Translations under genes and position numbers: made by a program
The notes under the pieces: generated by a model
What the model was told of the DNA's origin: nothing
Databases searched by the model: none
The model's input: only the letters and a program-made list of their open reading frames with translations
Assembly: GCF_019222765.1 (NCBI RefSeq)
Contig: NZ_CP078145.1
Coordinates: forward strand, 6,696,001 to 6,760,000
DNA: 64,000 nt
Origin: Nocardia iowensis
GTDB taxonomy: Bacteria; Actinomycetota; Actinomycetes; Mycobacteriales; Mycobacteriaceae
Reading direction: 5' to 3'
Part shown: one piece after another, positions 1 to 64,000 of the stretch
Position numbering within the stretch: the first letter of the stretch is position 1
Layout: each line of letters starts with the position of its first letter

Positions 1-346
1 AATCCTTGAGGATGAACCCGGCCGCACCGGCTCGCAGCGCACCGGACAGCAACTGGTCGTCATCGAAGGTGGTCAGCACCAGCACCGGTGGTGCTCCTTC
101 GCGGGCGCGCAGGATGCGGGTGGCGTCGATGCCGCCGACCCGTTTCATCCGCAGATCCATCAGCACCACGTCGGGCCGGTCGGCCGCCACCGCGTCGAGC
201 ACCTCGTCGCCGTCGGCGCATTCGCTGACGACGAACCCGTCGCGGCGGCGCAGGATGCGGCGTAGCCCACCGCGCACCAGCTCCTGATCGTCGACCACCA
301 GGACGGTGACCGCGTCCTCGGCGCCCGCGGGCGATGCGGCTGTCAC
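1..346 (-). CDS. Two-component response regulator, LuxR/NarL family (partial, cut by window edge)
   Basis: The first 115 residues of a receiver domain are present; the rest, including the expected DNA-binding helix-turn-helix, lies outside the window. The frame shows the acidic pair VVDD near residues 18-20, the phosphoacceptor Asp64 in VLMDLRM, and the conserved Thr of LTTF and Lys of FILKD. I chose the GTG at 346-344 because it overlaps the stop of the upstream histidine kinase by four bases (GTGA), the usual arrangement for a kinase-regulator pair. The protein should be the cytoplasmic transcription factor phosphorylated by that kinase. The target genes cannot be seen; the divergent small gene and the ABC exporter at 2205-5401 are candidates by position only. 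Confidence 0.88.
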   Translation of the reverse strand, partial: MTAASPAGAEDAVTVLVVDDQELVRGGLRRILRRRDGFVVSECADGDEVLDAVAADRPDVVLMDLRMKRVGGIDATRILRAREGAPPVLVLTTFDDDQLLSGALRAGAAGFILKD

Positions 347-1671
347 AGAGCCTCCCGTGTCGTCGACGCACCGCCGTGCGGCACACCGGGCCAAGACGTG
401 CAAGCGAATCCGCCGCGGACCGGAGCCAGCGGAATGGACGCGCGGACCGACCAGCCACCGTCGTGCTGGCCCGCGAGCAGTCGGCCGCCGAGCAGTTCGG
501 CGCGCTGCGTCATCCCCGAGATCCCCATCCCCTTGCCCGGCTGCGCGGGCACACCGGCGGGCAACGTGTTGTCGACGGTCAACGTCACCGCCGCGGCATC
601 CACCGCCACCCGGACGGACGCGGATGCACCCGGCGCGTGTTTGACGACGTTGGCCAGCGACTCCTGACCTATTCGATACAGCGCGAGCCCGACCGCGGGC
701 GAGACCGCGCGCAGGTCGTCGGGGCACACATAACGCACATCGAGTCCGGCCCGCACGAAATCGCCGACCAGGCCCGCGATGTCCTCGACGCCCGGTTCCG
801 GCGCCTGTTTGGACGGCCGCGCGTCGAGCAGGCCGACGGTGCGCCGGATATCGGCCATCGCCTGGCGGCCGAGCTGCTCGGCCTCGGTGAGCGCGTCCAC
901 CGCCTCGTCGACTTCGCGATCGGTTTGCAGCGCGCGCCGCGCCGCGGTCAGATGCAGCAGGGTGATGCTCAGCGAATGCGCGATCACGTCGTGCACCTCG
1001 CGGGCGATCCGCCTGCGCTCCTCGTCGGCCGCCTGTGCCGCCCTGATGTTCTGGAACCCGCGCTCCTGATACAGGAATCGGCGCTGGTATTGCAGCATCA
1101 CCCCGGCCATCCAGCCGAATGCGACGCTGACCAGATAGCTCGGCAGGCCTTGCAGATGCCCGTTCGCCTCGAAGACCACCAGTTCCACCATCATCGCGAC
1201 GGCGGTCGGCACGCTGATCCGCTTCGGCGCGATCGCCGACACCTCACCGGCCGCGGCCACCAAAATGAACGGCGCGAGGTCCGGCGAGACGGGCTGGGCG
1301 AGGAACAGCGCCTCGGCCGCCATCGCGAACAGCCCGAGCGTCACCGGCCTTGGCATCACGCCAAGGAAGGCGTACATCGGTCCGAAGGCGGAGGTCAACA
1401 GCACGGCGAAGATCGGAAGGGCGGTCGGAAAGTAGCTGTGCCGCTGGACCGCCGCCGCGATGGCGACGATGAGCAGTGCCAGATCCACCGTGATGATCAC
1501 CGACGGCGGGTAATCGAAGGGCAGTTCCTCGACCCGGCGCTGGAACGAGACCACCGGCTGCCGCGCGAATTCGACGATGCGATCCCGCGACTGCCGCAGG
1601 TAGACCAGCACGCGCCGGAACCCGCGGGTCACCGGCCCGCCGGCCGGGGCGGAGACGCCGATCACACCCAT
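343..1671 (-). CDS. Sensor histidine kinase, NarL-partner type (HisKA_3)
   Basis: A 442-residue membrane histidine kinase. Residues about 57-195 hold several hydrophobic segments with short loops, so sensing is probably within the membrane. The H-box RIAREVHDVIAHSL places the phosphorylated His at residue 227, with the HisKA_3 layout. A GHKL-type ATPase domain follows, with an N-box-like TVDNTLP and the glycine-rich GKGMGISGM. It is translated just upstream of its response regulator with a four-base overlap. The signal is unknown; kinases of this shape often respond to envelope stress or sit next to ABC exporters, and an FtsX-type exporter begins about 0.5 kb away on the other strand. That link is inference only. 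Confidence 0.9.
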   Translation of the reverse strand: MGVIGVSAPAGGPVTRGFRRVLVYLRQSRDRIVEFARQPVVSFQRRVEELPFDYPPSVIITVDLALLIVAIAAAVQRHSYFPTALPIFAVLLTSAFGPMYAFLGVMPRPVTLGLFAMAAEALFLAQPVSPDLAPFILVAAAGEVSAIAPKRISVPTAVAMMVELVVFEANGHLQGLPSYLVSVAFGWMAGVMLQYQRRFLYQERGFQNIRAAQAADEERRRIAREVHDVIAHSLSITLLHLTAARRALQTDREVDEAVDALTEAEQLGRQAMADIRRTVGLLDARPSKQAPEPGVEDIAGLVGDFVRAGLDVRYVCPDDLRAVSPAVGLALYRIGQESLANVVKHAPGASASVRVAVDAAAVTLTVDNTLPAGVPAQPGKGMGISGMTQRAELLGGRLLAGQHDGGWSVRASIPLAPVRGGFACTSWPGVPHGGASTTREAL

Positions 1672-1829
1672 GGCGTAAGGCTAACCGCCCGATACCGGCC
1701 CGTGCATCGTTCCGGAAGCGGTCTGCTTCTCCTACCGTGGGTGGAGATCAATTCGGGTCCCTGGCACGACGACAGCCCGACCGGACCGTCCGTAACGTGA
1801 GTCGTAGCGTCACACGAAAGGCAAGGGTC

Positions 1830-2150
1830 ATGTCCTGGGAAGAACAGCACGCCCGTACCGAAGTTGTGCACACTGTCCTCGCCCGCGCCGCCGTCGACCC
1901 GGCAGATCCGCACCTGTTCACCGACCTCCCGGGGCTGGAGCGGCTGTTCGGTGACGCGGACGGGCTGTTGCTCGCCTTGCGCTATCGCTGGAATATTCAC
2001 CTCGACGCGAAGCTGGATCAGGCGCTGGCCCAAGGACAGTCGGTGCTCGAGGCGTATCTCGAGCTGGCCGCCGAGCAGCCGGTGCTGCGCGCGGTGCTCG
2101 ATGCCCAGTATCGTCGCCGCCACCACGCGCCGGAAGTCATGGCGCGGTAG
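1830..2150 (+). CDS. Hypothetical protein, 106 aa
   Basis: A small acidic, Leu- and Ala-rich, apparently all-helical soluble protein with no signal peptide or membrane segment. I did not recognise a family. The ATG at 1830 is chosen over an in-frame upstream start at 1737 because it is preceded by a purine-rich GAAAGGCAAGGG element. It lies 54 bases upstream of the ABC ATPase on the same strand and is divergent from the kinase-regulator pair, so it may be the first gene of the exporter operon. Codon use looks like that of its neighbours. Confidence 0.7.
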
Positions 2151-2204
2151 CGCGCTACGAGAGACGAACAACTGGTGACTGATCGAACAGAGTGGGGGCC
2201 AACG

Positions 2205-2908
<704 letters not shown>

Positions 2909-2912
<4 letters not shown>

Positions 2913-5401
2913 TCGGCGCCGCCTGGGATCGGCTGCGGCTGTTCAATATCGGCGAACTGCTCGTGCACCGCGCGCGGACCATGATGTCCCTGGTGGTGAT
3001 GGGAGTGTCGGCGGGCCTGCTGGTGGCGGTGTTGAGCATCTCCGGCTCGGTCACCGGATCGGTGGACCGGCTTACGCAGAGCTTGGGCGGACGTGCCGCG
3101 CTCGAGGTCACCGGCGTCACCGACGCGGGTTTCGATCAGCAACTGCTGCAACGGATCGCGACCACACCGGGCGTCGACAAGGCCGTGCCGATGCTGCGTT
3201 CGCAGATCGGCGTCGGCGCCGACCGGGCGCTGCTGATCGGCGCCGACGCGAATATCAGCGCGCTGGGCAGCGCGCTGGCCGGGCCGGTCACCGCGCAGGC
3301 GGGCAAGCTGCTCACGGTGCCCAACGGCGTCCTGGTCGGCGCGGGCATGGGCTACGCGGAGGGCGAGCAGTTCCCCCTCGGTTCCGGAACCGTCACCGTC
3401 GCGGGCGTTCTCGACAAGGACACCTCGAAACAGCTCAACGACGGCCACCTCATCGCGGCGCCGCTCGGGCTGGCCCAGAAGGTCACCGGGCGGATCGGCC
3501 GGCTGGATTCCATTCAGGTGATCCCCGCGCAAGGCACTGCGGTCGAGACGTTGCGTGCCGACCTGACCAGAGTCGTCGACGGTCGCGCGGTGGTCGCCGA
3601 GCCCAGTCTGCGCACCGCGCAAGCCGGTAGCGCGATCCAGCTCGTGCGCTATTCGACAACAATGGCTTCGGCAGCGGCACTGATCGTTTCGGCGTTCCTC
3701 ATCTACAACGCGATGAGCATGGCGATCGCTCAACGCAGGCCCATGCTTTCGCTGCTGCGCGCCATCGGCGGCAAGCGCGGACCGATGGTGCGTGACCTGC
3801 TGGCCGAGGCGGCGCTGCTCGGCGTGCTCGGCGGCGCGGTGGGCGCGGTGATCGGGATCTTCATGGGGCGCATCGCGATCGGTCAACTGCCCGCCGCCGT
3901 CATGTCGTCCGTGGAGGCCCGCACGGAATATATGGTGCCCGGTTACGCGATCCCGGCCGCGATCTTCGCCTGTGTGGTCGCCAGCGTGACCGCCGCGGGG
4001 CTCGCCGCGCGCCAGGTGTACCGGGTGGAGCCCATCGAGGCGCTGGTCCCGGTCGGCGTCGGCCGGGTCGACACGGCGAGCCCGCTGCTGCGGTGGGCCG
4101 CGATCGTGGCGGGCCTCGGGCTTGCCGCGCTATCGATCGCGATCGCCGAGCTCGACCTCGGCCGCTATTCGCTGGCCGCCATTTCCACCTCGTTCGTCGC
4201 GGCCGTGATGATCTGTTTCGCCGCGACCGGGCCACTCGTCCGGGTCGCCGCGGCGACCGCACGCCTATTCGGTGCGCCGGGCGCCCTCGGCGCGACCACC
4301 CTCGAACGGGCGCCGCGCCGGGTGTGGGCGACCGCGATGACGGTGATGATCGGCGTGGCCGCGACGGTCGCCATGAGCGGAGCGTCGCGCAATATGGTCG
4401 ATTCCGCCACCATGACCTTCAAAGACCTCGCCAGGAGCGATGTCTACATCAGCCCCGCCTCGCTGGCGCAGTTCCCGACCGGTCCGCTACTGCCCGCCGG
4501 GCTGGCCGACCGGATAGCCGAAATGCCGGGGGTCGCCGAGACGAGTCCGGCGCAGATGGCGTTCTCCACCCTCGGCAGCGGACGGGTGATGCTGCAGGGC
4601 TTTCCGCCCAACGCGCGCGAAACCCGGATGCGGATGCTGGACGACACGGTGGTCGCGCGATTGTCCGCCGGTCAGGGGGTGGCGATCTCGCGAGATGTGG
4701 CCCGGTCCCTCAACGTGGACGTCGGCGCCCAGTTGACCTTGCCGACCCCGACCGGCGAGCACACCGTGACTGTGCTGCAAGTGATTCCGTACTTCTCCGC
4801 CATCGCGGGCGTCGTCATGATGGACCTCGACCTGATGCGTCACTGGTACGAACGACCCGGCGAAACGATCGTCTCGGTCAATATCGAGGACGGCGCGGAC
4901 CACGCCGCCGTGCTGGCGGCGATCCGGCAACTCGTTCCGCCGGAGATCCACGTGGACACCGGACCGAACACCGTCGTCTCGGCCGCCTCCAGCATTCGGC
5001 AGGGGTCGGCGATGAGCAACGCCATCCTCTGGATCGTGGTGTTGGTGGCCACCGTGGCGCTGTTGAACACCTTGATGCTGTCGGTGCTCGAACGCCGCAG
5101 AGAGCTCGGCGTGTTGCGGGCCATGGGAACCAGCCGCAAGTTCCTGATGCGGTCGGTGCTCGCCGAAGCGGCCGGGATCGGATTGACCGGCGCGGCACTG
5201 GGTCTGGTCGTCGGCATCGCCGTGCAGTACCTGGCCACCGTCGCCATCGCGCACGCGCTGACCATCGATGTCGTCTACCAGCCGAGCCCGATGCTGCTGG
5301 TCTACGGCTCGGTCGCGCTCGGGTTGGCATTGCTCGGCTCGATCCCGCCCGCACTGCGCGCGGGCCGGATGCCGATCGTGGAGGCGCTGGCCGTCGACTG
5401 A
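2909..5401 (+). CDS. FtsX-like ABC transporter permease
   Basis: An 830-residue integral membrane protein with two FtsX repeats. Each repeat has a transmembrane helix, a large extracytoplasmic domain and a block of three helices: roughly residues 25-50, 245-365 and 390-480, then 700-825. The duplicated segments SLLRAIGGKRGPMVRDLLAE and GVLRAMGTSRKFLMRSVLAE are the cytoplasmic coupling motifs of this family. It pairs with the upstream ATPase and should use ATP hydrolysis to drive movement of a substrate or protein in the envelope. The substrate is unknown. The gene converges on the Ser/Thr kinase gene with only 10 bases between the stops. Confidence 0.9.
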
Positions 5402-5411
5402 ATCGCGCTGC

Positions 5412-7340
5412 CTACAACGGCAAGTCGGTGAACCAGGCCTTGAACTTCTGCTGGGTCAGCCCGAAGCCGGAGTCGGGCTGACTGTCGGTGAGTGTCACCT
5501 TGGCGAAGAACAGGTAATTCGCGCGCGCCGGATCGGATTCGAAGCTCACCACCAGGAAGCCGTCCGGGAAACCGCCGCCCGCCTGTTCCCACCGATGGGT
5601 GGTGTACGACTTGCCGCCGTTGCGCTCGGTCGCCTTGGTGTTCGGCGGCAGGTCGCGCACCGCCGCCTTGGCGTCCTCGGGCGACTTGAAGGCGACCGCG
5701 ATGAAGTCGGGTTCGTTGATCGGCACGCCCCAGCAGTTCCAGGCCGTCTGCCACTTCGGGAAGGCGGGCACGTCGTTGTCGCTGGAGATCTTGTCGCCCG
5801 CCTTGACGGTGTCCAGGAAGCAGGTTTTGTCGTGATAGCCCTCGCCGCTCCCGATTCCGTAGGTGGTGTCGACGCCCTGCGGGAGCACCTTCGGGAACGC
5901 CTTGGCGAGGGTCGTCGGGTCCTCGGGTGTGCCGGTGCTCGCGGCCGAGGTCTTGCCCGAATCCGCCGGTGACGACGCATCCGAACCGTCCGCCGTCGCC
6001 AGCACGACCCCCACGACGACGAGCACGATCACGACGATCAGGCTGAGCACCACGATCAAGCCGGTGTTCGAGCGCCGGGCAGGACCGGGCTGGACCGGGT
6101 AGCCCGGCCCCGGCTGCTGTCCGTAACCCATCCTAGGCGGACCCTGCGGCGGGAAGGCCTGTCCAGCACCGGAGTTCGGCGACGAGTAGCCACCGACCTG
6201 ATTGTTCGAGGGGAACGACTGTCCGCCGACCGAGTTCGCCGGAGCCGGGTAGCCGCCGCCGGAAGACGGGAACTGTTGCCCGACAGCGGCGTTCGACTCG
6301 TACTGCGGTGGCGTCGCGTATCCGGCGGCGGCGAGCGGCGTCGCGTACGCGGGCGCCGACCCCGGGTACGCACCCTGCGCCATCGGCGGTTGGGCGAGCA
6401 CCGTCGGGGCGGGCTGCGGGGTGTACTGCGGCACGACGGGCAACGGTGGCAGCTGTCCGGTGAGCGCTTGCCGTGCGGCGCTGGCGAATTCGACGCAGGA
6501 CGAGAACCGCTGGTCGGGCCGCTTCGCCATCGCCACCGCGATCACCGCGTCCATCGCGGGTGCCAGACCGGCCCGCCGCGCGGCCGCCGACGGCGGTTGC
6601 AGTTGCAGGTGGCCGCGGATGATGTCGGCCGGGGCGGGCGCGTCGAACGGCGCCATCCCGGTCAGCAGCCAATACAGCGCGCAGGCCAGCGAGTACTGAT
6701 CGGAGCGGTGATCGAGATGCGCGCCGGTCATCTGTTCCGGCGAGGCATAGGCAAGCGTCGCGGTGAACATGCCGGTCTGCGTCAGATGCGTGGAATCCTC
6801 ACGCAGCCTGGCGATTCCGAAGTCGGTGAGAAAGACCCGCTCGCGTTGGCCGCCGCTGGCGCGGGCCAGCATGATGTTCGCGGGTTTCACATCACGATGC
6901 AGCACCCCCATGCCGTGCGCGTAATCCAATGCCGCGGCGACGCCTTCGATGATCTGCACAGCCCGCTCCGGTGGCATGTTCTGCGGGTTCACCGCCGCCG
7001 CGTCGACACCATCGACGTACTGCATGGAAATCCACAGCTGATCGTCCTCGGTGCCGCGGTCGTACACCGCGACGATATTGGGATGATCGAGTTGCGCGGC
7101 CAGATCGGCCTCCCGCTCGAACCGTGCCCGTACCTCGGTATCGGTGAACAGCTCGCGGTTGAGTAGCTTGAGCGCGGTTTGCCGTGGCAATCTGGGATGG
7201 CGGGCCAGGTATACCGATCCCATGCCACCTTGCCCGAGCAACTTCTCGATGGTGAACCCGGCGAATACCTCACCGCTGGTCAGCAACACGTCCCCTTCAG
7301 GTAGACCGCGGCGTCCGGATGTCACCTCCGAGCGCGTCAT
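5412..7340 (-). CDS. Transmembrane Ser/Thr protein kinase (PknA/B/H-like)
   Basis: A 642-residue Hanks-type kinase. The glycine loop GQGGMG is at residues 36-41, the ATP Lys in ALKLL at 58, the catalytic HRDVKPAN from 148 and DFG at 173-175. After the kinase domain (to about 290) comes a Pro/Gly/Ala/Gln-rich linker (about 298-420), one transmembrane helix (about 426-450) and an extracellular domain to residue 642. The outer domain contains two Cys (TCFLD and WNCWG) and is only loosely like the sensor domains of PknH-type kinases. Such kinases phosphorylate cell-wall and regulatory proteins in response to an outside signal. It is monocistronic, converging on the FtsX permease and divergent from the beta-lactamase-like gene. 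Confidence 0.92.
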   Translation of the reverse strand: MTRSEVTSGRRGLPEGDVLLTSGEVFAGFTIEKLLGQGGMGSVYLARHPRLPRQTALKLLNRELFTDTEVRARFEREADLAAQLDHPNIVAVYDRGTEDDQLWISMQYVDGVDAAAVNPQNMPPERAVQIIEGVAAALDYAHGMGVLHRDVKPANIMLARASGGQRERVFLTDFGIARLREDSTHLTQTGMFTATLAYASPEQMTGAHLDHRSDQYSLACALYWLLTGMAPFDAPAPADIIRGHLQLQPPSAAARRAGLAPAMDAVIAVAMAKRPDQRFSSCVEFASAARQALTGQLPPLPVVPQYTPQPAPTVLAQPPMAQGAYPGSAPAYATPLAAAGYATPPQYESNAAVGQQFPSSGGGYPAPANSVGGQSFPSNNQVGGYSSPNSGAGQAFPPQGPPRMGYGQQPGPGYPVQPGPARRSNTGLIVVLSLIVVIVLVVVGVVLATADGSDASSPADSGKTSAASTGTPEDPTTLAKAFPKVLPQGVDTTYGIGSGEGYHDKTCFLDTVKAGDKISSDNDVPAFPKWQTAWNCWGVPINEPDFIAVAFKSPEDAKAAVRDLPPNTKATERNGGKSYTTHRWEQAGGGFPDGFLVVSFESDPARANYLFFAKVTLTDSQPDSGFGLTQQKFKAWFTDLPL

Positions 7341-7556
7341 ACAGAGCTTGGAGCATAACCGGTAACCCCGTAGCCACGCGGTTTCGAATTCTTCGGGAAG
7401 ATCGGCAAAACTATGGAGGAGACATCACCGTCACGTCAACGTTCCATGGCGCGTTCATGATGTCCTCACGCCCGATTACCGATCGGGTCGATCCAACAAG
7501 CTAAATTTTGCACCGCCGACAAACAGCGATCACACGCATGGTGGTGGGGAGGACGC

Positions 7557-8459
7557 GTGGTGAAGTCGACGGGAAGAGGTGCTGCGTTGCGCTCGGTACT
7601 ACGCGGCACCGCCGTGGTCACATTGATCGGGCTCACCTCCTGCTCGCTGCTCCCCGGCGACCGGCACCCCGCCGAGCGGCCTGCCGTCATCGTCGACACC
7701 GCAGGATCTTTCCGTCCGGGACTTTCGGTGTCCATCCCCGATTCGCTGGCCGCCGATTTCACCCAGTTGCAGCCCAAACTCGGCGGTCAAGTCGGCTTGG
7801 CGGTGATGCCGGTCGGCGGCGGCCGGATGACCATTTTCGGCGACTGGACCAGCGGCATCGCCTGGTCGACCATCAAGGTCCCGCTGGCGATCGCGGCGCT
7901 GCGGCACGACCAGGACCCCGGCATCTTCGATGTCGCCGAGGCCGCCATCACCGTCTCCGACAACGGCGCGGCCGAGACGCTGTGGGAATCGCTCGGCGAC
8001 GGCCTGGAAGCCGCCCAGGCGGTGCAGGACGTACTCGACGAGGGCGGTGACTCCACCACCGGCGTCGCCGGACCGCGAACCAGGTTGGACTACACGGCCT
8101 TCGGGCAGACCGAATGGACGCTGGCCAATCAGGTGCGGTTCGCCTCGCGGCTGCCGTGCCTGCCGGACACCTTCCGGGTGACCGAGCTCATGTCCGAGAT
8201 CATCCCCGACCAGGCATGGGGGCTCGGCACCTTGCCGGGTGCGGCATTCAAGGGCGGCTGGGGCCCGGACGACGACACCGGCATCTACACGGTGCGCCAG
8301 TTCGGTGTGGTGCCGACCCAATCCGGGATGGTCGCCGTCGCCCTTGCGGCGCAGGCCGATTCGGGGACCTACGACGACGCCACCGCCATCCTGAGCCGCC
8401 TGGCCGGGCTGCTCGGCAGGCATCTGACCGAGTTGCGCGGCGGGACCTGCACGCACTGA
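7557..8459 (+). CDS. Class A beta-lactamase-like serine hydrolase lipoprotein
   Basis: A 300-residue exported protein. The N terminus has a basic region, a hydrophobic stretch and a lipobox LTSC with Cys29, so it should be a lipid-anchored cell-surface protein. It keeps the penicillin-recognising enzyme motifs: SxxK as S104-T-I-K107, an SDN triad at 134-136, and a KGG (FKGGWG) near residue 232 where KTG/KSG is usual. The Glu of the class A omega loop is not obvious to me, so it may be a D,D-peptidase or an inactive relative rather than a true beta-lactamase. It starts at GTG 7557 after a GGGGAGG element. It converges with the response regulator gene 16 bases downstream. Confidence 0.82.
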   Translation: MVKSTGRGAALRSVLRGTAVVTLIGLTSCSLLPGDRHPAERPAVIVDTAGSFRPGLSVSIPDSLAADFTQLQPKLGGQVGLAVMPVGGGRMTIFGDWTSGIAWSTIKVPLAIAALRHDQDPGIFDVAEAAITVSDNGAAETLWESLGDGLEAAQAVQDVLDEGGDSTTGVAGPRTRLDYTAFGQTEWTLANQVRFASRLPCLPDTFRVTELMSEIIPDQAWGLGTLPGAAFKGGWGPDDDTGIYTVRQFGVVPTQSGMVAVALAAQADSGTYDDATAILSRLAGLLGRHLTELRGGTCTH

Positions 8460-8475
8460 GCGCCGGTCGGCTGAA

Positions 8476-9147
8476 TCAGCCGGGAGTGACCAGCCCGGAT
8501 TCGTAGGCCAGCACCACCGCTTGCGCGCGGTCGCGCAGGTTCAGCTTCGAGAAGACCTTGGAGACATGCGTTTTCACGGTCTGCTCGGCGACGAACAGGG
8601 ATTCGGCGATCTCGGTGTTGGACATGCCCTTGGCGATCAATTCCAGCACTTCCCGCTCCCGCGGCGTCAGCGAGGCCAACGCGGGCGTCGGCTTCGCGCG
8701 GGTGGCGGAGCGGCGGCGGGTGACGTCGGCGATGAGCCGGCGGGTGACCGTCGGCGCCAGCAGGGCCTGGCCGTCGGCGACCACGCGGACCGCGCGGACG
8801 AGTTCTTCGGCGGGTGCGTCCTTGAGCAGGAAGCCGCTCGCGCCGAGGCTCAGCGCTTCGTAGACGTAGTCGTCGATGTCGAAGGTGGTGAGCATCAGCA
8901 CCCGCACCGGCGGCTCGAACCCGGCGGCCAGGATGTGGCGGGCCGCGTCGAGTCCGTTCATTTCCGGCATCCGCACGTCCATCAGGACCACGTCGGGACG
9001 CAGCCGCTTGGCCTCGGCCACCGCGATCTTTCCGTCCGGAGCGTCGCCCACCACGCTGATGTCGGGCTGGGCGGCGAGCAGGGCACCGAAACCCTGCCGC
9101 ACCATTGCCTGGTCATCGGCGATCAACACGGTTATCGGCACCGCCAT
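8476..9147 (-). CDS. Two-component response regulator, LuxR/NarL family
   Basis: A complete 223-residue response regulator. The receiver domain has ADDQ at residues 10-13, the phosphoacceptor Asp57 in VLMDVRMP, the conserved Thr in LTTF and Lys in FLLKD. The C-terminal LuxR helix-turn-helix (about 158-223) carries SLTPREREVLELIAKGMSNT and AEQTVKTHVSKVFSKL. It lies 35 bases downstream of its probable partner kinase on the same strand. Its target genes are not visible here; the secreted phospholipase and hydrolase pair divergent from the kinase is a positional candidate. Confidence 0.93.
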   Translation of the reverse strand: MAVPITVLIADDQAMVRQGFGALLAAQPDISVVGDAPDGKIAVAEAKRLRPDVVLMDVRMPEMNGLDAARHILAAGFEPPVRVLMLTTFDIDDYVYEALSLGASGFLLKDAPAEELVRAVRVVADGQALLAPTVTRRLIADVTRRRSATRAKPTPALASLTPREREVLELIAKGMSNTEIAESLFVAEQTVKTHVSKVFSKLNLRDRAQAVVLAYESGLVTPG

Positions 9148-9182
9148 ACCCTAGTGGGACGAGCACTTGGGGGCCAGACGGC

Positions 9183-10391
9183 TCAGTTAGCGGCTTGACC
9201 GAGCAGGACCGGGTCGAGTGTCGTCGTCTGGCTCAGCGGGAGCCTGGCGTGTACTTCGAAACCGCCGTCGGGATGTGGACCTGCGGTGAGGTCGCCGCCC
9301 GCGGCGAGGGCGCGGGCCTGCATGCCCGCGATGCCGTGGCCGCCGTTGCCGACCGGGCGGGCGACGGTGGCGGTGGGGCCGTTACGAACAATGAGCTCCA
9401 CCAACGGGCCGACCCGCAGATGCACCTGGACGGCCGCTTCCGGGGCATGCCGGGACGCATTGGACAGCGACTCCTGGGTGATCCGATACAACGCGAGCCC
9501 CGCGGTGTCGGGGACGGTCTCCAGCAAGCCGTCGATCGTCCAGGCGATCCGCACGCCCGCCCGCAATGCGCCCTCGAACAGGGCCGGCACATCCGTAGCC
9601 TTGGGCTGTGGCGTGTGCTCGGGGGCCTGCCCGTCGCTGCGCAGCACGCCGAGCATGCCGCGGATTTCGTTCAGCGCCTCGCGGGCGGTGGCACCGATGG
9701 ATTCGAATTCGGCCCTGGCGGCCGGGGTTACGTCCGCGACCCGGTAGGGCGCGGTCTGGGCCTGCACCACCACCAGCGACATGTGATGCGCCACCACGTC
9801 GTGCAGGTCGCGCGCGATGCGGGCCTTCTCCTCCAGAATGGCCCGGCGCGCCCGCTCGACCTCGTTCTCCTCTTCCTGGCGCACCAACTGCTGGCGCGAC
9901 AGCACGAGCCACCGCACAAGCAGCCCGAACAGCACCACCGCACCGAGTGCGATCGGCCAGCCCCATGCCGAACTCCCCAGGTCGCCGCTGGACATCGTGG
10001 TGCCGAGCAGCAGCGATGTCGCTACCCAGGCCACGCCGATGATCGGCACCGTCGCCCGCACCGCCACCGCGAACAGCAGCGCGAACAGGCACAGGATGTG
10101 CACGACCTGGATCGGCAACTCGTTGTTCGGCTGGTTCGGAATCGCCAGCGAGATGAGCATCCCGGAACCCGCCGAGATCGCCCAGCCGAGCGAAGGATTG
10201 ATCCGGATGAGCAGGATCGGGAACGCGGCCAGTGCCGCGATGAACGGCTGCACGGCGATCGGCACCGTATGGGTGAGATGCAGCGTCGGCCACGCCACCG
10301 CGTAGAAGATGAGGGCGACGAGCACCGTGACGGCGTCGAACCACATCCGCCCGCTGAACTGTTTGGTCCGGGCACGGATCTGCTGCTTCAT
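9183..10391 (-). CDS. Sensor histidine kinase, NarL-partner type (HisKA_3)
   Basis: A 402-residue membrane kinase with five or six hydrophobic segments in residues 18-165. A charged coiled linker (RQEEENEVERARRAILEEKA) precedes the H-box RIARDLHDVVAHHMSL with His197. The C-terminal GHKL ATPase domain has IVRNGPT and VGNGGHGIAGMQARA. I use the ATG at 10391; another in-frame ATG at 10430 would add 13 residues. It is the upstream partner of the response regulator at 8476-9147 and is organised like the kinase at 343-1671, but the order here is kinase, then a 35-base gap, then regulator. Confidence 0.9.
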   Translation of the reverse strand: MKQQIRARTKQFSGRMWFDAVTVLVALIFYAVAWPTLHLTHTVPIAVQPFIAALAAFPILLIRINPSLGWAISAGSGMLISLAIPNQPNNELPIQVVHILCLFALLFAVAVRATVPIIGVAWVATSLLLGTTMSSGDLGSSAWGWPIALGAVVLFGLLVRWLVLSRQQLVRQEEENEVERARRAILEEKARIARDLHDVVAHHMSLVVVQAQTAPYRVADVTPAARAEFESIGATAREALNEIRGMLGVLRSDGQAPEHTPQPKATDVPALFEGALRAGVRIAWTIDGLLETVPDTAGLALYRITQESLSNASRHAPEAAVQVHLRVGPLVELIVRNGPTATVARPVGNGGHGIAGMQARALAAGGDLTAGPHPDGGFEVHARLPLSQTTTLDPVLLGQAAN

Positions 10392-10558
10392 ACCTACGAC
10401 ACTAGAAAGTCCAGCGTGCTGCCACGTCATACCCCCGGGTGATTTCGCACCCCGTACCCAGGTGCGAGGCGGCGACCGAGCTCACCCGGCGGCACCGCCC
10501 CGGAAACCGGTCCCCGGCGTGAGGCCCGCGAGCGGGGTGCGTTCCTAGCGTCTAGATC

Positions 10559-11365
10559 ATGAGCACACCGACCAACGCAGGGCCCGCAACGGCGCGGCCC
10601 GCACAGGCCGCAGGCGCCTCCCCTTCTCCTTCCGCCACGACCGGTTCCGCGACGCGGCGGGCCGCCGCACTCACCGCGGCGGCATTGACCACCATGGCGG
10701 CCACCGTGTTCCTCGCGCCCGCGCCGCATGCCGTCGCCGCGAGTGCGTCCGCGCCGGTCGAGAGTGCCGAGGCAAGGGCGGCGGTCACGGAGCTGACCTC
10801 GGGCGGACCCGGTTCGCTCACCGCCATTCCGGACGACTTCTCCGCCCAGTTCGGCTACCGGCCGAGCACCGTCGGCGGACTTGTGGTGAATCCGCGGGGT
10901 GACTGCTCGTCCCCGGTGACGCTGCCCGTGGAGTTCGAGACCGCGTGCAAGGCGCACGACCTTGGCTACGACCTACTGCGCTACGCCGAGCAGCGCGGCG
11001 AACCGCTCGGCCCGTGGGCACGACAGGCACTCGACAGCACCCTCGATCGGCACATGCACGAATCCTGCGACACGCGGACCGATCCGTTCTCCCGGGCTCG
11101 ATGCAACGCCATGGCCGCCATCGCGAGCACCTTCGTGGATCTGAATTCGCGCCGCCAGGGCTACGGTGCGCCGGTCGCCGAATCGGTGCTCGGTGCGGCC
11201 GAAACCGATTCGGCCACCAGTTGGCAGTTGCTGGGGGTCCTCGGTGCGGGGGTGGCCGGACTCGGTGCGGCGCTCACGATGCGGAACAAGCGGCGGGTGG
11301 CGCAGCCGGTCGCCGGTTCGACACGGACGATGAACAGCACTGCGGTACTGGGGGTTCAGGGATGA
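10559..11365 (+). CDS. Secreted prokaryotic phospholipase A2-like protein with C-terminal membrane anchor
   Basis: A 268-residue protein with a Ala/Pro-rich N-terminal export signal (about residues 30-61, ending near AVA). The central region has the prokaryotic phospholipase A2 pattern: Cys130, then the catalytic pair H133-D134 and Tyr137 in CKAHDLGYD, with Cys116, Cys170 and Cys182 available for two disulfides. This fold hydrolyses the sn-2 ester of phospholipids using a His-Asp dyad and calcium. Residues 223-240 form a hydrophobic helix followed by MRNKRR, so the enzyme may be tethered outside the membrane. The stop overlaps the start of the next gene (ATGA), implying coupled production with the hydrolase. 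Confidence 0.82.
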   Translation: MSTPTNAGPATARPAQAAGASPSPSATTGSATRRAAALTAAALTTMAATVFLAPAPHAVAASASAPVESAEARAAVTELTSGGPGSLTAIPDDFSAQFGYRPSTVGGLVVNPRGDCSSPVTLPVEFETACKAHDLGYDLLRYAEQRGEPLGPWARQALDSTLDRHMHESCDTRTDPFSRARCNAMAAIASTFVDLNSRRQGYGAPVAESVLGAAETDSATSWQLLGVLGAGVAGLGAALTMRNKRRVAQPVAGSTRTMNSTAVLGVQG

Positions 11366-12921
11366 CCAGCACACTGCCGAGATCGAGCAAGTCCTCGCGC
11401 GCCGACGAGACTCGGGCCGACGCGGTTGTCCCTCGGCTGACATCCGGTCGGCAAGCAACACTCTCGTCCCACGCGCTGGCGCCAGCGCGTTCGATGGACA
11501 CAGCCTTCGACACCGATCGCACGCGGAACCGAATTCCGTTGCGACGCCGCGGGCGCCGACTAGTCACCGCGACATCGACTGCGGTGCAGGGTCTCTCGCG
11601 TCCACGCATCGGGACGACGCTGGCGATCGGAGCGGGCACCCTGATGTCGCTTGCCCCAGGACTATTGCCGCGGACGCCGGGTGCGCAAGCGATACTGACC
11701 GGGTTGCTCGTCGCCCTCGCATTGGGGATCGCGGGAATCGTTCGATTCGCGGTGCGGCGCTGGGACTTCGACATCAATCGCCGCCTGCCGCGGGTCCGGC
11801 TGCCGTTGCTGATCGCGACCTCGACGGTGATTGCCGGTGCGGCGGTGCTGGCCGAGCATTGGCAGAACCGGCTGCGCGAGGCCATGAGCACCCCACCGAT
11901 CGGGGCGGACTATTGGGTGCGATGGGCGATCGAGGCGGTGCTGATCGTCGGTGTGCTAGTGGGAATCACCCGGGCGGTGGGCTGGGTGCTGCGCAAATTG
12001 GGTTGGGCGCGTGGAGTTTCGCTGGGTGCGGCCGCGGCGGCGCTGATGTACTTCGTGGCGGCGCCGACCGTGGTGGGCTGGCGGCAGTCCTCGTATGCCG
12101 GTGCCAACGCGGTACTGGATCCAGCTCTGGTGCAGCCGGTCTCGGAGACCAGGTCGGGTAGTGCGGAGTCGGCGGTGAGCTGGTCCTCGCTCGGTGCGGA
12201 GGGACGCAAGTTCGTCAGTGGCGCTCCGGCAGGCCCGATCCGGGTCTACGTCGGCGTCGAATCGGCGCCGAATCTGGAATCGCGTGTCGCGCTGGCCGTT
12301 CGGGAGCTGGAACGCTCCGGCGCCTTCGATCGGTCGAACCTGGTGGTGATGGTGCCGACCGGTTCGGGCTGGATCGACGGCAATGCGGTGCGTGGCTTCG
12401 ACCAACGGTTCGGCGGCGATGTCGCCCTCGTCGGCTTGCAGTACTCGTACGCACCCAGCTGGGTGACCTTCGTCTTCGGCCGCGACGAAGCGGCCGATGC
12501 CGCACGGGCACTGTTCACCGCCGTCGAAGCTCGGATCCGCACGCTCGACCACAAGCCCAACCTCTACCTCTATGGTCAGAGTCTCGGCGCCCTCGGCGGC
12601 AGTTCGGTCTTCGCCGACGACGCGGACCAGGACCGCCGCACCTGCGGCGCGCTATGGGCCGGACCACCCGCCGGACAGGTGCACCGCGCAGGCGCGACCG
12701 TGCTGGCCAACAGCTCCGACCCGGTGATCCACTGGTCCCCCGCCCTGCTGTGGCGCGCACCCGACCTGACCGGTGCCCGCCTGGATGCGCCACTGCCGCA
12801 GTGGCTTCCGGTGGTCAGTTTCGTGCAGACGACGGCCGACCTGCTCGCCGCCCTGAACGCACCCGCCGGGCACGGCCACCGCTACGGCACCGACCAGGGC
12901 ACCGCGATGGGCACCTGCTGA
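11362..12921 (+). CDS. Membrane-anchored alpha/beta-hydrolase (Abhydrolase_9-like)
   Basis: A 519-residue protein with a basic N terminus, four or five transmembrane segments in residues about 90-245, and a C-terminal catalytic domain. The nucleophile elbow GQSLG places Ser407, preceded by LYLYGQS as expected for a strand-turn-helix. The layout of an N-terminal membrane region plus a C-terminal hydrolase matches the actinobacterial Abhydrolase_9 family; its substrate is not known to me, though a lipid is reasonable given the phospholipase encoded just before it. The ATG at 11362 overlaps the preceding TGA; longer in-frame starts upstream lie inside the phospholipase gene and are rejected. Confidence 0.85.
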   Translation: MTSTLPRSSKSSRADETRADAVVPRLTSGRQATLSSHALAPARSMDTAFDTDRTRNRIPLRRRGRRLVTATSTAVQGLSRPRIGTTLAIGAGTLMSLAPGLLPRTPGAQAILTGLLVALALGIAGIVRFAVRRWDFDINRRLPRVRLPLLIATSTVIAGAAVLAEHWQNRLREAMSTPPIGADYWVRWAIEAVLIVGVLVGITRAVGWVLRKLGWARGVSLGAAAAALMYFVAAPTVVGWRQSSYAGANAVLDPALVQPVSETRSGSAESAVSWSSLGAEGRKFVSGAPAGPIRVYVGVESAPNLESRVALAVRELERSGAFDRSNLVVMVPTGSGWIDGNAVRGFDQRFGGDVALVGLQYSYAPSWVTFVFGRDEAADAARALFTAVEARIRTLDHKPNLYLYGQSLGALGGSSVFADDADQDRRTCGALWAGPPAGQVHRAGATVLANSSDPVIHWSPALLWRAPDLTGARLDAPLPQWLPVVSFVQTTADLLAALNAPAGHGHRYGTDQGTAMGTC

Positions 12922-12923
12922 CG

Positions 12924-12937
12924 TAGAACATGTTCTA
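12924..12937. promoter_or_regulatory. KstR-like palindromic operator
   Basis: The 14-base perfect palindrome TAGAACATGTTCTA lies between the hydrolase stop (12921) and the SRPBCC start (12947). It fits the consensus TNNAACNNGTTNNA of KstR, the TetR-family repressor of sterol catabolism in Mycobacterium and Rhodococcus. It sits so close to the ATG that it would overlap the ribosome-binding region or a short-leader promoter. Assignment to KstR is by motif only. Confidence 0.5.
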
Positions 12938-12946
12938 ATTGCCGAC

Positions 12947-13390
12947 ATGGCCTTTGTCATCGACGCCACCGTGGAGATCGACGCGCCCGCCGAACTCGTG
13001 TGGCAGGTGATCATCGACTTCCCGCGCTACGGCGAATGGAATCCCTTCGTCAGCGAATGCCGCAGCTCGCTGGTGCCCGGTGAGCCGATCGACATGCTGG
13101 TGCACCTCGGCCCCCGCCCGCGCCGCCAGCGCGAATGGATTCGCTCGCACACACCGGGCCGCGAGCTCAGCTACGCGATGAAGCCGGTCCCCCTCGGCGC
13201 CCTGCACAGCCTGCGCTCGCACACGGTTACCCCCCTCGAAGACGGTCGCGCCCGCTACGAATCCCACTTCGAACTGGCCGGTTGGCTGAGCCCGGTGGTA
13301 GTGGCCCTACTCGGCAAGCGCCTCCAGCGCGGATTCGCGAGCATGACCGCGGGCATCAAGGAGCAAGCCGAATCCCTGCCCGCCAGCTGA
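12947..13390 (+). CDS. SRPBCC (START-like) family protein
   Basis: A 147-residue soluble protein with the helix-grip pattern of the polyketide cyclase/START superfamily: an N-terminal strand FVIDATVEIDAPAELVWQVI, the RYGEWNPF turn typical of the family, and a long C-terminal helix (about 108-145). These proteins bind hydrophobic ligands; a reaction cannot be inferred. The ATG at 12947 follows a KstR-like palindrome by nine bases with no good Shine-Dalgarno, so the transcript may be leaderless or short-leadered. It converges with the TetR gene across a strong hairpin. Confidence 0.82.
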   Translation: MAFVIDATVEIDAPAELVWQVIIDFPRYGEWNPFVSECRSSLVPGEPIDMLVHLGPRPRRQREWIRSHTPGRELSYAMKPVPLGALHSLRSHTVTPLEDGRARYESHFELAGWLSPVVVALLGKRLQRGFASMTAGIKEQAESLPAS

Positions 13391-13412
13391 CCCACCCGGT
13401 GCATGGCCACAT

Positions 13413-13472
13413 GATCAACGGGACATGGTGGCGGAATTGCGCGAGAGCGGCCACCACCATGTCCCGTTGATC
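13413..13472. terminator. Bidirectional hairpin terminator
   Basis: Perfect 19-bp inverted repeat: the arm at 13413-13431 (beginning GATCAACGGGACATGG) pairs with 13454-13472, leaving a 22-base loop. It lies exactly between the convergent SRPBCC and TetR stop codons (13390 and 13483), so it probably terminates both transcripts. There is no long U tract. Confidence 0.75.
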
Positions 13473-13482
13473 GTGGCACCGC

Positions 13483-14067
13483 TCAGGCCTTGAGGTAGGT
13501 GAGGGCGGCGGTTAGCGCGGCGTCGGCGTATGCCTCGGTCAGGCCACCGAGGCCGAGGGACCAGCGGCTTTGGATGGGGCCGAGTAGGAGATCTGTCGCC
13601 AGTTCGAAATCCAAGTCGGGGCGGAGCTCACCGGATTGCACTCCGGCGGCCAAGCGGTCGGCGATGGCGGCCCGCTGCAACAGGAGGCGTTCGCGGTAGG
13701 CGGCGCCGATTTCGGGGTCCTGCTGGATCTCGATGTACATCGCGCGGAGGAAGGACTCGAAGCCGGGGTCGGTAAGGGCGGCGACCGATCCGCGCAACAG
13801 CTCGCGCAGGTCGGCGGCGATATCGCCGGTGTTCGGGAGCGCGAGACCGTCTGGGCCCGAATCGAGTTCGAGCATCGCGTCGAACACCACCGCGCCCTTG
13901 GACGGCCACCAGCGGTAGATGGTCTGTTTGCCGACACCGGCTCGGGCGGCGATCGCCTCGATACTCAGCTTCGCGTAGGGCAGTTCGCGGGTGAGCTCGC
14001 CAGCGGCGGCGAGGATCGCGGCGCGGGCGCGTTCGCTGCGGCGGGTGGCGCTGGGGGCGTCGGGCAT
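13483..14067 (-). CDS. TetR-family transcriptional regulator
   Basis: A 194-residue repressor-type protein. The N-terminal helix-turn-helix spans about residues 14-60, with SIEAIAARAGVGKQTIYRWW and WPSKGAVVFDAML, a very typical TetR recognition region. The C-terminal half is helical and variable, as expected for a ligand-binding dimerisation domain. It is divergent from the short-chain dehydrogenase at 14176; the 108-base intergenic region carries two near-identical 17-bp palindromes, one next to each gene. The simplest reading is that this protein represses both itself and the dehydrogenase, with the dehydrogenase substrate or a relative as inducer. Confidence 0.92.
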   Translation of the reverse strand: MPDAPSATRRSERARAAILAAAGELTRELPYAKLSIEAIAARAGVGKQTIYRWWPSKGAVVFDAMLELDSGPDGLALPNTGDIAADLRELLRGSVAALTDPGFESFLRAMYIEIQQDPEIGAAYRERLLLQRAAIADRLAAGVQSGELRPDLDFELATDLLLGPIQSRWSLGLGGLTEAYADAALTAALTYLKA

Positions 14068-14087
14068 GCGGCCAGGATAGCATTAAA

Positions 14088-14104
14088 CGAGACGAAACGT
14101 CTCG
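14088..14104. promoter_or_regulatory. TetR operator palindrome 1
   Basis: CGAGACG-AAA-CGTCTCG, a perfect 7+3+7 inverted repeat (extendable by one A/T pair on each side). It is 20 bases upstream of the tetR start. The same arms occur again at 14143-14159, which makes a specific protein-binding role likely. Confidence 0.75.
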
Positions 14105-14142
14105 TCTTGACATGAAGCGATTCGCTTGGCATCCTCTTCAAA

Positions 14143-14159
14143 CGAGACGGAGCGTCTCG
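14143..14159. promoter_or_regulatory. TetR operator palindrome 2
   Basis: CGAGACG-GAG-CGTCTCG, with arms identical to operator 1 and a different 3-base spacer. It ends 16 bases before the dehydrogenase ATG, just upstream of the GAAAGGA ribosome-binding site. The centres of the two operators are 55 bases apart, about five helical turns. Confidence 0.75.
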
Positions 14160-14175
14160 CGACGAAAGGATCGAC

Positions 14176-15021
14176 ATGACCAGAACTTGGTTCATCACCG
14201 GCGCCAACCGCGGCCTCGGCCGGGCCTTCACCGTGGCCGCGCTCGCCGAGGGTGACCGCGTCGTCGCGACCGCTCGCGACCCGCGCACCATGGCCGACCT
14301 CGCCCAGGACCGACTCACCGTGCTGCCGTTGGACGTTCGGGACCGCGATGGCGCAATCGCCACCGTGGACAAGGCTTTCGCACTGATGGGCACCATCGAC
14401 GTCATCGTGAACAACGCGGGCTACGGACTCGTCGGCGCGATCGAGGAACTCACCGAGGCGCAGATCCGGGACCAGATGGACACCAATTTCTATGGTGCCC
14501 TGTGGGTTTCCCAGGCGGCCGTGCCACATCTGCGCGCGCAGGGCTCCGGTCACATCGTGCAGATCTCCACCGTCGGCGCGGTCGGCAGCCTCCCGCTGTT
14601 CGGCATGTACAACGCCAGCAAGTGGGCATTGGAAGGATTCAGCGCCTCACTCGCCGACGAGTTGCGGCCGTTCGGCATCGCCGTCACCCTCGCCCAGATG
14701 GGCGGATTCGACACCGACTGGGCCAAGACGAGCATGAAGTTCGGCACCGGACAGCCCGCCTACGAAGGGCTGCGCAGCACGATCCTCGGCATGCCGAACT
14801 ACCCGGACCCGAGCGCACCGCCACCAGCGACCGATTACGAGTCCGAATGGCGGGAGGCCGCACCGGAAGTCGGCGCGGCAGGGCTCATCGCCCTGGTGAA
14901 CATGCCCAACCCACCGGTCCGCAAGGTCATCGGTCCCGGTGCCCACCAGATGGTCTCGATGGCCCTGGACCAGCGCCGCCAGGACTACCTGACCGACCCG
15001 GAATTCACCTGGCCGGTTTAA
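14176..15021 (+). CDS. Short-chain dehydrogenase/reductase
   Basis: A 281-residue classical SDR. The nucleotide-binding TGANRGLG motif is at residues 8-15, the NNAG motif near 77, and the catalytic Ser (QISTVG) and YNASK lie around 130-150. The loop after TARDPRTMA suggests NADP over NAD preference, but this is a weak inference. It should reduce or oxidise a hydroxyl/carbonyl substrate in the cytoplasm. Regulation is probably by the divergent TetR protein through the operator 16 bases upstream of the start. The ATG at 14176 has a good GAAAGGA site. A perfect hairpin lies 15 bases after the stop. Confidence 0.92.
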   Translation: MTRTWFITGANRGLGRAFTVAALAEGDRVVATARDPRTMADLAQDRLTVLPLDVRDRDGAIATVDKAFALMGTIDVIVNNAGYGLVGAIEELTEAQIRDQMDTNFYGALWVSQAAVPHLRAQGSGHIVQISTVGAVGSLPLFGMYNASKWALEGFSASLADELRPFGIAVTLAQMGGFDTDWAKTSMKFGTGQPAYEGLRSTILGMPNYPDPSAPPPATDYESEWREAAPEVGAAGLIALVNMPNPPVRKVIGPGAHQMVSMALDQRRQDYLTDPEFTWPV

Positions 15022-15035
15022 GCCAGCGCACTCGG

Positions 15036-15062
15036 CCCGCCGTGCACCTGGTGCACGGCGGG
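15036..15062. terminator. Hairpin terminator between SDR and gatA
   Basis: CCCGCCGTGCAC-CTG-GTGCACGGCGGG, a perfect 12-bp stem with a 3-base loop, between the convergent SDR (stop 15021) and gatA (stop 15104). Very GC-rich and without a U tract, so it could act in both directions. Confidence 0.7.
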
Positions 15063-15103
15063 TCGAACAGGCTAGGGGGCCAACAGGTTTCAGGAGAGAG
15101 CTG

Positions 15104-16576
15104 TCAGGCGATGTCGCCGCGCGCTGCCTCGTAGGCCGCGCCGACGCGGTACAGCCGGTCGTCGGCGAGGGCGGGGGCCATGATCTGGAGGCCGACCGGC
15201 AGGCCGTCGTCCTTGCTCAGACCGGACGGGACAGACATGGCCGGGTGGCCTGCCAGGTTGGTGGGCAGGGTGCACAGGTCGGACAGGTACATGGCCAGCG
15301 GGTCGTCGACCTTTTCGCCGAGCTTCCATGGCGTGAACGGGCTGGTCGGCGAGACGAGCACGTCAACCTGCTCGTAGGCCTTGTCGAAGTCGCGCGCGAT
15401 GAGCGTGCGGACCTTGAGCGCTTGCCCGTAGTACTCGTCGTAGTAACCGGCCGACAGCGCGTAGGTGCCGATCATGATGCGGCGCTTGACTTCCGGGCCG
15501 AACCCGGCAGCACGGGTGGCCGCCATGACCTGCTCGGCACTGTGCTGCCCGTCGTCGCCGACGCGCAGGCCGTAGCGCATCGCGTCGAAGCGCGCCAGGT
15601 TCGACGACACCTCCGACGGCATCACCAAGTAGTAGGCGGGCAGCCCGTATTCGAAGTGTGGACAAGACACTTCGATCACCTCGGCGCCGAGCTCCTTCAG
15701 CACCGCGACCGCGGCGTCGAAGGATTCCAGCACACCCGGCTGGTAGCTGTCGGAGTGAAGTTCCTTCACCACACCGACTTTCACGCCGCTCAGGTCACCC
15801 TTGGCGCCTTCGCGGGCCGCGGCGACGACCGGCGGCACCGGCACGTTGCGCGAGGTGGAGTCGCGCGGGTCGTAACCGGCGATCACCTCGTGCAGCAGCG
15901 CGGTGTCCAGCACCGTGCGCCCGCACGGGCCGCCCTGATCCAGCGAGGACGCGCAGGCGACCAGGCCGTAGCGCGACACGGTGCCGTAGGTCGGCTTGGT
16001 CCCGACGGTCGCCGTCACCGCGGCGGGCTGGCGGATGGAACCGCCGGTGTCGGTGCCGATGGCCAGCGGCGCCTGGTTCGAGGCGAGCGCGGCGGCGGAC
16101 CCGCCGCCGGAGCCGCCTGGAATCCGGGTGGTGTCCCACGGGTTGCGGGTCGGGCCGTAGGCGGAGTTCTCGGTGGACGAACCCATCGCGAACTCGTCCA
16201 TGTTGGTCTTGCCGAGGATCGGGATGCCCGCCGCGCGCAGCCGTGTGGTCAGCGTCGCGTCGTACGGCGAGACCCAGCCGTCGAGGATCTTCGACCCGCA
16301 GGTGGTCGGCATATCGGTGGTGGTGAATACGTCCTTGAGCGCCAACGGAACTCCGGCCAGCGGCGACGCGGGCGCGGCGCCGGAGCCGAGCGCGGCATCC
16401 ACCGCGGCGGCCGCCTCGAGCGCCTGCTCCCCCGACACGTGCAGGAACGCGTGGTACTCGCCGTCGACCTCGGCGATCCGATCCAGGTGTGCCTTGGTGA
16501 CCGCCACCGAGGACACCTCGCCGCCGTGGATCTTGTCGGCCAGTTCGGCCGCCGACAAGGTGGTCAAATCGCTCAT
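15104..16576 (-). CDS. gatA: Aspartyl/glutamyl-tRNA amidotransferase subunit A
   Basis: A 490-residue amidase-signature enzyme, normal length for GatA. It releases ammonia from glutamine for the conversion of Glu-tRNA(Gln) or Asp-tRNA(Asn) to the cognate aminoacyl-tRNA in the GatCAB complex. The sequence shows the catalytic Lys in ALKDVFTT, the signature [12 protein letters not shown] and the cis-Ser/nucleophile Ser region [13 protein letters not shown]. The start overlaps the gatC stop by four bases (ATGA), so the two are translationally coupled. gatB is not next to it within this window: the convergent SDR lies downstream instead. Confidence 0.97.
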
Positions 16577-16872
16577 TCGGCCTCTCCCAGAATCTGCGGA
16601 ACCACGAACTTCTGCTCCTCCGCCGCCGGGGCGCCGGACAGCGCCTGCTCCGGGGTCAGGCAGGGCACGACCTCGTCGGGGCGGGTCACATTGGTCGTCG
16701 GGTTCGGCGACGCGGTGGCCGGGACATCGGCGGCGGCGACCTCGGAAATGGTCCGCACGTGGCTCAGGATCGAATCCAGCTGACCGGCGAACTGATCCAG
16801 TTCGGCTTCGGACAGCGCGAGCCGGGACAGCCGGGCGAGGTGTGCTACCTCGTCACGGGAGATGGCGGGCAC
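16573..16872 (-). CDS. gatC: Aspartyl/glutamyl-tRNA amidotransferase subunit C
   Basis: A 99-residue protein of normal GatC length. It begins with [19 protein letters not shown], the helical start typical of the family, and has a [11 protein letters not shown] segment followed by the [13 protein letters not shown] belt that wraps GatA. It stabilises the GatCAB complex. It is the first gene of the gatCA pair and is divergent from the ACT-domain gene across about 450 bases. Confidence 0.96.
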
Positions 16873-17322
16873 CGCGGGACCCCTTTCGGCTTCGGTTTCA
16901 ACAGTTCACATCGCCGCACACGTCGGCCGGCGCAACCTATACAGCTTAGAGGGCGCCGCCGAACGGAGTCCGCCCGCAGTCCGCGCACGGCCGGAGCGAA
17001 GGCGGGAGGTACGCGGAACGGGCGCTGCCGGACGGCGTCCACGGGCGGGCCGAGCGGTGGGAGGTATGCCTGGCCACGGGGACCGGCGGCCCCAGGCTCG
17101 GCCGGGCGACACGGGCGACAACGCGCCCGAATGTCCGACTCGGCGGGCAAACTTCGGCGACACGGTTTCCCAACTAGCTCGACACGCCGTATTGTCACGA
17201 AATCGCCGCGTGGCGTACATCACTGGTCCTACTTCGAGTCGATAACCGGGGCCCTGGGGTGTAAGTATTGCGGGACCCGGGTATCCGTTGAGAGCCTCGG
17301 CCGCCCTAGGAAAGGAACGCAC
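16873..17322. other. 450-base divergent intergenic region, no gene seen
   Basis: Lies between gatC (minus) and the ACT-domain gene (plus) and should hold both promoters. Several open frames cross it, but none has a convincing start, codon pattern or family resemblance. The ribosome-binding sequence AGGAAAGGAA just before 17323 belongs to the ACT gene. I could not pick out clear promoter elements. Confidence 0.5.
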
Positions 17323-17973
17323 GTGTCGTATCTGCTCCGCGTGCAACTTCCGGATCGACCGGGAAGCCTCGGCGCACTCGCGCTCGCACTCGGCTCCGTC
17401 GGCGCCGACATTCTCTCGCTGGACGTGGTCGAACGCGGCGCCGGTTTCGCCGTCGACGACCTCGTCGTCGAGGTGCCGCAGGGCGCACTACCCGACACCC
17501 TGATCACCGCCGCCGAGTCGATCGGCGATGTGCGGGTGGACTCCATCCGCCCCTACTCCGGCGTGCTGGACACCCACCGCGAACTCGAACTCATCGACCA
17601 GGTCGCCAGCGCCCGCGACGACCGATTACAGGTGCTCGTCGACGGCGTGCCCCGGGTGCTGCGCGTCGGCTGGAGCACCATCATCGACGTGGGCCCGCAG
17701 GGCGCCTACCGCGTGGTCGGCAGCCCGAGTGCGCCGGAGACACAAGCGGGTTCGGCTCCGTGGATGCCGCTGGAGAAGCCCGCCACCCTCGACCCCGACG
17801 CCGAATGGGTCCCCGAGATCTGGCGCGACATGGACACCAAACTCGCCGCCGCGCCCCTCGGCAACACCGGCAAGGTCCTGCTCCTCGGCCGCCCCGGCGG
17901 TCCCGACTTCCGCCCCTCCGAAGTAGCCCGCCTCGGCTACCTCGCCGGAATCGTCGCCACCGTCCTGGGTTAG
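17323..17973 (+). CDS. ACT domain-containing protein
   Basis: A 216-residue cytoplasmic protein. The first 75 residues form an ACT domain (YLLRVQLPDRPGSLGALALALG, then ADILSLDVVERG), the fold that binds amino acids or other small ligands in regulatory proteins. The remaining 140 residues are a conserved-looking domain with a C-terminal helix. I chose the GTG at 17323, behind AGGAAAGGAA, because the ACT fold starts right there. It occupies the place of M. tuberculosis Rv3013 (from memory of gene order), between gatC and ligA. The ligand and partner are unknown. Confidence 0.85.
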   Translation: MSYLLRVQLPDRPGSLGALALALGSVGADILSLDVVERGAGFAVDDLVVEVPQGALPDTLITAAESIGDVRVDSIRPYSGVLDTHRELELIDQVASARDDRLQVLVDGVPRVLRVGWSTIIDVGPQGAYRVVGSPSAPETQAGSAPWMPLEKPATLDPDAEWVPEIWRDMDTKLAAAPLGNTGKVLLLGRPGGPDFRPSEVARLGYLAGIVATVLG

Positions 17974-18040
17974 CTCGCGCGCGAAGGGGACGTGGCTGCG
18001 AGAAAGTACGAGTGGCGGCTCGGTGAGGTCCCGTTCGTCG

Positions 18041-18550
18041 CTACGCCTGGAGGTTCAGGTGGAGGACGGTCAGGAGTTCGCCTGATTCGGTGTACCAGTC
18101 GCGGTCGGGGGCGGGGACGAAGCCGAAGCGGTTGTAGACGCGGCGGGCGTCGGCCATGGCGGGCATCGTGGTGATGGCCACGGCGTGGAAGCCTTCGTCC
18201 TTCGCCATCTCGATTACCTTGCGTACCAACGCGGTTCCCGCGCCGAGACCGCGGGCGGACTTGGCGACGGCGAGCATGCGGAATTCGAGTTCGCCGGGGC
18301 GGGCGATCTCCGCGTACGGGGTGCCGGGACGGGCGACGGTGAGCGATCCGACAATGCGGTCGTTGTGCGTCGCCACCAGAATCTGCGACGAGGCCCCGCG
18401 GTGGGCGGTGTCGGCCAGCTCGGTCACGTACGGACTGCCCTCTTGGACATAGCCTTCGCCGACGTAGACGTCCACGGTCAGCGCGCCGATGGCCTCGTAT
18501 TCGTCCGGCCGAGCCGTCCGGATGACCAATCCCGTGTCCTTCGAATCCAT
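18041..18550 (-). CDS. GNAT-family N-acetyltransferase
   Basis: A 169-residue GCN5-related acetyltransferase. The acetyl-CoA binding motif A is visible as EFRMLAVAKSARGLGAGTALVRKVIEMA, with the R/Q-x-x-G-x-G/A pattern ARGLGAGT. The C terminus has the usual YNRFGFVPAP turn. The acceptor is unknown. Start uncertain: ATG at 18550 or an in-frame ATG three codons upstream; a farther in-frame start at 18595 would run through the palindrome at 18572-18587. It is the last gene of a possible three-gene group with the small membrane protein and the ATPase at 18993-20237. Confidence 0.85.
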   Translation of the reverse strand: MDSKDTGLVIRTARPDEYEAIGALTVDVYVGEGYVQEGSPYVTELADTAHRGASSQILVATHNDRIVGSLTVARPGTPYAEIARPGELEFRMLAVAKSARGLGAGTALVRKVIEMAKDEGFHAVAITTMPAMADARRVYNRFGFVPAPDRDWYTESGELLTVLHLNLQA

Positions 18551-18571
18551 ACCCGGCATCGTGCCATTCGC

Positions 18572-18587
18572 CGTAGAACGGTCTACG
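18572..18587. promoter_or_regulatory. Palindrome upstream of the GNAT gene
   Basis: CGTAGA-ACGG-TCTACG, a perfect 6-bp inverted repeat with a 4-base spacer, 22 bases upstream of the GNAT start and inside the 64-base gap after the small membrane protein gene. It could be an operator or a small hairpin. It lacks the GTT half of a KstR box. Confidence 0.35.
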
Positions 18588-18614
18588 TCACACATGCCTC
18601 CGCGGCGCGGGCGG

Positions 18615-18959
18615 TCAGGAGCCGAGACTCGGGCGAGCGCCGGGATGAGCGATCTGCCAGCGTTCCGGCTTGCCCGACGGGTACACGACGGTGATCAGAT
18701 CACCGATCGACGGCCACGCGTCGACGTCCCAAGCGAAACGGCCGTAGACGACGGTGCCCGGCTCCGTGGGACCGGTCAGCTTGCCGGTGATGGTCACATA
18801 CTGCTCGCCCGTGGCGTCCGGCCGCGGGCTCACGCCCGTGACGTAGAGCGTGCCGGTTTCGGCCTGTGCGGGCGCGATCTTGCCGCGGCCACGCAGATAG
18901 ATCATGACCATCCCGACCACGGCGAGGGTCATGATCAGCAGCATTCCGAATTCGAGCAT
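18615..18959 (-). CDS. Small single-pass membrane protein, unknown function
   Basis: A 114-residue protein with one N-terminal transmembrane helix (about residues 3-22, then the basic LRGRGK stop-transfer) and a beta-rich soluble part of about 85 residues with several strands (YVTITGKL, VVYGRFAWDV, DLITVVY). The length of the helix and the positive residues after it suggest that the soluble part is cytoplasmic. I did not recognise a family. It starts 34 bases after the ATPase stop and is followed by the GNAT gene, so the three may be co-transcribed. Confidence 0.75.
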   Translation of the reverse strand: MLEFGMLLIMTLAVVGMVMIYLRGRGKIAPAQAETGTLYVTGVSPRPDATGEQYVTITGKLTGPTEPGTVVYGRFAWDVDAWPSIGDLITVVYPSGKPERWQIAHPGARPSLGS

Positions 18960-18992
18960 GCCCCCATGGTATTGCGCCGCGGGCCAGCGGGC

Positions 18993-20237
18993 TCACACCG
19001 TGGCGAGCTCGCTGGTGCCGTGTTCGGTGCGGCGGACCTGCCAGACCACGCTGCGGGTGCGCGCCGAGCGGCCATTGCTCCGGTCGATCAGGGCGCGGTT
19101 GTTGGTGGTGTAGATCAGTTGGGCGCCATGGGAATTGGTTTCCGGATTCTGGAACAGCTGGATCAAGCGGTCGGTCTCCTCGGCGGGCAGGTGCGCGCCG
19201 ATATCGTCGACCGCGAGGACCCGGCCGGAGTCGAGGGCGTCCAGCATGGTCGGCAGGACGCGCAGCAGCGACAGTGTCGCGGTGGATTCGTCGGTGATGT
19301 CGAACGGGTTGTCGATGCCGTCGTGGACCAGCCGGAGGCCGACACCGCGCCGGGCCACCATCCGCGCGTACAGCGCGTCCCTGGCGGCTTTCAGGTTGGT
19401 CAGCTCGCGTTCGAGCAGCACGACGGTGACGCCGTTCTCCTGCAGCAGCCGGTCGGCGTGATCGGGCGAGGTGGCGCACAGTTCGATCTGCTTGCCGATC
19501 CCGGCGATGTCGGCGTCCAGGTCGCGCAGGTAGTCGGCGTACATCGGGTCGTTCTCGGCAATGAGCAGATCGGTGATGCCGAGGTCGGCGGTGCGCAGCA
19601 GCAGGAGCAGGCGCGCGGCATTCTCCGGCGACCGGGAGATGTGCCCGCCGAGCCGGTGCGCGACGGCGGCCGGGTTCGCCGGACCAAGCTGCACCTCGAG
19701 CATCGACTCGAACCAGCGATAGGCGGGCACGAGCGCGTCGGCATACATCTGCCCGGCGAGGCTGAGCAGCAACGCATTCGGCCGCACCAGCGGCACCAGC
19801 GCGGTGATCCCGTAGCGTGCCGCCTCGAACATCGGGCCGATCTTGATCTGTGCTCCGTTGCGCTCGAACACGATTCGCTTGCGCGAGCGCGGTTGCGTAT
19901 ACAGCCACTCGGCGGTCACGTCGGCGTTGTCGAGCCGGAAGCCATAGGTGTAGGGCACGCCCTCCGCGACGAAGCTGGCCACGAATTCCGAAGGGCGGTC
20001 CGGGAATCCGAGATGCGGCGCGCGGGCAGGTCCGGCGTAGGGATCCCATCCGGTGACCGAATGCAGCACCGCGTCACGCATCTGACCGAGCGCATCGATC
20101 AGGTTCGTCTTTCCCGCCGCGGCGGCCCCGTGGATCGCGGTCACCGGCACCGCCACCGGCCCGCTCCCCTTGGTCAACCGCAACTCCTGCCCCTCGGCCA
20201 GCGATCTGTGATTCGTCACCTGAAAACTGCGCAGCAT
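18993..20237 (-). CDS. AAA-family ATPase (AAA_15/AAA_21, RecF/OLD-like)
   Basis: A 414-residue SMC/RecF-like ATPase. It opens with MLRSFQVTNHRSLAEGQELRL, as these proteins typically do. Walker A GAAAAGKT is at residues 37-44. A middle helical region rich in Leu and Arg follows, then a signature-like SLLRVLPTMLDALDSG and a Walker B RVLAVDDIGAHLP, where an Asp stands in place of the usual catalytic Glu. The C terminus has QLIYTTNN, the family's sensor/switch strand. I chose ATG 20237, preceded by AAAGGA, because the fold begins there. Relatives occur both as housekeeping proteins and in phage-defence modules; no TOPRIM nuclease is encoded beside it. Confidence 0.8.
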   Translation of the reverse strand: MLRSFQVTNHRSLAEGQELRLTKGSGPVAVPVTAIHGAAAAGKTNLIDALGQMRDAVLHSVTGWDPYAGPARAPHLGFPDRPSEFVASFVAEGVPYTYGFRLDNADVTAEWLYTQPRSRKRIVFERNGAQIKIGPMFEAARYGITALVPLVRPNALLLSLAGQMYADALVPAYRWFESMLEVQLGPANPAAVAHRLGGHISRSPENAARLLLLLRTADLGITDLLIAENDPMYADYLRDLDADIAGIGKQIELCATSPDHADRLLQENGVTVVLLERELTNLKAARDALYARMVARRGVGLRLVHDGIDNPFDITDESTATLSLLRVLPTMLDALDSGRVLAVDDIGAHLPAEETDRLIQLFQNPETNSHGAQLIYTTNNRALIDRSNGRSARTRSVVWQVRRTEHGTSELATV

Positions 20238-20493
20238 CCCGCCATCCTTTCGCCCCGGCCGCCGCGTCACGACACCAGGGCTTGCTCGCAGGCCGGCGCT
20301 GTGCACGACGAAAGGGCAAATCTTCCATAGCGAATACGCATAGCGCGAGCGCACGCGGGTGGCGAGCATCGGGCCCCGCATTTGGGTGGCGTCGATCCTC
20401 CGACAAAGCCGCTGGTTACGGGTTAGCATGCTGAGCGCCACGACTTATTCGTGTGCCGTTATTGCTGGAAACGCTAGAAACTGATGGGTAACG

Positions 20494-20847
20494 ATGAGTA
20501 TGACGGTTCGTCGTCTTGTAGTCCGAAGCTCCGTCGCCGCCGCCATCACCCTGGGATCGATTGTGGCGGTCGCGCCGCAGGCGGTCGCCGAGGGCCTGTG
20601 TGACGACGGCTCCGCGACCGTTTTCCTGGTCGGCAGCGAGCCGGTGTGCCAGGGCCGCGGCACCGTGAGCTACGGCGAGCGGACGGTCTCCAAAGTGTGC
20701 TCGGTGGGACCGGTCGAGGTCACTGCCGAGGCCACCTACCTGGACCGCAGAAAGAAGACCATCACCGACCAGCTGGACCTGCGCAACGGCACCTGCGGGC
20801 GATTCGTCATCCCGGGCCAGACCAGCGCCACCGTCACCGTGCACTGA
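20494..20847 (+). CDS. Small secreted protein with four cysteines
   Basis: A 117-residue protein with a classical signal peptide: MSMTVRRLVVRS, a hydrophobic core to about residue 28, then AVA-EG as the likely cleavage site. The mature part is about 85 residues with four Cys (CDDG, VCQG, VCSV, TCGRF), enough for two disulfides, and looks beta-rich. I did not recognise a family. Two ATGs two codons apart (20494 and 20500) could start it. The 256-base gap upstream should hold its promoter and that of the divergent ATPase. Confidence 0.78.
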   Translation: MSMTVRRLVVRSSVAAAITLGSIVAVAPQAVAEGLCDDGSATVFLVGSEPVCQGRGTVSYGERTVSKVCSVGPVEVTAEATYLDRRKKTITDQLDLRNGTCGRFVIPGQTSATVTVH

Positions 20848-20892
20848 CCACGGCCCTTTCGCCACGGGCACATCGGTCTTGGCCAGGATGGG

Positions 20893-21927
20893 TCACCGGG
20901 CGCCGAGCAGCAAAGCGCTGTCGCCGAATTCGTGCCACAGGTATCCGGTAGCCAGGGCCGCCGAGTAAGCCTCGTGGACGGTGCGCTCGCCCACTACGGC
21001 GACGAGCAGGTCCAGGTGGGACGCGCCGGGTGCGTGCCAGCCAGTGATCAACCCGTCGACCACGCGAGCCCGGCGACCGTCGCCTAGGACCAGCTCGGTC
21101 CAGCCTTGCGCCGGATGGACGCGGCCCGACGGGTCCGCGACGGTTTCCAGGGCTCGGGTCACCGTGGTGCCGACGGCGATGACGCGACCGCCTGCCGCCT
21201 TCGTGTCGTTCACCATGCGGGCAGTCGAATCCGACACGGCGAAACGCTCCGGGCTGGGTGGTTCACCCGTTTCCGGTGAGGACACTCCGGTATGCAAGGT
21301 GATCGGCGCGATCCCGATGCCGGCGGCAACCAGGTCCAGGACCAGGCGCTCAGTGAACGGCCGTGCCGCGCTGGGCATTTCCGCGCTGCCCGGAATACGC
21401 CCGAAGACCGTCGAGTAATAGGACGCGGACCATCGCTGCGGCACATAGGAATAGGTGATCGGGTAGCCGTACACGTCCATCAGGTGGCGCGGATCGGTGG
21501 TGACCTCGGCGACCCACAGGCGACGCGCACCGGCCAGCCAAGGTTCGCGAAGTGTCGCTCGCGCCCCGTCGGGCAACTGGATGGCCTTTCCCATCGAAAG
21601 CTCCGCTGCGGGAAAAGGAGTGCGCGCGGTGGTGCGGACCTCGACCACCCAGCGCCCGTCGTCCAGCCAGGTCGCGAAGTGCAGGGCGATCGGCCCGCCA
21701 TCCATTCTCCCGTCGACGGCCGCGGCCAGCGTTGCCGAATTGTTCACCACCACAAGGTCACCCGGGCTCAGCTGCGGTGGCAGTTCGCGGAATCGCGCGT
21801 GCGTGAGGCGATCCCCGGCGACGAGCAGACGGACTTCGTCTCGCGCCAGTCCACGCGCCTCCGGCGGGGCGACGGCATTGCGTTCGGGTGGCAGGACGAA
21901 GGAACGCTGGGCAGGCACGACCGTCAT
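20893..21927 (-). CDS. QueA-like S-adenosylmethionine:tRNA ribosyltransferase-isomerase family protein
   Basis: A 344-residue protein resembling QueA, which builds epoxyqueuosine on tRNA using the ribosyl part of SAM. Visible family features are LSPGDLVVVNNSATL near the N terminus, ITLHTGVSSP (compare QueA LHVGxGTF) and GGRVIAVGTTVTRALET. The usual FRP...LHVGAGTFxPV motifs are altered, and no tgt or other queuosine gene is seen nearby, so substrate and role are uncertain. The ATG at 21927 overlaps the upstream SDR stop (ATGA); a longer frame running upstream lies inside the SDR gene and is rejected. Confidence 0.83.
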   Translation of the reverse strand: MTVVPAQRSFVLPPERNAVAPPEARGLARDEVRLLVAGDRLTHARFRELPPQLSPGDLVVVNNSATLAAAVDGRMDGGPIALHFATWLDDGRWVVEVRTTARTPFPAAELSMGKAIQLPDGARATLREPWLAGARRLWVAEVTTDPRHLMDVYGYPITYSYVPQRWSASYYSTVFGRIPGSAEMPSAARPFTERLVLDLVAAGIGIAPITLHTGVSSPETGEPPSPERFAVSDSTARMVNDTKAAGGRVIAVGTTVTRALETVADPSGRVHPAQGWTELVLGDGRRARVVDGLITGWHAPGASHLDLLVAVVGERTVHEAYSAALATGYLWHEFGDSALLLGAR

Positions 21928-22619
21928 GACGCGTGCCCCACCGCGAAATCGGCGGCGGCATAACGCCCATTCTTGGGTTTCTCGTTCAGCATCCGCAGCA
22001 GCGCGGGTACGACGGTATCGGGTTCGGGCCGGTCGGAGATGTCGTCGCCGGGAAACGCCGCTTGGTGCATCTCGGTTCGCATGTCGCCGGGGTCGAACGC
22101 GTAGATGGACAGGTCCGGATGCTCGGCACCGAGAATCGCGGTGAGCTGGTCGAGGGCGGCCTTCGACGAACCGTAGCCGCCCCATTCCGGATACGGCTCG
22201 ACCGCGGCGTCGGAACTGATGTTCACCACGCTCCCGCCGACCGGTAGCAGCGGCAGTGCGAATTGCAGAATCGCCAGCGGGCCGAAAACGTTAGTCCGAT
22301 AGACCAATTCGAGCTCGTCGAGCGGATAGTCGGCGAGCCGGACGAGCGGACTCGGTCCGAGCCGACTCGCGTTGTTCACGATCAGCGCGAGTTCTCCGGC
22401 GCTGTTTGCCGTTTCGGCCAGCAGCGCCCGATGGGCTGGATCGGTCACATCGCCGGGAACGGCGATGAATGCCGTGCCGAGCTGCTCGGATACCCGTGCG
22501 AGCCGCTCGGCGCGCCGGGCGGTTCCGATCACCCGCCAATCCCGTTGGACGAGTGCGCGAGCCAGCGCCAGCCCGAATCCGGCGGATGCGCCGGTGATCA
22601 GCGCGGTGCGACGAGCCAT
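21924..22619 (-). CDS. Short-chain dehydrogenase/reductase
   Basis: A 231-residue classical SDR with TGASAGFG at residues 8-15, the NNAS variant of NNAG (NNASRLG), catalytic Ser in NISSDAA, and YGSSKAAL as the YxxxK motif. It is the first gene of a two-gene operon, overlapping the QueA-like gene by four bases. Upstream is a promoter whose spacer carries an inverted repeat, as in MerR-regulated genes. The substrate is unknown; in-operon pairing with a SAM-dependent tRNA-modification relative is uncommon and may mean that the pair shares a modified-nucleoside or small-molecule pathway, which is inference. Confidence 0.9.
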   Translation of the reverse strand: MARRTALITGASAGFGLALARALVQRDWRVIGTARRAERLARVSEQLGTAFIAVPGDVTDPAHRALLAETANSAGELALIVNNASRLGPSPLVRLADYPLDELELVYRTNVFGPLAILQFALPLLPVGGSVVNISSDAAVEPYPEWGGYGSSKAALDQLTAILGAEHPDLSIYAFDPGDMRTEMHQAAFPGDDISDRPEPDTVVPALLRMLNEKPKNGRYAAADFAVGHAS

Positions 22620-22652
22620 GAGGACCTCCTGGTAGTTGCCTACCGCTCAATC

Positions 22653-22680
22653 CTCATACCTGAAGTCTAGTTCAGGTCAA
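22653..22680 (-). promoter_or_regulatory. MerR-type promoter with inverted repeat in the spacer
   Basis: Read on the minus strand: -35 TTGACC (22680-22675) and a possible -10 TATGAG (22658-22653). The spacer contains ACCTGAA-CTAGAC-TTCAGGT (22677-22658), a 7+6+7 perfect inverted repeat. An operator centred between -35 and -10 is the hallmark of MerR-family (SoxR, CueR and similar) activation, and TTGACCT..A..AGGT resembles those sites. The SDR start is 33 bases downstream. No MerR gene lies in this window. Confidence 0.55.
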
Positions 22681-22737
22681 GGGTTGTTCGCCGTCAGCGC
22701 GCGTTCGCGGGACCCGCACAGAATTCCGTTGGCTCGC

Positions 22738-24912
<2,175 letters not shown>

Positions 24913-24991
24913 TTACCGCACGTCGCCGCACTGGATGAGAGGTTCGGCCGCAGCCGGGGCGACGCCTACGGGGCGAGGTGCGATCAAACGG

Positions 24992-26128
24992 TCAAGCGAT
25001 ACCGGATGTCTCCTCGAAGGTGAGCGATTCGGGGTCCTCGGCGTACGCGCGGGCGACCTCAGCGGCCAGGCTCAGCGTTTTGCGGGCCCAGGTGAGCGAG
25101 GCGTTGCCCAGGCCGCAGGCGGGGCTGACCAGGACTTGGCTGGCCAGGATGGTGCGGGGGAAGCCGAGGCGGTCGATCAGGCGGACGCCTGGTTCGGCGA
25201 TGTCACGCCAGGTCGGCGGGGTGGGTGCGGCGGTGGTCGGGACCAGCCCGAGTACCAGATGTTTGCCGGAGTCGAGGATTTCACCGATCGTGTCGAGATC
25301 GCGGGTGCCGATCGTGGTGATGTCGAAGCCGATCGCGGCGGCGGCGCTGCCGCGCAGGAAGGCGAGGGCGGGTGGTTCGGCGCAGCTGTGGATCAGCACC
25401 GGCGCGGATTGGGTCGCGATGACCGTGTTCAGGACGGCGAGCGCTTCGGGTTCGGGCAGCGCGCGGACGGTGTCGAGCATGCTGACACCGTTCAGCGAGC
25501 CTTCGAGCACCGTGGTGAGCGACGGTTCGTCCAGTTGCAGAAGCACCTGCGCGCCGAGCCGTTTGCGTACCTCGGCAACGTGATTCACCAAGCCTTCGGC
25601 GAGGGATTCCGAAAGATCGCGCAGGGCACCGGAATCGGTGAGCGCCAGGTGCCCGCTCGGCAGTTCGACCTGTGCCGCGAGCGTCAGCGGACCGGCCACC
25701 TGCAGCTTGATCGGACGGCCCGACCCGGCCGAACCCGCGGTCTCCCATGCCTCTTCGAGTGCGTCGAGGTCGGCGCGGAGCAGATCGCGGGCACGTCGGG
25801 ACAGCGCACCCGGACGCGGCGCCAAGCGGTATCCGCGGGTGGTGGTGTCGAATCGCATGTCGACCAGCAGTGCCGACATCCGTCCGATCAGGTCGGCGCC
25901 CGGGCCGCGGCCGGGCAACTCGACCAGGTGCGGCAGCTCGGGCAGTTCACCGAGGATGGTGGTCGCGGCTTCCCGCGGGTCGGTGCCGGGCCAGGAGCCG
26001 ACGCCGGTGGCCGTCCCGCCGCGCAATGCGGGCGCTGCGCCGACCTTCCTGTTGACGTCGGTATTGCTGTCGCGCACTACGTCTTTGTCGTCCTGATACA
26101 CCGTCGTCCGATTCTGTTGGTCGATCAT
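24992..26128 (-). CDS. MetE-like (cobalamin-independent methionine synthase C-terminal family) protein
   Basis: A 378-residue protein related to the catalytic half of MetE and to the uroporphyrinogen decarboxylase fold. It begins with GVGSWPGTD, as the family does, and keeps probable zinc ligands His and Cys in LIHSCAEP and Cys in SPACGLGN. It is half the length of full MetE and lacks the N-terminal folate-binding half, so it may transfer methyl or other groups from another donor. It sits where M. tuberculosis has Rv3015c. The start is uncertain: ATG 26128 adds about 30 residues with no family resemblance before GGTATGVGSW, and a later GTG is possible. Confidence 0.85.
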   Translation of the reverse strand: MIDQQNRTTVYQDDKDVVRDSNTDVNRKVGAAPALRGGTATGVGSWPGTDPREAATTILGELPELPHLVELPGRGPGADLIGRMSALLVDMRFDTTTRGYRLAPRPGALSRRARDLLRADLDALEEAWETAGSAGSGRPIKLQVAGPLTLAAQVELPSGHLALTDSGALRDLSESLAEGLVNHVAEVRKRLGAQVLLQLDEPSLTTVLEGSLNGVSMLDTVRALPEPEALAVLNTVIATQSAPVLIHSCAEPPALAFLRGSAAAAIGFDITTIGTRDLDTIGEILDSGKHLVLGLVPTTAAPTPPTWRDIAEPGVRLIDRLGFPRTILASQVLVSPACGLGNASLTWARKTLSLAAEVARAYAEDPESLTFEETSGIA

Positions 26129-26240
26129 CGTGCGCGCACGGCTATCGATGCGGCTTGATCATTGTGCGCGCCAGGCAGATTCCTCGATCCGCCGACATCA
26201 GGCCGGTATCACGATTCGGCGAAGCGGGCCGCGCCCGGAG

Positions 26241-27362
26241 TTACCGCGTTGCGGAACCCGCGTCACTGCCGACCCTCGCGCTGTCCACGCGGCCGGTGTC
26301 GGCGATGGTTCCGCTGCCGATCACCTGGTCTCCCAACGGGTCCTGGCGATACAGCACGACCGCCTGGCCGCGCGCGACACCGGTCAGCGGCTCACGCAGC
26401 CGAACCGACAGTCCGTCGCCGACCGCCTCGGCAATCGCCGCGGCGGTGCCGCCGTGCGCACGCACCTGCGCCACACACTCGATCGGTCCGTCCGGCGTAG
26501 CGCCGGACGTCCAGATCGCGCGCTCCGCCTCGATGGTCCATACCTGTAGGTCCTCGGCCGAGCCGACGCGGACGGTGCCGGAGTCGGGATCGATACCGGT
26601 CACGTAGCGCGGCTTGCCGTCGGCGGCCGGACCGGGCAGCCCGAGCCCCTTGCGCTGGCCGATGGTGAACCCGTGCACGCCTTCGTGTTCCGCCAGCACT
26701 TGGCCGTCGGCGTCGACCACGGCGCCCGGCCGGATGCCGATTTTCGCGCCGAGGAAGGCGCGGGTGTCCCCGGACGGGATGAAGCAGATGTCGTGGCTGT
26801 CCGGCTTGTTCGCGACGGCCAGCCCACGTTCGGCGGCCTCCTCGCGGATCCGCGGCTTCGGGGTGTCCCCGACCGGGAACATGGCGCGCGAGAGCTGCTG
26901 CGCGTTCAGCACGGCGAGCACGTAGGACTGATCCTTGTCGGCGTCGACGGCACGGCGCAGCACGCCGTCGTCGAGCCGTGCGTAGTGACCGGTGACCACG
27001 GCGTCGAAGCCGAGCGCGAGCGCGCGGTCGGCCAGTGCGGAGAACTTGATCTTCTCGTTGCAGCGCAGGCACGGATTCGGCGTCTCGCCCGCCGCGTAGG
27101 CGGCGACGAAATCGTCGATCACGTCTTCCTTGAAACGATCGGCGAAATCCCAGACGTAGAACGGGATTCCGAGCACGTCGGCGGCGCGCCTGGCGTCGCC
27201 CGCGTCCTCCTTCGAGCAGCAGCCACGCGACCCGGTGCGCAGTGTGCCGGGCGACGCGGACAGTGCGAGGTGCACGCCGACCACCTCGTGACCAGAGTCG
27301 ACAGCACGTGCCGCCGCTACCGCCGAATCGACACCACCGCTCATCGCGGCAAGTACCCGCAT
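26241..27362 (-). CDS. mnmA: tRNA-specific 2-thiouridylase
   Basis: A 373-residue MnmA that installs the 2-thio group on U34 of Lys, Glu and Gln tRNAs. The PP-loop [10 protein letters not shown] is at residues 8-17, the first catalytic Cys is C101 in [12 protein letters not shown], the second is in [10 protein letters not shown], and GHYARL and [12 protein letters not shown] are also present. The ATG at 27362 shares its A with the TGA stop of the cysteine desulfurase (TGATG), linking sulfur donor and acceptor genes. A longer frame continues upstream inside the desulfurase gene and is rejected. This is the position of Rv3024c. Confidence 0.96.
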
Positions 27363-28591
27363 CAAACACCTCCCTTCGCACCGGCCAGACCCGCGGCCAT
27401 GGCCCGTTCCACCACCTGGGGCAGCACATCCAGCAACGCGTCCACATCGGCGCGAGTGGAGGTGTGTCCCAATGAAAATCGCAATGACCCGCGCGCCTGC
27501 CACGGTTCGACACCCATCGCGATGAGTACGTGACTCGGCGACGCCACCCCGGCGGTGCAGGCCGAGCCGGTCGAGCACTCGATCCCCGCCGCGTCCAGCA
27601 GCATCAGCAGCGAATCTCCTTCGCAGCCGGGGAAGGTGAAGTGCACGTTGCCCGGCAGTCGCCGCTCGCCGGGCGCGCCGTTCAACACCGCCTCCGGCAC
27701 GATGGCCTGGATGCCGTCGATCAGTGCGTCCCGCAGCGCGGTCAATTCCGCTGTGCGGGTAGGCAATTCGATCACCGTCTGATGCAGCGCGGTGGCCAGG
27801 CCGACCGCGGCCGCGGTGTCCGATGTGCCGGAACGCAGGTCGCGCTCGTGTCCGCCGCCGTGCAGCAGCGGCACACACGGCACCTGCCTGCCGAGCAGCA
27901 GCAGGCCGACACCGTGCGGCCCGCCGACCTTGTGCCCGGCGAAACTCGCGGCCGACAAACCGGTCGCGGCGAAGTCGATCGGCAGCTGGGCCGCCGCCTG
28001 CACCGCGTCGCTGTGCATGGGTACGCCGAATTCCTGTGCCACGGCGGCCAATTCACCGATCGGCTGGATGGTGCCGACCTCGTTGTTGGCCCACATGATG
28101 GTCACCAGGGCGACGTCGTCGGGGTTCGCGGACAGCGCGGCTCGCAGCGTGCGCGGCGAGACGACGCCCTCGGCGTCCACCGGCAGCCAGGTCACCCGCG
28201 CGCCCTCGTGCCGCTCCAGCCACTCGACCGCGTCGATCACCGCGTGATGCTCGATCGAGCTGGCGATGATTCTGGTCCGGCGCGGCTCGGCATCGCGGCG
28301 CGCCCAGTAGATGCCCTTGACCGCCAGATTGTCGCTCTCGGTCCCACCGGAGGTGAAGATGACCTCCGAGGGCCGGGCGCCGAGGTCGGCGGCGATCGAC
28401 TCGCGTGCCTCTTCCAGCGTCCGCCGGGCGGCTCGGCCGGACCCGTGCAGCGACGACGCGTTGCCCGCCAGCACGAGCGCAGCGGTCATCGCCTCGATGG
28501 CGGCAGGCAACATCGGTGTGGTGGCCGCATGATCGAGGTAGACCGTATGGGCCGTCGCACCGTGGACCGAACCCGCAATAGCCGCCTTCAT
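27362..28591 (-). CDS. iscS: Cysteine desulfurase (NifS/IscS family)
   Basis: A 409-residue PLP enzyme that takes sulfur from cysteine and passes it on as a persulfide. The PLP Lys lies in [12 protein letters not shown], the active-site loop Cys in [14 protein letters not shown], and the N terminus has [10 protein letters not shown] as in NifS/IscS proteins. The gene overlaps mnmA by one base, so its main client is probably MnmA for tRNA thiolation, as for the Rv3025c-Rv3024c pair. I cannot exclude a wider role in Fe-S assembly. Confidence 0.95.
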
Positions 28592-28839
28592 GACCGATAA
28601 AGCCTATCCCACCATTGACCTGCGCTTCTTGGGGGTATCTCCCCGCCCGGTACGAATTTCCTACGATTTCACCCACGATTTGCAACCAGCTGACCGCCAT
28701 CCGGTATTCCCGCGGCCCCGTCGGCAGAGTGCGCCGGGCCCACCAGATCATGCGGGGCTGCTGCGGTGAATCCACTGGAACCACAGTGTGTTCCATACGG
28801 CCGTCAGGGAATTGACCGGCGAGCGCTTCGCAGGGAAAT

Positions 28840-29730
28840 TCAGCGGCTCACAGTGGTCTCCCGCTCGACACGGGACAGCTTTTCGGGATTGCGCACGACG
28901 TAGAGCCCGGTGATCAAGCCGTCGTCGATTCGCACCGCCACGACGTCGTCGATCTTTCCGTTGAGCCGCACGATCAGTGCCGGCCAGCCATTGATCTGCA
29001 CCGGCTCGACCGAGGCCTCGCCGCCGAACTTCGGCAGGCCCGCGCCCAGCAGGCGGGCCACCCGGTCGGCCCCGACGATCGGCCGCGGCACGGCCTGCAC
29101 AACCCCGCCACCGTCGCCGAGGAGGACCACGTCGGGTGCGAGCATGTCGAACAAGCTCTGTAGATCGCCCGTTTCGATCGCCCGTTGGAACGCCGCGAGC
29201 GCATCTCGGGACTCGGCGGGAGAAACGTCGCCACGCGGTCGCCGGGCCGCGACATGTACCCGGGCTCGGTGCGCGATCTGGCGGACCGCGGCCTGGCTCT
29301 TGTCGACGGCGTCCGCGATCTCGTCATAGTCCAGATCGAACACCTCACGCAGCACGAACACCGCGCGTTCGGTCGGCGCCAGCGTCTCCAGCACCAGCAG
29401 CATCGCCATCGAAACGCTGTCGGCCAACTCGACATCCTCGGCCACGTCGGGTGCGGTCAGCAGCGGCTCGGGCAACCAGGGACCGACGTAGGACTCCTTG
29501 CGGCGCCCGAGCGTGCGCAGCCGGCTCAGCGCCTGGCGGGTGGTGATCCGGACCAGGTATGCCCGCTGGTCCCGCACCTCGTCGAGATCGACGTCCACCC
29601 ACCGCAGCCAGGTCTCCTGGAGTACGTCCTCCGCGTCGGCGGCCGAACCCAGCATCTCGTAGGCGACGGTGAAGAGCAGGTTGCGGTGGGCGACGAACGC
29701 CGCGGTGGCCGAGTCCATGCGCTCGCTCAT
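28840..29730 (-). CDS. ECF sigma factor with SnoaL-like C-terminal domain (SigJ/ECF41-like)
   Basis: A 296-residue sigma factor. Region 2 (about residues 10-75) includes LLFTVAYEMLGSAADAEDVLQETWLRW. Region 4 (about 110-165) has LAPTERAVFVLREVFDLDYDEIAD and SQAAVRQIAHRAR. The last 110 residues are a SnoaL/NTF2-like domain (FQRAIETGDLQSLFDMLAPDVVLL), the mark of the ECF41/SigJ group, in which this extension controls activity in place of a separate anti-sigma factor. I chose ATG 29730, behind GGAG. It is divergent from a CxxC peroxidase-like gene, the partner type known for ECF41. M. tuberculosis SigJ is encoded elsewhere on its chromosome. Confidence 0.92.
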   Translation of the reverse strand: MSERMDSATAAFVAHRNLLFTVAYEMLGSAADAEDVLQETWLRWVDVDLDEVRDQRAYLVRITTRQALSRLRTLGRRKESYVGPWLPEPLLTAPDVAEDVELADSVSMAMLLVLETLAPTERAVFVLREVFDLDYDEIADAVDKSQAAVRQIAHRARVHVAARRPRGDVSPAESRDALAAFQRAIETGDLQSLFDMLAPDVVLLGDGGGVVQAVPRPIVGADRVARLLGAGLPKFGGEASVEPVQINGWPALIVRLNGKIDDVVAVRIDDGLITGLYVVRNPEKLSRVERETTVSR

Positions 29731-29771
29731 CGGTGGCTCCTGTCTGTTCGCTGTCGACTGTGTCACCACAA

Positions 29772-29798
29772 GACACCGGTCCCCACCGTTTTGTGACA
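29772..29798 (-). promoter_or_regulatory. ECF41-like promoter of the sigma gene
   Basis: On the minus strand, TGTCACA (29798-29792) is followed after 16 bases by TGTC (29775-29772), 41 bases before the sigma-factor ATG. The known ECF41 pattern is TGTCACA, a spacer of about 16 and CGTC; the -10 here has one mismatch. A matching element faces the other gene. Confidence 0.5.
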
Positions 29799-29832
29799 CC
29801 CGCGATCGGTGGCGCACGTCACGTCGCGGTGC

Positions 29833-29859
29833 TGTCACAAGAATCGGGTCGCCGGCATC
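29833..29859 (+). promoter_or_regulatory. ECF41-like promoter of the peroxidase gene
   Basis: TGTCACA at 29833-29839, a 16-base spacer, then CATC at 29856-29859, 42 bases before the ATG at 29902. Same -35, same spacing and nearly the same leader length as the divergent element for the sigma gene. The -10 differs by one base from the expected CGTC. Confidence 0.5.
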
Positions 29860-29901
29860 TCTTGTTCGTCAGTACGCAACACCGCCAGTGAGGACGAAGT
29901 C

Positions 29902-30387
29902 ATGAACGCCCGACTGAACATGTTCGACAACGAGATCGCCGCCAAGTTCGGCAAGCGGTTCGCCAACGCCGCCATGGTGATCAACCAAGCGTCGCTGCCG
30001 AAGGCCACCCAGGAGTTGGTGAGCCTGCGCGCCAGCCAGATCAACGGCTGCGGCTTCTGCACCGATATGCACACCAAGGATGCCGCGGCCGCGGGCGAAA
30101 CGTCGGTCCGGCTGCACCTGGTCGCGGCCTGGCGGGAGGCCACCGTGTTCACCGAGGCCGAGCGGGCCGCGCTGGCGCTCGCCGAGGAAGGTACCCGGCT
30201 CGCCGACGCTCACCACGGCGTGTCCGACGAGACCTGGGCCGAAGTGCGCAAGCACTACGACGACGACCAGACCGTCGCGCTGGTCTGCCTGGTCGCCTTG
30301 ATCAACGCCGCCAACCGGATGAACGTGATCGTGCGCAACCCGGCGGGTTCCTACCAGCCCGGTATGTTCGCCGCCATGCTCGACTGA
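29902..30387 (+). CDS. Carboxymuconolactone decarboxylase/AhpD-family peroxidase-like protein
   Basis: A 161-residue helical protein of the AhpD/CMD family. The redox motif CGFCTDMH (CxxCxxxH) lies around residues 51-58, preceded by LRASQINGC, so it should reduce peroxides or act as a disulfide reductant. The ATG at 29902 was chosen over an in-frame start at 29809 because the longer version would run through the promoter element. The gene is divergent from an ECF41-type sigma factor and is its likely target. Such sigma factors commonly sit beside genes of this family. Confidence 0.92.
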   Translation: MNARLNMFDNEIAAKFGKRFANAAMVINQASLPKATQELVSLRASQINGCGFCTDMHTKDAAAAGETSVRLHLVAAWREATVFTEAERAALALAEEGTRLADAHHGVSDETWAEVRKHYDDDQTVALVCLVALINAANRMNVIVRNPAGSYQPGMFAAMLD

Positions 30388-30398
30388 TCGGCACGAAT

Positions 30399-30429
30399 CC
30401 CGGCCCGGCCCAAGATGATTCGGGCCGGG
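30399..30429. terminator. Hairpin after the AhpD-like gene
   Basis: CCCGGCCCG (30399-30407) pairs perfectly with CGGGCCGGG (30421-30429) across a 13-base loop, 12 bases after the stop codon at 30387. GC-rich stem, no U tract. Confidence 0.55.
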
Positions 30430-30526
30430 CCCGCGCATGTCCGTGCGAGAGGCGGCTTCGATTCGCGGCCCTGGTATCGATCGGCCTTCCGGTGCTGCTG
30501 CGATACAGTAGTCATGAGGGGGAAAT

Positions 30527-32059
30527 ATGTTGCGCAACAATCTGTTTCGTCAGGTCGTAGTCGGTATTGCCGGGGCGCTGGTTGGTGCCACCTCGGTTAC
30601 CGGAACCGCTGCCGCCGCACCTGATCCGCTGGAGCGTTTCGAACGGCAGGCGGTCGAATGGCGAACATGCGGCGTCGAAGTGCTCGATGCCAGTGGGGTG
30701 CAGTGCGCCGATATCACCGTGCCACTGGACTATTCGCGACCCGAGGGCCGAACGATCACGGTGGCGATCTCGCGGATGATGGCCACCGATCCGGCCCGGC
30801 GACGTGGCGTCCTGCTCGGAAATCCCGGCGGTCCCGGCGGCACCGGCCTGGTCCAGGGACTAGCAGTCAGCGCTGTGCTGGCTTCCGACGTCCTCGCCCA
30901 GTACGACCTGATCGGCATGGACCCGCGCGCCGTCGGCCGCTCGACACCGGTCGATTGCGGCTGGCCGGTCGATCGTTACTTGCGTGCGCCGGAACCCGGG
31001 GTGGCGGGGTTCGCCAGGGAGGTCGCACTACAGGCGGACCTTGCGGCCAGGTGCGCGGCGGCGCTCGGCGACACGATGTCCGCGTACACCACCCGCAATA
31101 CCGCGCGCGATATGAACGTCATCCGGGCAGCACTCGGCGAGCCCGCCCTCAATTACTACGGCATGTCTTACGGGACATATCTGGGTGCGGTGTTCGCGCA
31201 AATGTTTCCGGACCGAATCGGCCGGTTGGTGCTGGACAGTGCCGTCGATCCCGACAGTTACGGCTCCGGCGAAACGCTCACCCAGGGCGCGAGCAGTGAG
31301 GCGGCGCTGGATGACTGGGCCGCCTGGGCCGCCGGGCAGGATGCGCGCTATCACCTCGGCACGACCGCCGCCGAGGTGCGCTCAGGCGTCGAGGGACTTG
31401 TCCACCGGGTGACGGAACGACCCATCGACGTGAACGGTCACGTTGTCGACGGAAGCAGCCTTCCGCTACTGCTGTACTTGCCACTGCACAGCTACTACGT
31501 CAACGACGCCTATGCGGTGCTGGTCCGGCAATTGCTCGACGCCGCCGACGGCCGCCCGGTCACCCTCAATCCCGGCGATTGGTTGACCGCGTACTTCGAC
31601 AATGCCGACACCGAGGTGAACACCTCCGCCGAGGCGGTGATCGAGTGCGGAGACGCCGCGGTACCTCGCGATCCGCACCGGTACTGGACCAATATCGAAC
31701 GCGCCAGGGTCACCCAGCCGATCTTCGGTGCACTGTCGAACAACATCTCACCGTGCGCATTCTGGCCCGCGCCTGCCGAGCCGCCCACCGTCGTGCGCAA
31801 CGCGATCCCGGCGCTGATCGTGCAGGCCACCGGTGACCCCCGCACGCCACTGGCGGGCGCCGAGGCGCTGCGCCGCGCGATGACCGGCGCACGCCTGCTC
31901 ACCGTAGAAGGCATGCGTGCGCACGTACTCCTGATCGCCGTCATCACCGACCTGTTCGACAACGGAAGCGTCGACGACGCCCGCCTCCGCTGCGTGCGGG
32001 ATGCCACCAACGAATACCTCCGAGACGGGACACTCCCGGCGTCGGACGTCACCTGCTGA
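30527..32059 (+). CDS. Secreted alpha/beta-hydrolase, TAP-like (peptidase S33 family)
   Basis: A 510-residue exported hydrolase. The signal peptide (MLRNNLFRQVVVGIAGALVG to TAAAA) should be cut near residue 31. The core shows the oxyanion region LGNPGGPGGTG, the acid-rich ITVPLDYSRPEG typical of tripeptidyl aminopeptidase relatives, and the nucleophile Ser in YGMSYGTYLG. A C-terminal TAP-like segment with ALIVQATGDPRTPLAGAEALRR (acidic residue) and MRAHVLL (His) completes the triad. It probably cleaves N-terminal residues or esters outside the membrane. The start has a GGGGGAAA Shine-Dalgarno. It converges with the PlsC-like gene. Confidence 0.9.
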   Translation: MLRNNLFRQVVVGIAGALVGATSVTGTAAAAPDPLERFERQAVEWRTCGVEVLDASGVQCADITVPLDYSRPEGRTITVAISRMMATDPARRRGVLLGNPGGPGGTGLVQGLAVSAVLASDVLAQYDLIGMDPRAVGRSTPVDCGWPVDRYLRAPEPGVAGFAREVALQADLAARCAAALGDTMSAYTTRNTARDMNVIRAALGEPALNYYGMSYGTYLGAVFAQMFPDRIGRLVLDSAVDPDSYGSGETLTQGASSEAALDDWAAWAAGQDARYHLGTTAAEVRSGVEGLVHRVTERPIDVNGHVVDGSSLPLLLYLPLHSYYVNDAYAVLVRQLLDAADGRPVTLNPGDWLTAYFDNADTEVNTSAEAVIECGDAAVPRDPHRYWTNIERARVTQPIFGALSNNISPCAFWPAPAEPPTVVRNAIPALIVQATGDPRTPLAGAEALRRAMTGARLLTVEGMRAHVLLIAVITDLFDNGSVDDARLRCVRDATNEYLRDGTLPASDVTC

Positions 32060-32083
32060 TAGCGACAAGCAAGGAGGCCCGGT

Positions 32084-32119
32084 CACGGCCGTCCCGAGCG
32101 ACCTCTCGGTTCGGCCGTG
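32084..32119. terminator. Possible terminator between the TAP hydrolase and PlsC-like genes
   Basis: CACGGCCG (32084-32091) pairs with CGGCCGTG (32112-32119), with an inner CCGAG/CTCGG stem at 32094-32098 and 32105-32109. The composite hairpin lies between two convergent stop codons (32059 and 32182). Confidence 0.4.
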
Positions 32120-32181
32120 CTTCCCGAGCTCCAATTGCCGCAGGCGCGAGCGTGCCGGGCAAGAGGCGGCCGGTCCTCGGC

Positions 32182-33222
32182 TCAGCCGCCGACCGCGTCG
32201 ACCCGGCGGCCTCGGCCGCGCAGCATGGGCCGAAGGCGGCGTTGTGGCCTGCGGACCTCCGGTGTGTCGGCCGCGATGGATGGGTCCTGTACCCGAGTGT
32301 TGCCCGCCTCGATCCACACCGTGGCGTCGCGCAGACCGTGGCGCGAGAGCTCGGTGCCACGGACCGCGGCCTCGCAGCGGCGCGCTAGATCTCGTCGATC
32401 CGTTCCCGGTTGCTGCACCGCCTCGAGCACCACCTCGGCGACCATGCCGCGCGAACGCAGCACCCGACGGGCCGACGAGGCGAAGGTGTCTTCACCGACG
32501 AATCCCGGCACCGTGCACTGGACGCCGTGCCGATCCAGATAGCGCAATCGCACCGGCTGGACGGGCGTATCGGTGTCGACCGCCGCCTGGAACAGCGCGG
32601 GCCGCATGCTGCCGTACGCGCGACCGCACCAGGTGGTGCCCTCGGGGAACACCGCGATCCGATCGCCGGCGGTAAGCCTGGCGCCGATCTGGGCCACCAC
32701 ACCGGGCAGCGCGCGCAGCTTCTCCCGCTCGATCGGGATGACCCGCATCAGCGTCGCCAGCTTGCCCAGCACCGGCCAGTCGACCATGTCCGCCCTGGCG
32801 ACGAAGCCGAGCGGCTGCACCGCGGCGAGCGCGACGATATCGGTCCAGCCGATGTGCCCGACGACGACCATGACGCCGGTACCCGGCTCGCCATAAACGG
32901 CGGGCGCGGTGTTGCCCTCACCGACAACGCCGCGCCCGTTCGGGTCGATCCTGCGATCGACGACCCGCAATTCCATTCCTAGACAACTCAACAACGTTCG
33001 CGCGTACCCGCGCTGCACGGCTTCTCGTTTGCTCTGCGGGGTAACCAGATTCACCATCGGGAAGCTGATCAGCAGCCCGGCGACGCCGAGCAGTCTGCCG
33101 ATCACCCGGCCGGTGCCGACCTCATCGATCGACTCGATGCAGCCGGGCCCGCACGGGCTCGACGGCATCCACGCGTGTGCGGTGCCCTGTGCGGGCGGTG
33201 CGTCGAAGACCACGTTCCTCAC
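32182..33222 (-). CDS. 1-acyl-glycerol-3-phosphate acyltransferase-like protein (PlsC/OlsA-like)
   Basis: A 346-residue acyltransferase with the LPLAT motifs: HIGWTD as the HxxxxD catalytic pair, and FPEGTTW as the EGT block. One hydrophobic segment (RVIGRLLGVAGLLISFPMVNLV, about residues 39-60) could anchor it to the membrane. The last 60 residues are Arg-rich and probably disordered. It overlaps the stop of the GNAT gene by four bases and is downstream of it, the order expected for OlsB-then-OlsA ornithine lipid synthesis, although PlsC-type lysophosphatidate acylation fits equally. It is at the position of Rv3026c. Confidence 0.88.
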   Translation of the reverse strand: MRNVVFDAPPAQGTAHAWMPSSPCGPGCIESIDEVGTGRVIGRLLGVAGLLISFPMVNLVTPQSKREAVQRGYARTLLSCLGMELRVVDRRIDPNGRGVVGEGNTAPAVYGEPGTGVMVVVGHIGWTDIVALAAVQPLGFVARADMVDWPVLGKLATLMRVIPIEREKLRALPGVVAQIGARLTAGDRIAVFPEGTTWCGRAYGSMRPALFQAAVDTDTPVQPVRLRYLDRHGVQCTVPGFVGEDTFASSARRVLRSRGMVAEVVLEAVQQPGTDRRDLARRCEAAVRGTELSRHGLRDATVWIEAGNTRVQDPSIAADTPEVRRPQRRLRPMLRGRGRRVDAVGG

Positions 33223-34046
33223 CGTCCCCCGTCGAAGGTCGCGGCGGCGTCTTGTAATCGGTTCAGGTAGCGAGTGTTGATGGTGTCGAGGCCGAGCATC
33301 GCGACGAAGTCGGCGACCCCGAAGTCCGGATCGTGTGCGGGCTCGCCGCAGATCTCCGCGCCAAGGCGCAGGTAGCCGCGCAGCAGCGGCGGCAGCTTGG
33401 GCCGCGACGGCGGCGTCATCTCATCGAGGGTCTTGCCGTCGACGACCACCGGCCGCAGCGGGTGCACCCGCTGTTCCGGATCCGACGCGTGCCTGCCGAG
33501 CAGCATGTCGCGCACGCCGCGCACATTCACGCCGGGCTCGTCGGCGGGGGTGTCCTGCATCGGCACCGAGACGCAGCCCATCACCCAGTCGTAACCGGTG
33601 AGTTGGATGTAGTGCAGGATGCCCGCCCACATCAGGGTGAGTACCGAGCCGTTGCGGTGGTCGGGCACGACGCAGGCCCGGCCCATCTCCACGATCCGCC
33701 TGCCTTCCGGATCCAATTGGGCCAGATCGAATTCCGTGGCCGTGTAGTAGCCGCCCGCCGCGGGGACCTTGTCCGGCGGCAGCATCCGGTAGCAGCCGAC
33801 GAACTCCTCGGTCAGGTCGTCGCGGACCAGCAGGTGGTCGCAGTAGTCGTCGAATCGGTCGGCGTCGAGGCCGGTACCGTTGTCGGGGATGTGGAATCCG
33901 GGCTCGCTCGCGAACACGCCGTAGCGCAGTCGCTGCGCCGCCGCGCGGTGTTCAGCGTCGGACGAGACGACCAGCGAGTACCGTGACCGTTCCACCCCGG
34001 AGTCCGTCGAGCGCGCCGGGGCTGTCAACACGGACGTAATAGTCAT
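33219..34046 (-). CDS. GNAT-type N-acyltransferase (OlsB/hemolysin-like)
   Basis: A 275-residue protein of the GNAT superfamily branch that includes ornithine N-acyltransferase and autoinducer-type acyl-ACP users. Visible are the RLRYGVF...E segment near residue 38, the VGCYRML strand, and IVEMGRACVVPDHRNGSVLTLMW, the family core in which the acyl donor binds. It should move an acyl chain from acyl-ACP or acyl-CoA to an amine in the cytoplasm. The start is uncertain: ATG 34046 is used; an in-frame ATG at 34145 adds 33 unconvincing residues. It is coupled to the PlsC-like gene by a four-base overlap, as at Rv3027c-Rv3026c. Confidence 0.87.
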   Translation of the reverse strand: MTITSVLTAPARSTDSGVERSRYSLVVSSDAEHRAAAQRLRYGVFASEPGFHIPDNGTGLDADRFDDYCDHLLVRDDLTEEFVGCYRMLPPDKVPAAGGYYTATEFDLAQLDPEGRRIVEMGRACVVPDHRNGSVLTLMWAGILHYIQLTGYDWVMGCVSVPMQDTPADEPGVNVRGVRDMLLGRHASDPEQRVHPLRPVVVDGKTLDEMTPPSRPKLPPLLRGYLRLGAEICGEPAHDPDFGVADFVAMLGLDTINTRYLNRLQDAAATFDGGR

Positions 34047-34244
34047 ATCGCTGATGAAGCCAGCCCGAGACTGCGTCGGAGCAACCTCGAAGTGTCTCGT
34101 CGATGCCGAGTCGGTGAACGAGGTCGGCGCACACCGAGCGTTCATCAGACCGTCGCGCCCTGTTCGCGCCCTCGCGTCGTCGCCGCGTTCTTTGCCTGTT
34201 CAACGGCTCGCCGCCAACGCATTCAGGGCTGAAGCAGCAACAAG

Positions 34245-34279
34245 AAGGCCGCATCGTGAAGTCATCGCGATGCGGCCTT
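34245..34279. terminator. Hairpin terminator downstream of ndh
   Basis: AAGGCCGCATCG (34245-34256) pairs perfectly with CGATGCGGCCTT (34268-34279) across an 11-base loop, 18 bases after the ndh stop on the minus strand. A short T-rich run follows in that direction. Confidence 0.65.
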
Positions 34280-34296
34280 TCAGTGTCGGAGCGAGG

Positions 34297-35589
34297 TCAA
34301 GCGGCCGTGCGTTCCGATACGCGCGGCGGTTCGGCGGCCTTGTCCACCTCGGCGAAACCGGGACGTCCGGTGCCGATGAACGCGACCAGCCACGAGGCGA
34401 CCGCGGCGAACCGGTTGCGGAAGCCGACCAGGTAGAACAGGTGCACCGCGAGCCACATGACCCAGGCGATCAGGCCGCGGAAGGTGATCTTGTCGTTCAA
34501 CTTGGTGACCGCGCTGAACCGGCTGATCACCGCCATGCTGCCCTTGTCCCAGTACTTGAACGCGGTGCCCGGCTGCTTCTTCCGGCGGATGATGTCGGCG
34601 GCGTGCCTGCCCTCCTGCATGGCCACCGGCGACTGGCCGGGGTAGCCGTTGAGCGAGGTCATGTCGCCGATCGCGTAGATGTCGGCGTAGCCGCCGACGG
34701 TGAGATCCGGGTTGATCAGCAGCCGTCCGGCCCGATCGGTTTCCACGCCGGTGGCCTCGGCCAGGATCTTGGCGAAGCCGCCCGCCTGCACGCCCGCCGA
34801 CCAGACGACCGTCTCCGCCGCGATGCCGCGTTCGACACCGCTCTTGTCCTTGACGGTGACCTTGCCCTGCTCGATATCGGTGACGAAGGTGCCGAGCAGC
34901 ACGTCGACACCGCTGCGGGTCAACGACTTCTTCGCGTACTCCGACAGCCCGCCGCCGAACGGCGGAAGCACCTCGCCCGCGCCCTCCACCAGGGTGACCG
35001 AAACTTCTTGGTGGTAATACCTTTTCGCCAGTTCCTTCAGCTGACCGGCCACCTCGACGCCGGTCGCGCCCGCCCCGACGACCACGAAGCTCAGCAGCCT
35101 GCGCTTGGTCTCCTCGTCCGCGCCCGCGGCCTCGGCGAAGACCCGCTGGATCTGTGCGCGCAGCAGCTTCGCGTCGTCGATGGTCTTGAGCGAGAAGGTC
35201 TTCTCGGCGAAGTCGTCGCGGCCGAAGTAGGACTGGCTGGCGCCGGTGGCGGCGATCAGCGAGCCGTACCGGATCCGGCGGCGCTCGCCGTCGTGCTCAT
35301 AGGTGACGATCGCCTGATCCGGATCGATGGCGACTACTTTGCCCAGGCGCACGTCGGCCTCGCGGTGACGGCGCAGAATGGAGGCGATCGGCGGCGCGAT
35401 CTCCTCCGATGCCAGCACACCGGTCGCTACCTGGTACAACAACGGTTGGAACAGGTGCTCCGGCGTGCTGGAGATCAGCACGTAATCGATACCCGACTTG
35501 GCAAGTTGCTTGGCGGCGGAGAGCCCGCCGAACCCCGATCCGACGATGACGACACCCGCGGTTTCGATTCCCGCATCCACGTACTGCAT
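34297..35589 (-). CDS. ndh: Type II NADH dehydrogenase-like FAD oxidoreductase
   Basis: A 430-residue flavoprotein with two Rossmann motifs: GSGFGGLSAA for FAD at the N terminus and VVVGAGATGVEVAG for NADH near residue 165. It also has the second FAD contact YADIYAIGDMTSL near residue 305 and the quinone-site-like SPVAMQEGRHAA. The C-terminal stretch (about 360-410, with WVMWLAVHLFYLVGFRNR) is hydrophobic and should anchor it to the membrane. It moves electrons from NADH to menaquinone without pumping protons. It is divergent from the LysR regulator across a 111-base intergenic region. Confidence 0.93.
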   Translation of the reverse strand: MQYVDAGIETAGVVIVGSGFGGLSAAKQLAKSGIDYVLISSTPEHLFQPLLYQVATGVLASEEIAPPIASILRRHREADVRLGKVVAIDPDQAIVTYEHDGERRRIRYGSLIAATGASQSYFGRDDFAEKTFSLKTIDDAKLLRAQIQRVFAEAAGADEETKRRLLSFVVVGAGATGVEVAGQLKELAKRYYHQEVSVTLVEGAGEVLPPFGGGLSEYAKKSLTRSGVDVLLGTFVTDIEQGKVTVKDKSGVERGIAAETVVWSAGVQAGGFAKILAEATGVETDRAGRLLINPDLTVGGYADIYAIGDMTSLNGYPGQSPVAMQEGRHAADIIRRKKQPGTAFKYWDKGSMAVISRFSAVTKLNDKITFRGLIAWVMWLAVHLFYLVGFRNRFAAVASWLVAFIGTGRPGFAEVDKAAEPPRVSERTAA

Positions 35590-35653
35590 GACAGCCTCCT
35601 TCTCTCATTACCAACCGTCATCCGGAACCGAGATATTTCAGGTGTTAGGGCGC

Positions 35654-35673
35654 ATAATGCAGATGACTCTTAT
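35654..35673. promoter_or_regulatory. Possible LysR binding site between ndh and lysR
   Basis: Inverted repeat ATAA (35654-35657) and TTAT (35670-35673) around a 12-base centre, 28 bases upstream of the LysR GTG. Its size resembles LysR-type T-N11-A sites. The position is right for control of both divergent genes; the arms are short, so this is tentative. Confidence 0.3.
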
Positions 35674-35700
35674 CTCGATCCGTCATCAATCGGAGGCGCT

Positions 35701-36558
35701 GTGGAACTTCGGCAGCTCACCTACTTCGTCGCCGTGTGCGAGGAGCTCAGTTTCAGCGGCGCGGCCGCACGGTGCTTTATCTCACAGTCGGCGATCAGTC
35801 ATCAGATCTCCCGGCTGGAGCGTGATCTCGGCGTGCAGCTGTTCGAGCGCTCTACAAGATCAGTAGTGCCCACCGACGCCACCGCACGGCTACTTCCCCT
35901 TGCGAAACAGATGCTGAGCCTCGAGTCGGCGATCCGGGCGGCCGTGCGGACCGTCGGCCCGCGGATCCGGCTCGCCGCGAACATGTCCTTCGCGACCAGA
36001 TCGCTGTCGGCGATCGCGGGCGCCCGCGCCACCCATCCCGAAGCGGAGATCGAGTTCGTGATCAAACCGTTCCGGCAGCGGATCACCGCGGTGGCCGACG
36101 GCGACTGCGATCTCGCACTCATCCGCGGCAGCGTCGATCAACCCGGGCTGGAGGTCGAGCAGCTGTGGGTCGAGGATCTGGTGATCGCGACCTCCAGCGC
36201 GCATCCACTCGCCACCCGGGAAACGGTGACCCTCTCCGATCTGAGCCGCTATCCGCTGCTGCTCCCGCCGGAACAGGAACAAGTGCTGCTGCACACCGTC
36301 ATTCGGTCCGCATTCGCCGAACTACCCACGGGCCCCACCTACGGTCCCCCGATCCCACCCGACCACACCGCGACCATGGAGCTGATCAACCGCCCCGACG
36401 CGTGGACGGTGCTCTACGCGGAGAGCCCAACCGAGGGTTTAGTGGTATTGAAGCTCGCCGAACACAAACTACGCATCCCCGTCTCCGCGGTCCTGCGCAG
36501 CGACGCCCGCCGCTCCCCCATCCTGACCACCTTGCTCGCCGCCCTACACCGCACCTGA
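35701..36558 (+). CDS. LysR-family transcriptional regulator
   Basis: A 285-residue regulator. It starts at GTG 35701 behind CGGAGG with the typical VELRQLTYFVAVCEELSFSGAAARCFISQSAISHQISRLERDLGVQLFERS winged helix in residues 1-55, shown here only in part as a family mark (SQSAISHQISRLERDLG). The C-terminal 200 residues form the two-lobed periplasmic-binding-protein-like effector domain. A much longer frame continues upstream through the ndh gene and is an artefact. It is divergent from ndh and probably regulates it, which would tie NADH oxidation to an unknown metabolite. Confidence 0.93.
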   Translation: MELRQLTYFVAVCEELSFSGAAARCFISQSAISHQISRLERDLGVQLFERSTRSVVPTDATARLLPLAKQMLSLESAIRAAVRTVGPRIRLAANMSFATRSLSAIAGARATHPEAEIEFVIKPFRQRITAVADGDCDLALIRGSVDQPGLEVEQLWVEDLVIATSSAHPLATRETVTLSDLSRYPLLLPPEQEQVLLHTVIRSAFAELPTGPTYGPPIPPDHTATMELINRPDAWTVLYAESPTEGLVVLKLAEHKLRIPVSAVLRSDARRSPILTTLLAALHRT

Positions 36559-36730
36559 CCAACCCACTCCGGCTACGCACCGTCCTCTAACGCCTGGCTC
36601 AGGGTTGATCTCACAGAGTGTCCATACCTTTCACAGGGCGTGCTGCGCCTGTGAGCCGTATGAAAACCCTGGGAGTCCCGCCCGGAAACTCATGGGGCGC
36701 AACCACATCTGCTGTGGGCGGACGAAATGC

Positions 36731-36762
36731 GAACGGCCCCGGGTGGATACCCGGGGCCGTTC
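36731..36762. terminator. Strong hairpin terminator after etfA
   Basis: GAACGGCCCCGGGT (36731-36744) pairs perfectly with ACCCGGGGCCGTTC (36749-36762) across a GGAT loop, a 14-bp stem. It is 17 bases past the etfA stop on the minus strand and should terminate etfBA. Confidence 0.8.
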
Positions 36763-36779
36763 GGTGGTGCTGAGGGGTA

Positions 36780-37736
36780 TTAACCCTTGTGCGACTTGAC
36801 CGCTTCGGTCAGCTGCGGGGCGACGTTGAACAGGTCGCCGACGATGCCGTAGTCCGCGATCTCGAAGATCGGGGCCTCTTCGTCCTTGTTGACCGCGACG
36901 ATGGTCTTCGAGGTCTGCATGCCTGCCCGGTGCTGGATGGCGCCGGAGATGCCGAGGGCGATGTACAGCTGCGGCGAGACCGTCTTACCGGTCTGGCCGA
37001 CCTGGAACTGGCCCGGGTAGTAGCCGGAGTCGACCGCGGCACGCGAGGCGCCGACGGCGGCACCCAGCGAGTCGGCCAGCGCCTCGACCACCGAGAAGTT
37101 GTCGGCGGAACCGACACCACGGCCACCGGAGACGACGATGGTCGCCTCGGTGAGTTCCGGACGGTCACCGGCGACGACCGGTTCGCGCGAGGTCACCTTG
37201 ACGACGCCGTCTTCCTGAGCAGGCACCTCGACGGTGACCTTCTCGCCGGCACCGGCCTGCGCGGACGCCTCGATCGCGCCGGGGCGCACCGAGATGACCG
37301 GCACATCGCCGTTCGACTTGGCGTCGACGGTGAACGCGCCACCGAAGATGGAGTGCACGGCGGTGCCGTCGGACTTCACGTCGATGACGTCGACCAGCAG
37401 GCCGGAGCCGATGCGGGCGGCGAGGCGGCCCGACACCTCCTTGCCTTCGGCCGAGGCGGCGACGATGACGGCGGCCGGGGAGACCTGCTCGGTCAGCGCG
37501 GCGAGCACGTCGACCTTCGGGGTCACCAGGAAGTTCTCCACGTCGTCGGATTCGGCGATGTAGATCTTCTCGGCGCCGGCCGCGGCGAGCGCGTCGGCCA
37601 GCTTCTCGCCGGTGCCCGCGGTGCCGAGCACGACGGCGGCGGGCTCGCCCAGGTTGCGGGCGGCGGTCAGGAGCTCGGTGCTGACCTTCTTGATCGCACC
37701 GTCTGCGTGCTCAACGAGCACAAGTACTTCAGCCAT
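36780..37736 (-). CDS. etfA: Electron transfer flavoprotein alpha subunit
   Basis: A 318-residue ETF alpha that carries the FAD. The C-terminal domain has [11 protein letters not shown], the [25 protein letters not shown] region and [16 protein letters not shown], the standard flavin-binding motifs. It takes electrons from acyl-CoA dehydrogenases and hands them to the respiratory chain. It is the second gene of etfBA, 36 bases after etfB, and is followed by a strong terminator. Position and order match Rv3028c (fixB). Confidence 0.97.
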
Positions 37737-37772
37737 TTGTGTTCTCTCCTAAGCAGTCTCAGATCGGCGTGA

Positions 37773-38558
37773 TCAGATGATCTTCTGACCGACGAGGTAC
37801 TGGGCGATCTTGGTGCCGCCATCGCCCTCGTCCGCGATCTTCTCGCCCGCGGTGCGCGGCGGCTTCGGGGTGGCTCCGGTGACGGTGGTGCCCGCGTTCG
37901 CGACACCGACGGTCGACGGGTCGACGCCGAGGTCGGCCAGCGTGAAGGTCTGCACTTCCTTCTTCTTCGCGGCCATGATGCCCTTGAAGGAGGGGAAGCG
38001 CGGCTCGTTGATCTTCTCGTTGACGCTGACGATGGCCGGGAGGGTGGCCTCCAGCTTGAAGACGCCGTCGTCGGTCTCCCGCTCGCCGGTGATCTTGTCG
38101 CCGTCGACGGTGAGCTTGCGCAGGTGAGTCAGCTGCGGCAGGCCGAGGTACTCGGCGATGATGGCGGGCACCGCACCGGCGCGACCGTCGGTCGCCTCGT
38201 TGCCCGCGATGACCAGTTCGACACCTTCGACCTGGCCGAGCGCGCTCGCCAGCACCCAGGCGGTCTGCACGGCGTCGGAGCCGTGGATCGCCGGGTCGTT
38301 GATGTGGATGGCCTTGTCGGCGCCCATGGACAGCGCCTTGCGGATGGCCTCGGTGGCCCGGTCCGGACCGGCGGCCAGCACGGTGACCTCGCCGCCCTGG
38401 GCCTCCTTGATCAGCAGCGCCTCTTCGACGGCGCGCTCGTTGATCTCGTCGAGGACGGCGTCGGCGGCTTCGCGATCGAGGGTGTAGTCACCATCGGTCA
38501 GCTTGCGCTCGGACCAGGTGTCGGGAACCTGCTTGATGAGTACGACGATGTTCGGCAT
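37773..38558 (-). CDS. etfB: Electron transfer flavoprotein beta subunit
   Basis: A 261-residue ETF beta with AMP-binding fold. It starts MPNIVVLIKQVPDTWSERKL and has the ISFGSD-type segment GADKAIHINDPAIHGSDAVQTAW and VIAGNEATDGRAGAVPAIIAEYLG, which are family hallmarks. The ATG at 38558 has a strong AGGAGGT upstream; a longer frame to 38648 lacks support. It dimerises with EtfA for beta-oxidation electron transfer. It corresponds to Rv3029c (fixA). A 22-bp palindrome about 100 bases upstream may control it. Confidence 0.97.
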   Translation of the reverse strand: MPNIVVLIKQVPDTWSERKLTDGDYTLDREAADAVLDEINERAVEEALLIKEAQGGEVTVLAAGPDRATEAIRKALSMGADKAIHINDPAIHGSDAVQTAWVLASALGQVEGVELVIAGNEATDGRAGAVPAIIAEYLGLPQLTHLRKLTVDGDKITGERETDDGVFKLEATLPAIVSVNEKINEPRFPSFKGIMAAKKKEVQTFTLADLGVDPSTVGVANAGTTVTGATPKPPRTAGEKIADEGDGGTKIAQYLVGQKII

Positions 38559-38658
38559 CGGTCTTCGTCGACCTCCTGTTCTGGTTACACGTATGGGCGG
38601 TCGCACGAGCGGGCCGTACGTCCGTGTGAGTAGCTCAGGGCGTGACACTACCCTACGT

Positions 38659-38680
38659 TAAGTTACCCGTGGGTAACTTA
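38659..38680. promoter_or_regulatory. 22-bp perfect palindrome between etfBA and the methyltransferase operon
   Basis: Arms TAAGTTACCC (38659-38668) and GGGTAACTTA (38671-38680) around a GT centre. It is 100 bases upstream of the etfB start and 157 bases upstream of the divergent methyltransferase start. The size and symmetry fit a TetR-type operator; TTACC...GGTAA-like sites are used by several mycobacterial lipid-metabolism repressors. The binding protein is unknown. Confidence 0.55.
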
Positions 38681-38837
38681 GCCGCTTCTCTCTCACAACG
38701 CCAGCCCGGGCGATATCGTGCCGGGCGGAAGCCAGCAGCGCGACCCCCGCGTAGCAGTGCATCAGCACTGGGTAGGGCGGTCCCGGTGACCGGGTGCGGG
38801 TATCCCGCGAACTGTCGGTGCCAGTAACGTCGGAACG

Positions 38838-39656
38838 ATGAGCGAGGCTGTGATCCCTGCCGCAGTGGACGACCCGACGGGCACGACCGGCGCCCCCGAG
38901 ACGACCATCGGCGCCGTCGAACCGCTGCCGTTGACCGGCGAGCGGACCGTCCCCGGCATCGCCGAGGAGAACTACTGGTTCCGCAGGCACGAGATCGCCT
39001 ACGCCGAACTGCTCGACCGCTGCGCCGGAAAAACCGTGCTGGAGGCCGGATCCGGTGAAGGCTACGGCGCGGACATGATCGCCTCGGTAGCCACCAAGGT
39101 GATCGGCGTCGACTACGACACCGGCGCGGTCGAGCACGTGCGCGCCCGCTACCCGCGGGTGGAGATGATCCAGGGCAACCTCGCCGAACTGCCGCTCGAC
39201 GACGCTTCGGTCGACGTGGTGGTGAATTTCCAAGTGATCGAACATCTTTGGGACCAAGCTCAGTTCCTCCGGGAGTGCTTCCGGGTGCTGCGTCCCGGCG
39301 GCGAACTGCTGATCAGCACGCCCAACCGGATCACCTTCTCCCCCGGTCGCGATACCCCGCTCAACCCGTTCCACACCCGCGAACTGAACGCCGCCGAGCT
39401 CACCGAACTGCTGGTCGACGCCGGATTCGAGGTTGCCGAGATGACCGGCGTGCACCACGGCCCGAGCCTGAAAGCGTTGGACGCCAAGCACGGTGGTTCG
39501 TTCATCGACGCGCAGATCGAGCGGGCACTGGCCGGTGAACCATGGCCCGCCGAGCTCACCGCCGACGTCGCGGCCGTCACCATCGAGGATTTCGTGCTGG
39601 TCGCCGAGGACATCGACGCGAGTCTCGATCTGGTCGCCATCGCGGTGAAGCCGTGA
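38838..39656 (+). CDS. Class I SAM-dependent methyltransferase (methylglucose lipopolysaccharide-type, Rv3030-like)
   Basis: A 272-residue cytoplasmic methyltransferase. Motif I VLEAGSGEGYGAD binds SAM, followed by VIGVDYDTGAV (motif II acid) and DVVVNFQVIEHL (motif IV). It stands first in an operon with a GH57 enzyme and a glycosyltransferase, the same order as Rv3030-Rv3031-Rv3032, which in mycobacteria make the polymethylated glucose lipopolysaccharides that modulate fatty-acid synthase. The predicted job is O-methylation of the glucose chain. Its TGA overlaps the GTG of the first 77-bp repeat unit. Confidence 0.9.
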   Translation: MSEAVIPAAVDDPTGTTGAPETTIGAVEPLPLTGERTVPGIAEENYWFRRHEIAYAELLDRCAGKTVLEAGSGEGYGADMIASVATKVIGVDYDTGAVEHVRARYPRVEMIQGNLAELPLDDASVDVVVNFQVIEHLWDQAQFLRECFRVLRPGGELLISTPNRITFSPGRDTPLNPFHTRELNAAELTELLVDAGFEVAEMTGVHHGPSLKALDAKHGGSFIDAQIERALAGEPWPAELTADVAAVTIEDFVLVAEDIDASLDLVAIAVKP

Positions 39657-39733
39657 GTGAGCGAAGCGAACGAACCATCGGCACAGCGCTCTTGGGAACG
39701 ACGGAGCCGAGGCTCAGCGAGGCGCAGTCGTGA
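39653..39733 (+). CDS. Mini-ORF in repeat unit 1 (26 codons)
   Basis: GTG at 39653 overlaps the methyltransferase TGA (GTGA), and its own TGA (39731-39733) overlaps the GTG of unit 2. The peptide begins VSERSERTIGTA and ends RLSEAQS. Whether a peptide accumulates is unknown. More likely the frame exists so that ribosomes pass from the methyltransferase into the GH57 gene; this is how the tandem mini-ORFs of mycobacterial MIRU elements are arranged. Confidence 0.5.
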   Translation: MSERSERTIGTALLGTTEPRLSEAQS

Positions 39734-39806
39734 GTGAGCGAAGCGAACGAACCATCGGCACAGCGCCCTTGGGAACGACGGAGCCGAGCGCTAGCGAGGC
39801 GCAGTC
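39653..39806 (+). repeat. Two tandem 77-bp MIRU-like repeat units
   Basis: Unit 1 is 39653-39729 and unit 2 is 39730-39806; by eye they differ at five of 77 positions (one at the CTC/CCC site, four at GGCT/CGCT-type changes near the end). Each unit begins GTGAGTGAGCGAAGCGAACG and ends GCGAGGCGCAGTC. The GH57 gene's GTG falls exactly at the start of what would be a third unit. Since 77 is not a multiple of three, each unit shifts the frame, and stop-start overlaps restore translation each time. Confidence 0.9.
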
Positions 39807-39810
39807 GTGA
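39730..39810 (+). CDS. Mini-ORF in repeat unit 2 (26 codons)
   Basis: GTG at 39730 overlaps the TGA of unit 1's mini-ORF, and its TGA at 39808-39810 overlaps the GTG start (39807) of the GH57 gene. The peptide begins VSERSERTIGTAP and ends SASEAQS. The same reasoning as for unit 1 applies: a coupling device is more likely than a functional peptide. Confidence 0.5.
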   Translation: MSERSERTIGTAPLGTTEPSASEAQS

Positions 39811-41405
39811 GCAGCGAGGCTGTTCCCGGCCAGTTCACCCTGGTCTTGCATTCGCACCTACCGTGGTTCGCCCATCACGGCCGCTGGCCGGTCGGTGAGG
39901 AATGGCTCTATCAATCCTGGGCCTCCTCTTACCTTCCGGTCGCCGAAGTCCTGAGAACCCTTGCCGCCGAAGGACGTTCACATCTGCTGAGCCTCGGCAT
40001 CACGCCGGTGCTCGCGGCCCAGCTGGACGACCCGCACTGCCTGGCGGGGATGCACCACTGGCTCGGCAATTGGCAGCTGCGCGCCGACGAGGCGGCCATG
40101 GCGGGCAACATCGCCCTGGGCAGGCACGAACATCGTTTGGCCACAGCGGCTTTGGCGGATTTCGAGGAACGCTGGCGGCATGGCGCGGCACCGGTGTGGC
40201 GTGCGCTCATCGATGCCGAGGCGATCGAACTGCTCGGCGGCCCGCTCGCCCATCCGTTCCAGCCGCTGCTCGATCCGCGACTGCGCCAGTTCCAGCTCAA
40301 CGAGGGCCTGGACGACGCGCGACACCGCTGGGGCCACACACCGACCGGCATCTGGGCACCGGAATGCGGCTACACGCCGGGCATGGAGATCGGCTACGAC
40401 GCCGCCGGTGTGACACATTTCATGGTCGACGGGCCCGCATTGCGGGGCGACACGTCGCTCGGACGGCCGGTGCGCGAGTCCGATGTGGTCGCGTTCGGGC
40501 GCGATCTCCAGGTGAGCTACCGGGTGTGGTCACCGAAATCGGGCTACCCGGGCCAGAGCGCCTACCGTGACTTTCATCACTATGACCACGCCACCGGTCT
40601 CAAGCCGGCCCGCGTCACGGGCAAGACCGTGGCAGGCCCGGACAAGGCGCCGTACGACCCGGAGCTCGCGGCGGCGGCGGTGGTCCGCGATGTCGACGAC
40701 TTCGTCCAGACGGTGCGCGAGCGACTGATCAGCGAATCCGCCCGCATCGGCAAGCCCGCGCTGGTGGTGGCCGCGTTCGACACCGAACTGTTCGGCCACT
40801 GGTGGCACGAGGGGCCGCAGTGGTTGGCCCAGGTGTTGCGGGCCCTGCCCGAAGCCGGGGTCACCGTCGGCACGCTGGCCGACGCGCGCGAACGCGGATT
40901 CGTCGGTGCGCCTGTGCCATTGGCCGACTCGTCCTGGGGTTCGGGCAAGGACTGGCGGGTCTGGGCCGGGGATCAGGTAAGCGACCTGGTCGAACTCAAT
41001 GACGACATCGTGCGGCTCACCCTGGAAACGATCGACAAGATGCGCGCCGCCGACGGTGGACCCGCCTTGCGCGACCACGTTGCCGACCAGTTGCTCCGGG
41101 AAGCGATTCTCACCGTGTCCAGCGACTGGGCGTTCATGGTCAGCAAGGACTCCGCCGCGGGCTACGCGCGCGACCGCGCGCATCAACACGCGCACGCCGT
41201 GCGGGAGATCGCGGCCGCCGTCGGCGCGGGCCAACTCGCGAAAGCACAGCAGTTGGCGGCAGGATGGGGGGCGAGTGACGGACTCTTCCCCGGTGTGGAT
41301 GCGCGACGACTCGACAGCGCCGGGTCCGGAGAAAGCTTCGCCGTGGCTGCCGCCGCCCCAGGATCGGGCCCCGCTGAACGGTCCACCGCAGAAGGACATG
41401 CATGA
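39807..41405 (+). CDS. Glycoside hydrolase family 57 alpha-glucan branching enzyme-like protein (Rv3031-like)
   Basis: A 532-residue GH57 enzyme. It opens with FTLVLHSHLPWFAHHGRWP, the usual first strand. The nucleophile Glu is in GIWAPECGYTPGME and the acid/base Asp in VVAAFDTELFGHWWHEGP; a helical C-terminal domain follows with DWAFMVSKDSAAGYA. Family members cut and re-attach alpha-1,4-glucan as alpha-1,6 branches; here the substrate should be the growing methylglucose chain. It starts at a GTG that overlaps the second repeat mini-ORF, and its stop overlaps the glycosyltransferase ATG. Confidence 0.93.
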   Translation: MSSEAVPGQFTLVLHSHLPWFAHHGRWPVGEEWLYQSWASSYLPVAEVLRTLAAEGRSHLLSLGITPVLAAQLDDPHCLAGMHHWLGNWQLRADEAAMAGNIALGRHEHRLATAALADFEERWRHGAAPVWRALIDAEAIELLGGPLAHPFQPLLDPRLRQFQLNEGLDDARHRWGHTPTGIWAPECGYTPGMEIGYDAAGVTHFMVDGPALRGDTSLGRPVRESDVVAFGRDLQVSYRVWSPKSGYPGQSAYRDFHHYDHATGLKPARVTGKTVAGPDKAPYDPELAAAAVVRDVDDFVQTVRERLISESARIGKPALVVAAFDTELFGHWWHEGPQWLAQVLRALPEAGVTVGTLADARERGFVGAPVPLADSSWGSGKDWRVWAGDQVSDLVELNDDIVRLTLETIDKMRAADGGPALRDHVADQLLREAILTVSSDWAFMVSKDSAAGYARDRAHQHAHAVREIAAAVGAGQLAKAQQLAAGWGASDGLFPGVDARRLDSAGSGESFAVAAAAPGSGPAERSTAEGHA

Positions 41406-42655
41406 AGATTTTGATGGTGTCGTGGGAGTACCCGCCGGTTGTGGTCGGCGGGTTGGGCAGGCACGTGCATCACCTGGCTACCGAGTTGGCCGTGGCGGGC
41501 CACGAGGTGGTCGTGCTGGCGCGCCGTCCCTCCGGCACCGACTCCTCGACCCACCCCACCCACTCCTTCATCGCCGAGGGCGTGCTGGTGGTCGCGGTCG
41601 CGGAGGACCCGCCGGTCTTCGATTTCGGCGAGGACATGCTGGCCTGGACGCTGGCCATGGGGCACGCGATGGTGCGGGCCGGCATCGCGCTCGGCAAACC
41701 CGGCATCGGTGACGGCTGGGTGCCCGACGTGGTGCACGCGCACGACTGGCTGGTCGCGCACCCCGGCATCGCGCTGGCCGAGTACTACGACGTGCCGCTG
41801 GTGTCGACCATTCACGCCACCGAGGCCGGGCGGCACAGCGGCTGGGTCGCGGGCAAGGTCAACCGGCAGGTGCATTCCGTCGAGTGGTGGCTTGCCAACG
41901 AATCCGACGCGCTGATCACCTGCTCAGCATCGATGCAGGACGAAGTGGAGCGGCTCTACGGACCGGAGCGGGTGCCGATGACGGTGATCCGCAACGGAAT
42001 CGACGTGGGCGCCTGGACATTTCGGCCGCGCTCGCCACGCACCGGCCCGCCGCGGCTGCTGTACGTCGGCAGGCTCGAATACGAGAAGGGCGTGCAGGAC
42101 GCGATCGCCGCACTGCCGCGCATCCGGCGCGCGCACCCCGGCACCACGCTCACCATCGCCGGTGTCGGCACCCAGTTCGACTGGCTGCGTGAGCGTGCGC
42201 GGGTGCATCGGGTGGCCCGCGCGGTGACCTTCGCCGGACAGCTCGACCACACCGAACTCCTCGGCTGGCTGCACGGAGCAGACGCCATCGTGCTGCCGAG
42301 CCGCTACGAGCCCTTCGGCATCGTCGCACTGGAGGCGGCCGCCGCTGGCACCCCGCTGATCACCTCCACCGCCGGTGGCCTCGGCGAAGCGGTCATCGAC
42401 GGCGTCACCGGCGCCTCCTTCGCCCCCGCCGACGTCGACGGTCTCGTCGAAGCCGCCCGCGCCACCCTCGACGACCCCGCCGCCGCCCAAGACCGCGCCT
42501 ACGCCGCCCGCGAACGCCTCACCGCCGATTTCGCCTGGGACGTCGTAGCCGCCGAAACCGCCCAGGTCTACCACTCGGCAAAACGCCGCGTCCGCAACCC
42601 ACTCGGCCGCCCCACCATCATCGAACGCCCCCTCCCCGAACGCGACCCCAAGTAG
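41402..42655 (+). CDS. Alpha-1,4-glucosyltransferase, GT4 family (Rv3032-like)
   Basis: A 417-residue retaining glycosyltransferase with the GT-B fold. The N-terminal domain has MVSWEYPPVVVGGLGRHVHHL (glycogen-synthase-like loop). The C-terminal domain has YVGRLEYEKGVQDAI and the nucleotide-sugar EX7E motif PSRYEPFGIVALEA. It should elongate an alpha-1,4-glucan from ADP- or UDP-glucose; the mycobacterial homologue serves both methylglucose lipopolysaccharide and glycogen. It is the last gene of the operon, overlapping the GH57 stop by four bases, and converges with the DUF1697 gene. Confidence 0.93.
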   Translation: MKILMVSWEYPPVVVGGLGRHVHHLATELAVAGHEVVVLARRPSGTDSSTHPTHSFIAEGVLVVAVAEDPPVFDFGEDMLAWTLAMGHAMVRAGIALGKPGIGDGWVPDVVHAHDWLVAHPGIALAEYYDVPLVSTIHATEAGRHSGWVAGKVNRQVHSVEWWLANESDALITCSASMQDEVERLYGPERVPMTVIRNGIDVGAWTFRPRSPRTGPPRLLYVGRLEYEKGVQDAIAALPRIRRAHPGTTLTIAGVGTQFDWLRERARVHRVARAVTFAGQLDHTELLGWLHGADAIVLPSRYEPFGIVALEAAAAGTPLITSTAGGLGEAVIDGVTGASFAPADVDGLVEAARATLDDPAAAQDRAYAARERLTADFAWDVVAAETAQVYHSAKRRVRNPLGRPTIIERPLPERDPK

Positions 42656-42662
42656 GACGGAG

Positions 42663-43208
42663 CTACGCCTCCATCTTCTTGACCACGCGCTGGACGGTGA
42701 GCCAGGTGCGGGTGGTGATGTTCTTGCCGTAGGTCTTTTCCAGCCAGCTCATGAAGTCCGGGGTTTTGCCGGGTTCGCTGTTGTCGATCACGGCGAGGAA
42801 GGCGCGGCATGCCTTGTCGTAACCGACGATTCGGGTCCGCGGGTCGGGCTGGTCGGGAAGTTTGGTTGGCGCCTTGGCGCCGTCTTTGAGGAACGTGGCC
42901 ACCAGATAGGTGCCGCGCCCGTGGGTGAGGCCGGGGAACGGGTCGGTGTCGAGCAGGGCTCGCAGCTCTTCGTGACTGCGAATGATCGTTCCGCCGGGGA
43001 TGCCGAGTTCGGCATTCAGGGCCAGCTGTATCCGGTCCTCTAGGTCGCTGACGTCGGTTTCCGCGCTGCGGAAGACGATATTGCCGCTGGCGAGCACCGA
43101 TGCGACCTGCTCGAAGCCGAGGCCATCGAACACGCCGCGCAGCTTCTCGTTGCTCATGTTCGGATTGCTCGGGGCGATCCCGCGCAGCAGCGCGGCATAC
43201 CGTTTCAT
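42663..43208 (-). CDS. DUF1697 family protein
   Basis: A 181-residue soluble protein beginning KRYAALLRGIAPSNPNMSNEKLRGVFDGLGFEQVASVLASGNIVF, abbreviated here to its mark RYAALLRGI and VLASGNIVF, which is the DUF1697 signature. It has a C-terminal TTRTWLTVQRVVKKM helix. The family has no established activity. Its start overlaps the stop of the upstream hexapeptide acyltransferase by four bases, so the two are co-translated, but a shared role is not evident. Confidence 0.9.
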   Translation of the reverse strand: MKRYAALLRGIAPSNPNMSNEKLRGVFDGLGFEQVASVLASGNIVFRSAETDVSDLEDRIQLALNAELGIPGGTIIRSHEELRALLDTDPFPGLTHGRGTYLVATFLKDGAKAPTKLPDQPDPRTRIVGYDKACRAFLAVIDNSEPGKTPDFMSWLEKTYGKNITTRTWLTVQRVVKKMEA

Positions 43209-43957
43209 GACGCGGTCTTCGCCGCGCCGTTCTTCTTACGCTCGATATCCGCCAGCGCCGCAAGGTATTTCGCGCGTTCCTCCGCGCTCGCCTCCCAGGC
43301 GTCCTTGCGATTCTTGACGACCTTGGCGGGAGCGCCGACAGCGATGCTGTAGTCCGGGATCTCGCCCTTGACGACGGCGTGCGCGCCGAGGACACAGCCG
43401 CGGCCGACTCGGGTTTCCCGCAACACGGTCACCTTGGCGGCGATCCAGGTATCGGGTCCGATGCGGACCGGGCTCTTCACGATGCCCTGATCCTTGATCG
43501 GCAGCGTGATGTCGTCCATCTTGTGGTCGAAGTCGCAGATGTAGCACCAGTCGGCGACCAGGGTGGATTCGCCGATCTCGATGTCGAGGTAGGTGTTGAC
43601 GACGTTGTCCTTGCCGAAGACCACCTTGTCGCCGATGCGCAGCGAACCCTCGTGGCAGCGGATGGCGTTGCCGTCGCCGATGTGCACCCAGCGGCCGATC
43701 TCCATCCGGCCCAGCTCGGGAGTCGCGTGGATCTCCACCCGCTTGCCGAGGAAGACCATGCCGCGCAACACGATGTGCGGGTTGGCCAGCCGGAACTTGA
43801 GCAGCCGGTAGTAGCGGACCAGGTACCAGGGCGTGTAGGCCCGGTTCGCGAGCACCCAGCGCAGCGACGCCATGGTCAGAAAACGCGCCTGCTGCGGATC
43901 CCGGCGGCGCGATCCCCGCCAGCGCGTGCGCAACGGCGCGCCCCACATGCTCGTCAC
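43205..43957 (-). CDS. Hexapeptide-repeat acyltransferase (Rv3034c-like)
   Basis: A 250-residue left-handed beta-helix acetyl/acyltransferase. Repeats are visible from about residue 75: MEIGRWVHIGDGN, LRIGDKVVFG, IEIGESTLVAD, VRIGPDTWIAAKVTVL and TRVGRGCVLGAHAVV, ending VGAPAKVVK. The His in CDFDHKM is a probable catalytic base. The homologous gene next to Rv3030-Rv3032 has been proposed to acylate the methylglucose lipopolysaccharide. A helical tail (about 220-250) follows. It is divergent from the beta-propeller lipoprotein gene across a 332-base gap. Confidence 0.9.
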   Translation of the reverse strand: MTSMWGAPLRTRWRGSRRRDPQQARFLTMASLRWVLANRAYTPWYLVRYYRLLKFRLANPHIVLRGMVFLGKRVEIHATPELGRMEIGRWVHIGDGNAIRCHEGSLRIGDKVVFGKDNVVNTYLDIEIGESTLVADWCYICDFDHKMDDITLPIKDQGIVKSPVRIGPDTWIAAKVTVLRETRVGRGCVLGAHAVVKGEIPDYSIAVGAPAKVVKNRKDAWEASAEERAKYLAALADIERKKNGAAKTAS

Positions 43958-44289
43958 TGACGGATCTCCTGTCGTGGTCCAACGGCTCGCCGCCCACCTC
44001 CTGCGGCGACGGGATAGAGCATAACGGGCGCTCCCGGACGCGGTTCGCGCGTGGCCGCGCCGACGGCGGCGGACGCCTGATCTGCCTCGACGGTTCGGGG
44101 AACGCCAACCTGCGAACCGCAGGGGCGGGACTCACACACCCGCGCGCACCCCTCCCGTACAGTGACTGCTGCGCCGCGGTCGGCGCCCCCCCGAATCCAC
44201 ACGCGTACACCCGAACCGGGTCGCTCCAGAGCTGTGGGTCGGCACGCTTTAGTCTCGTGCGAGCGGAAACGACGACAGGAGTGCAGCAG
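43958..44289. other. 332-base divergent intergenic region, no gene seen
   Basis: Between the acyltransferase (minus) and the lipoprotein gene (plus). It should contain both promoters. An AGGAG element at about 44277-44281 serves the GTG at 44290. No repeat, hairpin or convincing small frame stood out. Confidence 0.5.
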
Positions 44290-45630
44290 GTGCGAAGCGG
44301 CGTACTGGCTAGTTCCAGGTGGCGACGGTCCCGGATGCGGGTAGTTGCGTCGCTGGCCGCGGTCGGTGCGCTGGCGTTGGCCGGATGCGGCACCGACGTC
44401 GACGACATCACGGTCGGGCCGGGTAAAGGCTGGCCCGCCGCGCATCACGACGGACGCAACGGTGGCAGCAGCCCCGTGGTCGGCGCCAAGAAGATCGCGT
44501 TGAGCTGGTCGCGCCCGATCGGCGGGCCGATTGCCGAGCCGGTCACCATCGGCCCCGACGGGCAGATGTTCCTGACCACGAACACGCCCACTTGCGTGAT
44601 CTTCTCCCTGCAGATGGCCACCGGACGTAAACGTTTCTGCACCGAGCTCGGCCAGACCGCGGTCTCCGCGCCTTCGGTGGTCGACGGCATGACCAACGTC
44701 TATGTCGGCGACGATCGCGACAACATCGGCGCGGTCATGTCCTTCAACTACCTGGGGCAGCCTCGCTGGCGCACCCCGGTTGCCGGAACGCCGGTCTCGA
44801 TGCAGTTCACCGGCGACGGAAACCTGTTGACGGTCACCCAATCCGGGCAGGTCGACGTGCTCTCCCGGCAGACCGGCCAGCGCCTGGTGGCCACGACGCA
44901 GCTGCTCGGCCAGCCCGACTTCCTGGAAAACCCGAACCTCACCTGGCCGGCCGCCGGGCAAGGCCTGGACGACTGCCGGATCGGCGAACCGCAGTGCCCG
45001 GTCGCGAACATCTCCGCCGTCGACACCGCGAGTGGGCGCTTCTTCGTCACGGTATGGCAGCCGGGCAAGCCGAACGCCGCGCTCGTCGCACTTCGGTACG
45101 CGGACAACAAGATCCACCAGGACTGGAGCGCCGACCTGCTGTTCGGCGGCAGTGCCACCAGCCCCGCGCTTGCCGCCGACGGCAAGACCGTCTACGTGGG
45201 CGACAACAGCAACCGGCTGATCGCCGTCGATGCTGCCGACGGGCGCACGAAATGGGTGCAGCCACTGACCTGGGCGCCGCGCGGCGGCATCTCGGTATCC
45301 AGCGACGGCTTGATCATCCCGTCCGGCGACGACGGCTACCTGCTCGCCCTGCGCGACAAGGGTGACGCCGCGGAAATCGCTTGGGAGCGTAAGGACCTCG
45401 GCCTCCGCGGCACGCCGGTGCAAACCGCGGGCGGCACCGGCTACACCCCCGCGGCGATCGGCGACGGCCTGAACCTCATCACCTTCGACACCAAAACCGG
45501 CACCACCATCGACTCCGACGTGCTCCCCGGCGCGCAGGGCAGCACCACCGGCACCTCCGTCGGCGCGAAGGGCGAAGTCGTGGTCGCCACCCGCATCGGC
45601 GAAGTCTTCACCTTCAAGCCCGAGTACTGA
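44290..45630 (+). CDS. PQQ-like beta-propeller lipoprotein (Rv3035-like)
   Basis: A 446-residue exported protein. After a basic start (SRWRRSRMR) and hydrophobic core the lipobox LAGC gives a lipid-anchored Cys near residue 33. The rest is a series of propeller blades with recurring patterns such as TVYVGDNSNRLIAVDAADGRTKW and DGLIIPSGDDGYLLALRDKG, as in PQQ enzymes and BamB, but no PQQ catalytic residues are obvious. Probably a scaffold or binding protein in the envelope. I chose GTG 44290, behind AGGAG; an in-frame start at 44257 is less likely. Confidence 0.87.
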   Translation: MRSGVLASSRWRRSRMRVVASLAAVGALALAGCGTDVDDITVGPGKGWPAAHHDGRNGGSSPVVGAKKIALSWSRPIGGPIAEPVTIGPDGQMFLTTNTPTCVIFSLQMATGRKRFCTELGQTAVSAPSVVDGMTNVYVGDDRDNIGAVMSFNYLGQPRWRTPVAGTPVSMQFTGDGNLLTVTQSGQVDVLSRQTGQRLVATTQLLGQPDFLENPNLTWPAAGQGLDDCRIGEPQCPVANISAVDTASGRFFVTVWQPGKPNAALVALRYADNKIHQDWSADLLFGGSATSPALAADGKTVYVGDNSNRLIAVDAADGRTKWVQPLTWAPRGGISVSSDGLIIPSGDDGYLLALRDKGDAAEIAWERKDLGLRGTPVQTAGGTGYTPAAIGDGLNLITFDTKTGTTIDSDVLPGAQGSTTGTSVGAKGEVVVATRIGEVFTFKPEY

Positions 45631-45641
45631 TTCGGCAGCGG

Positions 45642-46820
45642 TTAGTTGGTAGTCGCCGCTACGGCCGTGCACAGGAAGGCCGTTGGGGTGCGGCCTATTC
45701 GGGTGATCACCAAGGTGAAGGGGTGGGCGCCTTGGGGTTTGAGGGTGCGGCGGAGTTTGTCGGGGTCTACGTCTACGCCGCGTACCAGGATTTCCAGGGG
45801 GCCGCAGTGGTGGCGGCGGAGTTCGGCGCGGAGGGTCTTCTCGCGGTAGTCGAGGCGGTCGATGATGCGGAAGCCTCTGGTGCCCGGCGGGACGGTATTG
45901 CCTGTCAGGTAGGCGATGCGGGGATCCAGTTGCCACAGGCCGTGTTTCGCGGCGTAGTGGCGGACCAGACCAGCGCGGACGATTGCGCCGTCGGGGTCGA
46001 TGATCCACTCACCGGGGTCCTTTTCGAGAATATCGTCAGGGGCGGTGTCGGTGAGGGTGAAAGATGTTCCGGCCGACGACAATACGGTCGCACGGCGGGT
46101 GACCGCCGAGTCGGTCAGCCCCGCTGACCACAGGCACGCTTCGCGGACGGCGCCGTCGAGGGAGACGATTTCGATCTCGCCGGTCCAGTCGAGGCGGTCG
46201 AAATCCAGTCCGGGAGCGCACTTCACGGCGAGATCGCGGCCGGGGTAGGCGGCGAGCAGGTCCGGCAGTGGCGGTTGCAGCTTCGCCGGGTCGTGGGTGC
46301 GTCTACCGTCGGCCCGTCGTGCCGGATCTGCGACGACGACGGTGTCCCTGCTCACCGGCACGAGGGCATCCGCCTTGGCCAGCAACACGTTTCGGCGTCC
46401 GGCGAGGTTGTGCGCGGCCATCGACAACCGCGCGGCGTCCAAATCGCTGCCGATGACGGCGGGGCACACCATCGCCAGCTCGGCCAGCTCCGCGCCGATC
46501 GAGCAGGTCACGTCGTGCACCGCGCGCCCGGCCAACCGAGCGGCCCGGCGCCGGGCGACCAGCGTCGGGGTCGCCTGTTGCAGGGCATCGTCGGTGAACA
46601 ACCAGTCCCCCGCGTCGGCGAGCTTGGCTGCGGCTTTACGCCGCAAGCGCACCGTTTCGACGAGCGCCGCCGCCCAGCCGCCGTGGTCCCGGCGCACCCG
46701 CTCCAGATCACGCAGGTGCGTTGCCTGGGTCAGCTCCAGCCGGTCCACCTCGGCCAGTGCGGCACTACCGGCCGCACTGCCGAGAAAGGCGACATCCGCG
46801 CGACTGAAGCCGTAGCCCAC
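45642..46820 (-). CDS. SAM-dependent methyltransferase with THUMP-like domain (Rv3037c-like)
   Basis: A 392-residue protein. The N-terminal helical region is followed by a class I methyltransferase core: VHDVTCSIGAELAELA (motif I), VIGSDLDAARLSMAAHNL (motif II) and DTVVVADPARR (motif IV-like DPARR). The last 100 residues (from about YLTGNTVPPG to VITRIGR) resemble the THUMP-like RNA-binding extension. RNA is a reasonable substrate, although a role in methylating the methylglucose polymer has been suggested for the mycobacterial homologue. The GTG at 46820 overlaps the upstream TAG by one base. A longer frame is a shadow of the upstream gene. Confidence 0.82.
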   Translation of the reverse strand: MGYGFSRADVAFLGSAAGSAALAEVDRLELTQATHLRDLERVRRDHGGWAAALVETVRLRRKAAAKLADAGDWLFTDDALQQATPTLVARRRAARLAGRAVHDVTCSIGAELAELAMVCPAVIGSDLDAARLSMAAHNLAGRRNVLLAKADALVPVSRDTVVVADPARRADGRRTHDPAKLQPPLPDLLAAYPGRDLAVKCAPGLDFDRLDWTGEIEIVSLDGAVREACLWSAGLTDSAVTRRATVLSSAGTSFTLTDTAPDDILEKDPGEWIIDPDGAIVRAGLVRHYAAKHGLWQLDPRIAYLTGNTVPPGTRGFRIIDRLDYREKTLRAELRRHHCGPLEILVRGVDVDPDKLRRTLKPQGAHPFTLVITRIGRTPTAFLCTAVAATTN

Positions 46821-47797
46821 TACTTGGCAGACGTGCCCGGCTTCACGCCGGTGATCATCGCGTTGTAGAAGAACTGGCGCGGCACCACCCGGCGCATCAC
46901 GTTCTCGTCCAGCCAGCTCAGCTTCAGCCACGCCTGGTACATGGCCATCCGGTAGCCCATGGTGAGCTTCTCCTCCGGCACCGCCGCCTCGAAGGTGCGC
47001 ACCGGCCAGCCCCACAGCGCGGCCGCGAACTCCTCGGTGGTCGCCTTGACGTCGACGGCACCGGCCGAGCTCGCCATCCGCTCCAGTTCGCTCGGGTCGA
47101 ACGTGTGCAGGTCGACGACCGCCTCGAGCGCCGCGGCCCGCGAGGACTCGTCCAGCTCCGTCTGCGGACGCCGCCAACCGGCCAGCTGTGGCAGCTTGGT
47201 GACGGTGGTGGTGGCCTTCCAGGTGATCCGGCCGAGCCAGCGGGCGTAGAAATTGCCCGCCGTGGTCGGCTCGCCCGCGAAGACGAAGCGCCCGCCCGGC
47301 TTGAGCACGCGCAGACATTCCTTCAGCGCCAGTTCGACATCCGGGATGTGGTGCAGCACCGCGTGCCCGCACACCAGATCGAAGGTGTCGTCCTCGTACG
47401 GGATGGTCTCGGCGTCGGCGACCCTGCCGTCCACGTCGAGTCCGAGGTTCTGCGCGTTGCGCAGCGCGACCTTGACCATGCCCGGCGACAGGTCGGTGAC
47501 CGAGCCGGACTTGGCCACCCCGCCCTGCATCAGGTTCAGCAGAAAGAAGCCGGTACCGCAGCCGAGTTCGAGGGCACGCTCGTAGGGCAGCGGGGCGGGG
47601 CCGACGGCGGCGTCGAACCGGCCACGGGCGTATTCGATGCAGCGCTCGTCATAGGAGATCGACCATTTGTCGTCGTAGGTCTCGGCTTCCCAGTCGTGGT
47701 AGAGGACCTGGGCAAGCTTCGTATCCTTGCGCGCGGCTTCGACCTCGGCCTCGGTGGCGTGCGGGTTCGGCGCGGGGTCATCAGGGCGTACCGTCAT
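46820..47797 (-). CDS. Class I SAM-dependent methyltransferase (Rv3038c-like)
   Basis: A 325-residue methyltransferase. Motif I is ALELGCGTGFFLLNL near residue 85, then VTDLSPGMVKVALRNA, and DLVCGHAVLHHIPD as motif IV, followed by LRVLKPGGRFVF. A C-terminal domain of about 130 residues includes the DLHTFDPSELERMASSAGA pattern. The substrate is unknown; lipid or quinone methylation is possible. I use ATG 47797, giving a length close to the mycobacterial homologue; another ATG at 47833 is in frame. It overlaps the next gene by one base. Confidence 0.87.
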   Translation of the reverse strand: MTVRPDDPAPNPHATEAEVEAARKDTKLAQVLYHDWEAETYDDKWSISYDERCIEYARGRFDAAVGPAPLPYERALELGCGTGFFLLNLMQGGVAKSGSVTDLSPGMVKVALRNAQNLGLDVDGRVADAETIPYEDDTFDLVCGHAVLHHIPDVELALKECLRVLKPGGRFVFAGEPTTAGNFYARWLGRITWKATTTVTKLPQLAGWRRPQTELDESSRAAALEAVVDLHTFDPSELERMASSAGAVDVKATTEEFAAALWGWPVRTFEAAVPEEKLTMGYRMAMYQAWLKLSWLDENVMRRVVPRQFFYNAMITGVKPGTSAK

Positions 47798-47916
47798 GGA
47801 GGCCAAGCCTAGCTTGTCCGCCTCGCCGCGCATTTTGCCGGTCGTGTGTACAACTCAACCTTTCCACCGGCCCGCATGGCCGACGCCACGCCAGGAACAC
47901 ACATCCGTTCCGAGGC

Positions 47917-48693
47917 TCAACGACCGACGAATGCCGCCGACCCCGGCCCGTCCGCCACATATGACTCGGTCCCGATCCGGCGATCTTCCGTACCGAACAA
48001 ATCAGACCATTCGGTCTGCGCCCGATCCAGGCCATGCGGACCCGCCTCGAACACCGCCTTCGCGGCGGCGAGCGCCCGCGCCGGGCCATCGGTGAACTGC
48101 CGCGCCCAGCGCAGCCCGGCGGTGTACACGTCGTCGGGCGGGACCACCTCGTCGACCAAGCCGAGCGAGCGCGCTTCATCGGGTTCGACGAAGCGGCCGC
48201 TGTAGACGAGGTCCTTCGCCGGACCCGGTCCGATCAGCAGGGAAAGGCGCCGGATCCCGGCGAGCGGGATCAGCCCCGCCTTGATCTGCGGCAACCCGAG
48301 CTTGACGTTGTCGCCGATGATGCGCCGATCCGCGCCGAGCGCGAGCTCCAGCCCACCGCCGAGGCAGTAGCCACTGATCGCCGCGACCGTCGGCTGCGGC
48401 AGCCGGGCCAGGCAGCCGAGCCCGCGCTGCAGATCGCCCGCCATCGCCCGCGCCTGGTCTTCGCTCAGCCCGGCCAGCTCGGCCAGATCGTCGCCCGCCG
48501 AGAACACCCGCTCGTCGCCGTAGAGCATGACCGCCGCGACGGCCTGGTCCGCGGCGATCGCCTCGGCCGCATCGGCCAGCTCCCGCACCAACTGCGCGTT
48601 CAGCAGGTTCATCGGCGGGCGGGCGATCCGGAGGACGGCCACGCGACGCGCGGCATCACCCTCGGGCAGATCCAGGGTCACGAATTCGGCCAT
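47917..48693 (-). CDS. Enoyl-CoA hydratase/isomerase family protein (EchA17-like)
   Basis: A 258-residue crotonase-fold enzyme. The oxyanion-hole segments are AVMLYGDERVFSAGDDLAELA and AAISGYCLGGGLELALGADRRI; the catalytic Glu pair is only partly kept (LPQIKAGLIPLAGIRRL has no Glu at the usual PEI/PEV place). It probably hydrates or isomerises an acyl-CoA, but the missing Glu leaves activity open. I start at ATG 48693 (MAEFVTLDLPEG). It is the fourth of several minus-strand genes in the same order as Rv3039c. Confidence 0.9.
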   Translation of the reverse strand: MAEFVTLDLPEGDAARRVAVLRIARPPMNLLNAQLVRELADAAEAIAADQAVAAVMLYGDERVFSAGDDLAELAGLSEDQARAMAGDLQRGLGCLARLPQPTVAAISGYCLGGGLELALGADRRIIGDNVKLGLPQIKAGLIPLAGIRRLSLLIGPGPAKDLVYSGRFVEPDEARSLGLVDEVVPPDDVYTAGLRWARQFTDGPARALAAAKAVFEAGPHGLDRAQTEWSDLFGTEDRRIGTESYVADGPGSAAFVGR

Positions 48694-48751
48694 GGGACGG
48701 AACGCTACCGGGTGGCCGACCACTCCCCCGTCGGGCGTATCGCCCCCCGCC

Positions 48752-49603
48752 TCACTTACGTACGGAGCCCTTGAGCCTGCCGGTATCCGGAAGATCGGCG
48801 AAGTACCGATTACTGTCCGGGAACGCCAGCACGTCCTGCCCCGCGACGCCGGGGAGCACCGGCATGATCGGCTCGATGACCATGTCCGCGGCGAGGATTT
48901 CGGCGGTGGACCCGAATTCGGCGAGCGCGTCCAGCTGCGACCAGGTCGGCGGCAGCAGGATGTCGGTGCCCGCCCGCCATCGGTCCAGCGCCTCGGCCGG
49001 TGTACGCCACTGCACCTCCGCCGCCTCCGACGTCGCGCCATCGGCCAGCTGCCCCGCAGGCAGCACCGCGACGAAGAACCGGGTGTCGTAGCGGCGCGGC
49101 TCGACCACCGGAGTGATCCAATTCGCCCACGGCCGAAGCAGATCCGCGCGCAGCACCAAGTTCTCCTCGGCGAGGAAACCGGCCAGCGACAGCTCGCGTC
49201 GTTCCAGCTTGCCGCGCGCGTCGTGATACCTGGTCGTGTCCGAGACCACGCTGTCCGCGGTCGGACCGGCAAGCAGCACACCGCATTCCTCGAATGTCTC
49301 GCGCACGGCGGCACAGACCAGCGCCTTGGCCCTCGGCTCGGTGGTGGCGAAACGCTCGGCCCACCAAGCGGGTTCCGGCCCCGCCCAGGCGATGTCGGCG
49401 GTCCCGTCCGCGGGATCGACACCGCCACCGGGGAACACGGTCATCCCCGCGGCGAACGCCATCGCGCCCACCCGGCGCTGCAGGAAGACCTCGGGTCCGG
49501 CGGCACCGTCGCGCACCAGCATCACCGTCGACGCGTCCTTGGGCGACGAGGCCTGCGGCTGAGAGTCAGCCTGCCCGTTTATCTCACTCACAACTTGCAC
49601 CAT
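48752..49603 (-). CDS. NUDIX hydrolase (Rv3040c-like)
   Basis: A 283-residue NUDIX protein, larger than the minimal domain. The N-terminal strand VMLVRDGAAGPEVFLQRR leads to FPGGGVDPAD and the NUDIX core AAVRETFEECGVLL, with the RExxEExG residues that hold the metal. The long form with PRAKALVCAAVRETFEE resembles acyl-CoA-cleaving NUDT7/19-type enzymes. Its neighbour is an enoyl-CoA hydratase, so CoA-ester turnover is a fair guess. The start is uncertain among ATG 49603 and a GTG about 13 bases later. Confidence 0.88.
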   Translation of the reverse strand: MVQVVSEINGQADSQPQASSPKDASTVMLVRDGAAGPEVFLQRRVGAMAFAAGMTVFPGGGVDPADGTADIAWAGPEPAWWAERFATTEPRAKALVCAAVRETFEECGVLLAGPTADSVVSDTTRYHDARGKLERRELSLAGFLAEENLVLRADLLRPWANWITPVVEPRRYDTRFFVAVLPAGQLADGATSEAAEVQWRTPAEALDRWRAGTDILLPPTWSQLDALAEFGSTAEILAADMVIEPIMPVLPGVAGQDVLAFPDSNRYFADLPDTGRLKGSVRK

Positions 49604-49640
49604 AACGCGCGCTTCGTGAGCGCCGTCACGGGCCGCACGG

Positions 49641-50474
49641 TCAGCGCGTGCGGTGCTTGCCCGCGCGACGAGCGCGGCGCGCGAAGTAGCGGCCGTCCAC
49701 GTGGTCGAGGGCGATCGACTGGCGGAAGGCATCGCTGAGGTTTTCCGACGTCAGCACATCGGTAAGCAAGCCCTGCGCGACCACCGCACCCTCGTTGAGC
49801 AGGAGTCCATGGGTGAAGCCTGGTGGGATCTCCTCCACATGGTGAGTGACCAGAACGATGGCGGGCGAGTCCGGGTCGGCGGCCAGATCGCCGAGCCGTT
49901 CCACCAATTCCTCACGGCCACCGAGATCGAGGCCCGCGGCCGGTTCGTCGAGCAGCAACAGCTCCGGGTCGGTCATCAGGGCGCGGGCAATGAGCACCCG
50001 CTTGCGCTCCCCCTCGGACAGGGTGCCGTACGTGCGATCCGAAAGATGTTCGGCGCCAAGGCTTTCCAACATGTCGACGGCGCGATCGGTGTCGACGTCG
50101 TCGTAGCGTTCGCGCCACCGGCCGAGCACCGCGTACCCCGCCGACACCACCAGATCGCTGACCTTCTCATCGCGCGGCACCCGCCCCGCCACCGCGGCGG
50201 ACGACAAGCCGATCCGCGGGCGTAGCTCGCTGATATCGACCTTGCCAAGCACCTCGCCGAGCAGATGGGCGGTGCCCGAGGTCGGATGCATCTCGGCGGC
50301 GGCCATGCGCAGCAGTGAGGTCTTGCCCGCGCCGTTGGGCCCGAGCACGACCCAGCGTTCGTCGAGCTCGACCTGCCAGCTGACCGGGCCGACGAGCGTG
50401 TGGCCCGAGCGGCGAACGGTGACGTCGGTGAAATCGATGAGCAGATCGGGATCCGGTTGTGGCACGCGGTCCAT
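49641..50474 (-). CDS. ABC transporter ATP-binding protein (Rv3041c-like)
   Basis: A 277-residue ATPase with Walker A GPNGAGKTS, the signature LSEGERKRVLIARAL, Walker B LLLLDEPAAGLDL and the switch in VLVTHHVEEIP. The last 40 residues are basic (RRARRAGKHRTR). The form with LSEGE and HHVEEIP is like the ModF/soluble two-in-one ATPases; no permease is encoded next to it. Its partner, if any, must be elsewhere. It lies upstream of the NUDIX gene by 37 bases on the same strand. Confidence 0.92.
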   Translation of the reverse strand: MDRVPQPDPDLLIDFTDVTVRRSGHTLVGPVSWQVELDERWVVLGPNGAGKTSLLRMAAAEMHPTSGTAHLLGEVLGKVDISELRPRIGLSSAAVAGRVPRDEKVSDLVVSAGYAVLGRWRERYDDVDTDRAVDMLESLGAEHLSDRTYGTLSEGERKRVLIARALMTDPELLLLDEPAAGLDLGGREELVERLGDLAADPDSPAIVLVTHHVEEIPPGFTHGLLLNEGAVVAQGLLTDVLTSENLSDAFRQSIALDHVDGRYFARRARRAGKHRTR

Positions 50475-50536
50475 CTTGGACCACCCGGCAGGCTGCTCGC
50501 CAACGCGGGCAGGGAGCGGGGAACGTGTCGCTCGGC

Positions 50537-50704
50537 TCAGCGGCGGCGGTCCAGCACGAAGTAGTCACGTAGCTGCTGGTCGTCGCCGTGATCCGGATCG
50601 GGATGGTCCTCCCCGTCCGACTTGTGGAGCAGCCGGGCCACGATGAGGGCCAAGGGAACCGACAAAAGCACCCAGAGAGCGAGAATCACCAGCAGCGTCG
50701 TCAT
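50537..50704 (-). CDS. Small single-pass membrane protein, 55 aa
   Basis: Starts MTTLLVILALWVLLSVPLAL, a single transmembrane helix at residues 2-24, followed by RLLHKSDGEDHPDPDHGDDQ, an acidic His/Asp-rich cytoplasmic tail, and a basic end. The ATG at 50704 has a good GGAAGG upstream, which supports a real gene. The His/Asp cluster could bind a metal. No family recognised. Confidence 0.65.
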   Translation of the reverse strand: MTTLLVILALWVLLSVPLALIVARLLHKSDGEDHPDPDHGDDQQLRDYFVLDRRR

Positions 50705-50869
50705 AGCTGGTCCTTCCCTTCCGTTGAGCAAGGCCGCGATGCCTCGATACGACGAGCCTCCGTCTGGCGGGCTCGGCGCGGGTAGAGCACAACGTCCTCG
50801 GCGAGTTGCTAAGGCATACCCAGATTCGGGTCGCGCAACGCCCATTCCGCGCGTCCGGTTTCGGCGCCT

Positions 50870-51676
50870 TCACCAGGATCGAGCGGGTACCGCGATCACC
50901 GTCATCGAGCCGGGCGCCACCTCGGTGAACCCGGCGTCGCGCACGGCCACCGCCGCGCCACGGGCGACCTCATCGGCCAGCGTCTGCCATTGTCGCGCAT
51001 CGGCTTCCCGTACCGAGCACCGGAACCCGCGCTCGGCCCAGCGCAGTGCGTGTTCGGCGGTCGACGCACCGGCGAGCAACATGCTGGCATGACCGACCTG
51101 CGCGGCGGCCTTGCCCACGGTCATGCCGAGTCGCGAATTCAGCCACAGCACCGGCAGATCGGGATCGGCGGGGCCGGGCTCGTCGTGGTCGAGGTCGGTG
51201 CCGCCGATCTGCAGGCGCTTGATGCGCGGGTCGACCTCGCCGACCGGGCCGGGGACGAAGGCCCGCGCCTGCGCGCCGTCGATGTCGACCGTGACGCCGT
51301 CCACCTCGTTCGCGGCGAGCCACTGGGCGCCACGCGCGCGCCGGGTCACCTTGCGGATGCGTGAGCGTTTCCACGCCAGGTAGCGCTGCGCCCATTCGCC
51401 GTCCGGACCGACCCGCTCGTCCAGGCACAGCGCCACCGACGCGGTCGCCGCGGCGGCCAGCAGCGCACTGCGCGGCGGCGGGTCCACCTTGGGCAGGTGC
51501 AGCACGATCTGCATGGCCTGGACCATGGCCGGATCGTCGGGGTCGCCCGCGCCGCCGTAGCCGCGGGCCAACTCCGCATGCCGGACGCGGAATCCCGCCT
51601 CGTCGAATTCGACCGGCCCCATCGGACTTTCCCGGGCATCCCGGACTTCGGCACCACATTCCGGGATGCTCGACAT
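50870..51676 (-). CDS. Peptidyl-tRNA hydrolase Pth2-like domain protein
   Basis: A 268-residue protein. The C-terminal 120 residues match the archaeal/eukaryotic-type Pth2 fold: SRLGMTVGKAAAQVGHASMLL is the family's glycine- and alanine-rich helix, followed by FRCSVREADARQW and AVAVRDAGFTEVAPGSMTVIAV. The N-terminal half is a separate helical domain of unknown role. Pth2 proteins release tRNA from peptidyl-tRNA; the usual catalytic Lys pattern (MxxGKxxAQ) is present as MTVGKAAAQ. The ATG at 51676 shares a base with the upstream chagasin-like stop (TGATG). Confidence 0.82.
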   Translation of the reverse strand: MSSIPECGAEVRDARESPMGPVEFDEAGFRVRHAELARGYGGAGDPDDPAMVQAMQIVLHLPKVDPPPRSALLAAAATASVALCLDERVGPDGEWAQRYLAWKRSRIRKVTRRARGAQWLAANEVDGVTVDIDGAQARAFVPGPVGEVDPRIKRLQIGGTDLDHDEPGPADPDLPVLWLNSRLGMTVGKAAAQVGHASMLLAGASTAEHALRWAERGFRCSVREADARQWQTLADEVARGAAVAVRDAGFTEVAPGSMTVIAVPARSW

Positions 51677-52122
51677 CACTCCACCTTGATCGTCAACGAA
51701 AACGTCTGTGCCGGTTCCATACCCTGCTCCCACGGCCGCAGGTAGTCCATCGTCAGGCGGCTGATGCCCGGGGCGTTGCCGACGAAGGTCCACACCGACG
51801 TGCCACCGGAGCCGGGGGCGACCGGCACGTTGGGATCCGGCGTGAAGGCCGGTTCCCCTTGCGCCCGAACCACCTTCGCGTCCACTTCGGCGATCTGCCA
51901 GGAGTAACCGGTGGACGGATTCGCGGGCAGCGTCACCACCAGGGGCTGGCCGACGGTGAGCCGCCGCTCCTTGCCGTTGTCGACCTCGGTGGCCGTCACC
52001 GGGGCTGGCGGCGGAGCGGATGTCGCGGCGACCGAGGAGGTCGGATCCGACGTGGCGGCATCGTCGTTGCCGCACCCGACGACGGTCAATCCGAGCAGCA
52101 GCACAAGCAGAGATTTCCGCAA
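51676..52122 (-). CDS. Chagasin-like (inhibitor I42) lipoprotein
   Basis: A 148-residue exported protein with a signal peptide and lipobox VVGC at about residue 17. The mature domain has the chagasin loop motif NPSTGYSW (the usual NPTTG-Y/F-W), a second strand-loop FTPDPNVPVAPGSGGTSVWTF and RPWEQGMEPAQTFSLTI, which together form the wedge that blocks the active site of papain-type Cys proteases. I read it with a TTG start at 52122, four or five bases after GGAGGG. It probably guards the cell against outside Cys proteases or controls a secreted one. Confidence 0.87.
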   Translation of the reverse strand: MRKSLLVLLLGLTVVGCGNDDAATSDPTSSVAATSAPPPAPVTATEVDNGKERRLTVGQPLVVTLPANPSTGYSWQIAEVDAKVVRAQGEPAFTPDPNVPVAPGSGGTSVWTFVGNAPGISRLTMDYLRPWEQGMEPAQTFSLTIKVE

Positions 52123-52214
52123 CGCACCCTCCGAATCACCCTGATGATCATGGTCGGCGCCAGCCTACCGACGGGGCAGGCCGGACCGCGCAATCGACAC
52201 CGGGTACCCGGTGG

Positions 52215-53483
<1,269 letters not shown>

Positions 53484-53517
53484 TCACATCGCTGCGGGCG
53501 ACTACTTCGCTGCACAA

Positions 53518-53558
53518 ACGAGTGTGCACCCGCTGGTGGCCAGCAGGTGCACACTCGT
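53518..53558. terminator. Hairpin terminator after ctaD
   Basis: ACGAGTGTGCACC (53518-53530) pairs with GGTGCACACTCGT (53546-53558), with an inner GCTGG/CCAGC stem and a TGG loop (one C/A mismatch). The whole stem is about 18 bp, 14 bases past the ctaD stop on the minus strand, followed by a short TTTG run. Confidence 0.75.
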
Positions 53559-53572
53559 CGTCGTAATAATTC

Positions 53573-55315
53573 CTACTTGGTTGCCACTGCGCCTTCGTGG
53601 ACGTCGGTGGCGTGCTTGCCCGAACCCCAGCCCACGTGCGCCTCCTGCCGCATCCGCTCAACCATGTGCGGGTAGTGCAGCTCGAACGCCGGACGCTCGG
53701 ACCGGATGCGCGGCAGCTCGTAGAAGTTGTGCCGCGGCGGCGGGCAGGTGGTGGCCCATTCCAGCGAGTTGCCGTAGCCCCACGGATCGTCCACGGTGAC
53801 GACCTCGCCGTAGCGGAAGCTCTTGAAGACGTTCCAGATGAACGGCAGCATCGAGGCGCCGAGGATGAACGCGCCGATGGTGGAGATGGTGTTCAGCACG
53901 GTGAAGCCGTCGCTGGGCAGGTAGTCGGCGTAGCGGCGCGGCATGCCCTCGGCGCCGAGCCAGTGCTGCACCAGGAAGGTGGTGTGGAAGCCGACGAACG
54001 TGGTCCAGAAGTGCCACTTGCCGAGGCGCTCGTCCATCATCCGGCCGGTGATCTTCGGAAACCAGAAGTAGATACCGGCGAAGGTGGCGAACACGATGGT
54101 GCCGAAGAGCACGTAGTGGAAGTGCGCGACAACGAAGTACGAGTCGGTGACGTGGAAGTCCAGCGGCGGGCTGGCCAGGATGACACCGGACAGACCACCG
54201 AAGAGGAAGGTCACCAGGAAGCCGATCGACCACAGCATCGGCGTCTCGAACGTCAGCTGACCACGCCACATGGTGCCGATCCAGTTGAAGAACTTCACCC
54301 CGGTCGGCACGGCGATCAGGAACGTCATGAACGAGAAGTACGGCAGCAGAACGGCACCGGTCGCGTACATGTGGTGCGCCCACACCGCGATCGACAGCGC
54401 GGCGATGCCGAGCGTCGCGTAGACCAGCGTGGTGTAACCGAAGATCGGCTTGCGCGAGAACACCGGGAAGATCTCGGACACGATGCCGAAGAACGGCAGC
54501 GCGATGATGTACACCTCGGGATGCCCGAAGAACCAGAACAGGTGCTGGTAGAGCAGGACGCCGCCGGTCGCCGGGTCGTAGATGTGGCCACCGAGGTGCC
54601 GGTCGTAGGCGAGGCCGAACAGCGCTGCGGTCAGCAGCGGGAAGGCCAGCAGCACGAGCACGCTGGTGACGGCGATGTTCCAGGTGAAAATCGGCATCCG
54701 GAACATGGTCATACCGGGGGCGCGCAGGCAGACGACGGTGGTCAGCATGTTGACGCCACCGAGGATGGTGCCGAGACCGGAGACGGCGAGACCGAGGATC
54801 CACAGGTCAGCGCCGACGCCGGGCGAGTGCAGGATGTCGGTGAGCGGGGTGTAGGCGGTCCAGCCGAAGTCGGCGGCGCCACCCGGGGTGATGAAGCCCG
54901 CGGTCGCCATCGTGCCGCCGAACAGGTACAGCCAGTAGCTGAACGCGTTCAGTCGGGGGAAGGCGACGTCAGGGGCGCCGATCTGCAGCGGGAGCACGAT
55001 GTTGGCGAAGCCGAACACGATGGCCGTCGCGTAGAACAGCAGCATGATGGTGCCGTGCATGGTGAACAGCTGGTTGAACTGTTCCGGCGAGAGGAACTGC
55101 AGACCCGGCCGCGCCAGCTCGGCCCGCATCATCAGCGCCATCAGACCACCGATGAGGAAGAAGCTCATCGCGGTCACCAGGTACATGGTGCCGAGGACCT
55201 TGGGGTCGGTGGTGGTGACCATCTTGTAGAGATACGAACCCTTCGGCCCGGTCCGCGCCGGATACGGCCGAGTCGCTTCCAACTGCTGGACTGGCTGGGG
55301 CTCTACCGCAGTCAC
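53573..55315 (-). CDS. ctaD: Cytochrome c oxidase subunit I (aa3-type)
   Basis: A 580-residue heme-copper oxidase subunit with about 12 transmembrane helices. Key residues visible: [10 protein letters not shown] (low-spin heme His), [15 protein letters not shown] (CuB His and the cross-linked Tyr), WAHHMYATG (two CuB His) and [11 protein letters not shown] (heme a and a3 His). It reduces oxygen and pumps protons as part of the actinobacterial bc1-aa3 supercomplex. I chose GTG 55315, preceded by AGGAGGA; the longer frame to 55588 has no support. The C-terminal tail is cytoplasmic and soluble. It corresponds to Rv3043c. Confidence 0.97.
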
Positions 55316-55565
55316 TGATCCTCCTGAAGGTGCCTTTAGGTCGCTCCGCAGGCTCCGCTGCTTGCATCCATCCCCATGTCGGAACAGACGACAGTTCGCT
55401 TGCGCTTCTGGAATCGTAAACCGTGCTGCCGCAGCAATCCGCACGGGTCCTACTCTGTGTCGTATTTCGTTGGTCGGGCCGGAACGACACGACACCGATG
55501 AGTTTGCCGGATGGTCGGCGTCTCTATCGGTGTCCAGTGTTCCACTCCAGGCCAGGAGACCAACC

Positions 55566-56369
55566 ATGACCGACCAGAACCAGCCCAAGCCCGGCGATCC
55601 CTGCTGGGTCGATCTCTACACCTCCGATCTCGACCGCAGCATCGCCTTCTACGGCGAACTGTTCGGCTGGACCGCCGATCGCGCGGGCGAAGAATTCGGT
55701 GGCTACGTCACCTTCCGCAAGGACGGCCTTGCAGTCGCCGGTGCCATGGGACGGATGGCGGGTGAGGAAAGCCCCGAGCAGTGGACCATCTATCTGGCCA
55801 GCTCCGATGCCAAGGCCACCGCCGACAAGGCGCTTGCGCACGGTGGGTCCGTGTTCGTCGCACCGATGGCCGTCGGCGATCTGGGGAGCATGGCGGTGCT
55901 CGGCGACGTGGGTGGCGCGAGCATCGGCGTCTGGCAGACCGGGACCTTCGGCGGTTTCGAGACCCGCGCGCTGGTCAATGACGGGCAGTGGCGCGACCAT
56001 GCGGGCGCACCGTCCTGGTTCGAGTTGCACACCCGCGCCTACGACGCCTCGCTCGACTTCTACCGCAGCGTTTTCGGTTGGCAGGACACCTTCACCATCT
56101 CCGACACTCCGGAATTCCGCTACACCACCATTCACGCGCAGAGCCCGATGCTCGGTGGCGTCATGGACGCCGCCGCGTTCATGCCGGAGGGCGTACCGGC
56201 TGGCTGGACCGTGTATTTCGGCGCCGACGAGGTGGACAAGACGATCGCGAAGTTGGTCGAACTGGGCGGCACGGTGCTGTCCGCGCCCGAGGACACCCCG
56301 TACGGCCGGATGGCGGCGGTCGCCGATGCCACCGGGGCGCGCTTCAGCATCGGCGGCGACACCGCCTGA
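55566..56369 (+). CDS. Glyoxalase/bleomycin-resistance (VOC) family protein
   Basis: A 267-residue protein made of two VOC repeats (about residues 8-125 and 137-262). Each begins with a [22 protein letters not shown] or [22 protein letters not shown] pattern and has [17 protein letters not shown] strands. Such double-VOC proteins may bind metal and a small substrate; the catalytic His/Glu are not fully conserved, so a binding role is equally likely. The ATG at 55566 follows CCAGGAGACC. It is divergent from ctaD. It interrupts the ctaD-fecB neighbourhood as I know it in mycobacteria. Confidence 0.88.
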
Positions 56370-56388
56370 GCAGCCGGAACCGGCGGGT

Positions 56389-56425
56389 CGCGCGGAATAC
56401 CCTGCCCCACGGCGGTTTCCGCGCG
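56389..56425. terminator. Possible terminator after the VOC gene
   Basis: CGCGCGGAA (56389-56397) pairs perfectly with TTCCGCGCG (56417-56425) across a 19-base loop, 20 bases after the stop at 56369. Moderate stem, no U tract. Confidence 0.4.
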
Positions 56426-56511
56426 GCCGGTCGCAGTAGGGGCGCGACGCGGCACGCGGGCGCGGTGGCCTCTCCCCTGGCCGCGCCGCGCACGCATGTA
56501 CCCTCACCCGC

Positions 56512-57609
56512 ATGCCGCTGAGCGCCTTCGTTCGCACCCGAAACCGCACAGCTTCTCCCCGATCCGGCACCGCCCGCGTGGCACGGCGCCGGATCGTCGC
56601 TGTCGCGGCGTTATGCGCGACCGCCGTGGCGGCGGGCTGCAGCAGCACACCCGACGACGCCAGCAGCATCGTGCGCACCACCACCAATATCGCGGGTGCG
56701 GGCGTGGTCGGGCTGGAGCGTGACACCACCCGGGCCTGTGCGCTGCCGAGCGCACCCGATCCGGCGAACGGCAGCACGCGTACCGTCACGCACGCCGCCG
56801 GCGTCTCGGAGGTGCCCGCCGACCCGCAGCGCATCGTCGTCCTCACCACCTCGGCGCTTGACGCGGCGTGCGCGGTTGGCCTGTGGGAACGCGTCGTCGG
56901 CGCGGTCACCCTCGACGGGCCGAGCCCACAGCCCGACTATCTCGGCACCGGTGTGCTGAAGATCCCCGGCGTCGGCTCGGCCGCACAGCCGGATCCGGCG
57001 CTCATCGCCGGTCTGCATCCCGACCTCATTCTCGGCAATATCCCCACCGCGGGAGCGAGTTTCGACGCGCTACGGGCGATCGCCCCCACCGTCCTGGTCG
57101 GCGCCGACAACAGCTGGCAGGCCGAATTCACCGCGCTCGCAACAGGTCTGGGTCGGCGCGCGGCCGCCGACGACGCACTCGACAACTACCGCACCGAGGC
57201 CACCGATATCGGCAACGCGATCGCCGCCAATCAGACGCAGGCCTCGCTCATCCGATTCACCGCTGATACCAATCGGATTCAGGGCAGCGACAGTTTCGCG
57301 GGCCAGGTTCTCGGTGACGTGGGTGTGCAGCGGCCCACCGCGCAGCGCGGCCCCTCGTTCGACGTCACCCCCGACCAGTTCGCCACCAAGGTCGAAGGCG
57401 ATCTGATCTATGTGATCCTCGCGGGCGAGGAGGGCAAGCGCCACGGCGAGTCGGTGCTGCGCACCGATGCGTGGAAGGACCTCGGCGCCGCGACCGACAA
57501 GCGGGTCTTCGCCGTCGAGGACACCGTCTGGCACGGCAACGGCCTCACCGCCGCCCGTGCGCTGCTCGCCGATCTGAACGGCACGCTCAACGGGTTCGTC
57601 ACCGACTGA
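56512..57609 (+). CDS. fecB: Iron-siderophore substrate-binding lipoprotein (FecB-like)
   Basis: A 365-residue exported binding protein. The N terminus ends in the lipobox VAAGC (about residue 44), so it is a membrane-anchored lipoprotein. The two-lobe periplasmic-binding fold of cluster A-II is visible: PADPQRIVVLTTSALDAACAVGLWERVVGA, then ALIAGLHPDLILGNIPTAG (typical KPDLI segment) and LDNYRTEATDIGNAI. It should bind a ferric siderophore outside the cell and pass it on. It sits at the place of M. tuberculosis fecB (Rv3044) and just upstream of an NRPS that may make a siderophore. Confidence 0.9.
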   Translation: MPLSAFVRTRNRTASPRSGTARVARRRIVAVAALCATAVAAGCSSTPDDASSIVRTTTNIAGAGVVGLERDTTRACALPSAPDPANGSTRTVTHAAGVSEVPADPQRIVVLTTSALDAACAVGLWERVVGAVTLDGPSPQPDYLGTGVLKIPGVGSAAQPDPALIAGLHPDLILGNIPTAGASFDALRAIAPTVLVGADNSWQAEFTALATGLGRRAAADDALDNYRTEATDIGNAIAANQTQASLIRFTADTNRIQGSDSFAGQVLGDVGVQRPTAQRGPSFDVTPDQFATKVEGDLIYVILAGEEGKRHGESVLRTDAWKDLGAATDKRVFAVEDTVWHGNGLTAARALLADLNGTLNGFVTD

Positions 57610-57703
57610 CCCCGGTACCCCCTTGGTGGCATTTTGCCCACCCTGGGAGGTGCGCCGACCAGCGCTTGGGTTGCTGTCGAAGTCTCTTCTCGTGGACGAG
57701 ATT

Positions 57704-57724
57704 AGAGGTACGCAAGAAACCTCT
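57704..57724. promoter_or_regulatory. Inverted repeat upstream of the orphan adenylation fragment
   Basis: AGAGGT (57704-57709) and ACCTCT (57719-57724) around a 9-base spacer, 27 bases before the ATG at 57752. Could be an operator or attenuation-type hairpin. It does not look like an IdeR/DtxR box. Confidence 0.35.
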
Positions 57725-57751
57725 TCACCGAGACTTCGAGGGACAACCACC

Positions 57752-58210
57752 ATGCATACGCTGACCGACTCGCTCGCCGACAACCTCCGCAGGCTGCCGC
57801 TGGCGCGGCCCGTCGCCGAGGTCGATCCGAACGCGGTCGTGGTGTCCACCGCCGACTGCGCCCTCACCTACGCCGAGCTGGATCGTTGGTCGAACCGGCT
57901 GGCCAGGCTGCTGCTCGAGCTCGGCGCGGACGACAACCCGCGCGTCGCCATCGCGATCACCGACGAGATCGAATCCGTTGTCGCGGAGCGGGCCATCGTC
58001 AAGATCGGCGGCACACCGGTACCCGTCGCCGCGGACGGGTCGTTCACCCTGGGCACCACGCTGGGCGTGACCACCAAGGCGCAGCGCGCCGCGCTCACCG
58101 ACGCGATCGACTGGCTGGTGCTGGACGACCGCTCGACACTGCAGCGCTACCTCGCGGGCTCCGACGCGCCGCTCACCGACGACGAGCAGCAGCTGCCGAA
58201 ATCGGCCTGA
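57752..58210 (+). CDS. Orphan adenylation-domain N-terminal fragment (AMP-binding-like)
   Basis: A 152-residue protein. Residues 8-110 (LADNLRRLPLARP, then ALTYAELDRWSNRLARLLLELGADDNPRVAIAI and VVAERAIVKIGGTPVPV) match the first third of an NRPS adenylation domain, that is core motifs A1 and A2. There is no A3-A10 and no TSGSTG loop, so it cannot adenylate alone. It has a proper start and stop with normal codon use and is followed by a terminator hairpin, so it is unlikely to be a decaying remnant. It may act as a helper or regulatory subunit, which is speculation. Confidence 0.78.
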   Translation: MHTLTDSLADNLRRLPLARPVAEVDPNAVVVSTADCALTYAELDRWSNRLARLLLELGADDNPRVAIAITDEIESVVAERAIVKIGGTPVPVAADGSFTLGTTLGVTTKAQRAALTDAIDWLVLDDRSTLQRYLAGSDAPLTDDEQQLPKSA

Positions 58211-58215
58211 GCCCA

Positions 58216-58243
58216 GGCGCGCCCGACCACGTTCGGGCGCGCC
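58216..58243. terminator. Hairpin terminator after the orphan adenylation fragment
   Basis: GGCGCGCCCGA (58216-58226) pairs perfectly with TCGGGCGCGCC (58233-58243) across a CCACGT loop, six bases after the stop at 58210. It separates this gene from the NRPS, which then needs its own promoter. Confidence 0.7.
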
Positions 58244-58295
58244 GTTCGGCATGTCCGACCCATGTCGGCAATCGCCCATCGGTGTACACGTCACC

Positions 58296-58310
58296 GGTTC
58301 AAAATGAACC
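58296..58310. promoter_or_regulatory. Palindrome upstream of the NRPS gene
   Basis: GGTTCA-AAA-TGAACC, a perfect 6-bp inverted repeat with 3-base spacer, 95 bases before the NRPS ATG and just after the terminator hairpin. Suitable as an operator for the NRPS; the regulator is unknown. Confidence 0.35.
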
Positions 58311-58405
58311 TGTCGCGAGCTGTGCGGCAGGTACTACCACTACCGCGGTGGCCAGCGGCGGTCACATCCGCGCCGGCCCCGGGCGGTAAGAACGTAGGAC
58401 TCTTC

Positions 58406-61400
58406 ATGCAACAGCCTCCCCCTTCGCCCGTCGAGACCGGCAGCGGTCTGCCCGAGGGCGCCTTCGCGCTGTCGGCGGCCCAACGCGGAATCTGGTTCGC
58501 CCAGCACATCGCGGGCGATACGCCGATCTCCATCGCGCAGTACGTCGAGTTGAGCGGACCGATCGACCTCGACCTGCTGGCGCGTGCCGCCCGGCAGGCG
58601 GGCCGTGAGTTCGGCACCGGGTATCTGCGACTGCTCGAGGTCGATGGTCATCCGTACCAGTTCGTGGACACCACCCTGGACGACAGCCTGCTCACCCTGG
58701 ACCTCCGCGGCGAACGTGACCCGGCGGCCGCCGCACACGCGTGGATGCGCGCGGAGTACGAGGCGCCACTGGAACTGACCCGTGATCGGCTGGTGCGGAT
58801 GGCGATGCTGCGGCTCGCCGACGAGCGCTGGTACTGGTACTCGCGGATCCATCACATCGTGCTGGACGGTATGGGCGCGCTGACCATGGTGCAGCGCACC
58901 GGGGAGATCTACAACGCCGAGATCGACGGCAAGCAGCCGCCGCCCGCGAAGGCCGAGGATTTGCGGAAAATCGTCGAAGCCGATCTGGCGTACCGCAATT
59001 CGGATCGCTTCGGAGCCGACCAGGAGTACTGGCTCGAACATCTGGCCGGGATGGCCGACCCGGTGAGCCTCGCCGGTCGCACCGCCGATGTCGATGCGCA
59101 CCCGAGTCGCGTCGCCGGTGCACTGCCGCGGGACACCGCGGATTTGCTCGATGCCGTCGCCGAGGCGGCTTCGTCGGGTGTCGCGCCGACGGTTGTCGCG
59201 GCCTTCGGTGCGTATCTGGGCGCGATGACCGGCGCTGCCGAAATTGTCCTGAGCCTGCCGGTTTCGGCGCGAACCACGGCAATCCTGCGCCGCTCCGGCG
59301 GCATGATCGCCAATGTCGTTCCGCTGCGGTTGACGCTGACGCCGGCCACCACGGTCGGCGAGGTGATCCGGGCGGCGCAGGGTGAGCTGACCGGGGCGCT
59401 GCGGCGGCAGCGGTACCGGCAGGAGGACATCTTCCGCGATCTGGGCCGACCGATGGACGAGGCCGCGTCGTTCGGTCCTTCGGTGAACCTGATGATGGTG
59501 GACACCAGGATTCAGCTCGGCGAGGTGACCGGCCGCCTGCATGTACTGACGTCCGGGTTGATCGACGACCTGTTCGTCAACGTGTATCCCGGGGTGGGCG
59601 GCGAGAGCACCCACATCGATTTCCAGGGCAACGGAAACCTTTACAGCGACGCCGATTTGGCGGCGCAACATCGCCGGTTCCTGCTGTTCCTGCACAGCTT
59701 CCTCGCGGCGGGACCAGATGCCGCGTTGTCGACCGTGCCGGTGGTGTCCGACGACGAGCGAGCCGAGCTGGTGCCCGCGCGCGGGCCCGCCGGTGTCCCG
59801 CCCCGTACCTTGCCCGAAATCCTCACGGTCGGTGCGGCACTCGATCCTGATGCGATAGCGATCCGGGCCGGGGCGACCGAGTTGACCTATCGGCAAGTCG
59901 ACGAGTACACGAATCGCCTGGCCCGGGTGCTCATCGCGGCGGGCGCCGGACCGGAACGCGCTGTGGCGATCTCGATCCCCCGTTCGGCCGAGTCCGTGCT
60001 GGCGATGATCGCGGTGGCCAAAACCGGCGCCGCGTTCGTACCGATCGATCCCACCTATCCCGCCGACCGGATCGAGCACATGGTCGGCGACAGCGGCGTC
60101 GTGGCGGGCGTGACCGCCGCGGCGGCCCGAAAGTCGTTGCCGGACCGAGTGAACTGGCTGATCCTGGACGAAGAGGCAACCGAGCGGAGCGTGCGGGAGC
60201 AGGATGCGGCGGCCGTCACCGCCGCGGAACGACCCGCCTCGATGCACCTCGATCAGGTGGCCTACATCATCTACACCTCGGGATCGACCGGATTGCCCAA
60301 GGGTGTCCTTGTTTCGCATCGCGGACTCGCGAACCTCGCGACCGGCTCCGGCGCCGGGTTCGGCGTGACCGCCGATTCCGTGGTGGCACACGCGGTGTCG
60401 CCGAGCTTCGACATTTCGGTCGAGGAAATCTTGGTGACGCTCGCCGCCGGTGCCACCCTCGCCGTCGTGCCGCCCGCGGCATACGCGGGCGAGGAGCTGG
60501 CCGAGGTGTTGCGCACGCACCGCGTCACGCACCTCAATGTCACCCCGACGGTGGTGGGCTCACTCGATCCGGCGACGCTGCCCGACCTGCGCACCGTGAT
60601 CGTCGGCGGCGACGCTTGCCCACCCGAGCTGGTCGCCAAGTGGTCCGGCCGCACGCTGCTGAATGGGTATGGCCCCACCGAAACCACGGTGACCGTGACA
60701 TTGAGCGAACCGCTTGTGCCTGCGGCGCCGGTCACCATCGGCGGTCTCGTCCGCGGTGTGTCCGCGGTGGTGCTCGACCCGTGGCTGCGGCCGGTTCCGC
60801 CCGGCACCGTCGGCGAGCTGTATCTAGCGGGTGCGGGGCTCGCGCGCGGCTATCACCAGCGCAACGGGCTCACCGCGGGCCGATTCGTCGCCAACCCGTA
60901 CGACGCCGGTACGCGGATGTATCGCACCGGGGACCTGGTGCGCTGGAGTTCGCGGGGTGACCGGCTCGAGCTGGAGTATCACGGCCGCAGTGATTTCCAG
61001 GTGAAGATCCGCGGTTTCCGCGTCGAGCTCGGTGAGATCGACGCGGCGCTGCAACGGCATCCGGACGTCGACTTCGCGATCACCCTCGGTGCCGAAACCG
61101 GTTCCGGCGCAACCGCACTGGTGTCGTACGTGCTGCCGAAGCCAGGAGCCGAGGCGCACCCGGAAGCACTCAAAGCCGCAGCCGGGGAAACCCTTCCGGC
61201 CTACATGGTGCCGACCGTGGTGATGGTGCTGGACAGTATCCCGCTCACGCCGCTCGGCAAGGTGGACCGCAAGGCGCTGCCCGCACCGGATTTCGGGGCC
61301 CGCGCAGTCGCCGGTCGCGCTCCTTCCACGCCGCGCGAGGAGGCGCTGGCCGCGCTCTTCGCCGAGGTGCTCGGAATCGAGACGGTCGGTGTAGATGAGA

Positions 61401-64000
61401 GCTTCTTCGCACTCGGCGGCGACAGCATCGTGTCCATCCAGCTGGTATCCCGCGCGAAGGCGGCGGGCATCGGGATCAGCGCGCGGGATGTGTTCGAACG
61501 CAAGACCGTTGCCGCACTGGCCGCTGTCGCCACCGAGGTACGGGCGCAGGTGGTGCACGAATTGCCCGGTGGCGGGGTCGGCGCTGTCGAGCTCACGCCG
61601 ATCGTGCACGCCATGCTGGAGCAGGGTGACAGCTGGCAGCGGTTCGGCCAGGCGGTGCTCGTCGGGCTGCCCGCCGGGTTCGATCGGGGTCGGCTCGTTG
61701 CGGCGGTGCAGGCGCTCGTTGATCACCATGATCTGCTTCGTTCCTCACTGCGCGCCTCCCCGGATGGCTGGGAGTGGCTGGTTGCCGAGCGTGGGTCGGT
61801 CGACGCGAGCGCCCTGGTCGACGTCGTCGCGGTCGGGCCGGACAGCGACGAGACCCGGGAACACGAAGTGCAGCGAGCGGCCGACCTGCTCGACCCCGCG
61901 GCGGGTGTCGTCGCGCGCTTCGTCCTGCTCGAGCGCAACGATGCCGAACCGGCGCTCTGGCTGGTGTTGCATCACCTCGTGGTCGACGGTGTTTCCTGGC
62001 GGATCCTATTGCCGGATCTCGCGACGGCAGCCATGGGCGGCACCCTCGCGCCGGTCGGTACCTCGTTCCGGCGCTGGGCGCACGGCCAAGCGGAGCAGGT
62101 ATCTGGGCGAGTCCCCGAATTGTCGCTCTGGCAACGCATTCTGGCGACGCCCGACCCGGCGCTCGGAGCGGACACCCTCGATCCGGCCGTCGATGTGGTC
62201 GCGACCATGGCGCACCGCCAGACCGTAATCGCACCGGATATCGCGAACACCGTGCTGACCACCGCACCCGATCGATTCCATTGCAGCGCCGACGATGTCC
62301 TGCTCGCCGCGCTCACCATGGCGGTCGGCCGGTGGCGGGAGCGGGCCTCGGCGCTGTTCACCCTGGAAGGGCACGGCCGCACGGAGGCGATCCTGCCCGG
62401 TGCCGATGTCGCACGCACGGTGGGCTGGTTCACCAGCGTGTATCCGGTCGCCGTCGATCTGACCGGGATCGATCTGGCCGACGCCTTCGCCGGTGGCGTG
62501 GCGGCGGGCACGGCCATCAAGACCACGAAGGAACAGCTTCGGACAGTGCCGGACAAGGGTATCGGCTTCGGCGTGCTGCGCTACCTCGACGCCGAGACCG
62601 CGGCGGCGCTCGCCGACGCACCGACACCGCAGATCAGCTTCAACTACCTCGGCCGGGCGAGCACCGGAGCGGAGACGGAACCCTGGCTGCCGCAACGGTT
62701 TGCGGCCACGCAGGACGATCGGGCGCCACTGGCCGCCGTCGTCGATATCAACGCCGTCCTGACCGATACGGGCCTGGAAGTGACCTGGGCCTACGCTTCC
62801 CGGCTGCTCGACGCCGAGGAAGTCGACCAACTCGCGCGGCTCTGGGCAGCAGCTCTGTTGGCGCTTGCCGAGCACGCCGAGTCCGTGGGTTCGGGCGGGC
62901 GGACACCGTCCGACTTCGTCCTCGTCCCGGTGACCCAGCAGCAGATCGACGCATGGGAACGCGACTATCCGAACCTCGCCGATGTGTGGCCGCTCTCCCC
63001 GCTGCAGTACGGCTTGCTGTTCCACGCGCTCTACGACTCCGATACTGCCGACGGCTATACCGTGCAATCGCTGCTCACCCTGGCAGGCACCGTCGACGCG
63101 GCCCGGTTGCGCGCCGCCGCACAGGCATTGCTGGCTCGGCACGAGAATCTGCGGGTCGCCTTCGTGGAGACCGATGATGGTCCCCGGCAACTCGTCCTGG
63201 CCGATGCCGAAATCAGCTGGCAGGAAGTCGATCTCACGGACATCGCGGATACTGAACTGCGGCAGCGAGAGCTGGACCGCTTGATCGCGCTGGACGCCCG
63301 CACCCGCTTCGAGCTCACCCGGCCGCCGTTGGTTCGCTTCACCCTGATCCGGACGACCGCCGACACCTACCGGCTCGTGCTCACCAATCACCATCTGGTG
63401 CTGGACGGTTGGTCGACGCCGCTGCTGGTGCGCGAACTGCTGACGCTGTACCTCACCTCGGGTGACACGTCCGCGCTGCAGCCCGCGCACTCCTATCGCG
63501 AATTCCTGTCCTGGTTGGCCGAACGCGACGACGCCGAATCGATTGCCGCGTGGGCGGAATCGCTGGCGGGCATCGACACCCCGACCCGCGCCGTCCCGAC
63601 GCTGGCTGGCATCGAGTCGACCGAGACCGGCATGCTGTCCACCGACCTGGCCCCCGATACCGTGGCCCGATTGGAAGCGGCGGCACGCGAATCCGGCGCC
63701 ACAGTCAATACCTTGGTGCAGGCGAGCTGGGCACTGCTGCTCGCCATGCTCACCGGCCGGACCGATGTGGTGTTCGGCGGCACGGTCTCCGGTCGGCCGC
63801 CGGAGTTGGCCGGTGTCGAAGAAATGGTCGGCCTGTTCATCAACACGCTGCCGGTGCGGGTTCGGCTCGATCCGGCGGAGAAGGTGGTGGACCTGCTGGC
63901 CCGTTTACAGGCCGAGCAGGCGCGGCTGATGGATCACCAGCATGTCGGCCTCGCGGCGATTCACCAGGCCGTCGGGCTTGCCGAATTGTTCGACACCCTC
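58406..64000 (+). CDS. Non-ribosomal peptide synthetase, C-A-T-E-C... (3' end outside window)
   Basis: At least 1,865 residues, running off the window. Domains by motif: condensation (about 15-440, HHIVLDG near 149); adenylation (about 465-960: [42 protein letters not shown]); carrier (GGDSI, phosphopantetheine Ser1007); epimerisation (about 1060-1490: [23 protein letters not shown]); then a second condensation domain from about 1520 (HHLVLDG near 1660). Hand alignment to PheA gives an adenylation code of roughly D-I-E-N-I-G-G-V-T-K; the D-x-E-N-x-G part recalls hydroxyornithine-type codes, but this is tentative. The first residue should leave as the D form. The fecB neighbour suggests a siderophore. 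Confidence 0.95.

Follow-up and report, generated by a model that had tools for sequence, protein, structure and literature searches.

The window, by which we mean the whole stretch of 64,000 nucleotides that was analyzed, belongs to the 8.95-Mb, single-contig genome of Nocardia iowensis and contains an operon in which, by Pfam assignment, a methyltransferase gene is followed by a gene for a GH57 branching enzyme and then by one for a GT4 glycosyltransferase. Two units of 77 bp each lie between the methyltransferase and the GH57 gene, at positions 39653-39729 and 39730-39806; they are identical at 72 of 77 bases and thus differ by five mismatches. Tandem Repeats Finder (TRF) yielded a single row across the 64-kb window, namely this repeat (period 77, 2.1 copies, score 297). 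Each unit opens with a GTG start codon, runs for 26 codons and terminates at a TGA contained within the following GTGA. The first GTGA contains the methyltransferase stop, and the third GTGAG at the locus is the GH57 gene's own start codon. The features are as follows (window positions):

38838..39656, + strand: methyltransferase gene (ORF; Methyltransf_11, E 6.8e-24); its TGA (39654-39656) overlaps the GTG of unit 1 by 4 nt
39653..39657, + strand: GTGAG, copy 1 of a direct repeat, containing the methyltransferase stop; the other copies are at 39730-39734 and 39807-39811
39653..39729, + strand: repeat unit 1, 77 bp; frame from GTG to TGA at 39653-39733, 26 codons
39719..39722, + strand: GAGG, Shine-Dalgarno-like, 7 nt upstream of the GTG of unit 2
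39730..39806, + strand: repeat unit 2, 77 bp; frame at 39730-39810, 26 codons
39796..39799, + strand: GAGG, Shine-Dalgarno-like, 7 nt upstream of the GH57 GTG
39807..41405, + strand: GH57 family gene, branching-enzyme type (Glyco_hydro_57, E 6.5e-13; BE_C, E 2e-18); its start GTG overlaps the stop of unit 2 by 4 nt
41402..42655, + strand: GT4-type glycosyltransferase gene (Glycos_transf_1, E 6.1e-39); it overlaps the GH57 gene by 4 nt, with no unit between

The original prediction had described two 77-bp units five mismatches apart between these two genes, with TGA/GTG overlaps and 26-codon frames; the sequence and the TRF result bear out the pair, and the overlaps and frames are present as described. 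An etfA/etfB-like gene pair (names judged from sequence) is located at 36780-38648 of the window on the - strand, divergent from the methyltransferase operon. The gene order of this pair together with the operon presumably resembles that of mycobacterial Rv3028c-Rv3032.

A BLAST search of the N. iowensis genome with the 158-bp unit pair returned 41 places. With R1, a sequence-only model built from 47 units, 90 matches were obtained in the same genome at E<=0.01, and 82 of these had E<=0.001. The 82 matches demonstrate that the unit pair is more than chance, and they remove the reservation attached to the original prediction that a whole-genome search might reveal no other copies. The places at E<=0.001 were taken with 2 kb on either side, the window included, and scored by nhmmer, which resolved 81 units in 65 arrays (50 single, 14 double and 1 triple), counts that, like the others for this genome, include related copies; one of the places (L218) gave no nhmmer match. 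The exact end of the array coincided with the start codon of an ORF (minimum length, 60 aa) in 51 of the 65 arrays. Fifty of these 51 genes are at least 100 aa long, and 50 lie in the best-scoring coding frame. The positions suggest that the repeat became dispersed through the Nocardia genome by landing precisely on gene start codons.

Complete units, defined as those bounded by RTGA (57 of the 81), are 74-81 bp long, with 77 bp in 32 and 80 bp in 17 of them, and the length is 2 mod 3 in 50. Of the 57, 54 have this frame open, compared to 32 and 30 with the two alternative frames open; these counts are weakened by the fact that GC-rich frames are frequently open by chance. The frame ends at the -4 overlap in 49 units, reads past it in five and stops early in three. 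A GAGG precedes the next start in 54 of the 57 (by 7 nt in 52 and by 6 nt in two); shifted controls over twelve windows gave 0-5, except for one with 34/57 that is due to another conserved GGAG in the unit. A count of indel patterns with zero net length change (29/36) was dropped as independent evidence because units of equal length net to zero by construction.

The 5' end is degraded in 11 of the 65 arrays. Among the 54 arrays in which it is intact, 42 are linked through RTGA overlaps to an ORF of >60 codons; eight of the remainder read past the unit, two stop near the start of the gene at a position other than -4, and two are unlinked. As a control, 38 of 207 RTGAG-initiated ORFs of 15-60 codons from the same loci terminate at an RTGA from which an ORF of >60 codons starts. 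Judging from the translations, four of the eight read-past arrays (L021, L035, L198 and L203) form in-frame N-terminal extensions of the gene. At L133/L171, L315, L318 and L319, metG-like and purQ-like genes (names judged from sequence) and genes after units in genome G750 start with MSERSER codons. Such genes look as if a unit had captured the gene start, and since some host genes begin with the element's MSERSER codons, the family may also rewrite protein N-termini.

The open frame, together with a recognizable MSERSER start and a SEAQS-like end, might indicate that the unit is a small gene whose peptide of 25-27 residues (MSERSER...SEAQS) is functional in itself. We consider this highly unlikely. 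The middle of the peptide varies with the frame of the subfamily (SERTIDTAP vs QRANQRYSAP), its nucleotides being translated in a different frame from one subfamily to another; the two ends agree. In addition, the 26-residue product has no Pfam match, and the peptides are fused end to end in the sepF arrays described below.

Next to the frame itself, the sequences ahead of the arrays carry signals for initiation. According to an automatic codon-usage call, the array begins on the stop of a co-directional upstream frame in 19 of 65 cases, the window included. A Shine-Dalgarno-like core at -16 to -5 is present in 32 of the 54 arrays with a clear first RTGA, compared to 2-9/54 in twenty shifted controls. 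The motif TANNNT, a feature of leaderless mRNAs at such spacing, is found 5-9 nt ahead of the first base in six of the 54 arrays (0-3 in shifted controls). In 10 of the 54, overlapping stop, Shine-Dalgarno core and TANNNT are all absent upstream. The overlapping stops, Shine-Dalgarno cores and TANNNT motifs found before the arrays suggest that the native initiation signal of the gene mostly now faces the unit.

It could also be that the unit matters as a structured RNA or DNA element or as a promoter (an attenuator, a hairpin or a transcription start) and that the frame is incidental. Short stems in the middle of the unit do score above shuffles (mean score 10.9 vs 8.0, a value reached by 0 of 2000 shuffles), and an analogy for a promoter is provided by the senX3-regX3 intergenic region bearing a mycobacterial interspersed repetitive unit (MIRU), which drives regX3 according to PMC4213456. 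The stem excess is, however, small when compared with swapped halves (10.9 vs 10.2, sd 0.25); RNAalifold on the 47-unit alignment yielded five pairs, none of them compensatory; the window region folds in the same manner as its shuffles (z 0.57); and we found no Rfam match and no terminator or sigma-70-like promoter pattern, the promoter scan covering the sigma-70-like type. On the basis of RNAalifold, the shuffles, Rfam and the promoter/terminator scan, the RNA-structure reading was rejected and the central stem is regarded as a side feature; an incidental frame appears very improbable to us.

Arrays at a gene called sepF from its sequence offer a further view of the frame. In N. iowensis, sepF is preceded by two chained 80-bp units. 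In six other genomes from the R1 family sample, the sepF arrays comprise 1-3 units. In five of these six, the inner units are 81 bp long and have TTG, CCG, CGG or TCG as the first codon, and each array is consequently read as a single frame, 54 or 81 codons long; the sixth genome has one unit with a 24-bp in-frame repeat behind it, 35 codons in all. The arrays measure 104, 161 or 242 bp, all of which are 2 mod 3, and their stop overlaps the sepF ATG by 4 nt. Because the sites are related by descent, the six arrays do not represent six independent events. The original prediction held that re-initiation is needed at each unit. This applies to the site in the window but does not extend to sepF of the six other genomes, where the arrays are fused or extended in frame.

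The length rule also bears on the idea of a selfish insertion that is merely tolerated, with frame and Shine-Dalgarno sequence inherited from recent master copies. Many units are indeed close copies of each other, and the degraded arrays (11/65) would be in agreement with such a history. However, a length of 2 mod 3 is maintained in units of 68, 74, 77 and 80 bp and, in a different manner, in the fused or extended arrays of 104, 161 and 242 bp; we regard mere tolerance as quite unlikely.

To compare the junction between methyltransferase and GH57 genes, 80 named Nocardia loci matching the window's GH57 protein were used, 79 of which contain both genes. The window's two-unit array was found at none of the 79 named Nocardia junctions; a two-unit sequence fixed in all relatives, the outcome that would have spoken against the original prediction, is thus not seen. 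The junction of N. tenerifensis (L048) reads AAGCC-TTGA-GCAGC and consists of a single overlap. In N. wallacei and N. mexicana (L077:2922-2999 and L081:2846-2986), a different insert with GCCGGGAATGTNNGTGGGGCG-like repeats is located between the methyltransferase stop and the GH57 gene.

Unit-less sites were also seen at other genes. At a permease start (query protein L199; best 30 loci, 59 genomes searched), a unit is present in one locus and absent from 29, and these 29 unit-less loci of the 30 all keep the -4 overlap. By eye, a 23-bp remnant of the unit is discernible at the permease start in L235, L239 and L240, where an 8-codon frame overlaps the gene start. At trpA (query protein L018, Trp_syntA; best 30 loci), seven loci have a unit, 21 have a plain -4 overlap and two are of another type. 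In a genome set with one genome per species, these results support the expectation of variable sites at the level of species: the array is absent from relatives at the window's locus, and unit number varies between species elsewhere (sepF, trpA).

We then compared the left and right borders of 30 single units. In 28 of 30, both sides have an identical base before TGA (14.9 expected, permutation p 5e-5), and in 18 of 30 an identical sixth base (11.9 expected, permutation p 0.007), with no excess of matches from the seventh base on. The nearest neighbor of a unit has the same left letter in 33 of 41 cases; base 1 follows subfamilies, and TGA is invariant. The first-letter match alone was accordingly rejected as proof of a duplication, and the base-6 test and the empty sites were added. 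With the first letter confounded by subfamilies, the left/right matches fit a duplication of 4-6 bp.

Taken together, we propose, with a probability of roughly three in four, that the units represent a short non-autonomous mobile element that resides at start codons and would pass ribosomes on to the displaced gene. Entry would take place at a start-codon RTGA, with RTGA and probably one or two further bases left on both sides of the element. The native signal (an upstream stop overlap, a Shine-Dalgarno sequence or, in a few cases, a leaderless promoter) would then start the element frame, mostly of 26-27 codons, which would offer GAGG 7 nt ahead of the next start and a TGA overlapping that start by 4 nt. 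After terminating there, the ribosome would re-initiate on the displaced gene or, where the unit has been multiplied into a tandem array, on the unit that follows. An uninterrupted open frame reaching the gene start would be preserved, more so than the peptide. Translation of the frames, transfer of ribosomes and movement of the element by an enzyme are what we infer from sequence; given the positions, the -4 stops, the sepF arrays and the chains, a translational bridge, as the original prediction had it, appears to be the best reading of the dispersed units.

Translational coupling via short upstream ORFs is reviewed in PMC12548453. The proposed mode of action is similar in that a short frame would bring ribosomes to an overlapping start, but differs in that the coupler in Nocardia would be a dispersed, apparently mobile repeat inserted at genes that have no relation to one another. 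REP elements with RAYT/Y1 transposases are short, dispersed, non-autonomous repeats in extragenic spacers. The Nocardia units share these three properties with them, but are located on start codons and not in extragenic spacers. Y1_Tnp (PF01797) has 0 matches in the N. iowensis genome and is present in 27 of 146 genomes of the genus; a resident Y1 transposase was rejected as the mover since there is none in the host genome. MITE-type terminal inverted repeats were not seen by eye, the ends GTGAGTGAGC.. and ..GGCGCAGTC not being inverted copies of each other. The unit has no exact pattern match in viral contigs, no BLAST match at 1e-5 in plasmids and none at 1e-2 in phages, and carriage by phages or plasmids was rejected on these grounds.

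Within Nocardia, R1 has matches in 139 of the 148 genomes covered. In the family sample, 38 of 301 genomes match: 24 are of the genus, and 14 belong to the other 272, mostly with one weak match. The order sample gave matches in 130 of 298 genomes (37 of 76 genera) and the class sample in 53 of 296 (28 of 114 genera), many of the matching genomes in both samples having a single weak match; the number of matches counted per genome has an upper limit set by the tool. Among 40 strong outside regions hand-picked from the list tops, 20 at the order and 20 at the class level, RTGA overlaps link the units to an ORF of >60 codons at 20/20 order-level and 19/20 class-level loci; the 20 order-level loci are not independent because 17 stem from one genus (g45) and nine of these have the same flank. 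Two loci from other genomes (L324 and L325) carry tandem units of 68 bp with 23 codons. Searches of open-access PMC papers, covering mostly titles and abstract openings, turned up no account of units of this kind in Nocardia or in any other genus outside mycobacteria, in keeping with the original statement that none was known outside mycobacteria. Whether the units belong to an undescribed, class-wide actinomycete family of mobile translational-coupling cassettes, which would integrate at RTGAGY start codons, would have a sequence shaped to make insertion near-neutral for translation and of which MIRUs would be a distant or convergent branch, is a proposal for which we see the chances as evenly balanced.

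According to the 2025 review PMC12548453, which cites Supply et al. 1997, MIRUs appear to be mobile, with start codons as their insertion sites and coupling at -4 nt; the senX3-regX3 MIRU belongs to a 77-bp size class according to PMC4213456. Like MIRUs, the Nocardia units are dispersed and multi-copy, contain a short frame that overlaps the gene start by 4 nt and occur in tandem copies, and their mobility can be read from the empty sites. The size match that the original prediction had pointed out is of little weight, as units of 80 bp (17/57) and, at L324/L325, of 68 bp also occur.

For a direct comparison, a MIRU probe was used, 20 loci were then taken and 23 units were delimited by the start rule. 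The probe matched 18 of 301 family genomes, with up to 17 matches in one genome, and its reversed control matched 17 of 301, never with more than one match each. Twelve of the 23 delimited units stop at -4, and most are ~53 bp long with 18 codons. With nhmmer, neither the Nocardia profile against the MIRU loci (best E 0.024) nor the MIRU profile against the Nocardia and order-level loci (best E 0.17) gave a significant match. At many MIRU loci, the order-level unit profile makes contact with the core of the MIRU at E 0.03-0.5, which is suggestive and not significant. The multi-copy MIRU-probe genomes G275, G416, G367 and G391 have no R1 matches among the matches listed. The similar start that had been claimed for the two kinds of element reduces to RTGA, as the MIRU loci in this comparison begin like ATGACGCGCGCCGGCGACGATGCAGAGCG.

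These data bear on the view that the units are true MIRUs, that is, one family, diverged or transferred, with the same mode of action. The shared architecture (each end an RTGA, and a short frame that overlaps the start behind it), the -4 stops of the MIRU units and the contact of the order-level profile with the MIRU core speak in its favor; the non-significant profiles in both directions and the four multi-copy genomes speak against it, and we judge it unlikely. Further differences are that the host genera are not the same, that the Nocardia units are mostly 77/80 bp with 26-27 codons whereas most MIRU units are shorter, that in-frame fused arrays at sepF are found for the Nocardia-type units, and that the latter family is not restricted to mycobacteria, as its presence across the genus illustrates. 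By analogy, the Nocardia units would thus work like MIRUs, yet we do not file them as MIRUs; the designation MIRU-like holds for the start/stop overlap and for a dispersed repeat outside mycobacteria, and is not supported for membership in the MIRU family by sequence.

A start codon is about the last site where an insertion should be tolerated. A family that lands there and supplies a frame, a ribosome-binding site and an overlapping stop would provide termination-reinitiation in many natural replicates, from 0 to 3 units that are chained or fused, with such well-studied operons as trpB-trpA among the sites, and the cost of one extra re-initiation step would become measurable. Such a family would account for recurring MSERSER-like N-termini and misplaced start calls, would provide variable loci for comparing Nocardia, and would imply that a MIRU-like way of life exists outside mycobacteria as well; the mover of such elements would become a sharp, searchable question.

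In another genus of the family (G159, L154-L159), the second half of the unit differs (..GCGCACGGAGCGAAGCGAGTACGTGC ATGAG), and the frame comprises 27-28 codons.
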